Shown: positions 1 through 45,600, counted from the first letter of the stretch. The stretch is 45,600 nucleotides of DNA from a virus (IMGVR_UViG_3300037010_000457:1-45600); one strand, 5' to 3'. Numbers and translations are program-made. The notes: generated by a model from the sequence alone, not told the origin.

Positions 1-477
1 ACGGGCACCGCGACCGACCTCACCACCGCCCCCGCCATCGTCAAGAAGGGCTCCGCCCTCGACACCGGGAAGCGGAAGATCGTCGTGACCAGCGCCAAGA
101 AGTCCCCCTCGACCGCGCTGACCTCTGGCACGGACTACACCTATGACAGCGACTCCGGGCTCATCACCATCCTCCCCGGTGCGACGAACATCACTGACGG
201 GGACACGCTGCTCTGGACGGGCACTTACCCGACTATCACGACTCCCATCGTCCAGGCCCTCTCGAACGCCCTTCTGCTTGGTGCTTTGCGGTTCCGCAGC
301 GCGACCGACGCCGTGGGGCCCCGCTATGTCGTCGATGTCTGGAGGGCGTCCATGCAGCCTGACGGGGCTATCGGCTTCATCGGGAACGACTACGCCGAGA
401 TCGGCTTCAAGGCTGCTTGCCTCCAGGATACGAGTCAGGCCGCAGGGAACCAGTTCTTCCAGGCCCAGCAGCTTTAG
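1..477 (+). CDS. Major tail tube protein, 3' part (5' end cut by window edge)
   Basis: This is the C-terminal 158 residues of the tail tube protein whose full copy lies near the right end of the window. The reading frame is open from base 1 and ends in TAG. The visible part contains the immunoglobulin-like stretch around 'SGTDYTYDSDSGLITI' and the C-terminal 'NQFFQAQQL'. It is followed by a terminator-like hairpin and then the tail assembly chaperone, the order seen in lambda-like tail modules (V then G/GT then H). See the complete copy for details. Confidence 0.8.
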   Translation, partial: TGTATDLTTAPAIVKKGSALDTGKRKIVVTSAKKSPSTALTSGTDYTYDSDSGLITILPGATNITDGDTLLWTGTYPTITTPIVQALSNALLLGALRFRSATDAVGPRYVVDVWRASMQPDGAIGFIGNDYAEIGFKAACLQDTSQAAGNQFFQAQQL

Positions 478-499
478 CCTGAGATCGGATGAATGAACC

Positions 500-530
500 G
501 GGGCGAGGACTCAACCCCTCGCCCCTATTT
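500..530 (+). terminator. Terminator-like hairpin after the tail tube gene
   Basis: A perfect 9-bp stem (GGGGCGAGG at 500-508 with CCTCGCCCC at 517-525) with an 8-base loop is followed by the short run TATTT. It lies just after the tail tube stop and before the chaperone ribosome-binding site. A partial terminator here would lower transcription downstream, so that the abundant tube protein is made in excess of the chaperone and tape measure. The T tract is weak, so it may attenuate or stabilise the mRNA end instead of terminating fully. Confidence 0.6.
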
Positions 531-542
531 CTGGAGGATGGA

Positions 543-995
543 ATGAGCGAAGCAGTAGAACTCGGGGGACGCCGATTCGTGCGGGTGGAGAACAGTACCG
601 TGCGGCATGACTTCTGGCTGATGGGTCAAGCACGGAAGGCAGGCCTGAACCGCATCGAGGCCAAGCCCGGAACAACCGTCGAGGACTTCGTGGACGAGAT
701 CTTGGGGCGGCTGATGGACTCCGACCTTGCCCTCGTGCTGCTCGGGGGGCTGCTGGTCCCCGAAGGCTTGGACATGAAGGACTGGACCCCGGCGACCGCT
801 GCCGAGGTTACGAGGCACATCGAACTGCTCACCGCGAAGGAGGACAAGGACGCCGTGAAACCGTTGACCGCGTCCATGCTGATAGGTTTTTTCAGGTCCG
901 GGATCGCCTCTTTGAAGATTTCCCACGGCTCTTTGACCGAGGGAGTGGAGGACGGTCCCGAACCCAGCAGCCCCAGCGAGAACGCTGGGGAGTAG
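543..995 (+). CDS. Tail assembly chaperone, short form (lambda gpG-like)
   Basis: A 150-residue protein placed between the tail tube and tape measure genes, the position of gpG in lambda-like tails, where it coats the tape measure protein during tail assembly. The assignment rests on this position and on the -1 frameshift arrangement described separately; sequence similarity to lambda G is not evident by eye. The ATG at 543 is chosen because GGAGG at 533-537 precedes it at good spacing. An upstream in-frame ATG at 489 would run translation through the hairpin and has no ribosome-binding site. The C-terminal end is acidic and rich in Ser, Pro and Glu. Confidence 0.75.
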   Translation: MSEAVELGGRRFVRVENSTVRHDFWLMGQARKAGLNRIEAKPGTTVEDFVDEILGRLMDSDLALVLLGGLLVPEGLDMKDWTPATAAEVTRHIELLTAKEDKDAVKPLTASMLIGFFRSGIASLKISHGSLTEGVEDGPEPSSPSENAGE

Positions 996-1225
996 ATTTC
1001 GGGGACTGGAATCTTCTGGTCCGTGAACTCTCCGGCTGGTCTCCAGATCGCTTTGAAGTCGTCCTCTCCTGGCCCTTGCGTGAAGCCCTCCTGTCCTACG
1101 AACAGAAGCTGAAGAAGGAAGCCCGAGCAAGCTACTTCCAGGAGACCGTCATCTTCGCGATCCTCGCTCCGTGGCAGAAGGAGCAGGGTAAGCCCCCCCA
1201 GGTCCCCGACATCCTGAAGGACTGA
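543..1225 (+). CDS. Tail assembly chaperone, long frameshifted form (gpGT-like)
   Basis: A -1 slip on T TTT TTC at 887-893 joins the first 117 codons of the short form to an open -1 frame of 110 codons ending at TGA 1223-1225, giving about 227 residues. The -1 frame has no stop from the slip site to 1225, and its coding looks genuine, with stretches such as 'SGWSPDRFEVVLSWPLREA' and 'SYFQETVIFAILAPWQ'. The T extension begins inside the G frame and has no start of its own with a ribosome-binding site, as in lambda GT. In lambda the T part recruits the tail tube protein to the tape measure complex. The slip frequency cannot be judged from sequence. Confidence 0.8.
887..893 (+). promoter_or_regulatory. 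Programmed -1 ribosomal frameshift heptamer (TTTTTTC)
   Basis: The heptamer reads T TTT TTC in the frame of the short chaperone, exactly the X XXY YYZ form that lets both P-site and A-site tRNAs re-pair after a one-base slip. The frame it shifts into stays open to base 1225, while the zero frame ends at 995. The position between tail tube and tape measure genes is where such sites occur in many long-tailed phages. Confidence 0.85.
971..990 (+). other. Perfect hairpin overlapping the end of the short chaperone frame
   Basis: CCCCAGCG at 971-978 pairs fully with CGCTGGGG at 983-990 around an AGAA tetraloop. It lies 78 bases after the slip site and 3 bases before the zero-frame stop at 993-995. 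That is farther than the usual 5-9 bases for a frameshift stimulator, so a direct stimulatory role is uncertain. It could slow ribosomes or protect the transcript. Confidence 0.45.
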
Positions 1226-1229
1226 ACCG

Positions 1230-3905
1230 ATGGCCACAGCCCCAGACATCCGAGTCAAGCTATCTGCCGAGGGCGTGGACGAAGTGGTCCGCGCCTTGCA
1301 GAAGGTCTCCGCCCAAGCGAAGAAGGCTGGTGACGATGCCAAGAAGGGCGGGGGTGGCTTCAAGCTAATGGGCGAGGCGATGAGCGACCTGAAGGGTCTC
1401 ATCCCCGCCATCGGTCTTGCGGAGGGCGTCAGGGGGCTAGTGGACCTCACCAAGAGCGCCATCGAAGCCGGGGACCAGATGGCGAAGCTGTCCAAGAAGA
1501 CAGGGATCTCGGTCGATACCCTTTCAGTCCTGGGGCTCGGCGCTGATCTGGCGAATGTGGGGGTCGAGGCTCTGGGGAAGGGTCTAAAGAAGATGCAGGT
1601 CGCCATGTACGATCTGGAGACCGGGGGCGGGGCTGCGGCCATCGGCTTCCGTCAGATCGGGCTTTCGTCGAAGGAATTGATAGGGTTGAAGCCTGATGAC
1701 GCTTTCTTGAAGATCGCGAACAGCATCGCAAAACTCCCTCCGGGGCTGCTCCAGACAAACGCCGCCGTGAAGATCTTCGGGAAGTCCGGTCAGGACCTTA
1801 TTCCGATGATGCAGGAACTCTCTGGCTCCGGCTTTGAAGAACTGAAGGCGAAGGCCGAGAAGCTGGGTCTCGTGATGAACGCCGAGACCGTGGCTGCGGC
1901 GGAGACCCTGAACGATGAATTCAAGGTCATGGAGAAGACCGTCCAGGCGACCGCCCTCGCGTTTGCCGGGGGGATGATGCCATCCCTGCTGGGCATCACC
2001 CGGCAGATGGAGGCGAACACCGCGGCGTCGAAGGGATTCTGGGCCGTGATGGGTGAAGGGATCGGAACCATCATTCAGTCGTTCACCATCGGCATCGAAC
2101 TGATCGGCCGCTTCATCGGCGCTATGACGATGGTGGACTGGTCGAAGCTGCTGATCCCCGGAGCAGGCGGGCCGCTGGCCTTCTTTCGATCATTGAAGGC
2201 GGAGATCGCGGGCGTGGTCGAGGAAATGGACCGACCTCTGAATGACGCCATCAAAGCCCTGCCGGAGAAGATCGCGAAGATCCGCGCCCAGATCGCGAAA
2301 CTGCCGTTGGGGCAGCAAGCCGAACAGATGGGCAAGCTGGTGGGCGCGATGAATCAGGGGAACGGCTCCCGGAGCGACCTTTCGAAGATGGTCATTTCCG
2401 TGGACATGGTCGGGAAGACTGTCGGGGACGCTGTCAAGGCGCAGGACAGTGCGGCCCGGGAAGCCGCTGTGCTTGCCCAAGAACGGGCGATCAAGCTGTC
2501 CAAGGACCTGTCTGCGACCGCCCAGGGGCAGGCGACGAATGAACTCGCCGTCAAGCAAGCGAACATCAAAGCCCAGCAGGAGATGGACAAGGAACTCTAC
2601 GACGGCCAAATCATCGACCTGAAGGAGTACTATCGGCTTCGGCGTGAGTCCATTGAGGCCCTGAACGCTTCGGAACTGGAGGCCCTAAAGAAGAAGCGAA
2701 CGGCCATCGCGAACGAAATGCTGGACCCGAACGATCCTGGCGCTGCCATGAAGAAGGCACAAGAACTCGCAGCCATCGACGCCCAGATCCAGGCGAAGAA
2801 GATCGACCAACAGACCGCCCGGAACGCGATGACCGACGAGGAACGGATCAAGCTGGAGGACCTCGGGAAGAAGCGGCTTGAACTGGAGACCCAGATCATG
2901 GAGGCGCAGGGTCTGACCTACGCCGCCGCCATCGCGAAGATCGACGCCCAGGCCGTTGAACTCAAGAAGCAGGGCATCGACCCCGCGACTGTGGACAAGC
3001 TGGCGGCCGCGCAGAAGCAGGGGGCCATATTCAAGGAGAACCAGACCCAGGCCGGGGCTGGGACCGACGCCCTGGGGATGCTCAAGCAGAGCATCGACAC
3101 GAAGGAGAAGGGCGGAGAACTGTTCCCCACGCAAGCCGCCCAGCAGTACCAGGCCGCAGTCAATACCCTCCTTCCCACCCTTCGCGAGTACGCCCAGGCC
3201 ATGCGGGACTCGGCGGTCACGCCCGAGGAGATCAATGCGGCAGAGGAATACAAGCTGAAGCTGGACGATCTTGCGGTCTCGGCTGACCAGGACGCCGTCG
3301 AGATGGGCAAGTTCAAGTCGGGTCTGGAATCGTCACTGAACTCGGATCTCGTGAACTTCTTCACCACTGGGATCGAGGGGGCGAACTCGTTCGGGGACGC
3401 GATGAAAGGTCTCGCCTTGTCCGTCGTGGACTCGCTCCGCAAGATGGCAGCGCAGATGCTGGCGAACATTGCCATCCAGCAGATGATGGAAGCCGCCTCC
3501 GCGATGGGCTTCTCGACTGGCGGCTATGTGGCGAAGTATGCCGAAGGCGGTCAGGTCTCCGGGCCCGGAACTGGGACCAGCGATTCGATCCCAGCCATGC
3601 TTTCCCACGGGGAGTTCGTGGTGCGCTCCGCAGCCGTCGCCCAGCCTGGGGTTCTATCCATGCTGGCCGCTCTGAACGGCGGGGGATTGCGTGGCTCTGC
3701 GGGGCCCAGGTTCGCCACTGGAGGGCTGGTCTCTGCCAAGGACGCGATGGGGCAGGGCGTGGCACTGGACGCATCCTTCGGGCTGGAGGAGGGCGTGGTG
3801 ATGAAGCAGATAAAGGCGTACACGAAAAGCGCGGACGGGCAACGAGACATCATCCAGGGTCTCTCCAGGAACCAGAAGAAGGTCTCAACGGCCATCGGGA
3901 GGTAA
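1230..3905 (+). CDS. Tail tape measure protein (lambda gpH-like)
   Basis: An 891-residue, mostly helical protein rich in Ala, Lys, Gln and Glu, with long coiled-coil-like stretches (roughly residues 430-700), hydrophobic segments in the middle (near 280-310, with 'GIELIGRFIGAM') and a C-terminal Gly-rich block from about residue 764 containing 'GGYVAKYAEGGQ' and 'AMLSHGEFVVRS', a signature common near the end of siphovirus tape measures. Length, composition and position after the chaperone pair all agree. From the general rule of about 0.15 nm per residue the tail would be roughly 130 nm long. The start follows the chaperone stop by 4 bases, with a weak AAGGA upstream. Confidence 0.92.
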   Translation: MATAPDIRVKLSAEGVDEVVRALQKVSAQAKKAGDDAKKGGGGFKLMGEAMSDLKGLIPAIGLAEGVRGLVDLTKSAIEAGDQMAKLSKKTGISVDTLSVLGLGADLANVGVEALGKGLKKMQVAMYDLETGGGAAAIGFRQIGLSSKELIGLKPDDAFLKIANSIAKLPPGLLQTNAAVKIFGKSGQDLIPMMQELSGSGFEELKAKAEKLGLVMNAETVAAAETLNDEFKVMEKTVQATALAFAGGMMPSLLGITRQMEANTAASKGFWAVMGEGIGTIIQSFTIGIELIGRFIGAMTMVDWSKLLIPGAGGPLAFFRSLKAEIAGVVEEMDRPLNDAIKALPEKIAKIRAQIAKLPLGQQAEQMGKLVGAMNQGNGSRSDLSKMVISVDMVGKTVGDAVKAQDSAAREAAVLAQERAIKLSKDLSATAQGQATNELAVKQANIKAQQEMDKELYDGQIIDLKEYYRLRRESIEALNASELEALKKKRTAIANEMLDPNDPGAAMKKAQELAAIDAQIQAKKIDQQTARNAMTDEERIKLEDLGKKRLELETQIMEAQGLTYAAAIAKIDAQAVELKKQGIDPATVDKLAAAQKQGAIFKENQTQAGAGTDALGMLKQSIDTKEKGGELFPTQAAQQYQAAVNTLLPTLREYAQAMRDSAVTPEEINAAEEYKLKLDDLAVSADQDAVEMGKFKSGLESSLNSDLVNFFTTGIEGANSFGDAMKGLALSVVDSLRKMAAQMLANIAIQQMMEAASAMGFSTGGYVAKYAEGGQVSGPGTGTSDSIPAMLSHGEFVVRSAAVAQPGVLSMLAALNGGGLRGSAGPRFATGGLVSAKDAMGQGVALDASFGLEEGVVMKQIKAYTKSADGQRDIIQGLSRNQKKVSTAIGR

Positions 3906-3908
3906 TTC

Positions 3909-5060
3909 ATGAGCATGGAAATTGGAACCGCGACGAATGCGACGGACCTCCTCGACAAGCTGAACGCCTTCTTGCTCAAGGGGCACACCCTCCAGCCGCA
4001 GTACACGGGCACGGGGAACGGGCTCATCTCGGGCACCATTGGTTCGGCGACCAGCGTCCAGGAAACCATCACAGCCACATTTAGCAGCCCCACGGCGTTC
4101 TCTGTGGTGGGCTCCGTGACGGGTGCGATGGGCTCTGGCACGGCGGGGACCCTGTTCACCCATGCACGGGTCTCCTTCACCATCGCCACGGGTGGCGTCG
4201 CCTGGGTCTCCGGGGACACGGTCTCCTTCGTGATGACGCCAGCCTGGGTCCAGCAGCGGGGCGTCGCCGGGAGCGAGTACATCTGGATGGCTCCGGGAAA
4301 CGGCAACCTTGATTCGATCTTTGTCGGGGCTCGCTACTTCACCGATCCGGTCGGCTATTACAACTGGCAACTCGGCGGCTTCACTGCCTACACGCCCGTC
4401 ATCGACTTCGGTCTCCAGCCGGGTTCTATTGTGAATTCGGCCACGCTTCGCGGCCCGGTGCTGCCCCTTTGGAATTCGTCGATTCCATACTGGTTCTTCG
4501 CGAACGGTCGGCGGGTCATCATCGTGGCGAAGGTATCGACGAACTATATGTCGGCCTATCTGGGATTCATTGAACAGTATGCTCTTCCGAGTCAGTGGAG
4601 CTATCCCATCGCCATCGGAGGCTCGATGGCGTTCAACATTGAGCCTGCTGCGACCTCAGTAAACTGGGCATATTCGAACGGGACAACCAGCCTCTCGGCG
4701 TTCTATCGTGCCCACACTGACACAACGAACTATCTTTCACAGCTTCGCCTTCGTCGTCCCGATGGAACTTGGATCGGCTTCGAAAGCACACAGTTCAACG
4801 CATCCCAGGGCAGCATCTGGCCATACGCCGGGAATATGACCGATCTCCGCCCGAATCTCGATGGCACATATCCCATTCTTCCGCTGGTTCTGAGCGACTT
4901 CACACCGAACACATACGGTCGAATGGACGGTATCTGGGCGACGACCGGCCACCTTCAAGCACCCGAGAACACGATCACCGTCGGGCGCGATGTCTGGCTC
5001 GTAATTCAGAACATCGGACGCTCAACCAAAATTGATTTCGCCGCCGTGCGGATGGACTAG
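3909..5060 (+). CDS. Minor tail protein with beta-rich module
   Basis: A 383-residue protein directly after the tape measure. The N-terminal 30 residues ('NATDLLDKLNAFL') resemble the N-terminus of the next gene product, so the two are probably related virion proteins. Residues 34-110 form a beta-rich module ('GTGNG', 'LFTHARVSF', 'SGDTVSFVM') that recurs in the large hub protein downstream. The rest is rich in aromatic and small residues and lacks Cys. The family is of tail-tip or host-range proteins of unknown fold; adsorption or baseplate decoration is inferred from position. GC content is lower than in the tape measure gene. Confidence 0.6.
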   Translation: MSMEIGTATNATDLLDKLNAFLLKGHTLQPQYTGTGNGLISGTIGSATSVQETITATFSSPTAFSVVGSVTGAMGSGTAGTLFTHARVSFTIATGGVAWVSGDTVSFVMTPAWVQQRGVAGSEYIWMAPGNGNLDSIFVGARYFTDPVGYYNWQLGGFTAYTPVIDFGLQPGSIVNSATLRGPVLPLWNSSIPYWFFANGRRVIIVAKVSTNYMSAYLGFIEQYALPSQWSYPIAIGGSMAFNIEPAATSVNWAYSNGTTSLSAFYRAHTDTTNYLSQLRLRRPDGTWIGFESTQFNASQGSIWPYAGNMTDLRPNLDGTYPILPLVLSDFTPNTYGRMDGIWATTGHLQAPENTITVGRDVWLVIQNIGRSTKIDFAAVRMD

Positions 5061-5069
5061 GAGAACGAG

Positions 5070-6050
5070 ATGACTGCTGCTTATCAGACAGGCGTCCCCA
5101 CGAGCCCCACGAACCTTCTCCAAACCCTAGTGACTTGGCTTGTCGCCCAAGGCTGGACGACTGATTCGAGTATTTCTGAGGGCACTGGCTGGAGGGCCCA
5201 TCTTCACAAAGGGGCGAACTACATCAATCTGAGAGCAACGCCTGGGTCAGAGACCTTATTCGCTGGAGGAGTGTATTCCACCGGCGGGCAAATTGGTATC
5301 GGTCTCTACATGGGGACGGGCTACTCTGGGGCTTCGATCTGGAACGCCCAACCCGGAGGCCCTGTCGGAAACTCCGTTGCCTATATGGTGGGCTGCTTCA
5401 TGCAGCTTGTGACGGGGGCTATGATCGGCTACCACTTCTTCGACGACGGCTCGGATAATATCGTCGTCGTCGTGGAAAAAACCTCTGGCGTCTTCACCTG
5501 TATGGGATGGGGTTCTTCGCTCGTGAAGGCTGGCACCTGGACGGGCGGAGCCTACTTCTTTTCAGCGTTTGGCGGGTACTGGGGCGGATTACCTGCCGGG
5601 ACACCTGGGACGACAGTCACCGCGAACTGCCCATTCAACCATGCTGGAGGTGCAAACTCGGACCATTCCGCGTTCGTCCGTATTGATGTTGATTCATTCA
5701 CATCGAAATGGATTTCTTTTAGTTCAGACCCAACGGCACAGCTTGGCTACACAGGAAAAAACGGGGACTCATCGGTCTATACCGCCGTCGCCGCGCCGTC
5801 AACAGAGAGCCCCACATATGGGCCAACAATGCAGGGAAGATGCACTTCAGCCATGAACAGTCAGGTCAACCTTCTACCGATTCGGCTTTTCGCGGCCCGC
5901 GATGTTTCGGGCCATTCACTCATTGGTGACGTTCCTAATTTGTTCTTCTCGAATGGTGTCGGCAACGGTTTTCAGGCGACTGGTATTTATCAGATAAGCG
6001 CCCAGAATTATATGATGTTCCCGAATTTTGCGGTTCAGAAATTCGCCTAA
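5070..6050 (+). CDS. Minor tail protein, related at N-terminus to preceding gene product
   Basis: A 326-residue protein, rich in Gly, Ser, Thr and aromatic residues, as in phage adhesion or tail-tip proteins. The start 'MTAAYQTGVPTSPTNLLQTL' matches in pattern the start of the upstream neighbour, followed by a phrase like 'WLVAQGWTT' that is common in this type of tail protein. AGGAGAACGAG precedes the ATG. There is no signal peptide, membrane segment or enzymatic motif. The third-position composition is less GC-rich than in the tape measure gene, which suggests that this part is exchanged between phages. Function is inferred from context only. Confidence 0.55.
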   Translation: MTAAYQTGVPTSPTNLLQTLVTWLVAQGWTTDSSISEGTGWRAHLHKGANYINLRATPGSETLFAGGVYSTGGQIGIGLYMGTGYSGASIWNAQPGGPVGNSVAYMVGCFMQLVTGAMIGYHFFDDGSDNIVVVVEKTSGVFTCMGWGSSLVKAGTWTGGAYFFSAFGGYWGGLPAGTPGTTVTANCPFNHAGGANSDHSAFVRIDVDSFTSKWISFSSDPTAQLGYTGKNGDSSVYTAVAAPSTESPTYGPTMQGRCTSAMNSQVNLLPIRLFAARDVSGHSLIGDVPNLFFSNGVGNGFQATGIYQISAQNYMMFPNFAVQKFA

Positions 6051-6053
6051 GCC

Positions 6054-7112
6054 ATGACGAACTCACCCGGTCTGTACGCCTCGGATTCTCGGTCCTGCCC
6101 ACCGAACGGGCTCTCAGTGTCGCTCATCGTTGGGCAACCTCTGACAAATTGCAGTCGCGATAACCCATCATTCGTGCTGGGTAATGCCGGTCCCCAGGGT
6201 GTCTGCTCCGTCGTTTCGCGGCCCCTTACGGGGACTAAGCATCAAATGTTCGACGGGCTCTTATTCGAACGCCTCATCACGAACCCCAGGCTCAAGGCGC
6301 TGGGCTTCGTCCTCTCGACCCAAGTGTTCTTCGTGGAGGTCTGGAACGCCCACGCGCAGGTATATGCCACGATGACGGGCATCGCCATCAATGGCGCGGG
6401 CGGGACCATCGTGACGAACCCTGGCTCGCTTCCCCTGCTCTACGCCCCAGATCAATCCTATGTCTTCACCGTGACCGAGCCCCAGGACGGGGCGTCTGCT
6501 CTGGACGACTTCGTGACCTTCGTCTTCACGGGTGAGGCGGGGGCCGACTTTGAAGTCACCGGGACCCGGCTCACGCCGTTCTCCATAGATATCGACTGGA
6601 GCCAGGGCTTTATAGAGGAGGTCGAATACAAGACCGTCGTTCTCAAAGCATGGTCGGACATGGAGCAACGCATCCAGCAGAGGACCGTGCCCAGGTCCAA
6701 GGCGACCTATACCGTAATGACGCTCACTCCGCAGGACAGCGCCCACTTCGACGGTCTGCTCTGGGGCTGGCAGCACCGGATCTATGGCGTCCCGTGGTGG
6801 CCGGACGCCTCGACCCTGGCGGCGGACCTCGTCCTGGGCTCCACGGCCATCCCCGTGACTACCACCTTCAAAGCCTATGCCACGGGCGGTCTCGTCATGC
6901 TATGGCGTGGGCAACAGAACTGGGAGGTGCTTACCATCAGCACCTTCTCGGCGGGGACCGTGAACCTCACCTCGCCGACGCAGAACCTATGGGCGAAGGG
7001 AACCATCGTCGTCCCCATGAAGCGGGGACGCCTCTCTGGTTCACAGCCGCTAGACCGACCGGCAAATTTCGTCTCCATCGCCCAGGTCGCCTTCGAATGT
7101 GAGGTGCTTTGA
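6054..7112 (+). CDS. Tail protein of the tail-tip module
   Basis: A 352-residue protein starting 3 bases after the previous stop and ending with a 4-base ATGA overlap with the next gene. The C-terminal half (from about residue 175) has a tail-tip-like pattern: 'WSQGFIEEVEYKT', then 'GVPWWPDAS' and a beta-rich end. That part resembles in outline the next protein, which also carries a 'GVPFWMASW' phrase, so the two may share a domain. No ribosome-binding site is clear, so translation is probably coupled to the gene before. A structural role in the tail hub is inferred from position. Confidence 0.55.
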   Translation: MTNSPGLYASDSRSCPPNGLSVSLIVGQPLTNCSRDNPSFVLGNAGPQGVCSVVSRPLTGTKHQMFDGLLFERLITNPRLKALGFVLSTQVFFVEVWNAHAQVYATMTGIAINGAGGTIVTNPGSLPLLYAPDQSYVFTVTEPQDGASALDDFVTFVFTGEAGADFEVTGTRLTPFSIDIDWSQGFIEEVEYKTVVLKAWSDMEQRIQQRTVPRSKATYTVMTLTPQDSAHFDGLLWGWQHRIYGVPWWPDASTLAADLVLGSTAIPVTTTFKAYATGGLVMLWRGQQNWEVLTISTFSAGTVNLTSPTQNLWAKGTIVVPMKRGRLSGSQPLDRPANFVSIAQVAFECEVL

Positions 7113-7720
7113 TGACGACCTATCTCACCTTCGATGTGCTGGAGATTGAACCGAACTCTCGGGACAAGGTGACGGACACCTTCAACCGAAGCGTCGTTCG
7201 CTTCGACCCAGGGCTCGGCAAGGTGGCTCTCGATGACCGTGGTGGGACGCCAGTCATGACCCATGCCTTCAACTGGTTCCTCGATGGCAGGACGAACATC
7301 GACGCCTTCCGCACCTTCTTGGCCGCACGGAAGGGGCGGGGGGTCCCCTTCTGGATGGCCTCGTGGCGGACGGACATGGTCACCGTGAACGACCTCCTTT
7401 CGACCGACACGACTTTCCTCATCAAGACCCAGGGTTACACGAAATTCCAGTACCCCTCGAACGCCCGACGCTACATCGCCTTCATGCTGGCGAACGGGAC
7501 TTTCCTCTACCGCAAGATCACCTCCTCGGTCGATGTGGGAGACGGGACCGAACGCCTCACCCTGGATGCCAGCCCTGGCGTGGGCGTCCCCGCGACGACG
7601 ATGGTCTCGTTCCTCCAGTTCTGCCGCCTGGATGCCGACAGCATCTCGATTCAGTGGCGGAGTCAAACCTTCGCGGAGGCTCAGATTCCCATTGTTGAAA
7701 TCCCGAGGGAAACGCCATGA
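7109..7720 (+). CDS. Tail-tip assembly protein (possible lambda gpM-like position)
   Basis: A 203-residue protein with the phrase 'GRGVPFWMASW' near residue 90 and the C-terminus 'VEIPRETP', features I associate with phage tail proteins encoded just upstream of BR0599-family genes. It overlaps both neighbours by 4 bases (ATGA), so the block is co-translated. No Cys cluster or catalytic motif is present. It occupies the place of lambda gene M, next to the L-like protein, but homology is not claimed. Confidence 0.55.
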   Translation: MMTTYLTFDVLEIEPNSRDKVTDTFNRSVVRFDPGLGKVALDDRGGTPVMTHAFNWFLDGRTNIDAFRTFLAARKGRGVPFWMASWRTDMVTVNDLLSTDTTFLIKTQGYTKFQYPSNARRYIAFMLANGTFLYRKITSSVDVGDGTERLTLDASPGVGVPATTMVSFLQFCRLDADSISIQWRSQTFAEAQIPIVEIPRETP

Positions 7721-8511
7721 CCTATTCAGCCAGGGAGACCAGCCGCTACTCGGGGCTACCTTTCGAACTCTACCAGTTCACCAGCCAAGGGCTCGATGTT
7801 TGGCGCATGACCTCTGGCGATGTGGCTCGGTCCTACCTCTCGCAAATCTACACGCCAGAGGCCATCGAACGCACCGAGATCAACCAGGACCACGAACTCA
7901 CCAGCGGGTCGATCAAGGTCACGATCCCGCGCACTTGTGACCTCGCATCCCGCTTTGTCTCCTACATCCCCAGCAGCCCGATCTCCCTGGTCATCTTCCG
8001 TGGGCACGACGGGGACTCGGACATCGTTGTGAACTTCACTGGGCGGGTCGCCAGCGCAACCTTCGCCGACGAGTGCGAACTAGAGATCCAGCCCGAGCAG
8101 CAAGCCCTTCGCCGCACTATCCCGATTCAGAAGTACCAGTCACAGTGCAATCGGGTTCTCTACGGGCCCGGCTGCGGCGTGGACAAGAACGCCTTCAAGC
8201 TGGTTGGGACCGTCCTCACCGTGACTGGTGACACCTTCACCGTCGCCGTCGCGGGAACCAAGATCGACGGCTGGCTGAACGCGGGCTACATGGAGAAGGG
8301 CGACGAGAAGCGAATGATCCTGAACCACACTGGGACCAGCGTCCAGCTAATCAATCCGATGGCTTCCCTCGCGCCTGGGGATTCCGTGAACCTCTATGCC
8401 GGGTGCATGAGGCACGAGGTGGACTGCGGTGTGAAGTTCAACAATCTTGTGAACCACTGGGGCTTTGCTCGCATCCCGCAAAAGAACCCGTTCGATGGAG
8501 GGCTCACCTGA
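7717..8511 (+). CDS. BR0599/DUF2163-family tail protein, probable [4Fe-4S] gpL equivalent
   Basis: A 264-residue protein with the pattern of phage BR0599 (DUF2163) proteins: a mixed alpha/beta N-terminal part and a C-terminal region ending in a conserved 'NHWGFARIPQKNPF'. Four cysteines sit at residues 144, 153, 230 and 237 ('QCNRVLYGPGC' and 'GCMRHEVDC'). Lambda gpL, in the equivalent tail-tip position, is known to bind a [4Fe-4S] cluster through its C-terminal cysteines, and this set could do the same; that is inference. The stop overlaps the start of the hub gene by one base (TGATG). Confidence 0.8.
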   Translation: MTYSARETSRYSGLPFELYQFTSQGLDVWRMTSGDVARSYLSQIYTPEAIERTEINQDHELTSGSIKVTIPRTCDLASRFVSYIPSSPISLVIFRGHDGDSDIVVNFTGRVASATFADECELEIQPEQQALRRTIPIQKYQSQCNRVLYGPGCGVDKNAFKLVGTVLTVTGDTFTVAVAGTKIDGWLNAGYMEKGDEKRMILNHTGTSVQLINPMASLAPGDSVNLYAGCMRHEVDCGVKFNNLVNHWGFARIPQKNPFDGGLT

Positions 8512-11270
8512 TGGGCTTCTGGTTCGCAATCTTCCTTCTCGTCGCCACGACCGTTGTCTCGGCGCTCATGCAGAAGCATCCCAAGGACGCCCAGCCAGCG
8601 GGCCGTGGGGACTTCTCTATCCCGACCGCCGAGGCAGGCCGTCCGATTCCGGTCATCTTCGGCACGATCAAGATGGGCGGGCCGAATGTGACATGGTGGG
8701 GAGACCTCACCGTCCAGGCAATCAAGGTGAAGTCGGGGGGCTTCCTTGGCATCGGTGAAAAGAAGGTCACGACCGGCTACCAGTACTTCGCGGGCATGAT
8801 GCTGGCTCTGTGCCACGGACCCGTGGATGCCGTGAAGCAAGTCCTCGTCGCCGACAAGGACATGGGAGCGACGCAGGTCGTGGTCGGGGCCCCCGAGAAC
8901 TACACGCAGCTCTCGATCAACAATCCTGGGGCGTTCGGTGGGAACGAGGGTGAGGGCGGCATCAGTGGGCTCGTCAGCTTCTACCGTGGCCTCCAGACTC
9001 AACTCTCCGACAGCTATCTCACCGCCCAGTGGGGAGCCGTCGCGCCCGCCTTCCGTGGGCTCTGCTACGCCGTGATGAATCACTGCTATGTGGGGAATAG
9101 CCAGTATCTCAAGAACTGGTCGTTCGTGATCCAGCGATGCCCGAATACGCTGGGGCTCAGTGGCGGGAAGCACCTCATCAGCCCCGCCCCGATCTGGAAC
9201 GCTTTCGCCGGAACTGGGAACGGCATCCTCACCCTCGTCGCCCTGGGCGGGACGCCCGTGACCGACGCCTTCACCATCACCGCCACGGATGCGACCCACT
9301 TCACCGTCATTCGCAAGTCGGACGGCGTGAGCCTGGGGACCGCCACGGTCGGGACCACTTTCTCCCATGCCCAAGTCGTGTTCAAGATCAATACCGGGAC
9401 CATAGCCTTCATCGCTGGGGACGCCTTCTTGATCCAGACCGACGGGGGGATCGACGCGAACCCCGCCTGCTGCATCTACGAAATCATGACCTCGACCGAC
9501 TACGGACTCGGCATCCCGACAGCCCGCTTTGACATCGCCAGCTTCCAAGCCTGCGGGAACACCCTCGCCACCGAGAAGTTCGGGGTCTCCTTCAACCTCG
9601 ACCAGAACCAGACCGCCGACTCCGTACTGGGGGACCTCTGCCGAACCATCGACGCCGTTCTCTTCACGGACCCAGCGACGGGGCTCTGGACGATGAAACT
9701 GGTCCGCGCCGACTATGTGGTATCTGGCCTCCAGACCTTCACCATCGACAATCTCCAGGACGCCCCGAAGTTCACGCGGGGCGCATGGTCTGAGACCATC
9801 AACGAAGCAAAGGTCGAATTCATCTGCCGTGCCCAGGGCTTCGTGAATCAAATCTGCCAAGCCCAGGAGTCCGCGAATTATGCTGTGCGCGGGGAGATGG
9901 CTTCCGAGTCCTTCACCTATCACGCCATCTCGAACCCGACGACGGCACAAGCCATCGCCTTCCGGGAACTCAAGACCCACTCCTACCCTCTCGCTCGCTT
10001 CACCCTCAAGCTGGACCGAACCGCATGGGTCCTTCGACCGGGCTCCGTGTTCAAGCTGACATGGGTCCCCCCGACTGGCCCGTCCTTCACCGATCTCGTG
10101 GTGCGGGCCATTGCGATCCGCTACGGGGACCTGGGGAACCCCCAGATCGAGGTGGACTGCTGCGAGGACATTTTCTCGGTCGCAGCCGCAGCCTACTCGC
10201 CTCCGGGTGGGTCGGGCTGGACGGACCCCCTCACGGCTCCTGCTGTCGTGTCTGCGGCGTTCCTGTTCGAAGCCCCTTATCATCTCGTTGGGCAAACGAT
10301 CTGGGCGGTCATGGTCGCAGCCCGTGGCGACCAGACTTCATTCGGTGCCGAGGTCTGGGTCGATGAGGGATCGGGCTACTTCTTGTCGGGTGGGAAGCTG
10401 ACGAACTTCACACCCTCGGGTGTCCTGCTCTCTGCTTATGGTGCCCGGACAGCAGCGAACGATCCAGTCGGCTTCACCATCGCCTCTGGTGCGATGGACA
10501 TGAGCCGCCTTGTTCCAGAGACCACGGACGCGGCGGGACTGCTGCGCGGGGACAACCTCGCCATCTTCGCCGACACGGGGGAGATCGTTTCCTGGACGAC
10601 TTGCACGGACAATGGGGACGGCACCTTCACCTTCTCTGGGAACCTCCGAGGAGTGCTGGACACGGTCCCAGCCGACCACTCCATCGCGGCTCGGGTTTAC
10701 TTCTTCTCGGACGGGTCCTGCACCACGAAGGACGCGGCTTATGCCGCCGTCGGTCTCGTGACCGCGAAGCCCCTGCCTAAGAACGCCAGGGGGACAGTCT
10801 CCCTCGCGGCGGCTTCCGCCGTGACCATGACCACCATGAACCGGGCGTCCGCGCCCTATCCTCCGGGAAATGTCCAGGTCAACGCCCTGGGCTATGTGGC
10901 GTGGCCCACGACAACAATCGGGGACGCCGTGTTCACCTGGAGCCATCGGAACCGACTGACCCAGGGCATCGGCGGGGCGATGGTCCCGCAAGATACGGCT
11001 GGCTCCTTCACCTTGGAGGCTGGGTCCTACACGGTCGAAATCCTGGTCAACGGCGTGGTGAAGCAGACCTATTCCGGCCTGACCGGGCTCACCCAGACCT
11101 ATCCCGCCAGCCAGCGAATTCTTGATGACCCTATCGGGTCGAACTTTGTCACGATGAGGGTGAAGCCCATCAATGGGGCACTGACTGGAACCATCCGCAC
11201 GACCCCGCCATTCACCATGACCGGGCTCGGCATGACGCTCGGGAACACCCTTGGAGGAGTACAGGCATGA
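8511..11270 (+). CDS. Central tail hub / tip attachment protein (gpJ-like role)
   Basis: A 919-residue protein, the second largest in the genome, directly after the L-like gene, where lambda-like phages encode the hub and fibre protein. The ATG at 8511 overlaps the preceding stop; a longer in-frame start at 8403 lies inside the upstream gene and is rejected. The N-terminus has a hydrophobic segment ('FAIFLLVATTVVSALM'), followed by the hub-like phrase 'GRPIPVIFGTIKMGG'. Residues about 234-310 carry the same beta module found in the first minor tail protein. Beta-rich repeats fill the C-terminal third. Receptor binding or hub formation is inferred from size and order. Confidence 0.75.
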   Translation: MGFWFAIFLLVATTVVSALMQKHPKDAQPAGRGDFSIPTAEAGRPIPVIFGTIKMGGPNVTWWGDLTVQAIKVKSGGFLGIGEKKVTTGYQYFAGMMLALCHGPVDAVKQVLVADKDMGATQVVVGAPENYTQLSINNPGAFGGNEGEGGISGLVSFYRGLQTQLSDSYLTAQWGAVAPAFRGLCYAVMNHCYVGNSQYLKNWSFVIQRCPNTLGLSGGKHLISPAPIWNAFAGTGNGILTLVALGGTPVTDAFTITATDATHFTVIRKSDGVSLGTATVGTTFSHAQVVFKINTGTIAFIAGDAFLIQTDGGIDANPACCIYEIMTSTDYGLGIPTARFDIASFQACGNTLATEKFGVSFNLDQNQTADSVLGDLCRTIDAVLFTDPATGLWTMKLVRADYVVSGLQTFTIDNLQDAPKFTRGAWSETINEAKVEFICRAQGFVNQICQAQESANYAVRGEMASESFTYHAISNPTTAQAIAFRELKTHSYPLARFTLKLDRTAWVLRPGSVFKLTWVPPTGPSFTDLVVRAIAIRYGDLGNPQIEVDCCEDIFSVAAAAYSPPGGSGWTDPLTAPAVVSAAFLFEAPYHLVGQTIWAVMVAARGDQTSFGAEVWVDEGSGYFLSGGKLTNFTPSGVLLSAYGARTAANDPVGFTIASGAMDMSRLVPETTDAAGLLRGDNLAIFADTGEIVSWTTCTDNGDGTFTFSGNLRGVLDTVPADHSIAARVYFFSDGSCTTKDAAYAAVGLVTAKPLPKNARGTVSLAAASAVTMTTMNRASAPYPPGNVQVNALGYVAWPTTTIGDAVFTWSHRNRLTQGIGGAMVPQDTAGSFTLEAGSYTVEILVNGVVKQTYSGLTGLTQTYPASQRILDDPIGSNFVTMRVKPINGALTGTIRTTPPFTMTGLGMTLGNTLGGVQA

Positions 11271-11722
11271 GCATAACGAATGGACCGAACCTCGGCGTGA
11301 TGGTGAACGGAGCCGCTGGCGACGCTCACTACACGCAATTCATGGCGTTCCTCCGGGCCCTCGACGGTCTCGTGATGCCGAATGTGAAAGGCTACCTCAC
11401 GAACACCCCGCCAGGGTCTCCGGTCGATGGGGACTGCTACATCATCGGCGCTGCCCCGACTGGGGTCTGGGCGGCTCAGGCAAGCAAGGTCACTCGCTGG
11501 TCGTCCACCGCCGCTGCTTGGGAGTTCTTCACTCCAAAGAACGGGTGGATGCTGGGCGATAACACGACCCGCGCACTCTACCGCTACACAGCCTCAGCAT
11601 GGGAGGTCTTCGTCGGTGCGAAGGCCACGGTCTCGGGTTCACGATCCGGGAACGCAGCCCTGGCTTCCCTTCTCACTGGTCTCGCCACGGCGGGCATCAT
11701 CGTGGACTCGTCCACGGCATAG
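11267..11722 (+). CDS. DUF2793-type tail fibre-associated protein
   Basis: A 151-residue protein with the DUF2793 pattern: 'SPVDGDCYIIGAAPTGVWA' followed by 'AWEFFTPKNGWM' and a second Trp-rich strand set ('ASAWEVFVGA'). DUF2793 domains occur in phage tail fibres and tail-associated proteins. The gene overlaps the hub by 4 bases and is the last structural gene before the lysis cassette, so it is probably an accessory host-contact protein. There are no cysteines of note and no enzymatic motif. Confidence 0.7.
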   Translation: MSITNGPNLGVMVNGAAGDAHYTQFMAFLRALDGLVMPNVKGYLTNTPPGSPVDGDCYIIGAAPTGVWAAQASKVTRWSSTAAAWEFFTPKNGWMLGDNTTRALYRYTASAWEVFVGAKATVSGSRSGNAALASLLTGLATAGIIVDSSTA

Positions 11723-11730
11723 GAGACGGC

Positions 11731-12123
11731 ATGGCTTCCGACGACCTCACCCCACCGAAGGGCCATCCAGCATTCGACCCACCACATCAACCACATGGGA
11801 AACCCTCCCATCGAACAGTAGGACGCCGACTCATGGACTCACGAGAACTCACCTTCCCGATTGCGATGGACCGCCTTGTCATGTGGCTCATGGCTAGTGG
11901 CGTTTCGGGTCTCTGTCTCCTTGTCGGGTGGCTCTGCCTCCAGCAGATGGAGCAGGGGAAAGTCCTGACCGCCATCAATGAACGGTCGATGTACACGAAG
12001 GAGCAGATGCAAGCCTTCCACGCTGAATTGGAACGCCTCACCCTCACCGACAATCGTCTTTCGCTTGAATTGAAGCGGCTCCAGATCCAAGCAGCCGAGC
12101 ATGGCTGGAAGCAAGCCGACTAG
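11731..12123 (+). CDS. Single-pass membrane protein of lysis cassette (holin-like)
   Basis: A 130-residue protein with a His/Pro-rich N-terminus, one strong transmembrane segment at about residues 48-72 ('LVMWLMASGVSGLCLLVGWL') and a C-terminal amphipathic, coiled-coil-like helix. The ATG at 11731 follows GGAG at good spacing. It sits just before the muramidase gene. The layout resembles hemolysin XhlA-like or holin-associated proteins, but one-segment proteins are hard to classify; an antiholin or spanin-related role is equally possible. Confidence 0.55.
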   Translation: MASDDLTPPKGHPAFDPPHQPHGKPSHRTVGRRLMDSRELTFPIAMDRLVMWLMASGVSGLCLLVGWLCLQQMEQGKVLTAINERSMYTKEQMQAFHAELERLTLTDNRLSLELKRLQIQAAEHGWKQAD

Positions 12124-12138
12124 CCCAGGAGACCCACG

Positions 12139-12690
12139 ATGGCAAACTTCGACCTCGCCTTCCGCTTCATGGCTCCGCACGAGTGGAATCAGCGGGTGAA
12201 CTACACGAACGACCCGGATGATCCGGGTGGACCCACGAAGTTCGGCATCACCCTCAAGACCTTCCAGTCCGAGGGGTCGCTGGCCGATCTGGACGGCGAC
12301 GGGGATGTGGACGCCGACGACATCAAGGCGCTGACCGAGGAGCAGGCGAAGCACTTCTACGCCGCCCACTTCTGGATCTGGGACGGCATCCAGGACGACC
12401 GTCTCGCGGCGAAACTGTTCGACATGGGCGTGAACCTGGGGACCGGGACCGCCACCATGTATCTCCAGACGGCCCTCTCCCGGCTGGGTGCCACCCTCAC
12501 CATCGACGGCAAGCTGGGTCCGGTCACGACCGTCGCGGCAAACGCCAGCACCGCGACCGGGCCCGGCGTCCTCATGAACGAACTGGTCGAAGCCCTGGCC
12601 GACCACTACTCCCGATGGTGCGATGCCAAGCCTGGGCGAGAGAAGTTCCGGGTGGGGCTGCTGGCCCGAGCCAAGTCGGTGCCAGTGTGA
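12139..12690 (+). CDS. Endolysin: GH108-type N-acetylmuramidase
   Basis: A 183-residue protein that would cut the glycan chain of peptidoglycan at lysis. The N-terminal motif 'NDPDDPGGPTKFGIT' is the GH108 hallmark, and Glu15 just before it is the likely catalytic acid. Residues 50-61 form a calcium-binding loop of dockerin/EF-hand type: D50, D52, D54, G55, V57, D58, D61. The C-terminal half matches the peptidoglycan-binding part typical of the family. There is no signal peptide, so export depends on a holin. Neighbours are membrane proteins, as expected in a lysis cassette. Confidence 0.88.
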   Translation: MANFDLAFRFMAPHEWNQRVNYTNDPDDPGGPTKFGITLKTFQSEGSLADLDGDGDVDADDIKALTEEQAKHFYAAHFWIWDGIQDDRLAAKLFDMGVNLGTGTATMYLQTALSRLGATLTIDGKLGPVTTVAANASTATGPGVLMNELVEALADHYSRWCDAKPGREKFRVGLLARAKSVPV

Positions 12691-12956
12691 AGACCCTCAT
12701 CCAGAACCTCATCAACCCGGAGAACAAGGAGCAGGATGTGAAGCTGCTCATGTTCGGGATCGTGGCCGTGTTCGGGTGCGGCAAGCTGGCGTGGAGTCCC
12801 ATCACCGCCGACTGGGTCAATGCGTGGTATGGCCTCTGCGCTCTGGTCGGCCTGGGCGGGGCAGGCTGGGCGGCGGTGGACAAGTGGAAGGGAGGTCGAG
12901 GTGCAGCACCGCAAGCCCCGGCAGCGGGAACAGAAGACCAAGGAGGTAAGCCATGA
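12687..12956 (+). CDS. Small two-helix membrane protein, candidate holin
   Basis: An 89-residue protein starting at a GTG that overlaps the endolysin stop (GTGTGA). Two hydrophobic segments are visible, about residues 18-36 ('VKLLMFGIVAVFGCGKLAW') and 43-65, followed by a charged, Ala/Pro/Gly-rich tail. Size, topology and place right after the endolysin fit a class II holin. The ORF can be extended to 12615, but that extension lies entirely in the endolysin gene and is rejected. Confidence 0.65.
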   Translation: MKTLIQNLINPENKEQDVKLLMFGIVAVFGCGKLAWSPITADWVNAWYGLCALVGLGGAGWAAVDKWKGGRGAAPQAPAAGTEDQGGKP

Positions 12957-13582
12957 CCTGGAACACAAGGCTCGTCGCGTGGGCGCTGGGCGTCGCGCTA
13001 ATCTTCGGAGCAGGGATGGGCACGGGTTGGAGCCTCTGGAAGCCGAAGCCAGCGAAGCCGGAGACCTATGCCGCCCCCATCGTGCAAGGCGACGGAAGCC
13101 TCGTCCTGGAGAGGAAGCCCCAGGCGGACGCGAAGCCAGCCCAGCAGGTCCCCAAGGGCGGGAAGGTGGAGCGTGTGATCCAGGTCACGGTAGCGCCGAC
13201 CCCAAGCGGGCCGGAACCTGCTTTACCAAGCCATTCCGGGTCCGGTGCCTTGCCTGAACCTGCCCGTCCCCCGTGCCCCCCGGTTCGGGTGGACTTGACC
13301 CTTGTTCGGATGCCCGACGATTCCCGGCGCGTGGTGGCCTCCAGTCCCGATGGGAGGGTCGTGGGGGGCGTGGACATACCATTGAGCCCTTCCGCCCCAC
13401 CTAGACCCCTTGTGTGGGCAGCGGGAGGGCTTTACCGTCCCCAGGACAAGGCGGTCGGGGCATGGATTGACCGAGACCTGGGCTTCGTGCGCCTGGGGGT
13501 TGAGGTGATCCGAGCCCCGGCGCCCACAAACGGGGTCGGGCCCCAGTGGTCGGGGATGGTCAAGGCGGGAATCCGATTTTAG
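12953..13582 (+). CDS. N-terminally anchored Pro-rich protein, last gene of lysis cassette (spanin candidate)
   Basis: A 209-residue protein with an N-terminal hydrophobic segment at about residues 7-28 ('LVAWALGVALIFGAGMGTGW'), a long Pro/Lys/Ala-rich stretch that could span the periplasm, and a beta-rich C-terminus ending in 'KAGIRF'. A terminal Phe is typical of outer-membrane beta strands, so outer-membrane contact is possible. It overlaps the holin candidate by 4 bases (ATGA) and precedes a strong terminator. A role in disrupting the outer membrane is inference from position and layout; no spanin family is recognised. Confidence 0.5.
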   Translation: MTWNTRLVAWALGVALIFGAGMGTGWSLWKPKPAKPETYAAPIVQGDGSLVLERKPQADAKPAQQVPKGGKVERVIQVTVAPTPSGPEPALPSHSGSGALPEPARPPCPPVRVDLTLVRMPDDSRRVVASSPDGRVVGGVDIPLSPSAPPRPLVWAAGGLYRPQDKAVGAWIDRDLGFVRLGVEVIRAPAPTNGVGPQWSGMVKAGIRF

Positions 13583-13604
13583 GGAACCCGAATACCTCCC
13601 GGCA

Positions 13605-13647
13605 CTTCGGCTCTTGCGGATCTCCGCAAACCGAGGGGCTTCTTTTT
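13605..13647 (+). terminator. Intrinsic terminator ending the late operon
   Basis: An inner 7-bp stem (TTGCGGA 13614-13620 with TCCGCAA 13623-13629) is extended by CTTCGG (13605-13610) pairing with CCGAGG (13631-13636), and a T5 run follows at 13643-13647. It separates the structural/lysis block from the regulator gene and is the best boundary between late and early transcription on this side. Confidence 0.8.
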
Positions 13648-13700
13648 AAGCCTTGTCTAGCGGCGCTATACCGAACCAGTATGTCTACCGGGAGGGGAGC

Positions 13701-13925
13701 GTGAACTGGGGAACCACATTCGGCCAATGGGTCAAGAACCACGGCGTTATCAATCTATGCCGGGACCTCGATGTGACGAAGGGTGCCATCTACCACTGGA
13801 TCTCCGGTCGGGCAGAACCCAAGCGTCCCCACATCGAGAAAATGATTGAACTATCGGGCGGGGCACTCTGTTTCCAGGATGTCTGTGACCATTTCAAAGC
13901 GACGACCCAGGGGGATCTCACCTGA
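13701..13925 (+). CDS. Small Cro/C1-type helix-turn-helix regulator
   Basis: A 74-residue protein starting at GTG after a strong GGGAGGGG. The central pattern 'INLCRDLDVTKGAIYHWISG' is a helix-turn-helix of the Cro type: one helix, then 'VTKGAIYHWISG' as recognition helix with the usual 'W..G' end. It is flanked by hairpins on both sides and begins the early region, so it probably controls the early or late switch. No opposing repressor gene is present, so a lambda-like genetic switch is not supported. Confidence 0.7.
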   Translation: MNWGTTFGQWVKNHGVINLCRDLDVTKGAIYHWISGRAEPKRPHIEKMIELSGGALCFQDVCDHFKATTQGDLT

Positions 13926-13944
13926 TCTGATTCTTTTTCAACCC

Positions 13945-13975
13945 AACAGGGGAGGCACCGGGCCCCCTGTTCTTT
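13945..13975 (+). terminator. Hairpin with short T tract after the regulator gene
   Basis: AACAGGGG at 13945-13952 pairs with CCCCTGTT at 13964-13971 around an 11-base loop, followed by CTTTC. It could end or attenuate the regulator transcript before the recombination operon. The T tract is interrupted, so efficiency is uncertain. Confidence 0.5.
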
Positions 13976-14012
13976 CATCGACGCCCCGGTCGTCACGCTC
14001 GGGAGGAGACCC

Positions 14013-14609
14013 ATGAGCACCGCACACGAACACGCCCGCCTCGCAATGAAGGCGGGCGTCAAAGCCCTGGAAGGCGAAGACTCGCCGACCCTGGAAGACT
14101 TCAAGACCGCACGGGACCTAGCGAAGTCCGCGCACGAGACCCTGAAAGCAGCCTGCGACCTGCTCTCGAAGGGAATCAACCAGGTCATGGAGGAAGACGA
14201 GGAGGAGCCGAAGCCCGACACCTCCGCCCCACTGTTCCAAGAGGACGGCCAGCCCGTCCCCGTGGCCGACCTGTCGGTCCCCGCCCTGGGCTTCACGCCG
14301 CAGTCCACGGACGCTGAACTCGTGGACCCGCCCGAAGTCATCTTCGGGATCATGCTCGACCAATGGGAGAAGACCGGGTTCGAGGAGGGCCGCACCCTCA
14401 AGGAGTTCAAGCCCATCCGGGCGAAGTGGAACACGCTGTTCAAGGTGGACACGAGCCACGAGAAGCGGGAGACCCTGAACCTTCTCCGCTGGGCGATGGA
14501 GAACACCTCGAACTGCTGGTGCGACCCCCAGTGCGCGGTGGACCTCCAGGCTCCCAGCCCCAGAGAAGCCGAAGAAGCGGGCGAGGTGGGCGAGGTGGGC
14601 GGTGAGTGA
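14013..14609 (+). CDS. Acidic protein of unknown function, first gene of recombination operon
   Basis: A 198-residue protein, rich in Glu and Asp with Pro, not recognised. GGGAGGAG precedes the ATG. It has a helical N-terminal part (residues 1-60), an acidic linker ('EEDEEEPKPD') and a C-terminal helical part ('VIFGIMLDQWEKTGFEEG' to 'LRWAMENTSNCWC'), ending in an Ala/Glu/Gly tail. It overlaps the start of the coiled-coil gene. Its place before the RecT-like module suggests a DNA recombination or replication accessory, but nothing in the sequence fixes this. Confidence 0.6.
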   Translation: MSTAHEHARLAMKAGVKALEGEDSPTLEDFKTARDLAKSAHETLKAACDLLSKGINQVMEEDEEEPKPDTSAPLFQEDGQPVPVADLSVPALGFTPQSTDAELVDPPEVIFGIMLDQWEKTGFEEGRTLKEFKPIRAKWNTLFKVDTSHEKRETLNLLRWAMENTSNCWCDPQCAVDLQAPSPREAEEAGEVGEVGGE

Positions 14610-15405
14610 GGTCCAGATCATGACCCCCGAAGCCCAAGCCGCTGCGATGGAGAAGGAAGCCATGCAGGAGGCGAACGGGCTTCTGACCCAGGCTAAGGCC
14701 GTCGTCATCACGAACGACGAGGAGTATCGGTTCGCCGGGGAACAGTTTGCCCGGATCAAGGCGAAGGAGAAGGAACTGGAGGCACAGAGGGTCGCCATCA
14801 CGGGACCAATGAACGCCAGCCTCAAGGCAGTGAACGCCATGTTCAAGCGTCCTGCGGAGGCCCTGGAAGCAGCGCGGGGCTACTTCGCACGACCGATGGC
14901 GAAGTACCAGGAGGAGGTCGAGAAGAAGCGTCAGGAAGCGGCTGCTGCCGCCCAACGCGAGACTGAACGCCTCCAGCGGGAAGCCCGTCAGCGGGAACAG
15001 GAGGAACGGGACCGCCTCGTTGAAATCCAACGCCAGGAGGATGAGGCCCGCCGCCTTGCCACCAAAGCAGAGAACCCGATGGCTGCGTTCCTGGCGAAGC
15101 AGAAGGTGGAAGAACTTACCGCAGCAGCCACCAAGCAGGCCGAGGCGGTTCGGGACAGCATCCGAGAGGCCGTGACCATCCAGGCACCCGTGGACTACAT
15201 CCCCAAGGCGACAGCAGCCGGGACCAGCGCCCGGACGAACTGGAAGTTCCGCATCGTGAACGTGGATCTCATCCCTCGGAATTACATGACCCCGAACGAA
15301 CCCGAGATCGGCGCAATGGTTCGGATGCTGAAGGACAAGGACAAGGCCGAAGCAACCATCCCCGGAATTGAAGTCTTCTCAGAAATCTCGATTGGAGGCC
15401 GCTGA
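14602..15405 (+). CDS. Coiled-coil protein associated with RecT-type recombinase
   Basis: A protein of 267 residues (GTG start), or 261 from ATG 14620, which has a GTGAGG element at better spacing. A long charged coiled coil covers about residues 90-195. The C-terminal domain 'TNWKFRIVNVDLIPRNYM' and 'ATIPGIEVFSE' matches the end of phage proteins that I know to be encoded next to RecT or Erf annealing proteins, where a nuclease may be replaced. No nuclease motif is visible. It overlaps the recombinase gene by one base (TGATG), so the two are probably translated together. Confidence 0.65.
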   Translation: MSEVQIMTPEAQAAAMEKEAMQEANGLLTQAKAVVITNDEEYRFAGEQFARIKAKEKELEAQRVAITGPMNASLKAVNAMFKRPAEALEAARGYFARPMAKYQEEVEKKRQEAAAAAQRETERLQREARQREQEERDRLVEIQRQEDEARRLATKAENPMAAFLAKQKVEELTAAATKQAEAVRDSIREAVTIQAPVDYIPKATAAGTSARTNWKFRIVNVDLIPRNYMTPNEPEIGAMVRMLKDKDKAEATIPGIEVFSEISIGGR

Positions 15406-16355
15406 TGGCTAAGACCCAGATACCCCAGATTCCCACCGTCCCACAGCAGCCCCAGGCTGCACCACAGACCCCCGCCACGCGCCCCCAGGTCCCGAATGAG
15501 ATAATTCACATGGGCATGGACACGGTTCAGGGCTTCGAGGCCATCCAGCGGTGCGCCCGACTCCTGTCGGCTTCCCCCTTGGTCCCCGAGATCTATCGAG
15601 GTCCCGACGGTCTGCCGTCCTGCGTCATCGCCCTCAACATGGCGACCAGGCTCAAGGCCGACCCGCTGATGGTGATGCAGAACCTGTTTATCATCAAAGG
15701 GAAGCCCGGATGGAGTTCGAAGTTCTTGATCGCCACCTTCAACCAGTGTGGTCGGTTCTCCCCCATCCGCTACGAGTTCACGGGCACAGAAGGGAAGGAC
15801 GACTGGGGATGCAGGGCGACCGCCGTGGAGAAGACCACGGGAGAGAAGCTGGTTGGGCCCCTCGTCACCATCACCATCGCCAAGTCTGAAGGGTGGTTCG
15901 CCAAGAATGACTCCAAGTGGAAGACCATCCCCGAGCAGATGATGCGCTACCGTTCGGCGGCGTGGTTCGTGAACACGGTCGCGCCCGAACTGGCGATGGG
16001 ACTTCCCACGAGCGACGAGGTGGAGGACTTCATCGAAGGGGAGACCATCCCCACCAAGACCCAGACCATCCGCACGGCTGGGATGCCGACGCCCGTGAAC
16101 GACTGGCCCATCGAAGACCTGGAGACCCTGGAAGACCTGCTGAACGAAGCCTACGAGGTCTTCAAGACGTATGGCTTTGTCGAGCAGTTCACGGGATACA
16201 GCGCCAACATTAGGACGCTTCGATCCAAGACCAGCCCGGCCGAACTGCTCCCGAAGATCCGCAAGGAACTCGCGGAGATGAAGGGCGAGGCACCCGTGAA
16301 CCACGGGCCCGATCTGGCGGCGATGGACACGCTGCTGGAGGAGGGATCGAAATGA
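15405..16355 (+). CDS. RecT-family single-strand DNA annealing protein
   Basis: A 316-residue protein for annealing complementary single strands in phage recombination and replication. After a Pro/Gln-rich N-terminus the core shows the pattern of this RecT subgroup: 'ALNMATRLKADPLMVMQNLF', 'WSSKFLIATFNQCGRFSP', 'EGWFAKNDSKWKTIPEQMM' and 'YRSAAWFVNTVAPELAMG'. The length fits RecT-like proteins. The preceding coiled-coil protein is its usual partner. It ends in an ATGA overlap with the next gene. Confidence 0.88.
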   Translation: MAKTQIPQIPTVPQQPQAAPQTPATRPQVPNEIIHMGMDTVQGFEAIQRCARLLSASPLVPEIYRGPDGLPSCVIALNMATRLKADPLMVMQNLFIIKGKPGWSSKFLIATFNQCGRFSPIRYEFTGTEGKDDWGCRATAVEKTTGEKLVGPLVTITIAKSEGWFAKNDSKWKTIPEQMMRYRSAAWFVNTVAPELAMGLPTSDEVEDFIEGETIPTKTQTIRTAGMPTPVNDWPIEDLETLEDLLNEAYEVFKTYGFVEQFTGYSANIRTLRSKTSPAELLPKIRKELAEMKGEAPVNHGPDLAAMDTLLEEGSK

Positions 16356-16678
16356 TCCGTGTCTTCAAGCCTGGGTTCAACCAGGACGACGATGTGGCGG
16401 GTCTGCCACTGTTCTCGACGGGGGGGGCTTCGGCTCCTCCCGTCGTTCCCCAGGACCCCAGGGTGCGGGGCACGGTCGAAGAACCACGGCTGTCGAAGCA
16501 ATCCCAAGCCATCCTCGACAGACTTCGCCAGCGACCCGCCAGTAATTCCGAACTCATGCTGATCGCCCAGCGGTTCGGGGCCCGTGTCCACGATCTGAGG
16601 GCTGCGGGGTTCAACATCCAGATCACCGAGCGCGACCGGGAGACCGGGATGACTTGGTACGCCCTGGAGAAGCCATGA
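16352..16678 (+). CDS. Small winged-helix-like protein
   Basis: A 108-residue protein. The C-terminal 60 residues ('KQSQAILDRLRQRPASNSEL' then 'GARVHDLRAAGFNIQ' and 'TWYALEKP') have the shape of a compact winged-helix domain found in many phage early regions: helix, turn, recognition helix with 'R..DLR..G', and a beta wing. The N-terminus is Pro-rich and probably disordered. It overlaps both neighbours by ATGA. It may act as a DNA-binding regulator or as a replication accessory; the target is unknown. Confidence 0.65.
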   Translation: MIRVFKPGFNQDDDVAGLPLFSTGGASAPPVVPQDPRVRGTVEEPRLSKQSQAILDRLRQRPASNSELMLIAQRFGARVHDLRAAGFNIQITERDRETGMTWYALEKP

Positions 16679-16887
16679 TGGGGCGAACCGCTTGTGAAAC
16701 CCTTATCGCTATGACGCAAAGGCGGGTCCAGGCCGTCCAAATCCACGAGACCGAGCGTGGGACCGCCGACCACCACCTTCGGCGGGAGATCGCAGCCCTG
16801 CGCTGTGCCTTGATCTTCTTGAACACGCCCCGCGAATTGATCCCTACCCTGCCACCTCTACCGAAACACTTGCGGAGGTGGTCATGA
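16675..16887 (+). CDS. Small hypothetical protein
   Basis: A 70-residue protein, not recognised, starting at an ATG that overlaps the previous stop (ATGATG). It is basic in the first half and contains a helical stretch 'HHLRREIAALRCALIFL' followed by a Pro-rich end. ATGA overlaps on both sides make it likely to be translated. An upstream in-frame start at 16654 lies in the previous gene and is not preferred. Confidence 0.5.
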   Translation: MMGRTACETLIAMTQRRVQAVQIHETERGTADHHLRREIAALRCALIFLNTPRELIPTLPPLPKHLRRWS

Positions 16888-17231
16888 CCCAAGCACCGAA
16901 GTCCCAGCTTGAAGACACCTTGGCCTTCCAGATGAAGGCCGCAAGGCTACCGACACCAATCCGCCAGTTCTTCGCCATCCCAGGGCGGAAGTTGGCGTTC
17001 GACTTCGGGTTCCCCGACTGGCGGCTGTTGGTTGAGGTTCAGGGTGGCGTGTGGACGAAAGGGAAGCACGGTCGGGGTTCGGGGATCATCGGGGATCAGA
17101 ACAAGCTGAACCTTGCCGTGCTGAACGGCTACTTCACCCTCCAGTTCTCGGTGAACCACATCAACGACGGGTCGGCGTTGCAGACCATCCAGAGGGCGTT
17201 CCGGGTTCTGCCGAAGATCGAGAGGCCGTGA
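16884..17231 (+). CDS. PD-(D/E)XK-like phage endonuclease
   Basis: A 115-residue protein with a compact nuclease-like core: 'LAFDFGFPDWRLLVEVQGG' gives Asp residues followed by E51-x-Q53, the variant D...ExQ arrangement of small PD-(D/E)XK nucleases, then 'HGRGSGIIGDQNKLNLAVLNGY' and a hydrophobic strand 'TLQFSV'. This layout is known in phage VSR/DUF559-like endonucleases, which may resolve DNA junctions or process ends. The ATG at 16884 follows GCGGAGG; a GTG 6 bases upstream is possible. It lies in the replication operon just before the initiator gene. Confidence 0.65.
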   Translation: MTQAPKSQLEDTLAFQMKAARLPTPIRQFFAIPGRKLAFDFGFPDWRLLVEVQGGVWTKGKHGRGSGIIGDQNKLNLAVLNGYFTLQFSVNHINDGSALQTIQRAFRVLPKIERP

Positions 17232-18187
17232 TGGGGCGCCCATGGTTCCCCCTCTACGCCGCCGACCTGCTGGTCGATGCCAAGGTCGCCTCCCTCAAGG
17301 ACGACCAGTTCCGCATCCTGTTCTTGTGCTGGTGCCGCTGTTGCCTCGACGGGTCGATCCCAACCGACCCTATTGCGCTGGGGAAGGTGCTTGGAATCCA
17401 TTGGAGAACAGCCCGAACTGCGACCCAGTGGCTCCCTGAATTTTTCGTCCCGGACCCCACCTGGACCCCTCAAGAACCCGTCACAAGTGCTTCAGGATCG
17501 CTTCAGGATCGCTTCAGGATCGCTTCAGGATGTCCGCGCTGGGTGTCCCAGAGGATGATCGACGACGAAGCGAAATATCGCTTAATTGTTGAAAGGAATC
17601 GCATCAACGGTGCAAAAGGTGGTCGCCCAAGGAAACCCACTGGGTTTGACTTAGAAAACCCACTGGCAACCGAACCACAACCACAACCACAACTACAAAA
17701 AGAAAAGAAGGTAAAGACTACTCCCCGCAAGCGGGAAGGAAAGCCAGATCCAAAGTCGCTTGAGGAGATCCTGGGAGGGGGGAAAGGGACCCCAACCTGG
17801 GAGTCCTACTGGAAACTCGTGACCACCTTCGGGGGACAAGCCAAGAACCCAGCGCCACGCACGACAGCCGCGCTCTATACGACAGCCATCGCCACCTTCT
17901 CCCCCGAACAGATCCAGGCGAAGGCCGAAGCCCTTCGGTCCCAAACTAGCGAAGCCCGGTTTATGCCGCAGCTTTTGCGCTGGCTCGAAGGCCACGGCTT
18001 CGCTACGCCTGACCTTCCGAAACCATCCCTCACTGTTCCCAACGGAGCCCACCATGTCCGAAGCCCAAAACACCGCGCCGAGATTGACGCCGCTTACATC
18101 GACAGGCTTTCCCGGCAGACTACTTCCGCCCCCTGTCCCGCTGACGATCCAGAACTGCACAGCCTGTTCGAAGCCCACGGCACTTGA
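17231..18187 (+). CDS. Replication initiator with N-terminal winged helix (DUF1376-like)
   Basis: A 318-residue protein likely to bind the origin and recruit the helicase loader encoded next. The N-terminal domain begins 'WFPLYAADLLVDAKVASLKDDQ' and continues 'CWCRCCLDGSIPTDP', a known pattern of phage replication proteins with a winged helix. The middle is linker-like and basic ('GAKGGRPRKPTG', KEKK). A C-terminal helical region covers about residues 190-265. Four 11-bp iterons lie inside the gene, as lambda iterons lie inside gene O. The start overlaps the previous stop (TGATG); the ORF extends upstream to 17051, but that part overlaps the nuclease gene. Confidence 0.75.
   Translation: MGRPWFPLYAADLLVDAKVASLKDDQFRILFLCWCRCCLDGSIPTDPIALGKVLGIHWRTARTATQWLPEFFVPDPTWTPQEPVTSASGSLQDRFRIASGCPRWVSQRMIDDEAKYRLIVERNRINGAKGGRPRKPTGFDLENPLATEPQPQPQLQKEKKVKTTPRKREGKPDPKSLEEILGGGKGTPTWESYWKLVTTFGGQAKNPAPRTTAALYTTAIATFSPEQIQAKAEALRSQTSEARFMPQLLRWLEGHGFATPDLPKPSLTVPNGAHHVRSPKHRAEIDAAYIDRLSRQTTSAPCPADDPELHSLFEAHGT
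17489..17531 (+). repeat. Four 11-bp tandem iterons, candidate replication origin
   Basis: The unit GCTTCAGGATC occurs at 17489, 17500, 17511 and 17522, the last copy ending GAT-G. The unit is not a multiple of three, so the repeat is not explained by amino-acid repetition. It lies in the initiator gene and is followed by an AT-rich stretch, the arrangement of lambda ori in gene O. Origin function is inference. Confidence 0.65.
17570..17710 (+). other. AT-rich stretch with palindrome downstream of iterons, possible DNA unwinding element
   Basis: This part of the initiator gene is clearly more AT-rich than its surroundings (for example ATATCGCTTAATTGTTGAAA and ACTACAAAAAGAAAAG). It includes an odd palindrome, AAACCCA-C-TGGGTTT at 17633-17647, and a second AAACCCACTGG about 21 bases later. 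Next to iterons, such a region could be where strands open first. The codons here encode a low-complexity linker, which may permit this composition. Confidence 0.45.
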
Positions 18188-18920
18188 CCGACTCGCCAGG
18201 GACCGAAGGACAGGGCTTCCCCTGGAGCCCGTGATCTGCGGGACCTGCTGGTTAAAGGAACAGGACACGCAACGGCGCTCACACGAAGGCGCGATGATCC
18301 TGGGCGACCTGACGAACTGGGGCACCGAACAACTCATGCGCCACGGGCTGTCCAAGCGCGAGGCGAAGGCCGACATGCAGCGTGTCCCACTGGCGATTCG
18401 GCAGGCCATCCCGAAAGACACGGTGAAAATCCTTCTCGACGGGGAGGTCCCACCCTCTGGCTTCGGCCTGGGGGGGAACACAGACGGGGGGAAGACGATG
18501 GCCCTCGCCGCCATCCTCCGGCGCCACCTGGAGGCCTGGGCGAAGAACACGGTCCCCCTGAAAGGGAAGGTCGAGCCCTACTGGTTCCGCTGGGTCTGCT
18601 GGCCGGACGAGGTCCAGTGGCTTCGGTCCCACGCCATCGCCGACGGGACGACCGACCGCCTGGACGCCCTAGCGAACGTCCCCCTGTTGATCCTGGACGA
18701 TCTCGGCCGCGAACGGATCAAGGGTTCCTACGCCGAGGACTGGGCCGCATCGCAACTCGACTTCGTGGTAAACAGCCGCTACCGCGAGGAACTCGTGACC
18801 CTCTGGACGACGAACGTTCGCGAGGTGGATCTCGCCGCGCTCTACGGCGGGGCGCTGATGCGTCGCCTGACGGCCGAGAATCCGCTGACCTGGATCGAGA
18901 ACCTGGGGAGCGCACGATGA
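18054..18920 (+). CDS. DnaC-like AAA+ helicase loader with N-terminal zinc finger
   Basis: A 288-residue ATPase expected to deliver the host replicative helicase to the phage origin, since no helicase gene is visible here. Cysteine pairs at 35/38 (CTAC) and 62/65 (CGTC) form a zinc finger. Walker A is at 140-148 (GGNTDGGKT) and Walker B at 211-218 (LLILDDLG), followed by a sensor-like 'LVTLWTTNV'. This agrees with the DnaC/IstB fold. The gene starts 134 bases before the end of the initiator gene in another frame, an unusually long overlap. It ends in an ATGATG overlap with the next gene. Confidence 0.85.
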   Translation: MSEAQNTAPRLTPLTSTGFPGRLLPPPVPLTIQNCTACSKPTALDRLARDRRTGLPLEPVICGTCWLKEQDTQRRSHEGAMILGDLTNWGTEQLMRHGLSKREAKADMQRVPLAIRQAIPKDTVKILLDGEVPPSGFGLGGNTDGGKTMALAAILRRHLEAWAKNTVPLKGKVEPYWFRWVCWPDEVQWLRSHAIADGTTDRLDALANVPLLILDDLGRERIKGSYAEDWAASQLDFVVNSRYREELVTLWTTNVREVDLAALYGGALMRRLTAENPLTWIENLGSAR

Positions 18921-19048
18921 TGGCCGGATGGTGGAGGTGCGGGGAGTGCCGTTCGATCAACGCCGATGATGTGGACCACTGCCCCTGCCTGGATGAACCA
19001 GAGGCTGAGGAAGCCCGTCGAGAGACAGAGGAGGTCGAAGCACCATGA
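18917..19048 (+). CDS. Tiny zinc-ribbon-like protein
   Basis: A 43-residue protein starting at an ATG that overlaps the helicase loader stop. It has 'CGEC' near residue 8 and 'CPC' near residue 22, enough for one zinc ribbon, followed by an acidic tail. Such tiny zinc proteins are common in phage early operons. The overlaps with both neighbours support real translation. The function is unknown. Confidence 0.5.
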   Translation: MMAGWWRCGECRSINADDVDHCPCLDEPEAEEARRETEEVEAP

Positions 19049-19308
19049 GCCACGGTGAACTGCAAGACGCCCACCTCTACGGCTGGGGCCCACCGAACTC
19101 GCCGGGGGAGATCCCCGTACCCGAGGATGTCATCCAGTGGTATCGCGAATTCCGTCCCGGCTACTGGGGCTTCGTGTGCCCATGCTGCAAGTGCGTATGG
19201 GCTCCGGGCTGGGGTGAGAACATCCCCCGCCAGTTCCGCGCTCATATTGAACCCTACCTTTGCGGCCGTGGCTGCTTCCTTGAACCCAAGACGGAGAAAA
19301 AATCATGA
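19045..19308 (+). CDS. Small Cys/Trp-rich protein, unknown function
   Basis: An 87-residue protein with the cluster 'CPCCKC' near residue 45 and 'CGRGC' near residue 73, enough ligands for a zinc site, and many Trp, Tyr and Pro residues. It is not recognised. It starts in an ATGA overlap and ends overlapping the DUF4406 gene by 4 bases, so it belongs to the same operon. An accessory or host-takeover role is possible but unproven. Confidence 0.55.
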   Translation: MSHGELQDAHLYGWGPPNSPGEIPVPEDVIQWYREFRPGYWGFVCPCCKCVWAPGWGENIPRQFRAHIEPYLCGRGCFLEPKTEKKS

Positions 19309-19655
19309 TACCGCAAGCCTACATCGCCGGGCCCTACTCGAACCCACTGCCGGATCTCGTCCACTTGAATGTGAAGCGTGCGACTGCGGCTGCGTGGTTC
19401 GTCGCAGCGCGGGGCTACCTGCCGATCATCCCGCACACGATGGGCCCACATCACGGCGTCACCTGGGAAGGTGCGATGGCGCGATGCCGTGACCTTGTTC
19501 GTGGTCTTGACCCAGCGCGGGACATCCTCGTCACACTGCCAACCTGGGAGGATTCCCCTGGGGCCCGGGAGGAGGTGGGCATCGCCCTGGCTTGCGGGGT
19601 CCGGGTCATCCCCCTTATGGATCTGGGCCCACTTGGGGGCTGCGCCGTTCCCTAA
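19305..19655 (+). CDS. DUF4406-type protein, nucleoside deoxyribosyltransferase-like fold
   Basis: A 116-residue protein beginning 'QAYIAGPYS', the signature start of the nucleoside 2-deoxyribosyltransferase/DUF4406 fold, and continuing 'RGYLPIIPHTMGPHHG', 'GLDPARDILVTLPTWEDSPGAREEV' and 'ALACGVRVI'. The Glu in 'GAREEVGIA' corresponds to the family's active-site region. The enzyme family transfers or releases bases of (deoxy)nucleosides; many phage members are uncharacterised. It may act in nucleotide metabolism, which is of interest in a phage that also makes a modified guanine. Confidence 0.75.
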   Translation: MIPQAYIAGPYSNPLPDLVHLNVKRATAAAWFVAARGYLPIIPHTMGPHHGVTWEGAMARCRDLVRGLDPARDILVTLPTWEDSPGAREEVGIALACGVRVIPLMDLGPLGGCAVP

Positions 19656-19683
19656 GTGAAGCAAACAAACCGAGATAAAATTA

Positions 19684-19718
19684 TAAAAAAAGCCCCCTGT
19701 TTTTTTCCGCAGGGGGCT
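19684..19718 (-). terminator. Intrinsic terminator reading on the minus strand
   Basis: AGCCCCCTG at 19691-19699 pairs perfectly with CAGGGGGCT at 19710-19718. On the plus strand the stem is preceded by A7 and followed by CGGAC, so it lacks a T tract. Read on the minus strand the stem is followed by T7, then ATAATTTT, which is a textbook terminator. The loop itself contains T7 on the plus strand. No minus-strand gene is supported nearby, so it would act on antisense RNA, or the structure has another role. Confidence 0.6.
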
Positions 19719-19728
19719 CGGACTATAT

Positions 19729-19749
19729 CGGTGGGGATTCACCCCACCG
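19729..19749 (+). promoter_or_regulatory. Hairpin next to the ribosome-binding site of the following gene
   Basis: CGGTGGGG at 19729-19736 pairs perfectly with CCCCACCG at 19742-19749 around ATTCA. The stem touches the presumed ribosome-binding element GGGAG (19749-19753), and the ATG is at 19759. A hairpin here could limit translation or protect the 5' end of the transcript. Confidence 0.5.
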
Positions 19750-19758
19750 GGAGCCACC

Positions 19759-20418
19759 ATGACCACCATGAGCATCGACATCTTCAAGCGGTCGGAACTC
19801 AGCAAGAAGCACAAGGGGATGCCATTCAGCCACGACCTCTGCGCCGTGTCCTGCTACCAGCTAACGATTAAGGTCACGCCGAAGATGCTGCGCGACCCTC
19901 TCCAGGCTCTTGGAGCCATCCTCCCGATTGCGCGGGACCACGCTGGGTCAGGCTCGTTCCGTGCTGGCATCTTCGAGATCCAGACCGACGCCGGAATCTT
20001 CAACACCAAGGACGGCAACCGCCTCGACCTGGATCGCCCCGAGCAGATCCAGTTCTGGGACTGGGACACCGATCAACCCATCGAACTCTGGACCCTCAAG
20101 GCGACCACCAAGAAGACCACCAAGGCCAAGCCGTTCCCCGCCAACCTGTCCACCGAGACCAAGGACATGCCCGGCGATCCCATCCCCCCGAGCGTCCCCG
20201 CGAAGCTGGCGGCACTCGTGCAGAACTGGGACGACGAGCGCGGCCTGGGGAATTCGTTGATCGTCACCCTCAAGCCTGGGATGGCGTTCGAACCCAGCGC
20301 CACCGACGGGTGCCATGTCTGGGGCTTCGACAATGTGAAGGACGCGATCAAGGGGCTGCGGCAAGCCGAGCCCTGTTCCTGCACTTCCATCTGCACCCAC
20401 CCCACCGCGAAGAACTAG
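19759..20418 (+). CDS. Hypothetical early protein
   Basis: A 219-residue protein, not recognised. Residues 1-120 look like a mixed alpha/beta domain ('DLCAVSCYQLTIKVTPKML', 'IQFWDWDTDQPIELWTL'). A basic linker follows ('TTKKTTKAKPFP'), then a second domain with 'GNSLIVTLKPGMAFEPSATD' and a Cys-rich end ('EPCSCTSICTHPT'). It is the first gene after two hairpins, so it probably heads a transcription unit. It could bind nucleic acid, but no motif proves this. Confidence 0.6.
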   Translation: MTTMSIDIFKRSELSKKHKGMPFSHDLCAVSCYQLTIKVTPKMLRDPLQALGAILPIARDHAGSGSFRAGIFEIQTDAGIFNTKDGNRLDLDRPEQIQFWDWDTDQPIELWTLKATTKKTTKAKPFPANLSTETKDMPGDPIPPSVPAKLAALVQNWDDERGLGNSLIVTLKPGMAFEPSATDGCHVWGFDNVKDAIKGLRQAEPCSCTSICTHPTAKN

Positions 20419-20426
20419 GAGCCACC

Positions 20427-20567
20427 ATGAACACGCTGACCATGCCCTTCACTACCTCCGAAGAGATCGCCCATGTCGCGGTCTTCATCTCCAGCCTCTA
20501 GGTCGAGGGCGTTCGCTTCACCGCGAAGCAGGACTTCGACACGATGGTCTTCACCTTCACCCGCTAG
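20427..20567 (+). pseudogene. Small ORF interrupted by an in-frame amber codon
   Basis: From ATG 20427 (after GGAG) the frame runs 24 codons ('MNTLTMPFTTSEEIAHVAVF...') to TAG at 20499-20501, then continues in the same frame for 21 codons ('VEGVRFTAKQDFDTMVFTF...') to a second TAG at 20565-20567. Together the halves look like one 46-residue helix-plus-two-strand domain of the kind seen in small phage proteins, with TAG replacing one residue. TAG is a normal stop for many genes here, so genetic-code change is unlikely. A nonsense mutation, a strain variant or stop readthrough is possible. The first half may still be translated. Confidence 0.55.
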
Positions 20568-20616
20568 ACCCACCACCACCCGTAGCCCGTGTGCTGCGTT
20601 CACCAAGGAGCCTCCA

Positions 20617-21594
20617 ATGGCCCATGACCTCTACCAAGACAAACTCGCCTACACCGGGGAGATCCCCTGGCATGGCCTCGGCACTCGTTTCGACGAGGAG
20701 TTCACTGCCGCGCAAGCCATCGAAGCCGCCGGCCTCGGCTACCTCGTCACCAAGGAACCCGTCTTCCGCAAGTTCGGGGATGAGGTCATCGAGGTCCCGA
20801 ACCACTTCGTCACCGTGAACCAGGAGAATCAGGAGGTGCTGGGGATGGTGGGCAAGGTTTACGAGATCCTCCAGAACAAGCAGGCTTTTGACTTCTTCGA
20901 CATCATCCAGGCTGAGACCGGGGCGCGGTTCAGTTCCGCCGCCGCCTTGGGTAAGGGTGAACTCATGTGGCTCATGGCGAAGCTGCCGGATTCGTTCCGC
21001 CCCCTGTTGGGCGACCGCGTGGACAAGTTCTGTCTGTTGTCCACTGGGCACACCGGGCGCACGGGCTCCCAGACTCAGGTCCGGTTCGGTGCTGATCGCG
21101 TCGTCTGCCGGAACACCCTCATGGCCGCGATGCGGGGCGTGAAGGAGACCATCAGCATTCGGCACACCGAGTCCAACGGCGAACGGCTCCAGCAGGCCGC
21201 GATGATCGTGAAGGAGATGAACGCCCACTTCACCCGGCTTGGGGAGACCTTCGAGGAGATGGCTTCCCTGAAGATCAACGACGAATGGATCGAGAACTAT
21301 GAAGCCCTGCTGTTCGGGCCCGTGCCCACCGATCAGACCCACACCGTCACCAAGAACATCCGGGAGCGCAACATCGCCGCATTCGAGACCCGCCTTTCGA
21401 CTGGGATGGGAACCGACATCGAGGGCGTGAAGGGGACCGTGTGGGGAGCCTACAATGCCGCGATCGAATGGGCCGACTACGAGTTCCCCCAGCGTGGCAA
21501 GGATAAGGACCGCACGATGTCGATTCTATTTGGCAAGGCTAATGAGTTCAAACAGACCGCGTTCGACAGCGCGATGGCGCTCGTGGCGCGATAG
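20617..21594 (+). CDS. TIGR03299/DUF932-family phage/plasmid-like protein
   Basis: A 325-residue protein of the 'phage/plasmid-like protein' family, recognised by the start 'PWHGLGTRFDEEFTAAQAIEAAGL', then 'NHFVTVNQENQEVLGMVGKVYEILQNKQAFDFFD', 'RVVCRNTLMAAM' and 'FGKANEFKQTAFDSAM'. The length fits the family, whose function is not established; members are abundant in phages and plasmids. The ATG at 20617 follows AAGGAG. A strong hairpin follows the stop, so it probably ends a transcript. Confidence 0.85.
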   Translation: MAHDLYQDKLAYTGEIPWHGLGTRFDEEFTAAQAIEAAGLGYLVTKEPVFRKFGDEVIEVPNHFVTVNQENQEVLGMVGKVYEILQNKQAFDFFDIIQAETGARFSSAAALGKGELMWLMAKLPDSFRPLLGDRVDKFCLLSTGHTGRTGSQTQVRFGADRVVCRNTLMAAMRGVKETISIRHTESNGERLQQAAMIVKEMNAHFTRLGETFEEMASLKINDEWIENYEALLFGPVPTDQTHTVTKNIRERNIAAFETRLSTGMGTDIEGVKGTVWGAYNAAIEWADYEFPQRGKDKDRTMSILFGKANEFKQTAFDSAMALVAR

Positions 21595-21604
21595 AACCAC
21601 CCTT

Positions 21605-21626
21605 GGGGGGGCTTCGGCCCCCCCTT
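21605..21626 (+). terminator. GC-rich UUCG hairpin after the TIGR03299 gene
   Basis: GGGGGGGC at 21605-21612 pairs with GCCCCCCC at 21617-21624 around a TTCG tetraloop, a very stable structure. It is followed only by TT and then CACCC, so the T tract is poor. It may work as a weak terminator or as a 3' end stabiliser. Confidence 0.55.
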
Positions 21627-21653
21627 CACCCTTCCCACCTCAAGGAGACCCCT

Positions 21654-21947
21654 TTGCGAACACAAGGACCGCGCACCTCACCCTTCATGGGAGCCCACGA
21701 AGCCCCCAGACTCTGCAACGGCGACACCTGGATTGAAGCCGAATCCTTCTGCTATCCAGGAGGCGGGATGCACCGCCGCGCCCGCGCCCTCTGCCCCGAT
21801 GGGAAGCTGCGAATCATCCGTTGCGGCATCCCCGACACCTTCTTCACCGTCCCCTGCAAGGGTGGCGGCTACCTCACGAACGACACGACCGGCGTCCTCG
21901 TCTTCAACCCCCGCCCCAAGCCCAGCACGGAGGCCTCCAATGGCTAA
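21654..21947 (+). CDS. Small hypothetical protein with four cysteines
   Basis: A 97-residue protein. A TTG start at 21654 is chosen because AAGGAG lies at 21643-21648 with suitable spacing; an ATG at 21687 is the alternative. Cysteines occur in 'RLCNGDTW', 'SFCYPGGG', 'ALCPDG', 'IIRCGI' and 'VPCKGGG', which could bind zinc. It is not recognised. It overlaps the next gene by 8 bases. Confidence 0.5.
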   Translation: MRTQGPRTSPFMGAHEAPRLCNGDTWIEAESFCYPGGGMHRRARALCPDGKLRIIRCGIPDTFFTVPCKGGGYLTNDTTGVLVFNPRPKPSTEASNG

Positions 21948-22311
21948 CACCCGAACCCCCTTCGAACAGTGGGAAGTCCGCGCCCACTTCGACCCCGCAG
22001 TCGTCTCCCAGGCCTGGGTCTCGTTCTATGTGGGTCCCATCAACACGACCCCCAACGCCACCAGGGAGTCCGTGACCCAGCTTCGCCTCCTCGCAGACGA
22101 CATCGAGAGGTGCCTGAACGAGAAGGACGCCCACGACAAGGCGGTCGCCATCACCGCCGCGAAAGCCCACCTCTTCCCCGAAGGGCTGGTCCCACAGCCG
22201 GGGGAGGAACTGGTCATCGACCTGCTCAACCCCGAAGAAGAAGCGGCCCTTGATGCCCTGGGGTCCCACTTGGCCGCAAAGGGCCCCCAGGAGGTGCAAA
22301 GTGGCGAATGA
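21940..22311 (+). CDS. Hypothetical protein
   Basis: A 123-residue acidic protein, not recognised. The N-terminal half carries 'FEQWEVRAHFDPAVVSQAW', the C-terminal half is helical and acidic ('LNPEEEAALDALGSHLAAKG'). GGAGG precedes the ATG. It overlaps the genes on both sides, so it is part of a run of small co-translated genes between 21654 and 23240. Confidence 0.55.
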   Translation: MANTRTPFEQWEVRAHFDPAVVSQAWVSFYVGPINTTPNATRESVTQLRLLADDIERCLNEKDAHDKAVAITAAKAHLFPEGLVPQPGEELVIDLLNPEEEAALDALGSHLAAKGPQEVQSGE

Positions 22312-22543
22312 ACCCATCCCCATGCCCGCGAGGTTGCTGAACGCCCTTGCCACACTGGGGCTCATTTTCGTCGTGGTCCTGTTCTTGTCCCCCCTGGTCA
22401 TCATGTTCCTAGATCACCTGGAGGTGGAGAAGGCACAGCGCGAGTGGCAGGAAACCATCACCAAGGAGAACGCGAAGACCGACAAGGCGGTGAGGTCCTT
22501 CCAGGAAGCCGTCGCCAAGGCCAAGGCCGGGAGGACGAAATGA
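22301..22543 (+). CDS. Small single-pass membrane protein
   Basis: An 80-residue protein starting at GTG after GGAGG. One hydrophobic segment at about residues 13-35 ('ALATLGLIFVVVLFLSPLVI') is followed by a charged amphipathic helix ('VEKAQREWQETITKENAKTD'), so the C-terminal part should be a coiled coil on one side of the membrane. With the next gene it forms a pair of small membrane plus coiled-coil proteins, possibly a complex at the inner membrane. A role in superinfection exclusion or host modification is only a guess. Confidence 0.55.
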   Translation: MANEPIPMPARLLNALATLGLIFVVVLFLSPLVIMFLDHLEVEKAQREWQETITKENAKTDKAVRSFQEAVAKAKAGRTK

Positions 22544-22986
22544 ACTGGCTCCCCATCATCGTCATCGCCGGGATCTGCGCCGTGGGCGTCTGGCTCTGCT
22601 GGGGCATGATGCGGCTGGCAGAGGAGGACCGACAGGCCCGCGCCGAATCGTGCGCCGAACGAGACCAGCGACGCCGCGACCAGCTTCAACGCGACCTCAC
22701 CGAATCCGCCGACGCCCGCGTCGCCCAGGACATCACCTATCGCGCCATGCTTGCCGAGAACCGGGCCCGCAACATCCGGCTTTGGGAAGGTGGCTTCAAG
22801 AACGCCCAGGCCATCAAGACCTGGGAGACCCGCAAGTCCATCATTCGCTGCTTGGGCGGCGACCAAGAGACGGAGACCACCATGAAAGAACGCCGGAAGC
22901 ACCACCGCCTCCGCTGGCTTCACATCGACTGTCTCGTCCTGCTGGACAAGGCGCTGACCCTTCTCGGGCTGCGGAGGTCGAATTGA
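22540..22986 (+). CDS. Membrane-anchored coiled-coil protein
   Basis: A 148-residue protein with a transmembrane segment at about residues 3-23 ('WLPIIVIAGICAVGVWLCW') followed by a long highly charged helix rich in Arg, Glu and Asp, and a basic C-terminus ('KERRKHHRLRW', 'LLGLRRSN'). It overlaps the neighbour on each side by 4 bases. The layout suggests an inner-membrane protein with a cytoplasmic helical domain. It is not recognised; pairing with the preceding membrane protein is inferred from position. Confidence 0.55.
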   Translation: MNWLPIIVIAGICAVGVWLCWGMMRLAEEDRQARAESCAERDQRRRDQLQRDLTESADARVAQDITYRAMLAENRARNIRLWEGGFKNAQAIKTWETRKSIIRCLGGDQETETTMKERRKHHRLRWLHIDCLVLLDKALTLLGLRRSN

Positions 22987-23240
22987 TCCAGCACGAGACC
23001 ATCATCAGGAACGCGATCAAGGCGGGGCCATATCCCGCCGTGCGGTCGGCCGCGCTTGCCTCGCTTGACGCCATCGCCGGGGAACGGGCCGCTCTTGGCT
23101 TGTTCCTCTGGCGCGTCGCCGAACTGCTCGGCGTTCAACCCGAGGGTGGCTGGCCTGACCCAGAATCGGCCGGCATCGTCGAGGACCACATCATTAGCGC
23201 CATTGCAGAACTGAAGATCAACCAGAAGGGACAGCTATGA
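22983..23240 (+). CDS. Small hypothetical protein
   Basis: An 85-residue helical protein starting at TTG, chosen because GGAGG lies just upstream and the codon overlaps the preceding stop. The sequence contains 'SAALASLDAIAGERAALGLF' and an amphipathic C-terminal helix. No family is recognised. It overlaps the start of the ParB-like gene by 4 bases. Confidence 0.5.
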   Translation: MIQHETIIRNAIKAGPYPAVRSAALASLDAIAGERAALGLFLWRVAELLGVQPEGGWPDPESAGIVEDHIISAIAELKINQKGQL

Positions 23241-24046
23241 GATTTCAAGACCTGGGCAAGCGGGGCGTCCTCCAGAACATCGACCCCGCGATCATCGTCG
23301 AGGAGCCGGGGTGGAACCAGAGGGCAGAGACCCCAGCCCTGGAGCAGCACATCCAGTCCCTCGCCGGGTCCATTCGGGCCCTGGGCGTCCTTGAACCCCT
23401 CACCGCCTACATGAAGGGCGACGCCGTGGTACTGGTGAACGGCCATTGCCGCCTCGCAGCCGTTCGGATGCTGCTGGATGCCGGGGAGGAGATCAAGACG
23501 GTCCCCGTGCGTGTGGAGCCCCATACCGCGAACGACGCCGACCGCGTCCTCTCGATGGTCACTCGCAACAGCGGCAAGCCCCTGGAGCCGATGGAGGTCG
23601 CCGCCGTGTTCAAGCGGCTGGTCGCCTTCGGGTGGGACGCCGCCGACATCGCCACGAAGACGGGCTACTCCGAGAACAGGGTCGGGGAACTCCTGCGGCT
23701 GAACGCAGCCCCCGAGGAGGTCAAGGGAATGATCGCCAGGGGCGAGGTAGCAGCAACCACCGCAGCAAAGGTACTTCGGAAGGCTGGGGCAAAGGACGGC
23801 ACGGCCATCCTGACCACGGCGGTCGCAACGGCCAAGGCGAACGGGAAAGCGAAAGCCAGTGGACGCCACCTCCCGCAGCCCGTGTCCGAGCAAGCCACCC
23901 TCGCCGTCACCGACGAGGCCGAGAGGTCAATCCTGGGCGAAGGGTGGAATAGGTTCCTGAACGACCACGGGGACCAGTTCACCGACCGCCAGCTTCTGGC
24001 GTTCAAGGCCTCATTCATGGGCCTGCCACGAGAGGACAAGGGATGA
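23237..24046 (+). CDS. ParB/RepB-like protein
   Basis: A 269-residue protein with a ParB N-terminal domain: 'EQHIQSLAGSIRALGVLEPL', then 'VVLVNGHCRLAAVRML' (the GxxRxxA-like CTP/nucleotide site, here GHCRLAA), followed by 'SMVTRNSGKPLEPMEVAAVF' and the helix-turn-helix 'ADIATKTGYSENRVGELLRL'. This is the full ParB order of nucleotide domain and DNA-binding domain. No ParA partner is present, so plasmid-type partition is not supported. Phage ParB-like proteins may regulate transcription or modify DNA; the role here is open. Confidence 0.8.
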   Translation: MRFQDLGKRGVLQNIDPAIIVEEPGWNQRAETPALEQHIQSLAGSIRALGVLEPLTAYMKGDAVVLVNGHCRLAAVRMLLDAGEEIKTVPVRVEPHTANDADRVLSMVTRNSGKPLEPMEVAAVFKRLVAFGWDAADIATKTGYSENRVGELLRLNAAPEEVKGMIARGEVAATTAAKVLRKAGAKDGTAILTTAVATAKANGKAKASGRHLPQPVSEQATLAVTDEAERSILGEGWNRFLNDHGDQFTDRQLLAFKASFMGLPREDKG

Positions 24047-24453
24047 GCGAGAACCTTTGCGGATCATGCACCCTCTGTTGCAAGGTGCTCTCCATTGAGG
24101 AACTGGGGAAGGTTCAGGGCGTGTGGTGCGAACACTGCAAGCCGGGGACAGGGTGCGGGGCTTACGCCACACGTCCCCCGTCCTGCCAGCAGTTCGAGTG
24201 CTTGTGGCTCCAGACCCAGAAGGACCCCGTGGCGAAGTTCCCACCAAACCTGCGGCCCGACCGCTGCCATGTGGTGCTGGTCACATTGGACGAAGGCCAA
24301 GCCCTTGTCGCCCATGTGGACCCCGCCTATCCCGACGCTTACCAGACCGGGGGGCTCGGCCACTTGGTCAAGTCGTTCCGAGATCGCCGGGAGGGCGTCA
24401 TCGTGGTCACGGGGCAGAAACAGAAGCTGCTCACCGTTCGGGAGAAGGTATGA
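24043..24453 (+). CDS. YkgJ-like protein with CxxCxxCC cluster
   Basis: A 136-residue protein whose start 'CGSCTLCCKV' is the CxxCxxCC signature of the YkgJ zinc/iron-chelating family. Further cysteines follow in 'WCEHC', 'GCGAYATRPPSCQQFEC' and 'DRC'. The 'YATRPPSCQQFEC' phrase also fits this family. Members are thought to bind metal; some link to flagellin methylation or Fe-S chemistry, but no activity is firmly known for phage versions. It overlaps both neighbours by 4 bases. Confidence 0.8.
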   Translation: MSENLCGSCTLCCKVLSIEELGKVQGVWCEHCKPGTGCGAYATRPPSCQQFECLWLQTQKDPVAKFPPNLRPDRCHVVLVTLDEGQALVAHVDPAYPDAYQTGGLGHLVKSFRDRREGVIVVTGQKQKLLTVREKV

Positions 24454-24857
24454 CCGACTTCGCAAGCCGGGGAATCATGTTCTCCCCATCCCACCTCACC
24501 CCCTCGATGGCCGCACGGTGCCTCGGGGTCACTCCTGGCGCGGTGAGAGACCGAATCAGCAGGGGAACCCTCCCGACCGAGACCCATTTCGGGGTCAAGC
24601 TGATCCCGACCCACGCCGTCATGGATGCCCTGGACCGCAAGACCGACGGCAACGCCACGCCGATAGCCGAGATGAGATCCAAAGGCTATGTCTTCTTGAA
24701 GACCAGCGTGTGCCGTGCTTGCGGGGCACCGATCCTCTGGTTCTGGACCCCAAAGGCCAAGCGGATGCCGTTCAATGTCCACTCCACGGTGCCCCACTGG
24801 GACACCTGCCCCAAGACACACACCACGCCACCCGGAGGAAGACCACCTAAGCCATGA
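24450..24857 (+). CDS. HTH and zinc-ribbon protein, paralogue of a second zinc-ribbon gene
   Basis: A 135-residue protein. Residues 15-60 ('MAARCLGVTPGAVRDRISRG') look like a MerR/excisionase-type helix-turn-helix. Residues 85-125 form a zinc ribbon, 'CRACGAPILWFWTPKAKRM' and 'PHWDTCP'. The ribbon matches the small protein at 26899-27105 ('CRGCGADLIWYLTPKGKAM', 'PHWAKCP'), so the two arose from one ancestor. The two genes bracket the methyltransferase cassette. It starts in an ATGA overlap with the YkgJ-like gene. Confidence 0.65.
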   Translation: MTDFASRGIMFSPSHLTPSMAARCLGVTPGAVRDRISRGTLPTETHFGVKLIPTHAVMDALDRKTDGNATPIAEMRSKGYVFLKTSVCRACGAPILWFWTPKAKRMPFNVHSTVPHWDTCPKTHTTPPGGRPPKP

Positions 24858-24954
24858 CAAGCGTCGCGTTCTATTCAAGGAGCCTGAACCATCACCCCAG
24901 GAACGGTGCGGCCCCGCGCCTCCTGTCCATCTGCACGACCCTACGGAGCCTGAA

Positions 24955-25590
24955 TTGGAATCAGTATTTCTAGGCACAGACCGCCAACTGCTCCCCGAGT
25001 TGTTCGGGTTCTATGCCCCCACCGTAACTGAGGTCCGTGATGTGACCTCCAACACCCGCAAAATGTGGACCGGCGTTTCCATTCCCGCCAATGTTCGCTG
25101 GTATGACATTGACCCCGCGATGAACCCCGATGAGGTCTGTGGGTGGGATGCCCTTCCCGATGCAGACCAAAGCCTTGATGTCCTGGTCTATGACCCTCCC
25201 CACCTTCCCCTTGCCGCAGCCTCCCCAATGTCCATGCCTCAGATGGTTGGAGACTACGGTTTGGCAAGGTCCGTAAAGGGCGACAACATCACGGCGATGC
25301 ACAAATCCTTCCTCCTGGAAGCCAAGCGTGTCCTGCGCCCCGATGGGCTGGTGTTCGCCAAGATCAAGGACTACATCCACAACCACCGCTACCAGTGGAA
25401 CCTTGAAGCGTTCAACGAGGCTTGCCGTGTCGCTGGGATGACCCCCTGCGATCTGGTCATCAAGCGCGACCCATGCGGCGGGAACCTGAAGTCAGGGCGA
25501 TGGGTCAAGGTCCATCACTCCAGGAATGTCCACTGTTATTGGGTCATCGTCCGTAACTCAACTAAGTGCGAAGCCAAGCGCATCGTCTGA
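24955..25590 (+). CDS. SAM-dependent methyltransferase with DPP motif
   Basis: A 211-residue protein starting at TTG 24955, chosen because CGGAG lies a few bases upstream and the family similarity begins soon after; the ORF stays open further upstream. The core reads 'VRDVTSNTRKMWTGV', 'WYDIDPAMN', then 'LDVLVYDPPHLP' with D80-P-P as the catalytic motif IV, and 'EAKRVLRPDGLVFAKIKD', a methyltransferase strand-turn. This pattern occurs in phage DNA methyltransferases or DNA-modifying relatives. The base it modifies cannot be read from sequence. Codon use is less GC-rich than in neighbouring genes. Confidence 0.75.
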   Translation: MESVFLGTDRQLLPELFGFYAPTVTEVRDVTSNTRKMWTGVSIPANVRWYDIDPAMNPDEVCGWDALPDADQSLDVLVYDPPHLPLAAASPMSMPQMVGDYGLARSVKGDNITAMHKSFLLEAKRVLRPDGLVFAKIKDYIHNHRYQWNLEAFNEACRVAGMTPCDLVIKRDPCGGNLKSGRWVKVHHSRNVHCYWVIVRNSTKCEAKRIV

Positions 25591-25608
25591 TCTTGTCCAG
25601 GAGCCCCT

Positions 25609-26046
25609 TTGAACCCCGTCCCCGTCACTTTTGAAGAGTGCTGCGCTTTCGTCGCAGACCTCCACCGGCATCATCGGCCACCTGTAGGGTGGAAATTTGG
25701 TATCGGCGCAGAGAAGGACGGGAAACTTGTCGGCGTAGTCATGGTGTCCCGCCCCGTGGCCCGAAGGCTAGACACGGGGCAGACCCTCGAAGTGACCCGG
25801 TGCTGCACCGATGGGACCAAGAACGCCTGCTCGTTCCTCTATGCCAGCGCATGGAGGGCGGCAAAGGCCCTCGGTTACACCCGCCTCATCACCTACACCC
25901 TGCCCGATGAGGGCGGGGCCAGCCTAAGAGCTTCGGGCTGGAAGTGCCTCTACGAAACGCCGGGGAGGACTTGGTCTGTGCCAAGCCGCAAACGGGAAAC
26001 CGCAGCGCAAGTCCTCGGCCCCAAGTTGCTTTGGGAAGCCTGTTGA
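25609..26046 (+). CDS. XF1762-family protein (GNAT-like)
   Basis: A 145-residue protein starting at TTG after AGGAG. The sequence follows the XF1762 pattern: 'HRHHRPPVGWKFGIGAEKDG', 'VGVVMVSRPVARRLDTGQTLEVTR', 'CCTDGTKNACSFLYASAWRA', 'LITYTLPDEGGASLRASGW'. The fold is related to N-acetyltransferases, and genes of this family are often near phage DNA-modification genes. It sits between two methyltransferase genes here. The substrate is unknown; a role in DNA-base or protein acylation is a possibility to test. Confidence 0.8.
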   Translation: MNPVPVTFEECCAFVADLHRHHRPPVGWKFGIGAEKDGKLVGVVMVSRPVARRLDTGQTLEVTRCCTDGTKNACSFLYASAWRAAKALGYTRLITYTLPDEGGASLRASGWKCLYETPGRTWSVPSRKRETAAQVLGPKLLWEAC

Positions 26047-26067
26047 ATATGTCCATCTGGAGGAACC

Positions 26068-26796
26068 ATGGAACCCGAAACCTACCAGCACCCAAAGCAA
26101 CCCCACGCAGAGAAGCCCTTGGCGGTCTATCCAAATCGGGTTGAAACCATCGGTCCTGCCACCCTCTACCTTGGGGACTGTCGGGATATCCTGCCTACGC
26201 TACCGAAGGTCGACGCCGTTGTGACAGATCCACCCTATGGGCTCAACTGGAAGCCACGCATTAACCACCAGGATCAAGAATGGGTGGATGTCGTTGACTT
26301 TGATATCACAGAACTACTGAAGCATGGGCGGTTCCATCTCATTTGGGGTGGGCAGTATTTCGCGGACAAATTGCCGGTCAGAGATGGGTGGCTCACTTGG
26401 TGTAAGCGCCCCATTGACCACGATTTCTCTAACGATAACCGGAGCTACAGCACCACGGAACTTGCTTGGCGGGATTGGGGCAAGGCCAAATTCATGTGCC
26501 AGGTTTGGGATGGTGGGAAGAGGGCGGGCGAAAGCGTCAACCGGACATTCTGCCACCCATCACAGAAGCCCATTGAGTTGATGCGATGGTGCGTTGCCCA
26601 GCTTCCCACCGATGCGAAGATCGTTCTAGACCCATTCATGGGCTCAGGCACAACTGGCGTGGCGGCTATTGAATCGGGTCGTTCCTTTATCGGTATTGAG
26701 CGCGAACCCAAATACTTCGACATCGCCTGCAAACGGATTTCACTGGCCGCGGCCGAGGCTAAGCAGCGCCTATTCTCAGCAGGAGAGGTATCGTGA
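26068..26796 (+). CDS. DNA adenine-type methyltransferase, beta class
   Basis: A 242-residue enzyme that should methylate an exocyclic amine (N6-adenine more likely than N4-cytosine). Motif IV is at 53-57 (TDPPY), the target-recognition part lies between, and motif I is at 188-197 (DPFMGSGTTG), followed by 'FIGIEREPKYFDIACKRI'. The order IV then I is that of beta-class enzymes. There is no restriction endonuclease partner, so it is probably a solitary phage methylase protecting against host restriction. The gene is visibly more AT-rich than its neighbours, a sign of recent transfer. Confidence 0.88.
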   Translation: MEPETYQHPKQPHAEKPLAVYPNRVETIGPATLYLGDCRDILPTLPKVDAVVTDPPYGLNWKPRINHQDQEWVDVVDFDITELLKHGRFHLIWGGQYFADKLPVRDGWLTWCKRPIDHDFSNDNRSYSTTELAWRDWGKAKFMCQVWDGGKRAGESVNRTFCHPSQKPIELMRWCVAQLPTDAKIVLDPFMGSGTTGVAAIESGRSFIGIEREPKYFDIACKRISLAAAEAKQRLFSAGEVS

Positions 26797-26858
26797 GTCT
26801 CCCATCCAAGCGAGCCAAGCCCAGGCGACAAATGCTTAACCGCTGGGAATCCCAATAA
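26793..26858 (+). CDS. Possible 21-residue peptide
   Basis: A GTG overlapping the methyltransferase stop (GTGA), with AGGAGAGG upstream, opens a 21-codon frame, very basic (Lys/Arg-rich), ending in TAA. The ribosome-binding site and overlap suggest translation, but its tiny size gives no other support. Confidence 0.25.
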   Translation: MSLPSKRAKPRRQMLNRWESQ

Positions 26859-26898
26859 CCGCGTATGTCCATCACCGAACCCACGAGAGGAGCGAACC

Positions 26899-27105
26899 AT
26901 GCCATTCCCCACGACCGCGAAGGGCTTCATCGAGCAGGGCTACACCAAGAAGAACACGGGCACATGCCGGGGCTGCGGCGCTGACCTGATCTGGTATCTC
27001 ACCCCGAAGGGGAAGGCGATGCCCGTCGAGACCCTGACCCTGGAGCCCCACTGGGCGAAATGCCCGAACGCCGAGGACTTCAGGAAGCACAAGGTCAAGC
27101 CGTGA
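26899..27105 (+). CDS. Small zinc-ribbon protein
   Basis: A 68-residue protein with one zinc ribbon: 'CRGCGADLIWYLTPKGKAM' and 'PHWAKCP'. It is a single-domain version of the ribbon at the end of the protein encoded at 24450-24857. GAGAGGAG precedes the ATG. It overlaps the HNH gene start (GTGA). Possible roles are DNA binding or regulation of the modification genes. Confidence 0.65.
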   Translation: MPFPTTAKGFIEQGYTKKNTGTCRGCGADLIWYLTPKGKAMPVETLTLEPHWAKCPNAEDFRKHKVKP

Positions 27106-27563
27106 ACGATTGTCGGAAGCTGCGTTGCCACGAGCCCACCATCGAGGACTCGGAGTTCTGCCGGAAGCACCATCACGAGGCCGACCACCGACTTCAGAAG
27201 GCTCGGGCCGAACTGAGAAGGGTTCGCGCCACTCCCAGGCGCAAGGGCCCACCCGCCCCAAGGATCAAGAAGCGTCGGCTCAAGGACCCAGCATGGCTCA
27301 ATCGGGTTCGACGGCTTCCGTGCTGCGTGTGCGACTCCCCGCCCCCAAACGAAGCCCACCACATCAAGGACGGCTCTGTCGGGGCTGGGCAGAAGGCCGG
27401 GGACCACGAGACCATCCCGCTCTGTGCCGAACATCACAGGACGGGAGGCCGTGGCATCTCCTTCCACGAAGGGTCTGGTCGCCTAGCCTGGGAAGCCCTG
27501 TTCGGGACCCAGCGGGAACTCCTGGCCGAGACGCTGGTTCTCTTGGCGGGCGAAGAAGCCTAG
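27102..27563 (+). CDS. HNH endonuclease-like protein
   Basis: A 153-residue protein with a basic N-terminal half and a C-terminal HNH-type core: 'PCCVCDSPPPNEAHHIKDG', 'GAGQKAGDHETIPLCAEHH' and 'GGRGISFHEGSGRLAWE'. The His residues and Cys pairs fit a beta-beta-alpha metal nuclease of the DUF968/Ref-like kind known in phages and linked to recombination. The N-terminus has its own Cys/His set ('CRKLRCHEP', 'FCRKHHHE'), so it may have a zinc-binding domain. The start is GTG overlapping the ribbon gene stop. It could be a recombination nuclease or a homing-type enzyme; the former is favoured. Confidence 0.75.
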   Translation: MNDCRKLRCHEPTIEDSEFCRKHHHEADHRLQKARAELRRVRATPRRKGPPAPRIKKRRLKDPAWLNRVRRLPCCVCDSPPPNEAHHIKDGSVGAGQKAGDHETIPLCAEHHRTGGRGISFHEGSGRLAWEALFGTQRELLAETLVLLAGEEA

Positions 27564-27584
27564 ACTTCCCCAAAGGGGGCGGTC

Positions 27585-28361
27585 ATGGACATCAAGTTCG
27601 ACATCGACACACGGGACCTCATTGATCGCCTCTCGAAAGCAGCGGGAGGCGATCTTGCTTTTGCGACCTCTGTTGCCCTGACCGAGACGGCCAAGATCGC
27701 GAAGACGAATGTCCAGGCCGAGATGCGCCGAGTGTTTGACCGACCCAAGGACTACACGATCAATTCGGTCCGGGTCGAAGCAAGCACGAAGACCAAACTC
27801 TATGCCTTCGTCAAACTGGCCGATGCCACGGGCTCCAAGTCGCTTCCCGCCGCGAAGTATCTCCAGCCCGAGATTGAAGGGGGCGAACGCAGGAACAAGG
27901 CTCTGGAACTGGCCGTCCTCCAGATCGCAGCCCAGCAGAAGGTAGTCAGGCTCAAGGGCGTCCTCACGGGCGATGTCCAGTTCGTCCCAGGGGAGGGGGC
28001 CAAGCTGGATCAGTACGGCAACATCAGCCGCGCCTTTGCGAACCAGATGCTCTCGGGGCTGCGGGCCTGGAGCCAAGAAGGGTTCAGTGCCAACGAGACA
28101 ACGAAGTCGAGGGCACGGCGTAAGAAGACCGGGAAGGACTTCGTGTTCTTCCTTGGCATGGTCAAGGGGACCTTCGGCGTCTATCAACGCTTCCAGTTCG
28201 CGGGCGGCTCGGCTGTCCGACCCGTGTTCGTGGCTGTCCGTCGTCCCCACTACAAGATCCGGCTGCGGTTCATAGAGGTCATCCAGAACACATGGATCGA
28301 TGAGTTCCCCTACCAGTTCGGCAAGGCCGTGGACCGCGTCCTCAAGAACCCCAGGGGCTAG
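27585..28361 (+). CDS. Tail completion / minor tail protein Z-like protein
   Basis: A 258-residue protein that follows the pattern of gpZ/tail-terminator-like structural proteins: 'LSKAAGGDLAFATSVALTET', 'AEMRRVFDRPKDYTINSVRV', 'KYLQPEIEGGERR', 'FVPGEGAKLDQYGNISR' and 'GVYQRFQF'. This type is normally encoded with the head and tail genes, yet here it lies between the HNH nuclease and the ParB-like gene, far from the tail module. AAAGGGGGC precedes the ATG. Recognition is by pattern memory, so it is moderate; it could be a different virion component. Confidence 0.6.
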   Translation: MDIKFDIDTRDLIDRLSKAAGGDLAFATSVALTETAKIAKTNVQAEMRRVFDRPKDYTINSVRVEASTKTKLYAFVKLADATGSKSLPAAKYLQPEIEGGERRNKALELAVLQIAAQQKVVRLKGVLTGDVQFVPGEGAKLDQYGNISRAFANQMLSGLRAWSQEGFSANETTKSRARRKKTGKDFVFFLGMVKGTFGVYQRFQFAGGSAVRPVFVAVRRPHYKIRLRFIEVIQNTWIDEFPYQFGKAVDRVLKNPRG

Positions 28362-28602
28362 GGCCGTGGGCTGCGGTAAGGGCTTCGGGTGTCCTCCCCT
28401 ACCTGGAGAGGCTTCCCGCGCTGCCTTGACCACTTGGGCGCTCACGGCGGGGGCGACTCGCGACCGTCGTGGGAGGTGGAGACCCCCACCCCCCATGCGG
28501 GTCCTTCCGGGGAGGAAGCGGCCTCGGGTAATTGGAACCCCGACCATTCGCTAGATAAGCCCCCTCAACGCTAGACTTGATTTTTCAACCCCAGGAGCGT
28601 CT
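28362..28602 (+). other. Noncoding stretch before the DNA-modification operon
   Basis: About 240 bases without a convincing gene. Short ORFs here (for example one starting at GTG 28389) lack a ribosome-binding site and look non-protein-like. The stretch has small inverted repeats, such as CTTCC/GGAAG near 28505, and a T5 run near 28581. Since the ParB-DpdA operon starts right after it, a promoter is expected here, but I cannot point to clear -35 and -10 boxes. Confidence 0.4.
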
Positions 28603-29220
28603 ATGACCGAACCCATCACCACCCCCCGAAGCTGGCAGAACAGGATCGTTGGCCACGGCGAAGAGGCGCCAGATCAACTCCTGGCGAACCCGAAGAACTG
28701 GCGGATTCATCCCGGCACCCAGCAGGCAGGACTGGAGGCCGTGCTTGATCGCGTGGGCTGGGTGCAGTCGGTCGTCGTGAACCGACGGACCGGGTTCTTG
28801 GTGGACGGACACCTCCGGGTCACGCTGGCGATGCGGAGGTCCGAGCCCGTCATCCCCGTGGTCTATGTGGATCTGGACGAGGAGGAGGAGGCGCTGATCC
28901 TGGCGACCATCGACCCTCTGTCCGGGCTGGCCGGAACGGACCACGAACTGCTGGACCAGCTACTCGCGGAGATCAAGCCCGACGACCCAGGCATCCAAGC
29001 CTTGCTCGACTCGCTTGGTGGCGTGTCGATCCCGCCCCCGCCCGACCTGAATAACCTCGGCGACCAGCACGGGGAGCATGACCCCGCGATGTTCTGGCCT
29101 GTCTTCAAGGTGAAGCTGAAGCCCGAGGTCTATGAGCGATGGGAGTCCATGTCCAAGGAGTTTCCCGGCGACGACGCCGCGAAGTTCGAAGCCATCCTTG
29201 AGCGTGTGGTTCTCGCGTGA
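28603..29220 (+). CDS. ParB-like protein coupled to DpdA
   Basis: A 205-residue protein with a ParB-like nucleotide domain at about residues 24-95: 'LLANPKNWRIHPGTQQAGLE', 'GFLVDGHLRVTLAMRR' (G-H-x-R motif) and 'EEEALILATIDPLSGLAGTD'. It lacks the helix-turn-helix part of true ParB and ends in a short C-terminal domain ('FKVKLKPEVYERWESMSKEF'). Such ParB-like proteins are common next to phage DNA-modification enzymes. It ends in a GTGA overlap with dpdA, so the two are translated together. It may help DpdA choose or bind DNA; that is inference. Confidence 0.75.
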   Translation: MTEPITTPRSWQNRIVGHGEEAPDQLLANPKNWRIHPGTQQAGLEAVLDRVGWVQSVVVNRRTGFLVDGHLRVTLAMRRSEPVIPVVYVDLDEEEEALILATIDPLSGLAGTDHELLDQLLAEIKPDDPGIQALLDSLGGVSIPPPPDLNNLGDQHGEHDPAMFWPVFKVKLKPEVYERWESMSKEFPGDDAAKFEAILERVVLA

Positions 29221-30149
29221 CCAGAATCCACCTCGCGGAAGCACAAGGGCAGCAGCGCGGGTTCGAGAACAAGGCCGTGAACGAGCGTGGGAAGCGGCTG
29301 CGAATCCTGATCTCCTACCACTATTTCGGCAAGGAGGATCTGGACACTCTCCTCGCCAAGCACTTCACCGAGCCGTATCCCGAGATCTTCTTGGACTCGG
29401 GGGCGTTCAGCGCGAAGACCCAGGGTGCCCCCATCGACCTGAACACCTATGTCGCCTTCATCAAGCGGAACGCCCACCACCTGTCCACTTATTCGGTCCT
29501 CGATGTCATCGGGGACGCCAAGCGAACCAGGGAGAACCAGCAACGCATGGAGGACCTGGGAGTGCAGCCGCTCCCGTGCTGGCACACCGGGGAATCGTGG
29601 GAGGACCTGGAGTGGTATATCGAACGCTATCCCTACATCGCGGTCGGGGGCTTGGTCCCCTACCTCCGCTTCTCCCAGAAGCTGATGCCCTGGCTCGTCC
29701 AGGCTTTCAAGCAAGCCAAGGGGCGGAGTGTCTTCCACGGCTTCGGTGCGACCTCGTGGAAGATCGCAAGCATGGTCCCGTGGTATTCCGTGGATTCGTC
29801 GTCGTGGGCTGCTGGGGTTCGCTTCGGGCAGGTCGATGTCTTCGACTACCGGGCGGGGAAGTTCAGGACCCTCCGGCTCGGCAAGGCACAGGACTGGATC
29901 GACTACGGGCCCCTCGTGCGAAGCCTGGGTTTCGACCCGAAGGACTTCGCTGACCGGGCCCGGAACAAGCGGGAGACGATCTGCGGTCTCTGTGCCGTGT
30001 CTTACATGGAAGCGGAGCGATGGTTGAAAGCCAGACACGGGGAGGTCATTCTTCCCGAAAGACCCAACGGGCTTCGCCTCTACATGGCGAACCCTCAACT
30101 GAAGGACTTCACCCTTGCACAGCGGGGCATCAAGGAGGTAGGGCGATGA
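29217..30149 (+). CDS. dpdA: DpdA: DNA guanine transglycosylase for 7-deazaguanine insertion
   Basis: A 310-residue TGT-like enzyme. Bacterial and archaeal Tgt exchange guanine in tRNA; phage DpdA does so in DNA, using preQ0 or derivatives as substrate. The conserved aspartates are visible: D60 in 'IFLDSGAFSA' and D193 in 'YSVDSSSWAAG', along with 'VGGLVPYLR' and a C-terminal Cys/His set (C256, C259, H274 in 'CGLCAVSYMEAERWLKARH') that could bind zinc. The size and motifs resemble phage DpdA, not the longer bacterial Tgt. It lies in an operon with the complete preQ0 pathway. It starts at GTG, overlapping the ParB-like stop, and ends in an ATGA overlap with queC. Confidence 0.88.
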   Translation: MTRIHLAEAQGQQRGFENKAVNERGKRLRILISYHYFGKEDLDTLLAKHFTEPYPEIFLDSGAFSAKTQGAPIDLNTYVAFIKRNAHHLSTYSVLDVIGDAKRTRENQQRMEDLGVQPLPCWHTGESWEDLEWYIERYPYIAVGGLVPYLRFSQKLMPWLVQAFKQAKGRSVFHGFGATSWKIASMVPWYSVDSSSWAAGVRFGQVDVFDYRAGKFRTLRLGKAQDWIDYGPLVRSLGFDPKDFADRARNKRETICGLCAVSYMEAERWLKARHGEVILPERPNGLRLYMANPQLKDFTLAQRGIKEVGR

Positions 30150-30814
30150 AGGCGGTTGTGATTGTCTCTGGCGGGATGGACTCCGTCACCCTGGCGCACC
30201 ACATGAAGGGGGCGGGCTTCGACCTGTCGATCCTCTCCTTCGACTACGGCCAACGCCACGCGAAGGAACTGCGCTTCGCCAAGGCTTGCGCGGACCTGCT
30301 GGGAGCCCCCCATTCGGTCGTGGACCTGTCGGGTCTGCGGGTGCTGCTCCCTGGCTCCAGCCTGACCGACGACGCCGTGCCAGTCCCGGAGGGGCACTAT
30401 GCCGCGGACTCCATGAAGGCGACGGTCGTCCCGAACCGGAACGCCATCATGCTTGCCATCGCCTACGGCCACGCGGTCGCCATCGGTGCCGATGTGGTGG
30501 CGTTCGGGGCCCACGGCGGGGACCACTTCATCTATCCCGACTGTCGGCCTGAATTTCATCGGGCACTGAACGAGGCTTTGCGGATCGGAAACGAGGGCTT
30601 CGGGAACCCGAAACTGCGGCTCACGGCCCCATTCATCAACAGCACGAAGCAGGACATCGCCGCGATGGGCTCCCGCCTGGGCGTGGACTTCACCCAGACC
30701 TGGAGCTGCTACAAAGGCGGGGAGAAGCACTGTGGCAAGTGCGGGACCTGCGTGGAGCGTCGGGAGGCCTTCGCCCTGGCGAACATCGAAGACCCGACAG
30801 CCTACGAGGAGTGA
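30146..30814 (+). CDS. queC: QueC: 7-cyano-7-deazaguanine (preQ0) synthase
   Basis: A 222-residue ATP-dependent enzyme converting 7-carboxy-7-deazaguanine and ammonia to preQ0. The PP-loop SGGMDS is at 8-13, 'DYGQRH' at 33-38, 'VVPNRNAIMLAIA' is the family signature, and four zinc cysteines sit at 188, 196, 199 and 202 ('CYKGGEKHCGKCGTC'). The length is that of plain QueC, so there is no fused amidotransferase of the Gat-QueC type that makes archaeosine-like DNA. GGAGG lies upstream of the ATG, which overlaps dpdA. Confidence 0.95.
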   Translation: MKAVVIVSGGMDSVTLAHHMKGAGFDLSILSFDYGQRHAKELRFAKACADLLGAPHSVVDLSGLRVLLPGSSLTDDAVPVPEGHYAADSMKATVVPNRNAIMLAIAYGHAVAIGADVVAFGAHGGDHFIYPDCRPEFHRALNEALRIGNEGFGNPKLRLTAPFINSTKQDIAAMGSRLGVDFTQTWSCYKGGEKHCGKCGTCVERREAFALANIEDPTAYEE

Positions 30815-30817
30815 CCG

Positions 30818-30940
30818 ATGTCGCACATGATCCCGCCCCCACAGAAGGAGGGTCGATGGTGGGTCTGGACCCTCCTCGCTCTGCTCTGCATCACGGCCCT
30901 GAACTTCATCCTGGGAGTAGCCCATGCACAGCATCACTAG
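30818..30940 (+). CDS. Small membrane or secreted peptide between queC and queD
   Basis: A 40-residue ORF starting 3 bases after queC and overlapping queD by 17 bases. After a short polar N-terminus ('MSHMIPPPQKEGR') comes one hydrophobic segment ('WWVWTLLALLCITALNFILG') and the end 'VAHAQHH', which looks like a membrane anchor or signal peptide. It has no known relative by eye. Its position inside the preQ0 operon is unusual; it could be a leader that couples translation, or a tiny membrane protein. Confidence 0.45.
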   Translation: MSHMIPPPQKEGRWWVWTLLALLCITALNFILGVAHAQHH

Positions 30941-31346
30941 GACCCACGAGATAGCCTGCGGGCATCGGGTATTCGGTCACGAGTCCAAGTGCGCCCACCT
31001 TCACGGGCACAATTATGTCTTCGAGTTCACTTGCACCGGGGAACTGGATCACCTGGGCCGGGTGCTGGACTTCTCAGTCGTGAAGGAACGCCTCTGCCAA
31101 TGGCTGGAGGACACCTGGGACCACCGAATGATTCTCTGGGTCGATGACCCCGCTGGTCGTGTCTTACTGGATGCGGGGCTTCAATTTCACTGGGTCGATT
31201 TCAACCCCACCGCCGAGAACATGGCGCAGCACTTGGTCGAGGTTATCGGTCCGATGCGGCTGCGTGGCACGGGCGTCCGCCTCGTGAAGTGCCGGGTCTG
31301 GGAGACCGGGAAATGCTCTGCATCCTTCGAGGTGTCGCCATGCTGA
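30924..31346 (+). CDS. queD: QueD: 6-carboxy-5,6,7,8-tetrahydropterin synthase
   Basis: A 140-residue enzyme making 6-carboxytetrahydropterin from dihydroneopterin triphosphate, the second step towards preQ0. The zinc histidines are H14 ('ACGHRVFG'), H27 and H29 ('CAHLHGHNY'), with the catalytic Cys23. 'LDFSVVKE' and 'TWDHRMIL' supply the catalytic Asp/His, and 'CRVWETGKCSASF' carries the conserved Glu. Length and motifs are normal. The stop overlaps the start of queE. Confidence 0.94.
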   Translation: MHSITRTHEIACGHRVFGHESKCAHLHGHNYVFEFTCTGELDHLGRVLDFSVVKERLCQWLEDTWDHRMILWVDDPAGRVLLDAGLQFHWVDFNPTAENMAQHLVEVIGPMRLRGTGVRLVKCRVWETGKCSASFEVSPC

Positions 31347-31996
31347 AAGTCAACGACATTTATCCCTGCATCCAGGGCGAGGGAGCGTTGACGGGAACGC
31401 CGATGGTTCTTCTGCGGCTTCACGGCTGCGATGTCGGGTGCCCCTTCTGCGACACGAAGGAGACATGGCATCCAGCCGAGAAGGAACAGGCTCGGGACTT
31501 CCAAAGGGCCCTGGGGACTGGCCCCGCCTGGGCGGAGATCGACGAACAGGACCTCGCCGGGGAGATCCTGCGAATGGCTGGTCCGATCCGCTGGGTCTTG
31601 GTCACGGGGGGAGAGCCCTGCCTTCAGGACCTGGATCGGCTCACGAAGGTCCTGCGGAAGCAGGGCTACTCCCTGGCGCTGGAGACCAGCGGCACCGAGG
31701 AGGTCACGGGACTCTGGGACTGGATCACGGTCTCCCCGAAGTTCCAGATGCCCAGGGGAAAGAAGCTACACGCCGCAGCCATCATGCAAGCCCACGAGGT
31801 CAAGCAGGTCATCGGGAAGCCGGACGACCTGGACATCGTGAACCACATGATCGTCCAGGGCTGGACGACAGCCCCGAAGGTGGCTCTGCAACCCATGTCC
31901 GAAAACAAAGCCGCGACAGAGTTCTGCATGGCGACCTGCCTGGAGCGCGGCTACCATCTCTCTCTTCAAACTCACAAGTGGATCGGTGCCCGATGA
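31340..31996 (+). CDS. queE: QueE: 7-carboxy-7-deazaguanine synthase
   Basis: A 218-residue radical-SAM enzyme that contracts the pterin ring to 7-carboxy-7-deazaguanine. The Fe-S cysteines are C30, C34 and C37 in 'HGCDVGCPFCDT' (CxxxCxxC). 'IYPCIQGEGALTGTP' at the start, 'WVLVTGGEPCLQDLD' and 'LALETSGT' are QueE signatures. The ATG at 31340 overlaps the queD stop and follows a weak GAGGTG. It ends in an ATGA overlap with folE. Confidence 0.95.
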   Translation: MLKVNDIYPCIQGEGALTGTPMVLLRLHGCDVGCPFCDTKETWHPAEKEQARDFQRALGTGPAWAEIDEQDLAGEILRMAGPIRWVLVTGGEPCLQDLDRLTKVLRKQGYSLALETSGTEEVTGLWDWITVSPKFQMPRGKKLHAAAIMQAHEVKQVIGKPDDLDIVNHMIVQGWTTAPKVALQPMSENKAATEFCMATCLERGYHLSLQTHKWIGAR

Positions 31997-32538
31997 GCAA
32001 GGTGGACTTCGCACGACTGGAAACCCTGGGGCGGGAACTACTCCTCGCCATCGGTGAGGACCCCGACGAGGAACGCATCAAGGACACGCCCCGCCGCTGG
32101 GCGAAGTGGTGGCGGGACTTCATCGAACACGATCCGGGGACCGTGGACACGGCTTTCCAGTCCATCGTGGCCGACCAAATGGTCATCGTTTCGGGCATGA
32201 GGATCTGGTCGCTCTGTGAGCATCACCTTCTGCCCTTCTGGTGCAACATCGCCATCGCCTACATCCCGAAGGACAAGGTGCTAGGGCTGTCCAAGTTCGG
32301 TCGCATCGCCAGGTCTGCGGGCTCCCGGCTCCAGATCCAGGAACGGCTCGTGCAGGACATCGCCCTCGAAGTTCACCGCCTCACTGGTTCCGAGAATGTG
32401 GCCGTGCTTGCCCAGGGTGAACATCTGTGCATGACGATGAGGGGGGCACGGATGGAAGCGGCCATGACCTCATCGGTCATGGAGGGGGCGTTCAGGAAGC
32501 CAGAAGTCCGGGCCGAGTTCCTGTCGCTGGTGAAGTGA
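31993..32538 (+). CDS. folE: FolE: GTP cyclohydrolase I
   Basis: A 181-residue enzyme opening GTP to dihydroneopterin triphosphate, the first step of preQ0 synthesis (and of folate). Zinc ligands C75, H78 ('SLCEHHLLPFW') and C146 ('GEHLCMTMRGAR') are present, with 'KDTPRRWAKWW', 'LGLSKFGRIA' and 'QIQERL'. This is the type I enzyme. A phage copy raises GTP flow into the pathway. It is the last gene of the modification operon and is followed 1 base later by the small terminase gene. Confidence 0.95.
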   Translation: MSKVDFARLETLGRELLLAIGEDPDEERIKDTPRRWAKWWRDFIEHDPGTVDTAFQSIVADQMVIVSGMRIWSLCEHHLLPFWCNIAIAYIPKDKVLGLSKFGRIARSAGSRLQIQERLVQDIALEVHRLTGSENVAVLAQGEHLCMTMRGARMEAAMTSSVMEGAFRKPEVRAEFLSLVK

Positions 32539-32539
32539 C

Positions 32540-33127
32540 ATGGCTGTCGGCATCGAGGAAATCTGCCGGGTCCTGGCGGGTCAAGACAATCCACCGATGA
32601 CCCCGGAGCGAATTCGCCAGCTTGTGAACGAGGGGATGCCGAAGGACGGTCATGGTCAATACGACGCCGTCCGGTGCATGTACTGGTATCTCGGGAAGGT
32701 TCGCCGGATGGTCTCGCACAAGGAAAGCGAGAACGCCGATGGGACCTCCTCGGGCATCCGGGGGGAACGGAAGCGGCTGCTCTCGACCCAGGCCGACATA
32801 GCCGAGATGGAACTGGCGCGGGCCCGGATGGAGACAATCAGCATTCAGGACCACGAGCGAATCCTGGGCGAACTGGTCATGGAGACGAAGGCCCGCATGA
32901 TGTCCATTCCGGCGCGGGCCGCTGCCGATGTGGTGGGGGAGACCTCCCGCGTCATGGTTCAGGCCAAGATCGAGAAGCGGGTCCGTGAGGCCATGTCTCA
33001 CCTCTCGGACTCGTCGCCGCAGCCCGTGGTGCCCAAGGCCGCGAAGGTGGACCGCAAGAAGGAACCGAACCGGAAGTCCACCACGAAGGCGAAGGCCAAG
33101 GCGAAGAAGAAAACCGGGGCGGACTGA
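32540..33127 (+). CDS. Terminase small subunit (Nu1-like)
   Basis: A 195-residue protein directly before the large terminase, overlapping it by one base. The N-terminus ('GIEEICRVLAGQDNPPMTPERIRQLVNEGMPKDG') is the Nu1-type winged helix with an excisionase-like fold that binds the packaging site. A helical middle with 'LSTQADIAEMELARARMETIS' and a very basic C-terminus ('KAKAKAKKKTGAD') follow. It determines where packaging starts; with a GpA-type partner, cos cleavage is expected. Confidence 0.82.
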   Translation: MAVGIEEICRVLAGQDNPPMTPERIRQLVNEGMPKDGHGQYDAVRCMYWYLGKVRRMVSHKESENADGTSSGIRGERKRLLSTQADIAEMELARARMETISIQDHERILGELVMETKARMMSIPARAAADVVGETSRVMVQAKIEKRVREAMSHLSDSSPQPVVPKAAKVDRKKEPNRKSTTKAKAKAKKKTGAD

Positions 33128-35034
33128 TGTTCGAGACCCACCCCACGGCCCTCCCGGTTCTTGATGGGGCGCACGACCGGGTTCGAAGGCTCTGGGAGCC
33201 CCCGCCAGACATCACCGTTTCCCAGTGGGCCGAGGCGAACCGCATTATGCCCAGGGGAACGACCTCCAGGCCAGGGCCCTTCCGGGCGGAGAAGTTTCAG
33301 CGCGAGATGATGGATGTCTTCTGCGACCCATCGGTGCATAAGATCGCCGTCATGAAGGGAACGCAGATCGGCTACACCGACGCGGTCCTGAACAATCTCA
33401 TCGGCTACACCATCGACCTCGATCCGAAGCCGATCATGATGGTCCTCCCCGGTGGGGACATCGTTCGGGAGTACGCCAGGAAGCGGCTGAACCCGATGGT
33501 GGAGGCCACGCCCTGCCTCCGGTCGAAGGTTCGGGAAGCCAAGTCTCGGGACGGTGGGAACACCCTGAAGATGAAGGTCTTCCCCGGTGGCTTCGTCAAG
33601 CTGGCGAACGCCGGGTCCGGGAAGGACCTGCGCTCGGACCCTATCCCCCTCCTGCTGTTCGATGAAGTGGACGGCTACGACGATGATGTCGGTGGGGAGG
33701 GCGACCCGCTCCAGATCGGTGAACGCCGGACGGACCAGTATCCCGACGCGAAGATTCTCTACGGCTCCACCCCCGCCAAACCCAAGGGATTCTCGAAGAT
33801 CGAGGACCTGTTCGACCGTTCCGACCGCCGCCGCTTCCATGTGCCCTGCCCCTACTGCGGCTTCATGCAGGTCCTCCGGTGGCGGGACGAGGAAACGAAG
33901 GTCTATCGGCTCACCTGGGAGAAGGACCTTGAGGGCTATCCCATCCCCGAGACCGTTCGGTTCATGTGCGAGGGCTGCGGTGTCGGGATCGAGGAACGCT
34001 ACAAGCAGCGGATGCTGGACGCCGGGGAGTGGATCGCGGAGTGCCCAGGCCGGGAGATCGTGGGCTTCCACATCAATGCGCTCTATTCGCCCTGGAAGGA
34101 GAACTGGGCGATCCTGGCGAAAGAGTGGCACGAGGCCCAAGACAATCGGGAGAAGCTACGGGCGTTCATCAATCTTCGCCTCGGTGAGACCTTTGAGGAG
34201 TCGGGGGACATTCTTGAAGCGAAGGGTCTCGCGGCACGGCTGGAGGAGTGGCCGGAGGATGTCATCCCGAACGAGGTAGCTGTCCTCACCGCCCAGGCCG
34301 ATGTCCAGGGGAACCGAATCGAAGCCACCATCGAGGGCTGGGCTGCTGGGGAACAGTCCTACCTCATCCACCGTGAGGTCTTCTGGGGCGACCCATCGAC
34401 GGATCATGGGGTCTGGGAGCAGCTTGAGGAGTTCCGGCTTCGGGAGTGGCGTCATGCTTGCGGGACCCTCCTGCGGCCAATCATCCTCCTCGTGGACTCT
34501 GGCGACCAGACGGACGCGGTTTACGATTATGTTCTCCCCCGGCAGAACCTTCGGGACCGCGTGTTCGCCATCAAAGGCGTGGACTTCCACGCGAGGCCAA
34601 TCCTCGTCCAAGACGGTGCCAGCAAGCGGCACGCCGTCCGTCTGTTCACCGTGGCGACCCACGCCGCGAAGGAGCGCATCTTCTCCCGCCTCCAGCTTCC
34701 CAAGCCCGAGCCGGGGGCTCCGTTCCCCCAGGGCTGGATTCATCTCCCGACCCATCTCGCGAATGACGAATACCTTGCCCAGCTTACTTCCGAGAAGAAG
34801 CTGACCGTCACCGACAAGAAGACCCATGTTCGCAAGGTCGTCTGGGTGAAGACCCACACGCGGAACGAGGCTCTGGATCTGAAGGTCTATGCCCTGGCGG
34901 GGCTGTTCATCCTCCAGAACTTCATCGACCCCGTGACATTCAGGGACCTCGGGGCCCTGGCTGCAGCCATCCGAGGAGAAGCCCCGCTGCCTGGACGCCG
35001 CACCCGTGGAGTCCGTTCGCCTGGGATTGGGTGA
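33127..35034 (+). CDS. Terminase large subunit (lambda GpA family)
   Basis: A 635-residue ATPase and nuclease driving DNA into the prohead. The N-terminal 'DITVSQWAEANRIMP' and 'GPFRAEKFQREMMD' are typical of GpA proteins. The deviant Walker A is at 76-84 (MKGTQIGYT) and Walker B at 175-182 (LLLFDEVD). 'CPYCGFMQ' and 'CEGCG' form a zinc site. The C-terminal nuclease domain shows 'LTAQADVQGNRIEATIEGW' and 'ILLVDSGDQTDAVYDYV' with the acidic residues. Members of this family usually cut at cos sites. Its stop lies in the first copy of a 21-bp direct repeat. Confidence 0.95.
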   Translation: MFETHPTALPVLDGAHDRVRRLWEPPPDITVSQWAEANRIMPRGTTSRPGPFRAEKFQREMMDVFCDPSVHKIAVMKGTQIGYTDAVLNNLIGYTIDLDPKPIMMVLPGGDIVREYARKRLNPMVEATPCLRSKVREAKSRDGGNTLKMKVFPGGFVKLANAGSGKDLRSDPIPLLLFDEVDGYDDDVGGEGDPLQIGERRTDQYPDAKILYGSTPAKPKGFSKIEDLFDRSDRRRFHVPCPYCGFMQVLRWRDEETKVYRLTWEKDLEGYPIPETVRFMCEGCGVGIEERYKQRMLDAGEWIAECPGREIVGFHINALYSPWKENWAILAKEWHEAQDNREKLRAFINLRLGETFEESGDILEAKGLAARLEEWPEDVIPNEVAVLTAQADVQGNRIEATIEGWAAGEQSYLIHREVFWGDPSTDHGVWEQLEEFRLREWRHACGTLLRPIILLVDSGDQTDAVYDYVLPRQNLRDRVFAIKGVDFHARPILVQDGASKRHAVRLFTVATHAAKERIFSRLQLPKPEPGAPFPQGWIHLPTHLANDEYLAQLTSEKKLTVTDKKTHVRKVVWVKTHTRNEALDLKVYALAGLFILQNFIDPVTFRDLGALAAAIRGEAPLPGRRTRGVRSPGIG

Positions 35035-35047
35035 GGGATTCTACGCT
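35027..35047 (+). repeat. 21-bp direct repeat, copy 1
   Basis: A 21-base sequence (begins TTGGGTGAGG, ends ATTCTACGCT) that recurs exactly at 35390-35410. This copy spans the terminase stop codon and lies 34 bases before the next gene. About 20 bases further on both copies are followed by a related CTTA(C/T)CTTCT. The pair brackets the gpW-like gene and its terminator. Confidence 0.85.
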
Positions 35048-35081
35048 AGACCAAAGGGGGAGCCTCGCTTACCTTCTCGGC

Positions 35082-35309
35082 ATGGCTGGAATCGACCTCA
35101 CCACCGCGAACGCCCACCTCACCTCCTGGCTGACTGCTGAGACAGCCGTCGCCGCTGGTCAGGCTTACACCATCGGGAACCGAACCATGCGCTTCGCGGA
35201 TCTCCAGCAGATTCGGGAGCAGATCCAGTACTGGGACGGCATGGTCCAGCGCCTCACCGCGAACAGTGGACAGCGTGGCATCCGGGTTCGCGGCGTGACA
35301 CCCTGCTAG
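35082..35309 (+). CDS. Head-tail joining protein, gpW-like (DUF6148)
   Basis: A 75-residue protein between terminase and portal, the position of lambda gpW. The sequence 'MAGIDLTTANAHLTSWLTAE', 'AVAAGQAYTIGNRTMRFADL' and 'IREQIQYWDGMVQRL' matches the DUF6148/gpW-like pattern of two helices with a short beta hairpin. The family closes the head after packaging and makes the site for FII-type proteins. The ATG at 35082 is preferred over a GTG inside the 21-bp repeat at 35031. Confidence 0.78.
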   Translation: MAGIDLTTANAHLTSWLTAETAVAAGQAYTIGNRTMRFADLQQIREQIQYWDGMVQRLTANSGQRGIRVRGVTPC

Positions 35310-35361
35310 ACTCCCCCTCGGCGGTCGCTCCCCGCCAGTGGTCCGAACTCCTCCCGGACCG

Positions 35362-35388
35362 AGCCCCCCCTCCCAGGGGGGGCTTTTT
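35362..35388 (+). terminator. Strong intrinsic terminator before the portal gene
   Basis: AGCCCCCCC at 35362-35370 pairs with GGGGGGGCT at 35376-35384 around TCCCA, and the stem runs into TTTT. A smaller hairpin (GGTCCG with CGGACC, about 35339-35360) lies just upstream. It ends the transcript from the terminase side, so a new promoter is needed for the portal operon. Confidence 0.8.
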
Positions 35389-35389
35389 C

Positions 35390-35410
35390 TTGGGTGAGGG
35401 ATTCTACGCT
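35390..35410 (+). repeat. 21-bp direct repeat, copy 2; candidate promoter element
   Basis: An exact second copy of the 35027-35047 repeat, placed directly after the terminator and 82 bases before the portal ATG. It could contain a phage-specific promoter element for the head operon, but it shows no good sigma-70 boxes. The other reading is that the repeats are scars of an insertion of the gpW-like cassette. Confidence 0.6.
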
Positions 35411-35492
35411 TCCACGGCTTGAGGGTTCCGGCTTATCTTCTGCACGAACGGCCACTTCGGGGGACAGAGTGAACCAAGACGACAGGGGTCTC

Positions 35493-37439
35493 ATGAAAGT
35501 GCGTCCGAACCTGCTTGACCGTGCGATCTCTTATTTCGACCCGGCGCGTGGTGCCGAGAGGATCAAGAACCGGGCCCAGGGTGGAATGTTCGACGCGATG
35601 CTGGGTGCCTGGACTGGGGCCCGAACGGATCGCAGGTCCATGCTTTCCTGGGTCACATCCCCAGGTTCGGCCAACGCCGACAGTCTTGTGGACCTGCGAC
35701 TTCTCCGGCAGCGGTCTCGAGACCTGATTCGGAACCAGCCACTCGCCGGGGGCGTCATCGCGACGGTCGTGTCGAATGTGGTGGGCTCTGGGCTCACCCT
35801 TCAGTCCAGGATCGACCGCGATTTCCTGGGGCTGGAGGACAAGGAGGCCGACAAGTGGCAGGAGGACGCCGAGCGTGAATTCAGCCTTTGGGCTGATTCG
35901 TCCGACTGCGATCTGACCAGGACGCAAACCTTCTATGAACTTCAAGACCTCGTGTTCCGTTCAACCCTGGAATCGGGGGACGCCTTCACGCTCCTCCCGA
36001 TGGTCCCCGTGGGGAACATGACCTATTCGACCCGAATCCAGATCATTGAAGCCGACCGGGTTTGCAACAAGCAGATGGCGGCGAACTCGGTGTCCCTGGC
36101 TGGTGGCATTGAACTGGACGGCTACGGGGCTCCCAAGGCTTACCACATCCTCCAGTCCCACCCTGGCGACTTCATGAATTCGAAGTCCTGGCTCTGGGAC
36201 ATCGTTCCGGCCTTCGGCAGCAAGACGGGCCGCAAGAATGTCCTTCACCACTTCCGGCGAACACGCCCAGGCCAGAACCGGGGCATCCCCTACCTCGCGC
36301 CCGTAATCGAGGCGTTCAAGTCTCTGGGAACCTATTCGGACGCGGAACTGCAAGCGGCTGTCGTGTCGGCCCTGTTCACCGTGTTCGTGAAGTCCAACGG
36401 GGCTGGGCTCATCCCAGGTCTGCCGGGGACAATGGGCGCGGAGACCGGCGCGACGATGCAGGACAGCGATCTCAAGCTGGCGTCCGGGGCTGTTATCGAC
36501 CTGGGGCCAGGTGAGGACATCGTCATCGCAGATCCAAAGCGACCGAACGCGAACTTCGACCCCTTCGTCCTGGCGGTCCTTCGTCAGATCGGTGTCGCCT
36601 TGGAGGTCCCGTTCGAGGTGCTGGTGAAGCACTTCAACTCCTCCTACTCCGCAGCCCGTGCTTCTCTCCTGGAGGCGTGGCGGTTCTTCAAGGGTCGTCG
36701 GGCTTGGCTGGCCACTTCCTTCTGCCAACCTATCTATGAGACATGGCTGGACGAGGCCGTGGCGCTGGGTCGGATCAAGGCCCCCGGATACTTCGCCGAC
36801 CCCGCGATTCGTCATGCCTACGCCGCCGCGTCGTGGATCGGGGACAGCCCAGGTCAGATCAACCCGAAGGATGAAGCCGACGCCGCGAAGATGCGCCTGG
36901 ACATGGGCGTGTCGGATCTGGCGACGGAGACCGCCGCGATCACCGGGATGGATTGGGAGACCACCCATCGCCAGCAGGTCAAGGAACGGAAGATGCGACT
37001 CGACGCTGGATTGATTCAACCCCAGGCGGGAGCGGCCGCGCCGAACATGACGCACCCGGACGCCGCCAAGGGGGAACCCGAGGGGAAGGCCGACGGGAAG
37101 GACAGCGAAGATCCGAAGGCACCGGGCGAGAACACCGCGATCCTCCGGGCCCTGGATGCCCAAGGCCAGTCCCTCATGGCCATCGCCCACGCCGTCAAGT
37201 ATCCCGAGCCCCAGGTCCAGCCCCAGGCTCCAGCAGCCCCGGATGTGACCGTGAACTGCCCCGAGGTCTCGGTGGCGGCTCCCCAGATCCACATGCCCGA
37301 GATCAATGTATCGATGCCCCCAGTGACCCTCAATGTCACGATGGAAGCCCCCAAGCCCGGTGCCTCCGTCACGAAGTCAATTCAGATCCAGCGCGGCCCC
37401 GACGGGGAAGCCCTTGGCTACAAAGTCTCGGAGGACTAG
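35493..37439 (+). CDS. Portal protein (lambda gpB family)
   Basis: A 648-residue portal that forms the ring at the head vertex for DNA passage. 'LLDRAISYFDPARGAERIKNR', 'SPGSANADSLVDLRLLRQRSRDLIRNQPLAGGVI', 'VVGSGLTLQSR', 'VPFEVLVKHFNSSYSAARASLLEAWRFF' are all lambda-type portal features. The C-terminal 100 residues are Pro/Gly-rich and then form a beta-like tail ('VTVNCPEVSVAAPQIHMPEINVSMPPV'). The ATG at 35493 is used; GTG 35469 in the same frame (656 residues) is an alternative. Confidence 0.93.
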   Translation: MKVRPNLLDRAISYFDPARGAERIKNRAQGGMFDAMLGAWTGARTDRRSMLSWVTSPGSANADSLVDLRLLRQRSRDLIRNQPLAGGVIATVVSNVVGSGLTLQSRIDRDFLGLEDKEADKWQEDAEREFSLWADSSDCDLTRTQTFYELQDLVFRSTLESGDAFTLLPMVPVGNMTYSTRIQIIEADRVCNKQMAANSVSLAGGIELDGYGAPKAYHILQSHPGDFMNSKSWLWDIVPAFGSKTGRKNVLHHFRRTRPGQNRGIPYLAPVIEAFKSLGTYSDAELQAAVVSALFTVFVKSNGAGLIPGLPGTMGAETGATMQDSDLKLASGAVIDLGPGEDIVIADPKRPNANFDPFVLAVLRQIGVALEVPFEVLVKHFNSSYSAARASLLEAWRFFKGRRAWLATSFCQPIYETWLDEAVALGRIKAPGYFADPAIRHAYAAASWIGDSPGQINPKDEADAAKMRLDMGVSDLATETAAITGMDWETTHRQQVKERKMRLDAGLIQPQAGAAAPNMTHPDAAKGEPEGKADGKDSEDPKAPGENTAILRALDAQGQSLMAIAHAVKYPEPQVQPQAPAAPDVTVNCPEVSVAAPQIHMPEINVSMPPVTLNVTMEAPKPGASVTKSIQIQRGPDGEALGYKVSED

Positions 37440-37442
37440 ACC

Positions 37443-37856
37443 ATGACCCTCGGCATGAACACGACCCTGCGGAACACCCGCATGACAGCCATCCTCAACG
37501 ACCTCGACAAGAACGCATCCCCCGGCTTCATCGAGATCTATTCGGGCACCCGCCCCGCGACCGGGGCTGGGATCGGCGCGGCTGTCCTCCTGGCAACCTG
37601 CACCCTGTCCAAGCCCTCTGGGACCGTGACGAACGGCGTCCTGACCTTCTCGGCGATCTCCAACGGAACCGGAACGGCCGGGGCCGGGGCCGGGACCAGC
37701 GCGACGTGGTGCCGCTTCAAGGACGGCGCGGGGGTCTTCGTCCAGGACGGCTCGGTCGGAACGAGTAGTGCTGACATCAACCTCAACTCGACCACCATCG
37801 CGACGGGGCAGACGGTCTCGATCACCAACGGAACGCTAACTGAAGGGAACGCCTAA
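37443..37856 (+). CDS. Head-module structural protein, unknown role
   Basis: A 137-residue protein of a type often met after phage portal genes: 'GFIEIYSGTRPATGAGIGAAVLLATCTLS', 'NGVLTFSAI', 'ATWCRFKDGAGVFVQDGSVGTS', 'INLNSTTIATGQTVSITNGT'. The pattern is an all-beta domain. It is probably a virion surface or adhesive component. It starts 3 bases after the portal stop and overlaps the next gene by one base (TAATG). Confidence 0.6.
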   Translation: MTLGMNTTLRNTRMTAILNDLDKNASPGFIEIYSGTRPATGAGIGAAVLLATCTLSKPSGTVTNGVLTFSAISNGTGTAGAGAGTSATWCRFKDGAGVFVQDGSVGTSSADINLNSTTIATGQTVSITNGTLTEGNA

Positions 37857-38419
37857 TGTCTCTCCAAACTTGGCAGGAAACAATCGTCAGCGGGACCGTG
37901 GACGGGCCGACCCTCACCGCAGCGGCTGCGGCTTCGTGCATCCCCACCCCGAGCCGGATCATCCTCCCGAATAATTACTTCTACGTCGGGAAGCAATTAA
38001 AGATCGTCCTGAACGGTCGTATCTCATGCGTGGCCACGACCCCCGGAACGGCGCGGTTCGACGTCCGAATGGGTCCGTCGGGAACCATCATTGTCTTCGA
38101 CACCGGGGCGCTGAACCTGAACGTTGTCGCGAAGACGACCGTTCCGTTCCTCTGGGAGTGCTGGCTGACCTGCCGCGCCGTCGGTAACTCGACAGGGACG
38201 AACTTCATGGGAATCTCTCGGCTAACATCCGAGGCGCTTGTCGGCGCGGCCCTCCCATCCGCTGGCGGTAACGGTGTACTACTTGCGCCCGTCGGTACCC
38301 CGGCCGTCGGCGGCGGCTTCGATAACACCGCCGCGAACGCGCTCGACGTCTTCTTCACGCAGACCGTCGCGACGGGTTCCCTTACCGTTCACGGCTACCG
38401 CGTGGACGCGCTGAACTAG
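37856..38419 (+). CDS. Beta-rich virion protein, possible capsid decoration
   Basis: A 187-residue Ala/Gly/Thr/Val-rich protein, beta-strand dominated, starting in an overlap with the gene before. Phrases such as 'GKQLKIVLNGRISCVATTPGTARFDVRMGPSG' and 'NTAANALDVFFTQTVATGSLTVHGYRVDALN' occur in phage proteins encoded between portal and protease and thought to sit on the capsid. Codon use differs from the portal gene (more CGT and GTC), which hints at transfer. No catalytic feature is seen. Confidence 0.55.
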   Translation: MSLQTWQETIVSGTVDGPTLTAAAAASCIPTPSRIILPNNYFYVGKQLKIVLNGRISCVATTPGTARFDVRMGPSGTIIVFDTGALNLNVVAKTTVPFLWECWLTCRAVGNSTGTNFMGISRLTSEALVGAALPSAGGNGVLLAPVGTPAVGGGFDNTAANALDVFFTQTVATGSLTVHGYRVDALN

Positions 38420-38427
38420 GGGGACGG

Positions 38428-38781
38428 ATGCCTATTGCGGTCGGGGGTGCTGGCGGCGTCATAAGGGTCGGGGGTCCTGGGGCGATGGTCTCACCTGGCC
38501 GTCAGTTCCTTCGGACGATGCCGTTCAGGTCCCCGGCGTTCAGCACCGCGAACACGTTCATAAGCGGAGTGACCATGGACTCCGCAGGCAATCCGCTTGC
38601 CGGCGTCACCGTCGATCTATTTCAGACGGGCGGGGATCGAATCACCCTGACGACGATATCGGACGCGGCGGGAAACTACCGATTCGACAATCCGGGGTCA
38701 GGCCCGTTCTACATCGTCGCCTACAAGCCGGGGTCCCCTGACGTCGCTGGCACCACCGTGAACACGCTGGTGGCAACGTGA
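38428..38781 (+). CDS. Protein with carboxypeptidase-regulatory-like (Ig-like) domain
   Basis: A 117-residue protein with a Gly-rich N-terminus ('IAVGGAGGVIRVGGPGAMV') followed by a CarbopepD_reg-like domain: 'ISGVTMDSAGNPLAGVTVDLF', 'DAAGNYRFDN' and 'PFYIVAYKPGSPDVAGTT'. Such Ig-like domains occur on phage heads and tails and bind weakly to carbohydrates. A decoration role is likely. It overlaps the next gene by 4 bases. Confidence 0.65.
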   Translation: MPIAVGGAGGVIRVGGPGAMVSPGRQFLRTMPFRSPAFSTANTFISGVTMDSAGNPLAGVTVDLFQTGGDRITLTTISDAAGNYRFDNPGSGPFYIVAYKPGSPDVAGTTVNTLVAT

Positions 38782-39722
38782 CAAACGTCTGGCTCTACCC
38801 AGGCGCGGCGTCGCCCCAGAACGTGGTTATGGGCGATCCCACGGTTCAGCGGTCGTCCGGGAACGTCACCGGAAGCATCGCCGCGACCCTGGATGATGCG
38901 ACCACGTCCCTGACGGGCGGCGTCTTCGACGTCGGGACTCTCGCATCCGTTCTGGCCGGGGCGACGGCGAACCTCACCGGGACGGTCTCGGCTGGTGGGA
39001 TCTCGGGGACCATCACCAGCACCCTCGATGGGCCCAGCGCCACCTTCACGGGCTCGGTCATCTCCTCCGGCTCCCTGGCCTCCACCCTGGCGGGGCCCAC
39101 CTCGTCGCTCACGGGGATGGTTTGGGTCTCTGGCACCCTGGGAACGACCCTGGACGGCGCGGCTGCTGCACTCGCTGGGCTGGTCAAGTCCGTGGGCTCC
39201 ATCGCTTCCACCCTGGCGGGGGCGACCGCTTCCCTGGCTGGTGGGGTCCAGAGTGCCGGGGCTTTGGTGTCCACCCTCGCAGGGGCTACCGCGAACCTGG
39301 TTGGCACCGTGGGAAACCCAGGGGTCACGGGGACGATCCTTGCCACCTTTGCGGACGCGACCGCCACCTTCGCCGGGGCTGTGTCCACCCTGGGCGTTCT
39401 GTCCTCCACGACGGACCCCGCAGCCCTGACCATGACCGGGACAGTCACGACGGCCATCACGGGGACCATCTCCTCTGTCCTTGAGGACGCCGTCCTCCAC
39501 ATGGAGCAGGGGTCCCAGGGGCCGCTGACGGGTTCGGGCGGGGGCGGATCTCGTCGTCGGGCCGGAGGGAGGCTGGTCTGGATCGCCCCAGTCCCCGACC
39601 CCGTGATAGGCAAACTATCCTCGCCAACCGAAGGCGCGAGTGCCAACATCACCGGGAACACGACGCAACGGTCGAAAACAATCAACATCGAAGAACTCAT
39701 TCTGCTTCTGGAGGTCGCGTGA
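38778..39722 (+). CDS. Tandem-repeat structural protein (about ten 21-23-residue repeats)
   Basis: A 314-residue protein built from about ten degenerate repeats between residues 30 and 240, each of the form 'G(S/T)(I/L)..TL.GATA.LTG.V', for example 'GSIASTLAGATASLAGGV' and 'GTLASVLAGATANLTGTV'. The regular alternation of small and hydrophobic residues suggests a beta-helix or solenoid. After the repeats come a Gly-rich linker and a Pro-containing C-terminal tail. It lies in the head module, so a head fibre is likely. It overlaps both neighbours by 4 bases. Confidence 0.65.
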   Translation: MTNVWLYPGAASPQNVVMGDPTVQRSSGNVTGSIAATLDDATTSLTGGVFDVGTLASVLAGATANLTGTVSAGGISGTITSTLDGPSATFTGSVISSGSLASTLAGPTSSLTGMVWVSGTLGTTLDGAAAALAGLVKSVGSIASTLAGATASLAGGVQSAGALVSTLAGATANLVGTVGNPGVTGTILATFADATATFAGAVSTLGVLSSTTDPAALTMTGTVTTAITGTISSVLEDAVLHMEQGSQGPLTGSGGGGSRRRAGGRLVWIAPVPDPVIGKLSSPTEGASANITGNTTQRSKTINIEELILLLEVA

Positions 39723-41089
39723 AGATTCTGAACATTCTCACCGAACCCTGGGCCCTACCTGGGGAGAAGCTGAGTGAAGTCGTTTCGATCTACGACGCCC
39801 ACATTCGGGGCCCGAAGATCGACTTCCAGGCCATCCAGAAGCGGATGGCCTTGGGCGGGGACGCCCCGGCGCTCCCCTACGACAACATCAACGGCGTCGC
39901 CGTCATCCAGGTCCAGTCCGTCCTGACCAAAGGGACGACCCTGTTCTCCTACCTGTTCGGCGGCACGAGCATGGCAAAGACCCAAGCGAACTTCAATCAG
40001 GCCGTCCAGGACCCCAGCGTGAAGGCCATCGTGCTTCATGTGGATTCCCCTGGCGGTTCGGTGGACGGGACTCAGGAACTGTCGAACGCCATCTTCGCGG
40101 CCCGTGGGCAGAAACCCATCGTCGCTCTGGCAGACGGCATGATGGCTTCCGCCGCCTACTGGGTCGGGTCTGCCGCCGACGCAATCTACATGACCAGCGA
40201 CACGACCGTCCTCGGCTCCATCGGTGTCGTGGCGGCTCATGTCGATGTCTCCAAGGCCGAGGAGCAGATGGGCGTCAAGGTGACGGAGATCACTGCTGGC
40301 GAGTTCAAGCGAGTCGCGTCGAATCACGCCCCTCTCACTCCCGAGGGTCGGGCAACCATCCAGGACCAAGTGGACCAGATCTATTCGGTCTTCCTCGGCG
40401 ATGTGGCACGAAATCGTGGCGCTGCTTCCATGCAGGATGTCCACGACAGAATGGCGAACGGCAGGATCTTCATGGGCAAGAAGGCCATCGACGCGGGGCT
40501 GGCAGACGGTGTCTCTAGTCTCTCCGCGCTGGTTGGCTCTCTTTCTCAGGGAGCGATGAAGTTCGACATGGGACGACGGGCTGCGGTAGCGGTCCTGGAG
40601 CCCGAGAACCCCGACACCGTGGACGGTGCTTCCACGACTTCCGAATCCCCAAAGGAGAACCACATGGAACCCCAGAACCCCCAGATCCTCGAGGCCGCTG
40701 TGGAACAGCCCAGCCGCGAGGAGATCATGGCCGAGGGTGCTGCTGCCGAGCGTCAGCGAATCGCTGATGTCCGGGCCCAGATCCTCCCCGGTCACGAGGC
40801 CCTGATCGAGACCCTTGCCTTCGATGGCAAGACCACGGGCCCCGAGGCTGCGATGGCCGTCAACGCCGCAGAGCGCAACCTGCGGTCCTCCGCCCTGGCG
40901 AACCTCCAGGCCGATGCCCCCAAGCCGCTGAATCCGTCCAGCCCTGACGAGCCCAAGGCCGAAGCCACCAAGGAACAGAACCCCGCCGTCGTTGCCGATG
41001 CCGCCCGGAAGTACCAGGCCGAGCAGAAGGCGAAGGGCATCACCATCAGCGCGGCCGAAGCCGTCGCTTTCGTCACGAAGGAGAACTAA
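39719..41089 (+). CDS. Head maturation protease (S49/SppA-like) with C-terminal scaffold
   Basis: A 456-residue protein of the lambda gpC type. The serine protease core runs about residues 55-270: 'VLHVDSPGGSVDG', the nucleophile S144 in 'DGMMASAAYW', and the general base K196 in 'ITAGEFKRVAS', a Ser-Lys dyad. From about residue 316 a Glu/Ala/Gln-rich helical tail begins, which acts as scaffold. It starts in an ATGA-like overlap (GTGA) with the repeat protein, so the start is GTG at 39719. It processes the portal or head proteins and itself in the prohead. Confidence 0.92.
   Translation: MKILNILTEPWALPGEKLSEVVSIYDAHIRGPKIDFQAIQKRMALGGDAPALPYDNINGVAVIQVQSVLTKGTTLFSYLFGGTSMAKTQANFNQAVQDPSVKAIVLHVDSPGGSVDGTQELSNAIFAARGQKPIVALADGMMASAAYWVGSAADAIYMTSDTTVLGSIGVVAAHVDVSKAEEQMGVKVTEITAGEFKRVASNHAPLTPEGRATIQDQVDQIYSVFLGDVARNRGAASMQDVHDRMANGRIFMGKKAIDAGLADGVSSLSALVGSLSQGAMKFDMGRRAAVAVLEPENPDTVDGASTTSESPKENHMEPQNPQILEAAVEQPSREEIMAEGAAAERQRIADVRAQILPGHEALIETLAFDGKTTGPEAAMAVNAAERNLRSSALANLQADAPKPLNPSSPDEPKAEATKEQNPAVVADAARKYQAEQKAKGITISAAEAVAFVTKEN
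40664..41089 (+). CDS. Scaffold protein from internal start (lambda Nu3-like)
   Basis: An in-frame ATG at 40664 inside the protease gene is preceded by AAAGGAG at 40651-40657 with 6 bases between, much better than the ribosome-binding sites of most genes here. Starting there gives 141 residues covering only the helical Glu/Ala/Gln-rich tail ('MEPQNPQILEAAVEQPSREE' onwards). This is the arrangement of lambda C and Nu3, where the separately made tail is the scaffold for capsid assembly. Confidence 0.8.
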   Translation: MEPQNPQILEAAVEQPSREEIMAEGAAAERQRIADVRAQILPGHEALIETLAFDGKTTGPEAAMAVNAAERNLRSSALANLQADAPKPLNPSSPDEPKAEATKEQNPAVVADAARKYQAEQKAKGITISAAEAVAFVTKEN

Positions 41090-41090
41090 G

Positions 41091-41465
41091 ATGGCGAATC
41101 TCGGTCTCGTCAAGTCTTACAACGCTGGCGGCGCGATCACCGCCTATTCCATCGTCAAGCCCGGAACGAACGACTATGATGTCGTCCTCGCCGCCGCCTC
41201 TAGCGACAAGTGCATCGGCATCACCCGTGAGTTCGCGGCTGCTTCCGGTGAGCCCGTCGATGTCATCCAGGACGGCATCGCGAACCTCAAGCTGGGCGGC
41301 ACCGTCACCCGTGGCGACCTGCTCATGTCCGACGCCTCCGGCTTCGGCATCCTGGCCGCTGCCTCCGCTGGCACGAACGTCCGAGTCATCGGGATCGCTC
41401 TCATCTCTGGCGTGTCCGGCGATGTCATCCCCGTCATGATCGAGGCCGGGTCGTTCCAGGGCTAA
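41091..41465 (+). CDS. Head decoration protein (lambda gpD-like, DUF2190 type)
   Basis: A 124-residue Ala/Gly/Val-rich protein between the scaffold and the major capsid gene, the place of lambda gpD. 'NAGGAITAYSIVKPGTNDYD', 'KCIGITREFAAASGEPVDVIQDGIANLKLGGTVTRGDLLMSD' and 'VRVIGIALISGVSGDVIPVMIEAG' match DUF2190-type decoration or stabilisation proteins. The start follows the protease stop by one base and has GGAG upstream. Confidence 0.82.
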   Translation: MANLGLVKSYNAGGAITAYSIVKPGTNDYDVVLAAASSDKCIGITREFAAASGEPVDVIQDGIANLKLGGTVTRGDLLMSDASGFGILAAASAGTNVRVIGIALISGVSGDVIPVMIEAGSFQG

Positions 41466-41506
41466 TCTCCTGACCCTGATCCTTCCCCCTTCTAGGAGAA
41501 CATGAA

Positions 41507-42466
41507 ATGTCTCAGACCCCGTTCGTCATTCAGCCCCGCCTCACCTCCATCGCTCTGACCTATCGGAACGAGAAGATGATCGCGGATCTGGTCCTCCCCC
41601 GCGTCCCGGTGGACAGCCAGACCTTCAAGTATAGCAAGTTCACGCAGGAAGATGCCTTCACCGTGCCCGACACGAAGGTCGGCCCCAAGTCCGCCGTGAA
41701 CGAGATCGACTGGACCGCGACCGAAGCCAGCGCCTCGACCCAGGACTATGCCCTGGAAGACCTCATCCCCGGCTATGATGTCCAGGCCGCGCAAGCTGCC
41801 CAGGCCGCGCAGGGCGTCATGCCCATCGACCCCCAGGCCCGTTCCACCGAACTCATCACGAGTCTGCTGGAACTGGATCGGGAGACCCGCGCTGCGAACC
41901 TCGTGTTCAACGCCGCGACCTATCCCGCCGCGAACAAGGCCACACTCTCCGGCACGAGCCAGTGGTCGGACTACACGAACAGCAATCCCGTGACCGCCAT
42001 CCTCTCCGCAATGGACGGGATGCTGGTTCGCCCGAACAGCCTCGTCATCGGACAGGCCGTGTGGACCATCCTCCGCCAGCACCCCAAGGTCGTTCAGGCC
42101 ATCCTGGGGAACACGAACAACGCTGGCGTCGTGAATCTCCAGCAGGTCGCCGACCTCCTGGAGATCGAGAACCTGCTCGTCGGCAAGGGCTGGAGCAACA
42201 GCTCGAAGCGCGGCCAGACCCCCACGATGGCTCGGCTCTGGGGCAAGTTCGCCGCCCTGCTCTACATCGACCCGAACGCCAACAGCGCCCAGGGTGCCAT
42301 GACCTTCGGCATCACCGGGCAGTGGGGAACCCGCATCGCCGGGACCGTCGAGAACGATCCCTCCATCGGTATGCGTGGCGGCACCCGCGTTCGCGTGGGT
42401 GAGTCTGTGAAGGAACTCGTACTGGCGTCTGACGCTGGCTACCTGTTCAGCGCAGCCGTGGCCTAG
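41507..42466 (+). CDS. Major capsid protein
   Basis: A 319-residue protein after the decoration gene. 'ALTYRNEKMIADLVLPRVPVDSQTFKYSKFTQEDAF', 'LELDRETRAANLVFNAATYP', 'IGQAVWTILRQHPKV' and 'VRVGESVKELVLASDAGYLFSAAV' are typical of HK97-fold capsid proteins of this lineage (relative of lambda gpE). AGGAGAAC precedes the ATG. Length is normal and no extra N-terminal delta domain is seen, in agreement with a separate scaffold. Confidence 0.9.
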   Translation: MSQTPFVIQPRLTSIALTYRNEKMIADLVLPRVPVDSQTFKYSKFTQEDAFTVPDTKVGPKSAVNEIDWTATEASASTQDYALEDLIPGYDVQAAQAAQAAQGVMPIDPQARSTELITSLLELDRETRAANLVFNAATYPAANKATLSGTSQWSDYTNSNPVTAILSAMDGMLVRPNSLVIGQAVWTILRQHPKVVQAILGNTNNAGVVNLQQVADLLEIENLLVGKGWSNSSKRGQTPTMARLWGKFAALLYIDPNANSAQGAMTFGITGQWGTRIAGTVENDPSIGMRGGTRVRVGESVKELVLASDAGYLFSAAVA

Positions 42467-42474
42467 GAGGTCTC

Positions 42475-42813
42475 ATGGCGAAGTTCATCGCGAACTGGCA
42501 ACTCCAGGGGCTCACCGAGCAGCCCCTGGAGGCCGGCATGGTCATCGAACTTTCGGACGTGGACGCGGAAGTGTTCCTGGCCGATGGTGTCCTGTCCAGG
42601 CTGGCCGAATCCGAAGCCCCGGCACTCACGCTCGACGACCTCACTCAGCCCGAACTCCTGGACATCGCCAAGAAGACTTTCGGCGTGAAGCTGGACAAGA
42701 GGCTGACGAGGGACGAGGTGCTGGAACTGGTCAAGGAAATGGACGCGATCCGCAAGGGAGAGAACCTTCCCCCGGCAGACCCCGCCACCAAGACCAAAGA
42801 AACCCCGGAGTAG
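42475..42813 (+). CDS. Head-module protein, possible head-tail connector partner
   Basis: A 112-residue acidic protein after the major capsid gene. The N-terminal part 'NWQLQGLTEQPLEAGMVIELSDVDAEVFLADGVLSRL' is a small beta barrel-like motif. The C-terminal helical part ('LTRDEVLELVKEMDAIRKGE') is followed by a charged tail. The family is often annotated as a phage head or connector protein. AGGAGG precedes the start. Function is inferred from order only. Confidence 0.55.
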   Translation: MAKFIANWQLQGLTEQPLEAGMVIELSDVDAEVFLADGVLSRLAESEAPALTLDDLTQPELLDIAKKTFGVKLDKRLTRDEVLELVKEMDAIRKGENLPPADPATKTKETPE

Positions 42814-42816
42814 TCG

Positions 42817-43110
42817 ATGGCATTTCTCAGGGACTCCGACATCGAGCCAATGCTTGCCGGACTTGGAGGCGTGGATGTAGTTCACGGCGCTGAGACCGGG
42901 AAGGGTCTGCTCGACCTGGGCGATCAACTGGTCCTCCAGGGAACAGACATCGGAGTCTCTGGGCGGATGTTCCAAGTCACCGTCCGTTCGAACGCTTTTC
43001 CCACACTGAAGGTCAGGGACACCCTCGTCGTCGATGGGGTCACGGTCACGGTCACAGACCGGGTCCGCCAGGACGACGGGGCCCTGACCCAGATCCAGTG
43101 CAGCAGGTAG
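42817..43110 (+). CDS. Head-tail attachment protein, lambda gpFII-like
   Basis: A 97-residue protein in the FII position. The beta-rich core 'GISGRMFQVTVRSNAFP'-like stretch (here 'GVSGRMFQVTVRSNAFPTL'), 'VRDTLVVDGVTVTVTDRVRQDDG' and the final 'TQIQC' match the Phage_attach (gpFII) pattern. In lambda gpFII sits on gpW and lets the tail attach. The partner gpW-like gene is 7.7 kb upstream. Confidence 0.75.
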   Translation: MAFLRDSDIEPMLAGLGGVDVVHGAETGKGLLDLGDQLVLQGTDIGVSGRMFQVTVRSNAFPTLKVRDTLVVDGVTVTVTDRVRQDDGALTQIQCSR

Positions 43111-43114
43111 CGCC

Positions 43115-43564
43115 ATGAGCAGCATCCGATCCCAGATCCTCACCTTCTTGATCTCCGCGCTGAACGGCGCGGGGAAGCCGTCCGGCGTCACCGTCGAGAA
43201 GTTCAGGCTCGATTCGCTCGAGCCCTCCCAGCTTCCGTCGATGATCGTCTATCCCATCCAGGAGAGCGTGGAACGGGCCCTGCCCGAACTGCGGTCCCCA
43301 GTGGTGAACAGGACCTTGACGGTGCGGATCGAATGTCGGGCGTCGGGGGCTTCGCCTTCCGACGAAATGGTGGACGCCATGCTGACCTGGGTCGTGAAGT
43401 CCTGCCTCGCAGATCGAACCCTCGGAAAGCTGGCGAAGGACACGCAGGAGACCCTTCTGGAATGGACGGCAAGCGGGGCTCCCGACGCCGACTATGCCAG
43501 GGGGAACATCGAACTGACGATTCTCTACGCGACCCAAACCATCGACCCGGAGGTCCTACCATGA
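43115..43564 (+). CDS. Tail completion/terminator protein, lambda gpU-like
   Basis: A 149-residue protein between the attachment and tail tube genes, the place of gpU/gpZ. 'QILTFLISALNGAGKPSGVTVEKF', 'QLPSMIVYPIQESVE', 'RTLTVRIECRAS' and 'YARGNIELTILYATQTIDPE' follow the pattern of tail completion proteins (alternating helices and strands). It caps the tail tube once length is reached. It overlaps the next tiny ORF by 4 bases. Confidence 0.75.
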   Translation: MSSIRSQILTFLISALNGAGKPSGVTVEKFRLDSLEPSQLPSMIVYPIQESVERALPELRSPVVNRTLTVRIECRASGASPSDEMVDAMLTWVVKSCLADRTLGKLAKDTQETLLEWTASGAPDADYARGNIELTILYATQTIDPEVLP

Positions 43565-43611
43565 AATCCACTCCCTTTGAATCGCTCGTCATTTCCAAGA
43601 AGGAGGACTAG
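43561..43611 (+). CDS. Possible 16-residue leader peptide before tail tube
   Basis: A 16-codon ORF ('MKSTPFESLVISKKED') overlapping the preceding stop by ATGA and ending 3 bases before the tail tube ATG. It carries the ribosome-binding site of the tail tube gene (AAGGAGG) in its last codons. It may couple the translation of the two genes. Size alone makes it doubtful as a functional peptide. Confidence 0.35.
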   Translation: MKSTPFESLVISKKED

Positions 43612-43614
43612 CCA

Positions 43615-44388
43615 ATGGCTACCCCGTCCACCGCGAACCTCTATCTCGGCGCTGGCGAGATTTGGTTCAATCGCTTTGATAGTTCCGGCAACAAGACCCA
43701 GTGGCGGCACCTCGGGAACTGCTCCAAGTTCGAACTGGACCCGAATGTGAACACGGTCGAGAAGTACAGCAGCATGAGCGGGGCCCGTGGCCTCCTCTCC
43801 CGCGCTGTCGTCCAGACGGGTGCCTCTGTGTCCCTCACGCTCAACGAGTTCGATCCTGAGAATGTGGCTCTCGCGTTCCTGGGCGCGACGACTGTCGCGG
43901 GTCTCCAGACCACGGGCACCGCGACCGACCTCACCACCGCCCCCGCCATCGTCAAGAAGGGCTCCGCCCTCGACACCGGGAAGCGGAAGATCGTTGTGAC
44001 CTCCGCCAAGAAGTCCCCCTCGACCGCGCTGACCTCTGGCACGGACTACACCTATGACAGCGACTCCGGGCTCATCACCATCCTCCCCGGTGCGACGAAC
44101 ATCACTGACGGGGACACGCTGCTCTGGACGGGCACTTACCCGACTATCACGACTCCCATCGTCCAGGCCCTCTCGAACGCCCTTCTGCTTGGTGCTTTGC
44201 GGTTCCGCAGCGCGACCGACGCCGTGGGGCCCCGCTATGTCGTCGATGTCTGGAGGGCGTCCATGCAGCCTGACGGGGCTATCGGCTTCATCGGGAACGA
44301 CTACGCCGAGATCGGCTTCAAGGCTGCTTGCCTCCAGGATACGAGTCAGGCCGCAGGGAACCAGTTCTTCCAGGCCCAGCAGCTTTAG
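43615..44388 (+). CDS. Major tail tube protein, complete copy (lambda gpV-like)
   Basis: A 257-residue protein that builds the tail tube. AAGGAGG with ideal spacing precedes the ATG, in agreement with high expression. The N-terminal 120 residues ('STANLYLGAGEIWFNRFDSSG', 'FELDPNVNTVEKYSSMSGARGLL') form the tube domain. Residues about 120-170 look like a beta-sandwich insertion ('SGTDYTYDSDSGLITI'), and the last 90 residues ('ALLLGALRFRSATDAVGPRYVVDVWRASM', 'NDYAEIGFKAACLQD') return to the tube fold. It is followed by a hairpin and the chaperone gene. Confidence 0.85.
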   Translation: MATPSTANLYLGAGEIWFNRFDSSGNKTQWRHLGNCSKFELDPNVNTVEKYSSMSGARGLLSRAVVQTGASVSLTLNEFDPENVALAFLGATTVAGLQTTGTATDLTTAPAIVKKGSALDTGKRKIVVTSAKKSPSTALTSGTDYTYDSDSGLITILPGATNITDGDTLLWTGTYPTITTPIVQALSNALLLGALRFRSATDAVGPRYVVDVWRASMQPDGAIGFIGNDYAEIGFKAACLQDTSQAAGNQFFQAQQL

Positions 44389-44410
44389 CCTGAGATCGGA
44401 TGAATGAACC

Positions 44411-44441
44411 GGGGCGAGGACTCAACCCCTCGCCCCTATTT
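44411..44441 (+). terminator. Second copy of the tail tube terminator-like hairpin
   Basis: Same 9-bp stem and 8-base loop as at 500-530. It follows the tail tube stop. This copy is part of the wrap-around and does not indicate a second element in the genome. Confidence 0.6.
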
Positions 44442-44453
44442 CTGGAGGATGGA

Positions 44454-44906
44454 ATGAGCGAAGCAGTAGAACTCGGGGGACGCCGATTCGTGCGGGTGGA
44501 GAACAGTACCGTGCGGCATGACTTCTGGCTGATGGGTCAAGCACGGAAGGCAGGCCTGAACCGCATCGAGGCCAAGCCCGGAACAACCGTCGAGGACTTC
44601 GTGGACGAGATCTTGGGGCGGCTGATGGACTCCGACCTTGCCCTCGTGCTGCTCGGGGGGCTGCTGGTCCCCGAAGGCTTGGACATGAAGGACTGGACCC
44701 CGGCGACCGCTGCCGAGGTTACGAGGCACATCGAACTGCTCACCGCGAAGGAGGACAAGGACGCCGTGAAACCGTTGACCGCGTCCATGCTGATAGGTTT
44801 TTTCAGGTCCGGGATCGCCTCTTTGAAGATTTCCCACGGCTCTTTGACCGAGGGAGTGGAGGACGGTCCCGAACCCAGCAGCCCCAGCGAGAACGCTGGG
44901 GAGTAG
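44454..44906 (+). CDS. Tail assembly chaperone, short form (second copy of overlap)
   Basis: Identical in protein sequence to the gene at 543-995; it is the same gene read again because of the terminal overlap. See that entry for function and choice of start. Confidence 0.75.
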   Translation: MSEAVELGGRRFVRVENSTVRHDFWLMGQARKAGLNRIEAKPGTTVEDFVDEILGRLMDSDLALVLLGGLLVPEGLDMKDWTPATAAEVTRHIELLTAKEDKDAVKPLTASMLIGFFRSGIASLKISHGSLTEGVEDGPEPSSPSENAGE

Positions 44907-45136
44907 ATTTCGGGGACTGGAATCTTCTGGTCCGTGAACTCTCCGGCTGGTCTCCAGATCGCTTTGAAGTCGTCCTCTCCTGGCCCTTGCGTGAAGCCCT
45001 CCTGTCCTACGAACAGAAGCTGAAGAAGGAAGCCCGAGCAAGCTACTTCCAGGAGACCGTCATCTTCGCGATCCTCGCTCCGTGGCAGAAGGAGCAGGGT
45101 AAGCCCCCCCAGGTCCCCGACATCCTGAAGGACTGA
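44454..45136 (+). CDS. Tail assembly chaperone, frameshifted form (second copy of overlap)
   Basis: The slip heptamer TTTTTTC lies at 44798-44804 and the -1 frame ends at TGA 45134-45136. It is the same gene as at 543-1225, seen again because of the terminal overlap. Confidence 0.78.
44798..44804 (+). promoter_or_regulatory. Frameshift heptamer (second copy of overlap)
   Basis: Same T TTT TTC site as at 887-893. It is preserved in both haplotypes of the overlap, in line with selection, though the copies are almost identical overall. Confidence 0.85.
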
Positions 45137-45140
45137 ACCG

Positions 45141-45600
45141 ATGGCCACAGCCCCAGACATCCGAGTCAAGCTATCTGCCGAGGGCGTGGACGAAGTGGTC
45201 CGCGCCTTGCAGAAGGTCTCCGCCCAAGCGAAGAAGGCTGGTGACGATGCCAAGAAGGGCGGGGGTGGCTTCAAGCTAATGGGCGAGGCGATGAGCGACC
45301 TGAAGGGTCTCATCCCCGCCATCGGTCTTGCGGAGGGCGTCAGGGGGCTAGTGGACCTCACCAAGAGCGCCATCGAAGCCGGGGACCAGATGGCGAAGCT
45401 GTCCAAGAAGACAGGGATCTCGGTCGATACCCTTTCAGTCCTGGGGCTCGGCGCTGATCTGGCGAATGTGGGGGTCGAGGCTCTGGGGAAGGGTCTAAAG
45501 AAGATGCAGGTCGCCATGTACGATCTGGAGACCGGGGGCGGGGCTGCGGCCATCGGCTTCCGTCAGATCGGGCTTTCGTCGAAGGAATTGATAGGGTTGA
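45141..45600 (+). CDS. Tape measure protein, 5' part (cut by window edge)
   Basis: The first 153 residues of the tape measure protein, identical to the start of the gene at 1230-3905. The frame is open to the window end. It is the wrap-around copy and not a second gene. Confidence 0.9.
   Translation, partial: MATAPDIRVKLSAEGVDEVVRALQKVSAQAKKAGDDAKKGGGGFKLMGEAMSDLKGLIPAIGLAEGVRGLVDLTKSAIEAGDQMAKLSKKTGISVDTLSVLGLGADLANVGVEALGKGLKKMQVAMYDLETGGGAAAIGFRQIGLSSKELIGL

Follow-up and report, generated by a model that had tools for sequence, protein, structure and literature searches.

Phage cassettes of the kind described here are already known, and mycobacteriophages as a rule carry them in the order ParB-DpdA-QueC-QueD-QueE-FolE-terminase. 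All eight genes of our locus recur in Quesadilla in unchanged order, TerS and TerL coming directly after FolE, and Rhinoforte, Sour, Sonali, Finch, and StAugustine carry near variants of this arrangement. In virion DNA of Rosebush, dPreQ0 accounts for about 28% of G (PMC6884629). A second cassette, found in CAjan, 9g, and BcepGomr (the Queuovirinae and their relatives, with VPv64 and Bhz54), encodes the same five enzymes. CAjan carries dPreQ0 and its dpdA is essential, and for phage 9g, producing DpdA by itself in E. coli is enough for preQ0 insertion. The base is not always predictable from gene content, since phage 7-11 has only DpdA and yet has dADG in its DNA.

That modification genes can lie between ParB-like and terminase genes has itself been described before, under the name of ParB-Tls locus (Iyer et al. 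2013, as given in PMC6536676). As cited there, the locus is proposed to direct modification during packaging, and the stress is on methyltransferases. ParB-methyltransferase fusions and ParB genes near CmoX have been reported with unknown function (PMC12704722, PMC12783734). Bacterial Dpd systems (DpdA-DpdB-DpdC) combine a TGT homologue with a ParB-superfamily protein, and the authors of the CRB2 study suggested that ORF1 (ParB) of that phage is possibly a dpdB homologue (PMC6392294).

We analyzed a 45,600-nucleotide stretch of viral DNA (the window). It represents a phage genome that closes into a circle of 43,911 bp, positions 1 to 1689 being repeated at 43912 to 45600 with 3 mismatches. Between 28603 and 32538, all on the plus strand and upstream-adjacent to the terminase genes, lie six ORFs that an earlier note had named from the sequence; all six are present and correctly named, with family matches far beyond chance. 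Neighboring ORFs of the operon mostly overlap by 1 to 4 bp at their stop and start codons. The features are as follows.

28603-29220, plus strand: ParB-like gene, entire (205 aa)
28603-28941, plus strand: N-terminal ParB/Srx-fold domain of the ParB-like protein, about aa 1 to 113, of the phage's own lineage (L020 identity, PHROG ParB families, ParB N-domain fold)
28942-29220, plus strand: C-terminal tail of the ParB-like protein, Dpd-cassette type (actinophage Dpd-linked tail model, E = 1e-13)
29217-30149, plus strand: DpdA, predicted DNA-guanine transglycosylase (GTG start; phrog_887, 3.6e-55; type-A branch, 100/100)
30146-30814, plus strand: QueC, preQ0 synthase (TIGR00364, 8e-55, over the cutoff; E. 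coli QueC structure 2pg3, 5.5e-30)
30818-30940, plus strand: 40-aa ORF with a single hydrophobic segment in the QueC-QueD gap (from the gene picker; no NCBIfam match)
30924-31346, plus strand: QueD, 6-carboxytetrahydropterin synthase (PTPS, PF01242, 2e-25; phrog_2389, 6.6e-47)
31340-31996, plus strand: QueE, 7-carboxy-7-deazaguanine synthase, radical SAM (ATG at 31340; TIGR04322, 3e-57; solved QueE 6nhl, 3e-49)
31993-32538, plus strand: FolE, GTP cyclohydrolase I (ATG at 31993; GTP_cyclohydroI, PF01227, 1.7e-48; solved GTP cyclohydrolase 1wm9, 2.7e-37)
32540-33127, plus strand: TerS, terminase small subunit, at which the exchanged slot ends on the right (phrog_57; L020 synteny resumes at 32539)
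33127-35034, plus strand: TerL, terminase large subunit, GpA type (PF20454, PF05876; 90% identical to L020)

The real start of QueC is the ATG at 30146, the listed ORF start at 30020 being too far upstream. A promoter scan of the operon gave no promoter-like match, and a terminator scan found none above chance.

We read the cassette as a self-contained type-A Dpd set whose predicted product is dPreQ0 in the phage DNA, and we put the probability of this reading at roughly 80%. FolE, QueD, QueE, and QueC would convert GTP to preQ0, and DpdA would exchange part of the guanines in the phage DNA for preQ0, yielding dPreQ0. To judge by the enzyme families and by the characterized phages Rosebush and CAjan, the modified base would protect the DNA from host restriction.

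The four synthesis enzymes each match solved enzymes by sequence. The catalytic residues that the earlier note had called intact could all be counted: C75, H78, and C146 in FolE, C23 and HxH in QueD, CxxxCxxC in QueE, four cysteines in QueC, and D60 and D193 in DpdA. QueD scored 1.2e-20 against TIGR03367, under that model's cutoff, and QueE reached 193 bits against TIGR04322, where the cutoff is 200 bits. With both a DpdA and the full set of FolE, QueD, QueE, and QueC, the locus would probably fall into the phage dPreQ0 pathway that Hutinet et al. (2019) list as group 2, and the family matches support the proposal that a complete GTP-to-preQ0 gene set stands here together with DpdA.

DpdA matches phrog_887 and also phrog_7068, and a tree built from 89 DpdAs puts it firmly in the phage group, on the type-A branch, with a DpdA from IMG/VR as its nearest neighbor (sister at 99/99). 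None of the 76 DpdAs in the two main groups departs from D60, D96, H123, H174, or D193. A weak local profile match (E = 0.03), limited to the short motif around D60, sets this residue against D89 of E. coli TGT. The predicted structure finds its best fold matches among tRNA-guanine transglycosylases (E = 8e-3), although the model is of low confidence (pLDDT 51). DpdA had no match in Pfam, NCBIfam, or PADLOC, and its profile had none among PDB sequences; a single-protein DpdA scan of IMG/VR likewise gave no match, while alignment queries succeeded. The earlier note would have abandoned its reading had the 29217-30149 product been placed outside the Tgt/DpdA superfamily. The two PHROG matches and the 100/100 branch place it inside, and the TGT fold matches of the low-confidence model point the same way.

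A survey of 80 IMG/VR DpdA loci and 17 reference loci resolved two architectures. Type A opens with ParB and DpdA, and the Que genes and FolE come next, usually as QueC-QueD-QueE-FolE; in type B, the order is QueE-QueC-QueD-FolE-DpdA-DNA polymerase, without ParB. The DpdA tree separates them in the same way: all 36 type-A rows lie in one 100/100 branch, together with 4 unassigned rows, and all 40 type-B rows lie on a separate branch. The window locus is type A. It shares the type-A branch with the actinophage (B-cluster) cassettes of Rosebush, Quesadilla, Sour, Sonali, and Finch, whose ParB tails are homologous to its own, and it differs in order, in ParB, and in DpdA branch from the polymerase-linked cassettes of the CAjan, 9g, and BcepGomr type, even though CAjan has the same predicted product.

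The lineage is nonetheless a different one from that of the actinophages. Their genomes are 61 to 139 kb long, whereas the window phage has 43.9 kb and a lambda GpA-type terminase, and its proteins are only 23 to 33% (ParB N-domain) and 28 to 39% (DpdA) identical to theirs. The operon is a compact, terminase-linked preQ0 cassette that extends the type beyond the known actinophages. The earlier note had considered such a set uncommon for so small a genome. This holds in part: of 60 DpdA records sampled evenly, only 3 were below 50 kb, with one 18.9-kb record set aside, but complete five-enzyme operons are present in Stenotrophomonas phage Bhz54 (41.9 kb), Pseudomonas phage Baskent_P4_1 (41.9 kb), and Variovorax phage VPv64 (43.4 kb). 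The position directly before the terminase, which was part of the note's argument, is the rule for type-A cassettes. The argument from rarity is weaker on both counts, because phages of 42 to 43 kb have complete sets and the pre-terminase position is the usual one.

Comparison with a sister phage, L020 (43.2 kb), located the borders of the cassette. The two DNAs align at 70% identity as far as window position 28919, which lies within the ParB gene; alignment resumes at 32539, the TerS start, at 78% identity. The L020 sequence between these borders encodes a ParB tail of its own together with a TET-associated glycosyltransferase, TAGT (PF20691, 3.8e-42). The Dpd set therefore sits in an exchangeable slot whose left border is within ParB, because the L020 alignment breaks there. 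The aligned sequences show a swap of Dpd cassette and TAGT module at this ParB-TerS slot, and thus that preQ0 cassettes are exchanged as units with glycosyltransferase modules. A search for a TET/JBP oxygenase gave no match in the window or L020, and its control likewise gave no match anywhere.

The slot can hold other modules as well. We collected 80 close relatives of the ParB N-domain, chosen regardless of DpdA, and 59 were left once near-copies had been removed. Thirty encode ParB as part of a long fusion protein, in most cases joined to methyltransferase domains. In other relatives the next gene encodes a Mom-family protein (11), TAGT (7), or DpdA (2), and further next genes encode a C5-methyltransferase, an ATPase-GNAT, a PAPS-reductase-like protein, or a radical SAM protein. 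Models for Mom, TAGT, and DpdA matched 29 loci within the 190 kb that comprise ParB and what directly follows it; the remaining 486 kb of these loci gave no match. The ATPase-GNAT, PAPS-reductase-like, and radical SAM genes hint at possible modification modules that are as yet unstudied. As in the ParB-Tls locus, the modification genes of the window have a ParB-like gene on one side and the terminase on the other; the difference from that locus, as cited, is that the slot here holds a five-gene Dpd set and a module-specific ParB tail.

The operon is most informative in its ParB-like gene, on which the earlier note said nothing beyond listing it. Judged by its sequence, the protein is a chimera of a phage-lineage N-domain and a Dpd-specific tail. 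Residues 1 to 113 are 80% identical to the L020 ParB and 54 to 61% identical to those of Stenotrophomonas phages, whereas the C-terminal tail is only 17% identical to the L020 tail. The protein matches PHROG ParB families, with no Pfam ParB match. Its predicted structure over aa 10 to 108 (pLDDT about 80 to 96) has a ParB N-domain fold, with ParB-N, Noc, and PadC as top matches (probability 0.99 to 1.0). We built a tail model from seven actinophage Dpd-linked ParBs only. This model matched the window ParB as given above, with no match to the ParB of either the sister phage L020 or QH16.

In 1.86 Mb of sequence from 188 fetched loci, the tail model had 30 matches outside the training phages, and all 30 lie directly upstream of dpdA. 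Twenty-eight were scored with dpdA at most 0.8 kb downstream. In the remaining two, L031 and L111, which represent one contig, dpdA is also the next gene; they fall outside the distance rule because its reading frame opens upstream. Many of the 188 loci had been fetched as DpdA encoding, which biases this count toward a linkage of tail and dpdA. In the independent set of 80 N-domain relatives, the tail passed only in L031, the one relative with a close DpdA (tail E = 1.2e-9; next-best relative, 0.02). The linkage of tail and DpdA is thus evident in the sequences compared. One exception, L073, pairs the ParB N-domain with a divergent DpdA and all four synthesis genes yet has no Dpd tail, and it counts against the view of ParB as a partner of DpdA.

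Similar tails were found in 58% of same-module pairs and 11% of different-module pairs, the same-module pairs being phylogenetically nonindependent, whereas N-domain identity was 71% and 70%, respectively. The main similarity across modules is a zinc-ribbon tail common to Mom and C5-methyltransferase loci. The rule that tail follows module is not strict, because some tails are alike across modules. A limited literature search found no prior report of module-specific ParB tails. What is new here is the TAGT/Dpd swap with its borders at the TerS start and inside ParB, the chimeric ParB, the linkage of tail and dpdA, and the two architectures.

The ParB tail linked to dpdA gives a concrete handle on a long-noted question, the role of ParB-like genes beside phage DNA-modification enzymes. 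We suggest that the ParB-like protein may serve DpdA as an accessory partner, bringing the enzyme to phage DNA, perhaps close to packaging, by analogy with bacterial DpdB, which is also of the ParB superfamily and partners DpdA; this proposal lies outside the probability given for the cassette. The likeness to bacterial Dpd is at the superfamily level, the window ParB being a protein of 205 aa, and neither DpdC nor restriction genes were recognized. A module-specific ParB partner makes a testable hypothesis. In a broader and more tentative form, the shared N-domain would be an adaptor serving methyltransferase, Mom, TAGT, and DpdA through enzyme-specific tails, and type-A DpdA, unlike the polymerase-linked DpdA, would depend on ParB for its targeting or activity.

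As the main alternative, there is a substantial possibility, if one short of even odds, that the five enzymes act as stated and that the ParB-like gene is only a bystander and recombination anchor, its N-domain a crossover site and its tail hitchhiking without a role in modification. The exchange border does fall inside the ParB gene, and the N-domain stands upstream of so many module types that it makes a natural joint. Polymerase-type cassettes have no ParB, and because their DpdAs work without it, ParB may be dispensable here too. A hitchhiking tail, however, would be expected to decay or vanish, yet in all 30 places, across divergent phages, this one has stayed with DpdA, and tails track the module while N-domains do not.

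For the base itself, we infer dPreQ0 in the DNA of the window phage. It is unlikely that a different 7-deazaguanine (dADG, dPreQ1, or another) is inserted, with preQ0 being converted by an unrecognized window gene or a host enzyme. Phage 7-11 offers a precedent, and several window ORFs are without a family. The window has, however, a canonical QueC with no Gat domain, and the phages with exactly this enzyme set, Rosebush and CAjan, have dPreQ0. In the portion of the window's proteins that was scanned, QueF, ArcS, QueF-L, and Gat domains were not recognized. Low-level dADG or another host-assisted derivative is possible. That the genes merely boost a queuosine precursor for host tRNA, with no modification of phage DNA, is very improbable: QueC, QueD, and QueE do also supply tRNA queuosine, and such a role has been proposed for phages without DpdA, but the same operon here encodes a DpdA of the DNA-modification group with invariant catalytic residues, and the slot is elsewhere occupied by DNA-modification genes.

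A search of genome contigs with TerL, aimed at a prophage or host, found no relative. Among the relatives by capsid, Pseudomonas phages predominate, with 48% for the best match; these are too distant to assign a host. Elsewhere in the window, the ORF at 25609-26046 had been considered as a Mom protein; we dropped this assignment in favor of the XF1762 family.

In four of the comparison loci (L045, L047, L049 and L076), an ATPase-GNAT protein (phrog_11143) is located between ParB-N, the N-terminal ParB/Srx-fold domain, and terminase. We regard this protein as a candidate for an unstudied modification module. Other genes in the slot between the ParB-like gene and terminase were as follows.

L088 6485-7624, PAPS-reductase-like gene
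L075 6579-7811, radical SAM gene
L027 6748-8666, PP-loop and C5-methyltransferase genes

A further ParB-N locus, L073 (4457-9258), encodes a very divergent DpdA, matching phrog_887 at 8.8e-19, together with all four preQ0 genes; its ParB is without the Dpd-type C-terminal tail. Variovorax phage VPv64 (L004, PV558795), whose record carries no annotation of its own, has QueE, QueC, QueD, FolE and DpdA in a single operon adjoining DNA polymerase.

Comparison of the window with the sister phage L020 also revealed a second variable slot, window 24850-27205 corresponding to L020 1747-3885. L020 has a C5-methyltransferase and an MT-A70 gene there, whereas the window has two DNA methyltransferases and one XF1762-family gene.

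24715-25590, first DNA methyltransferase
25609-26046, XF1762 family protein (NF045478, 3e-59)
26068-26796, second DNA methyltransferase

PHROGs labels the 25609-26046 product Mom-like (5e-39), and it scores under the Pfam Mom cut-off.

Between QueC and QueD sits a 40-aa ORF (30818-30940) with a single hydrophobic segment, for which no family match was found in NCBIfam. Window 23237-24046 encodes an additional ParB-like protein, with an HTH_ParB domain, that belongs to a different PHROG family from the ParB-like protein of the operon.
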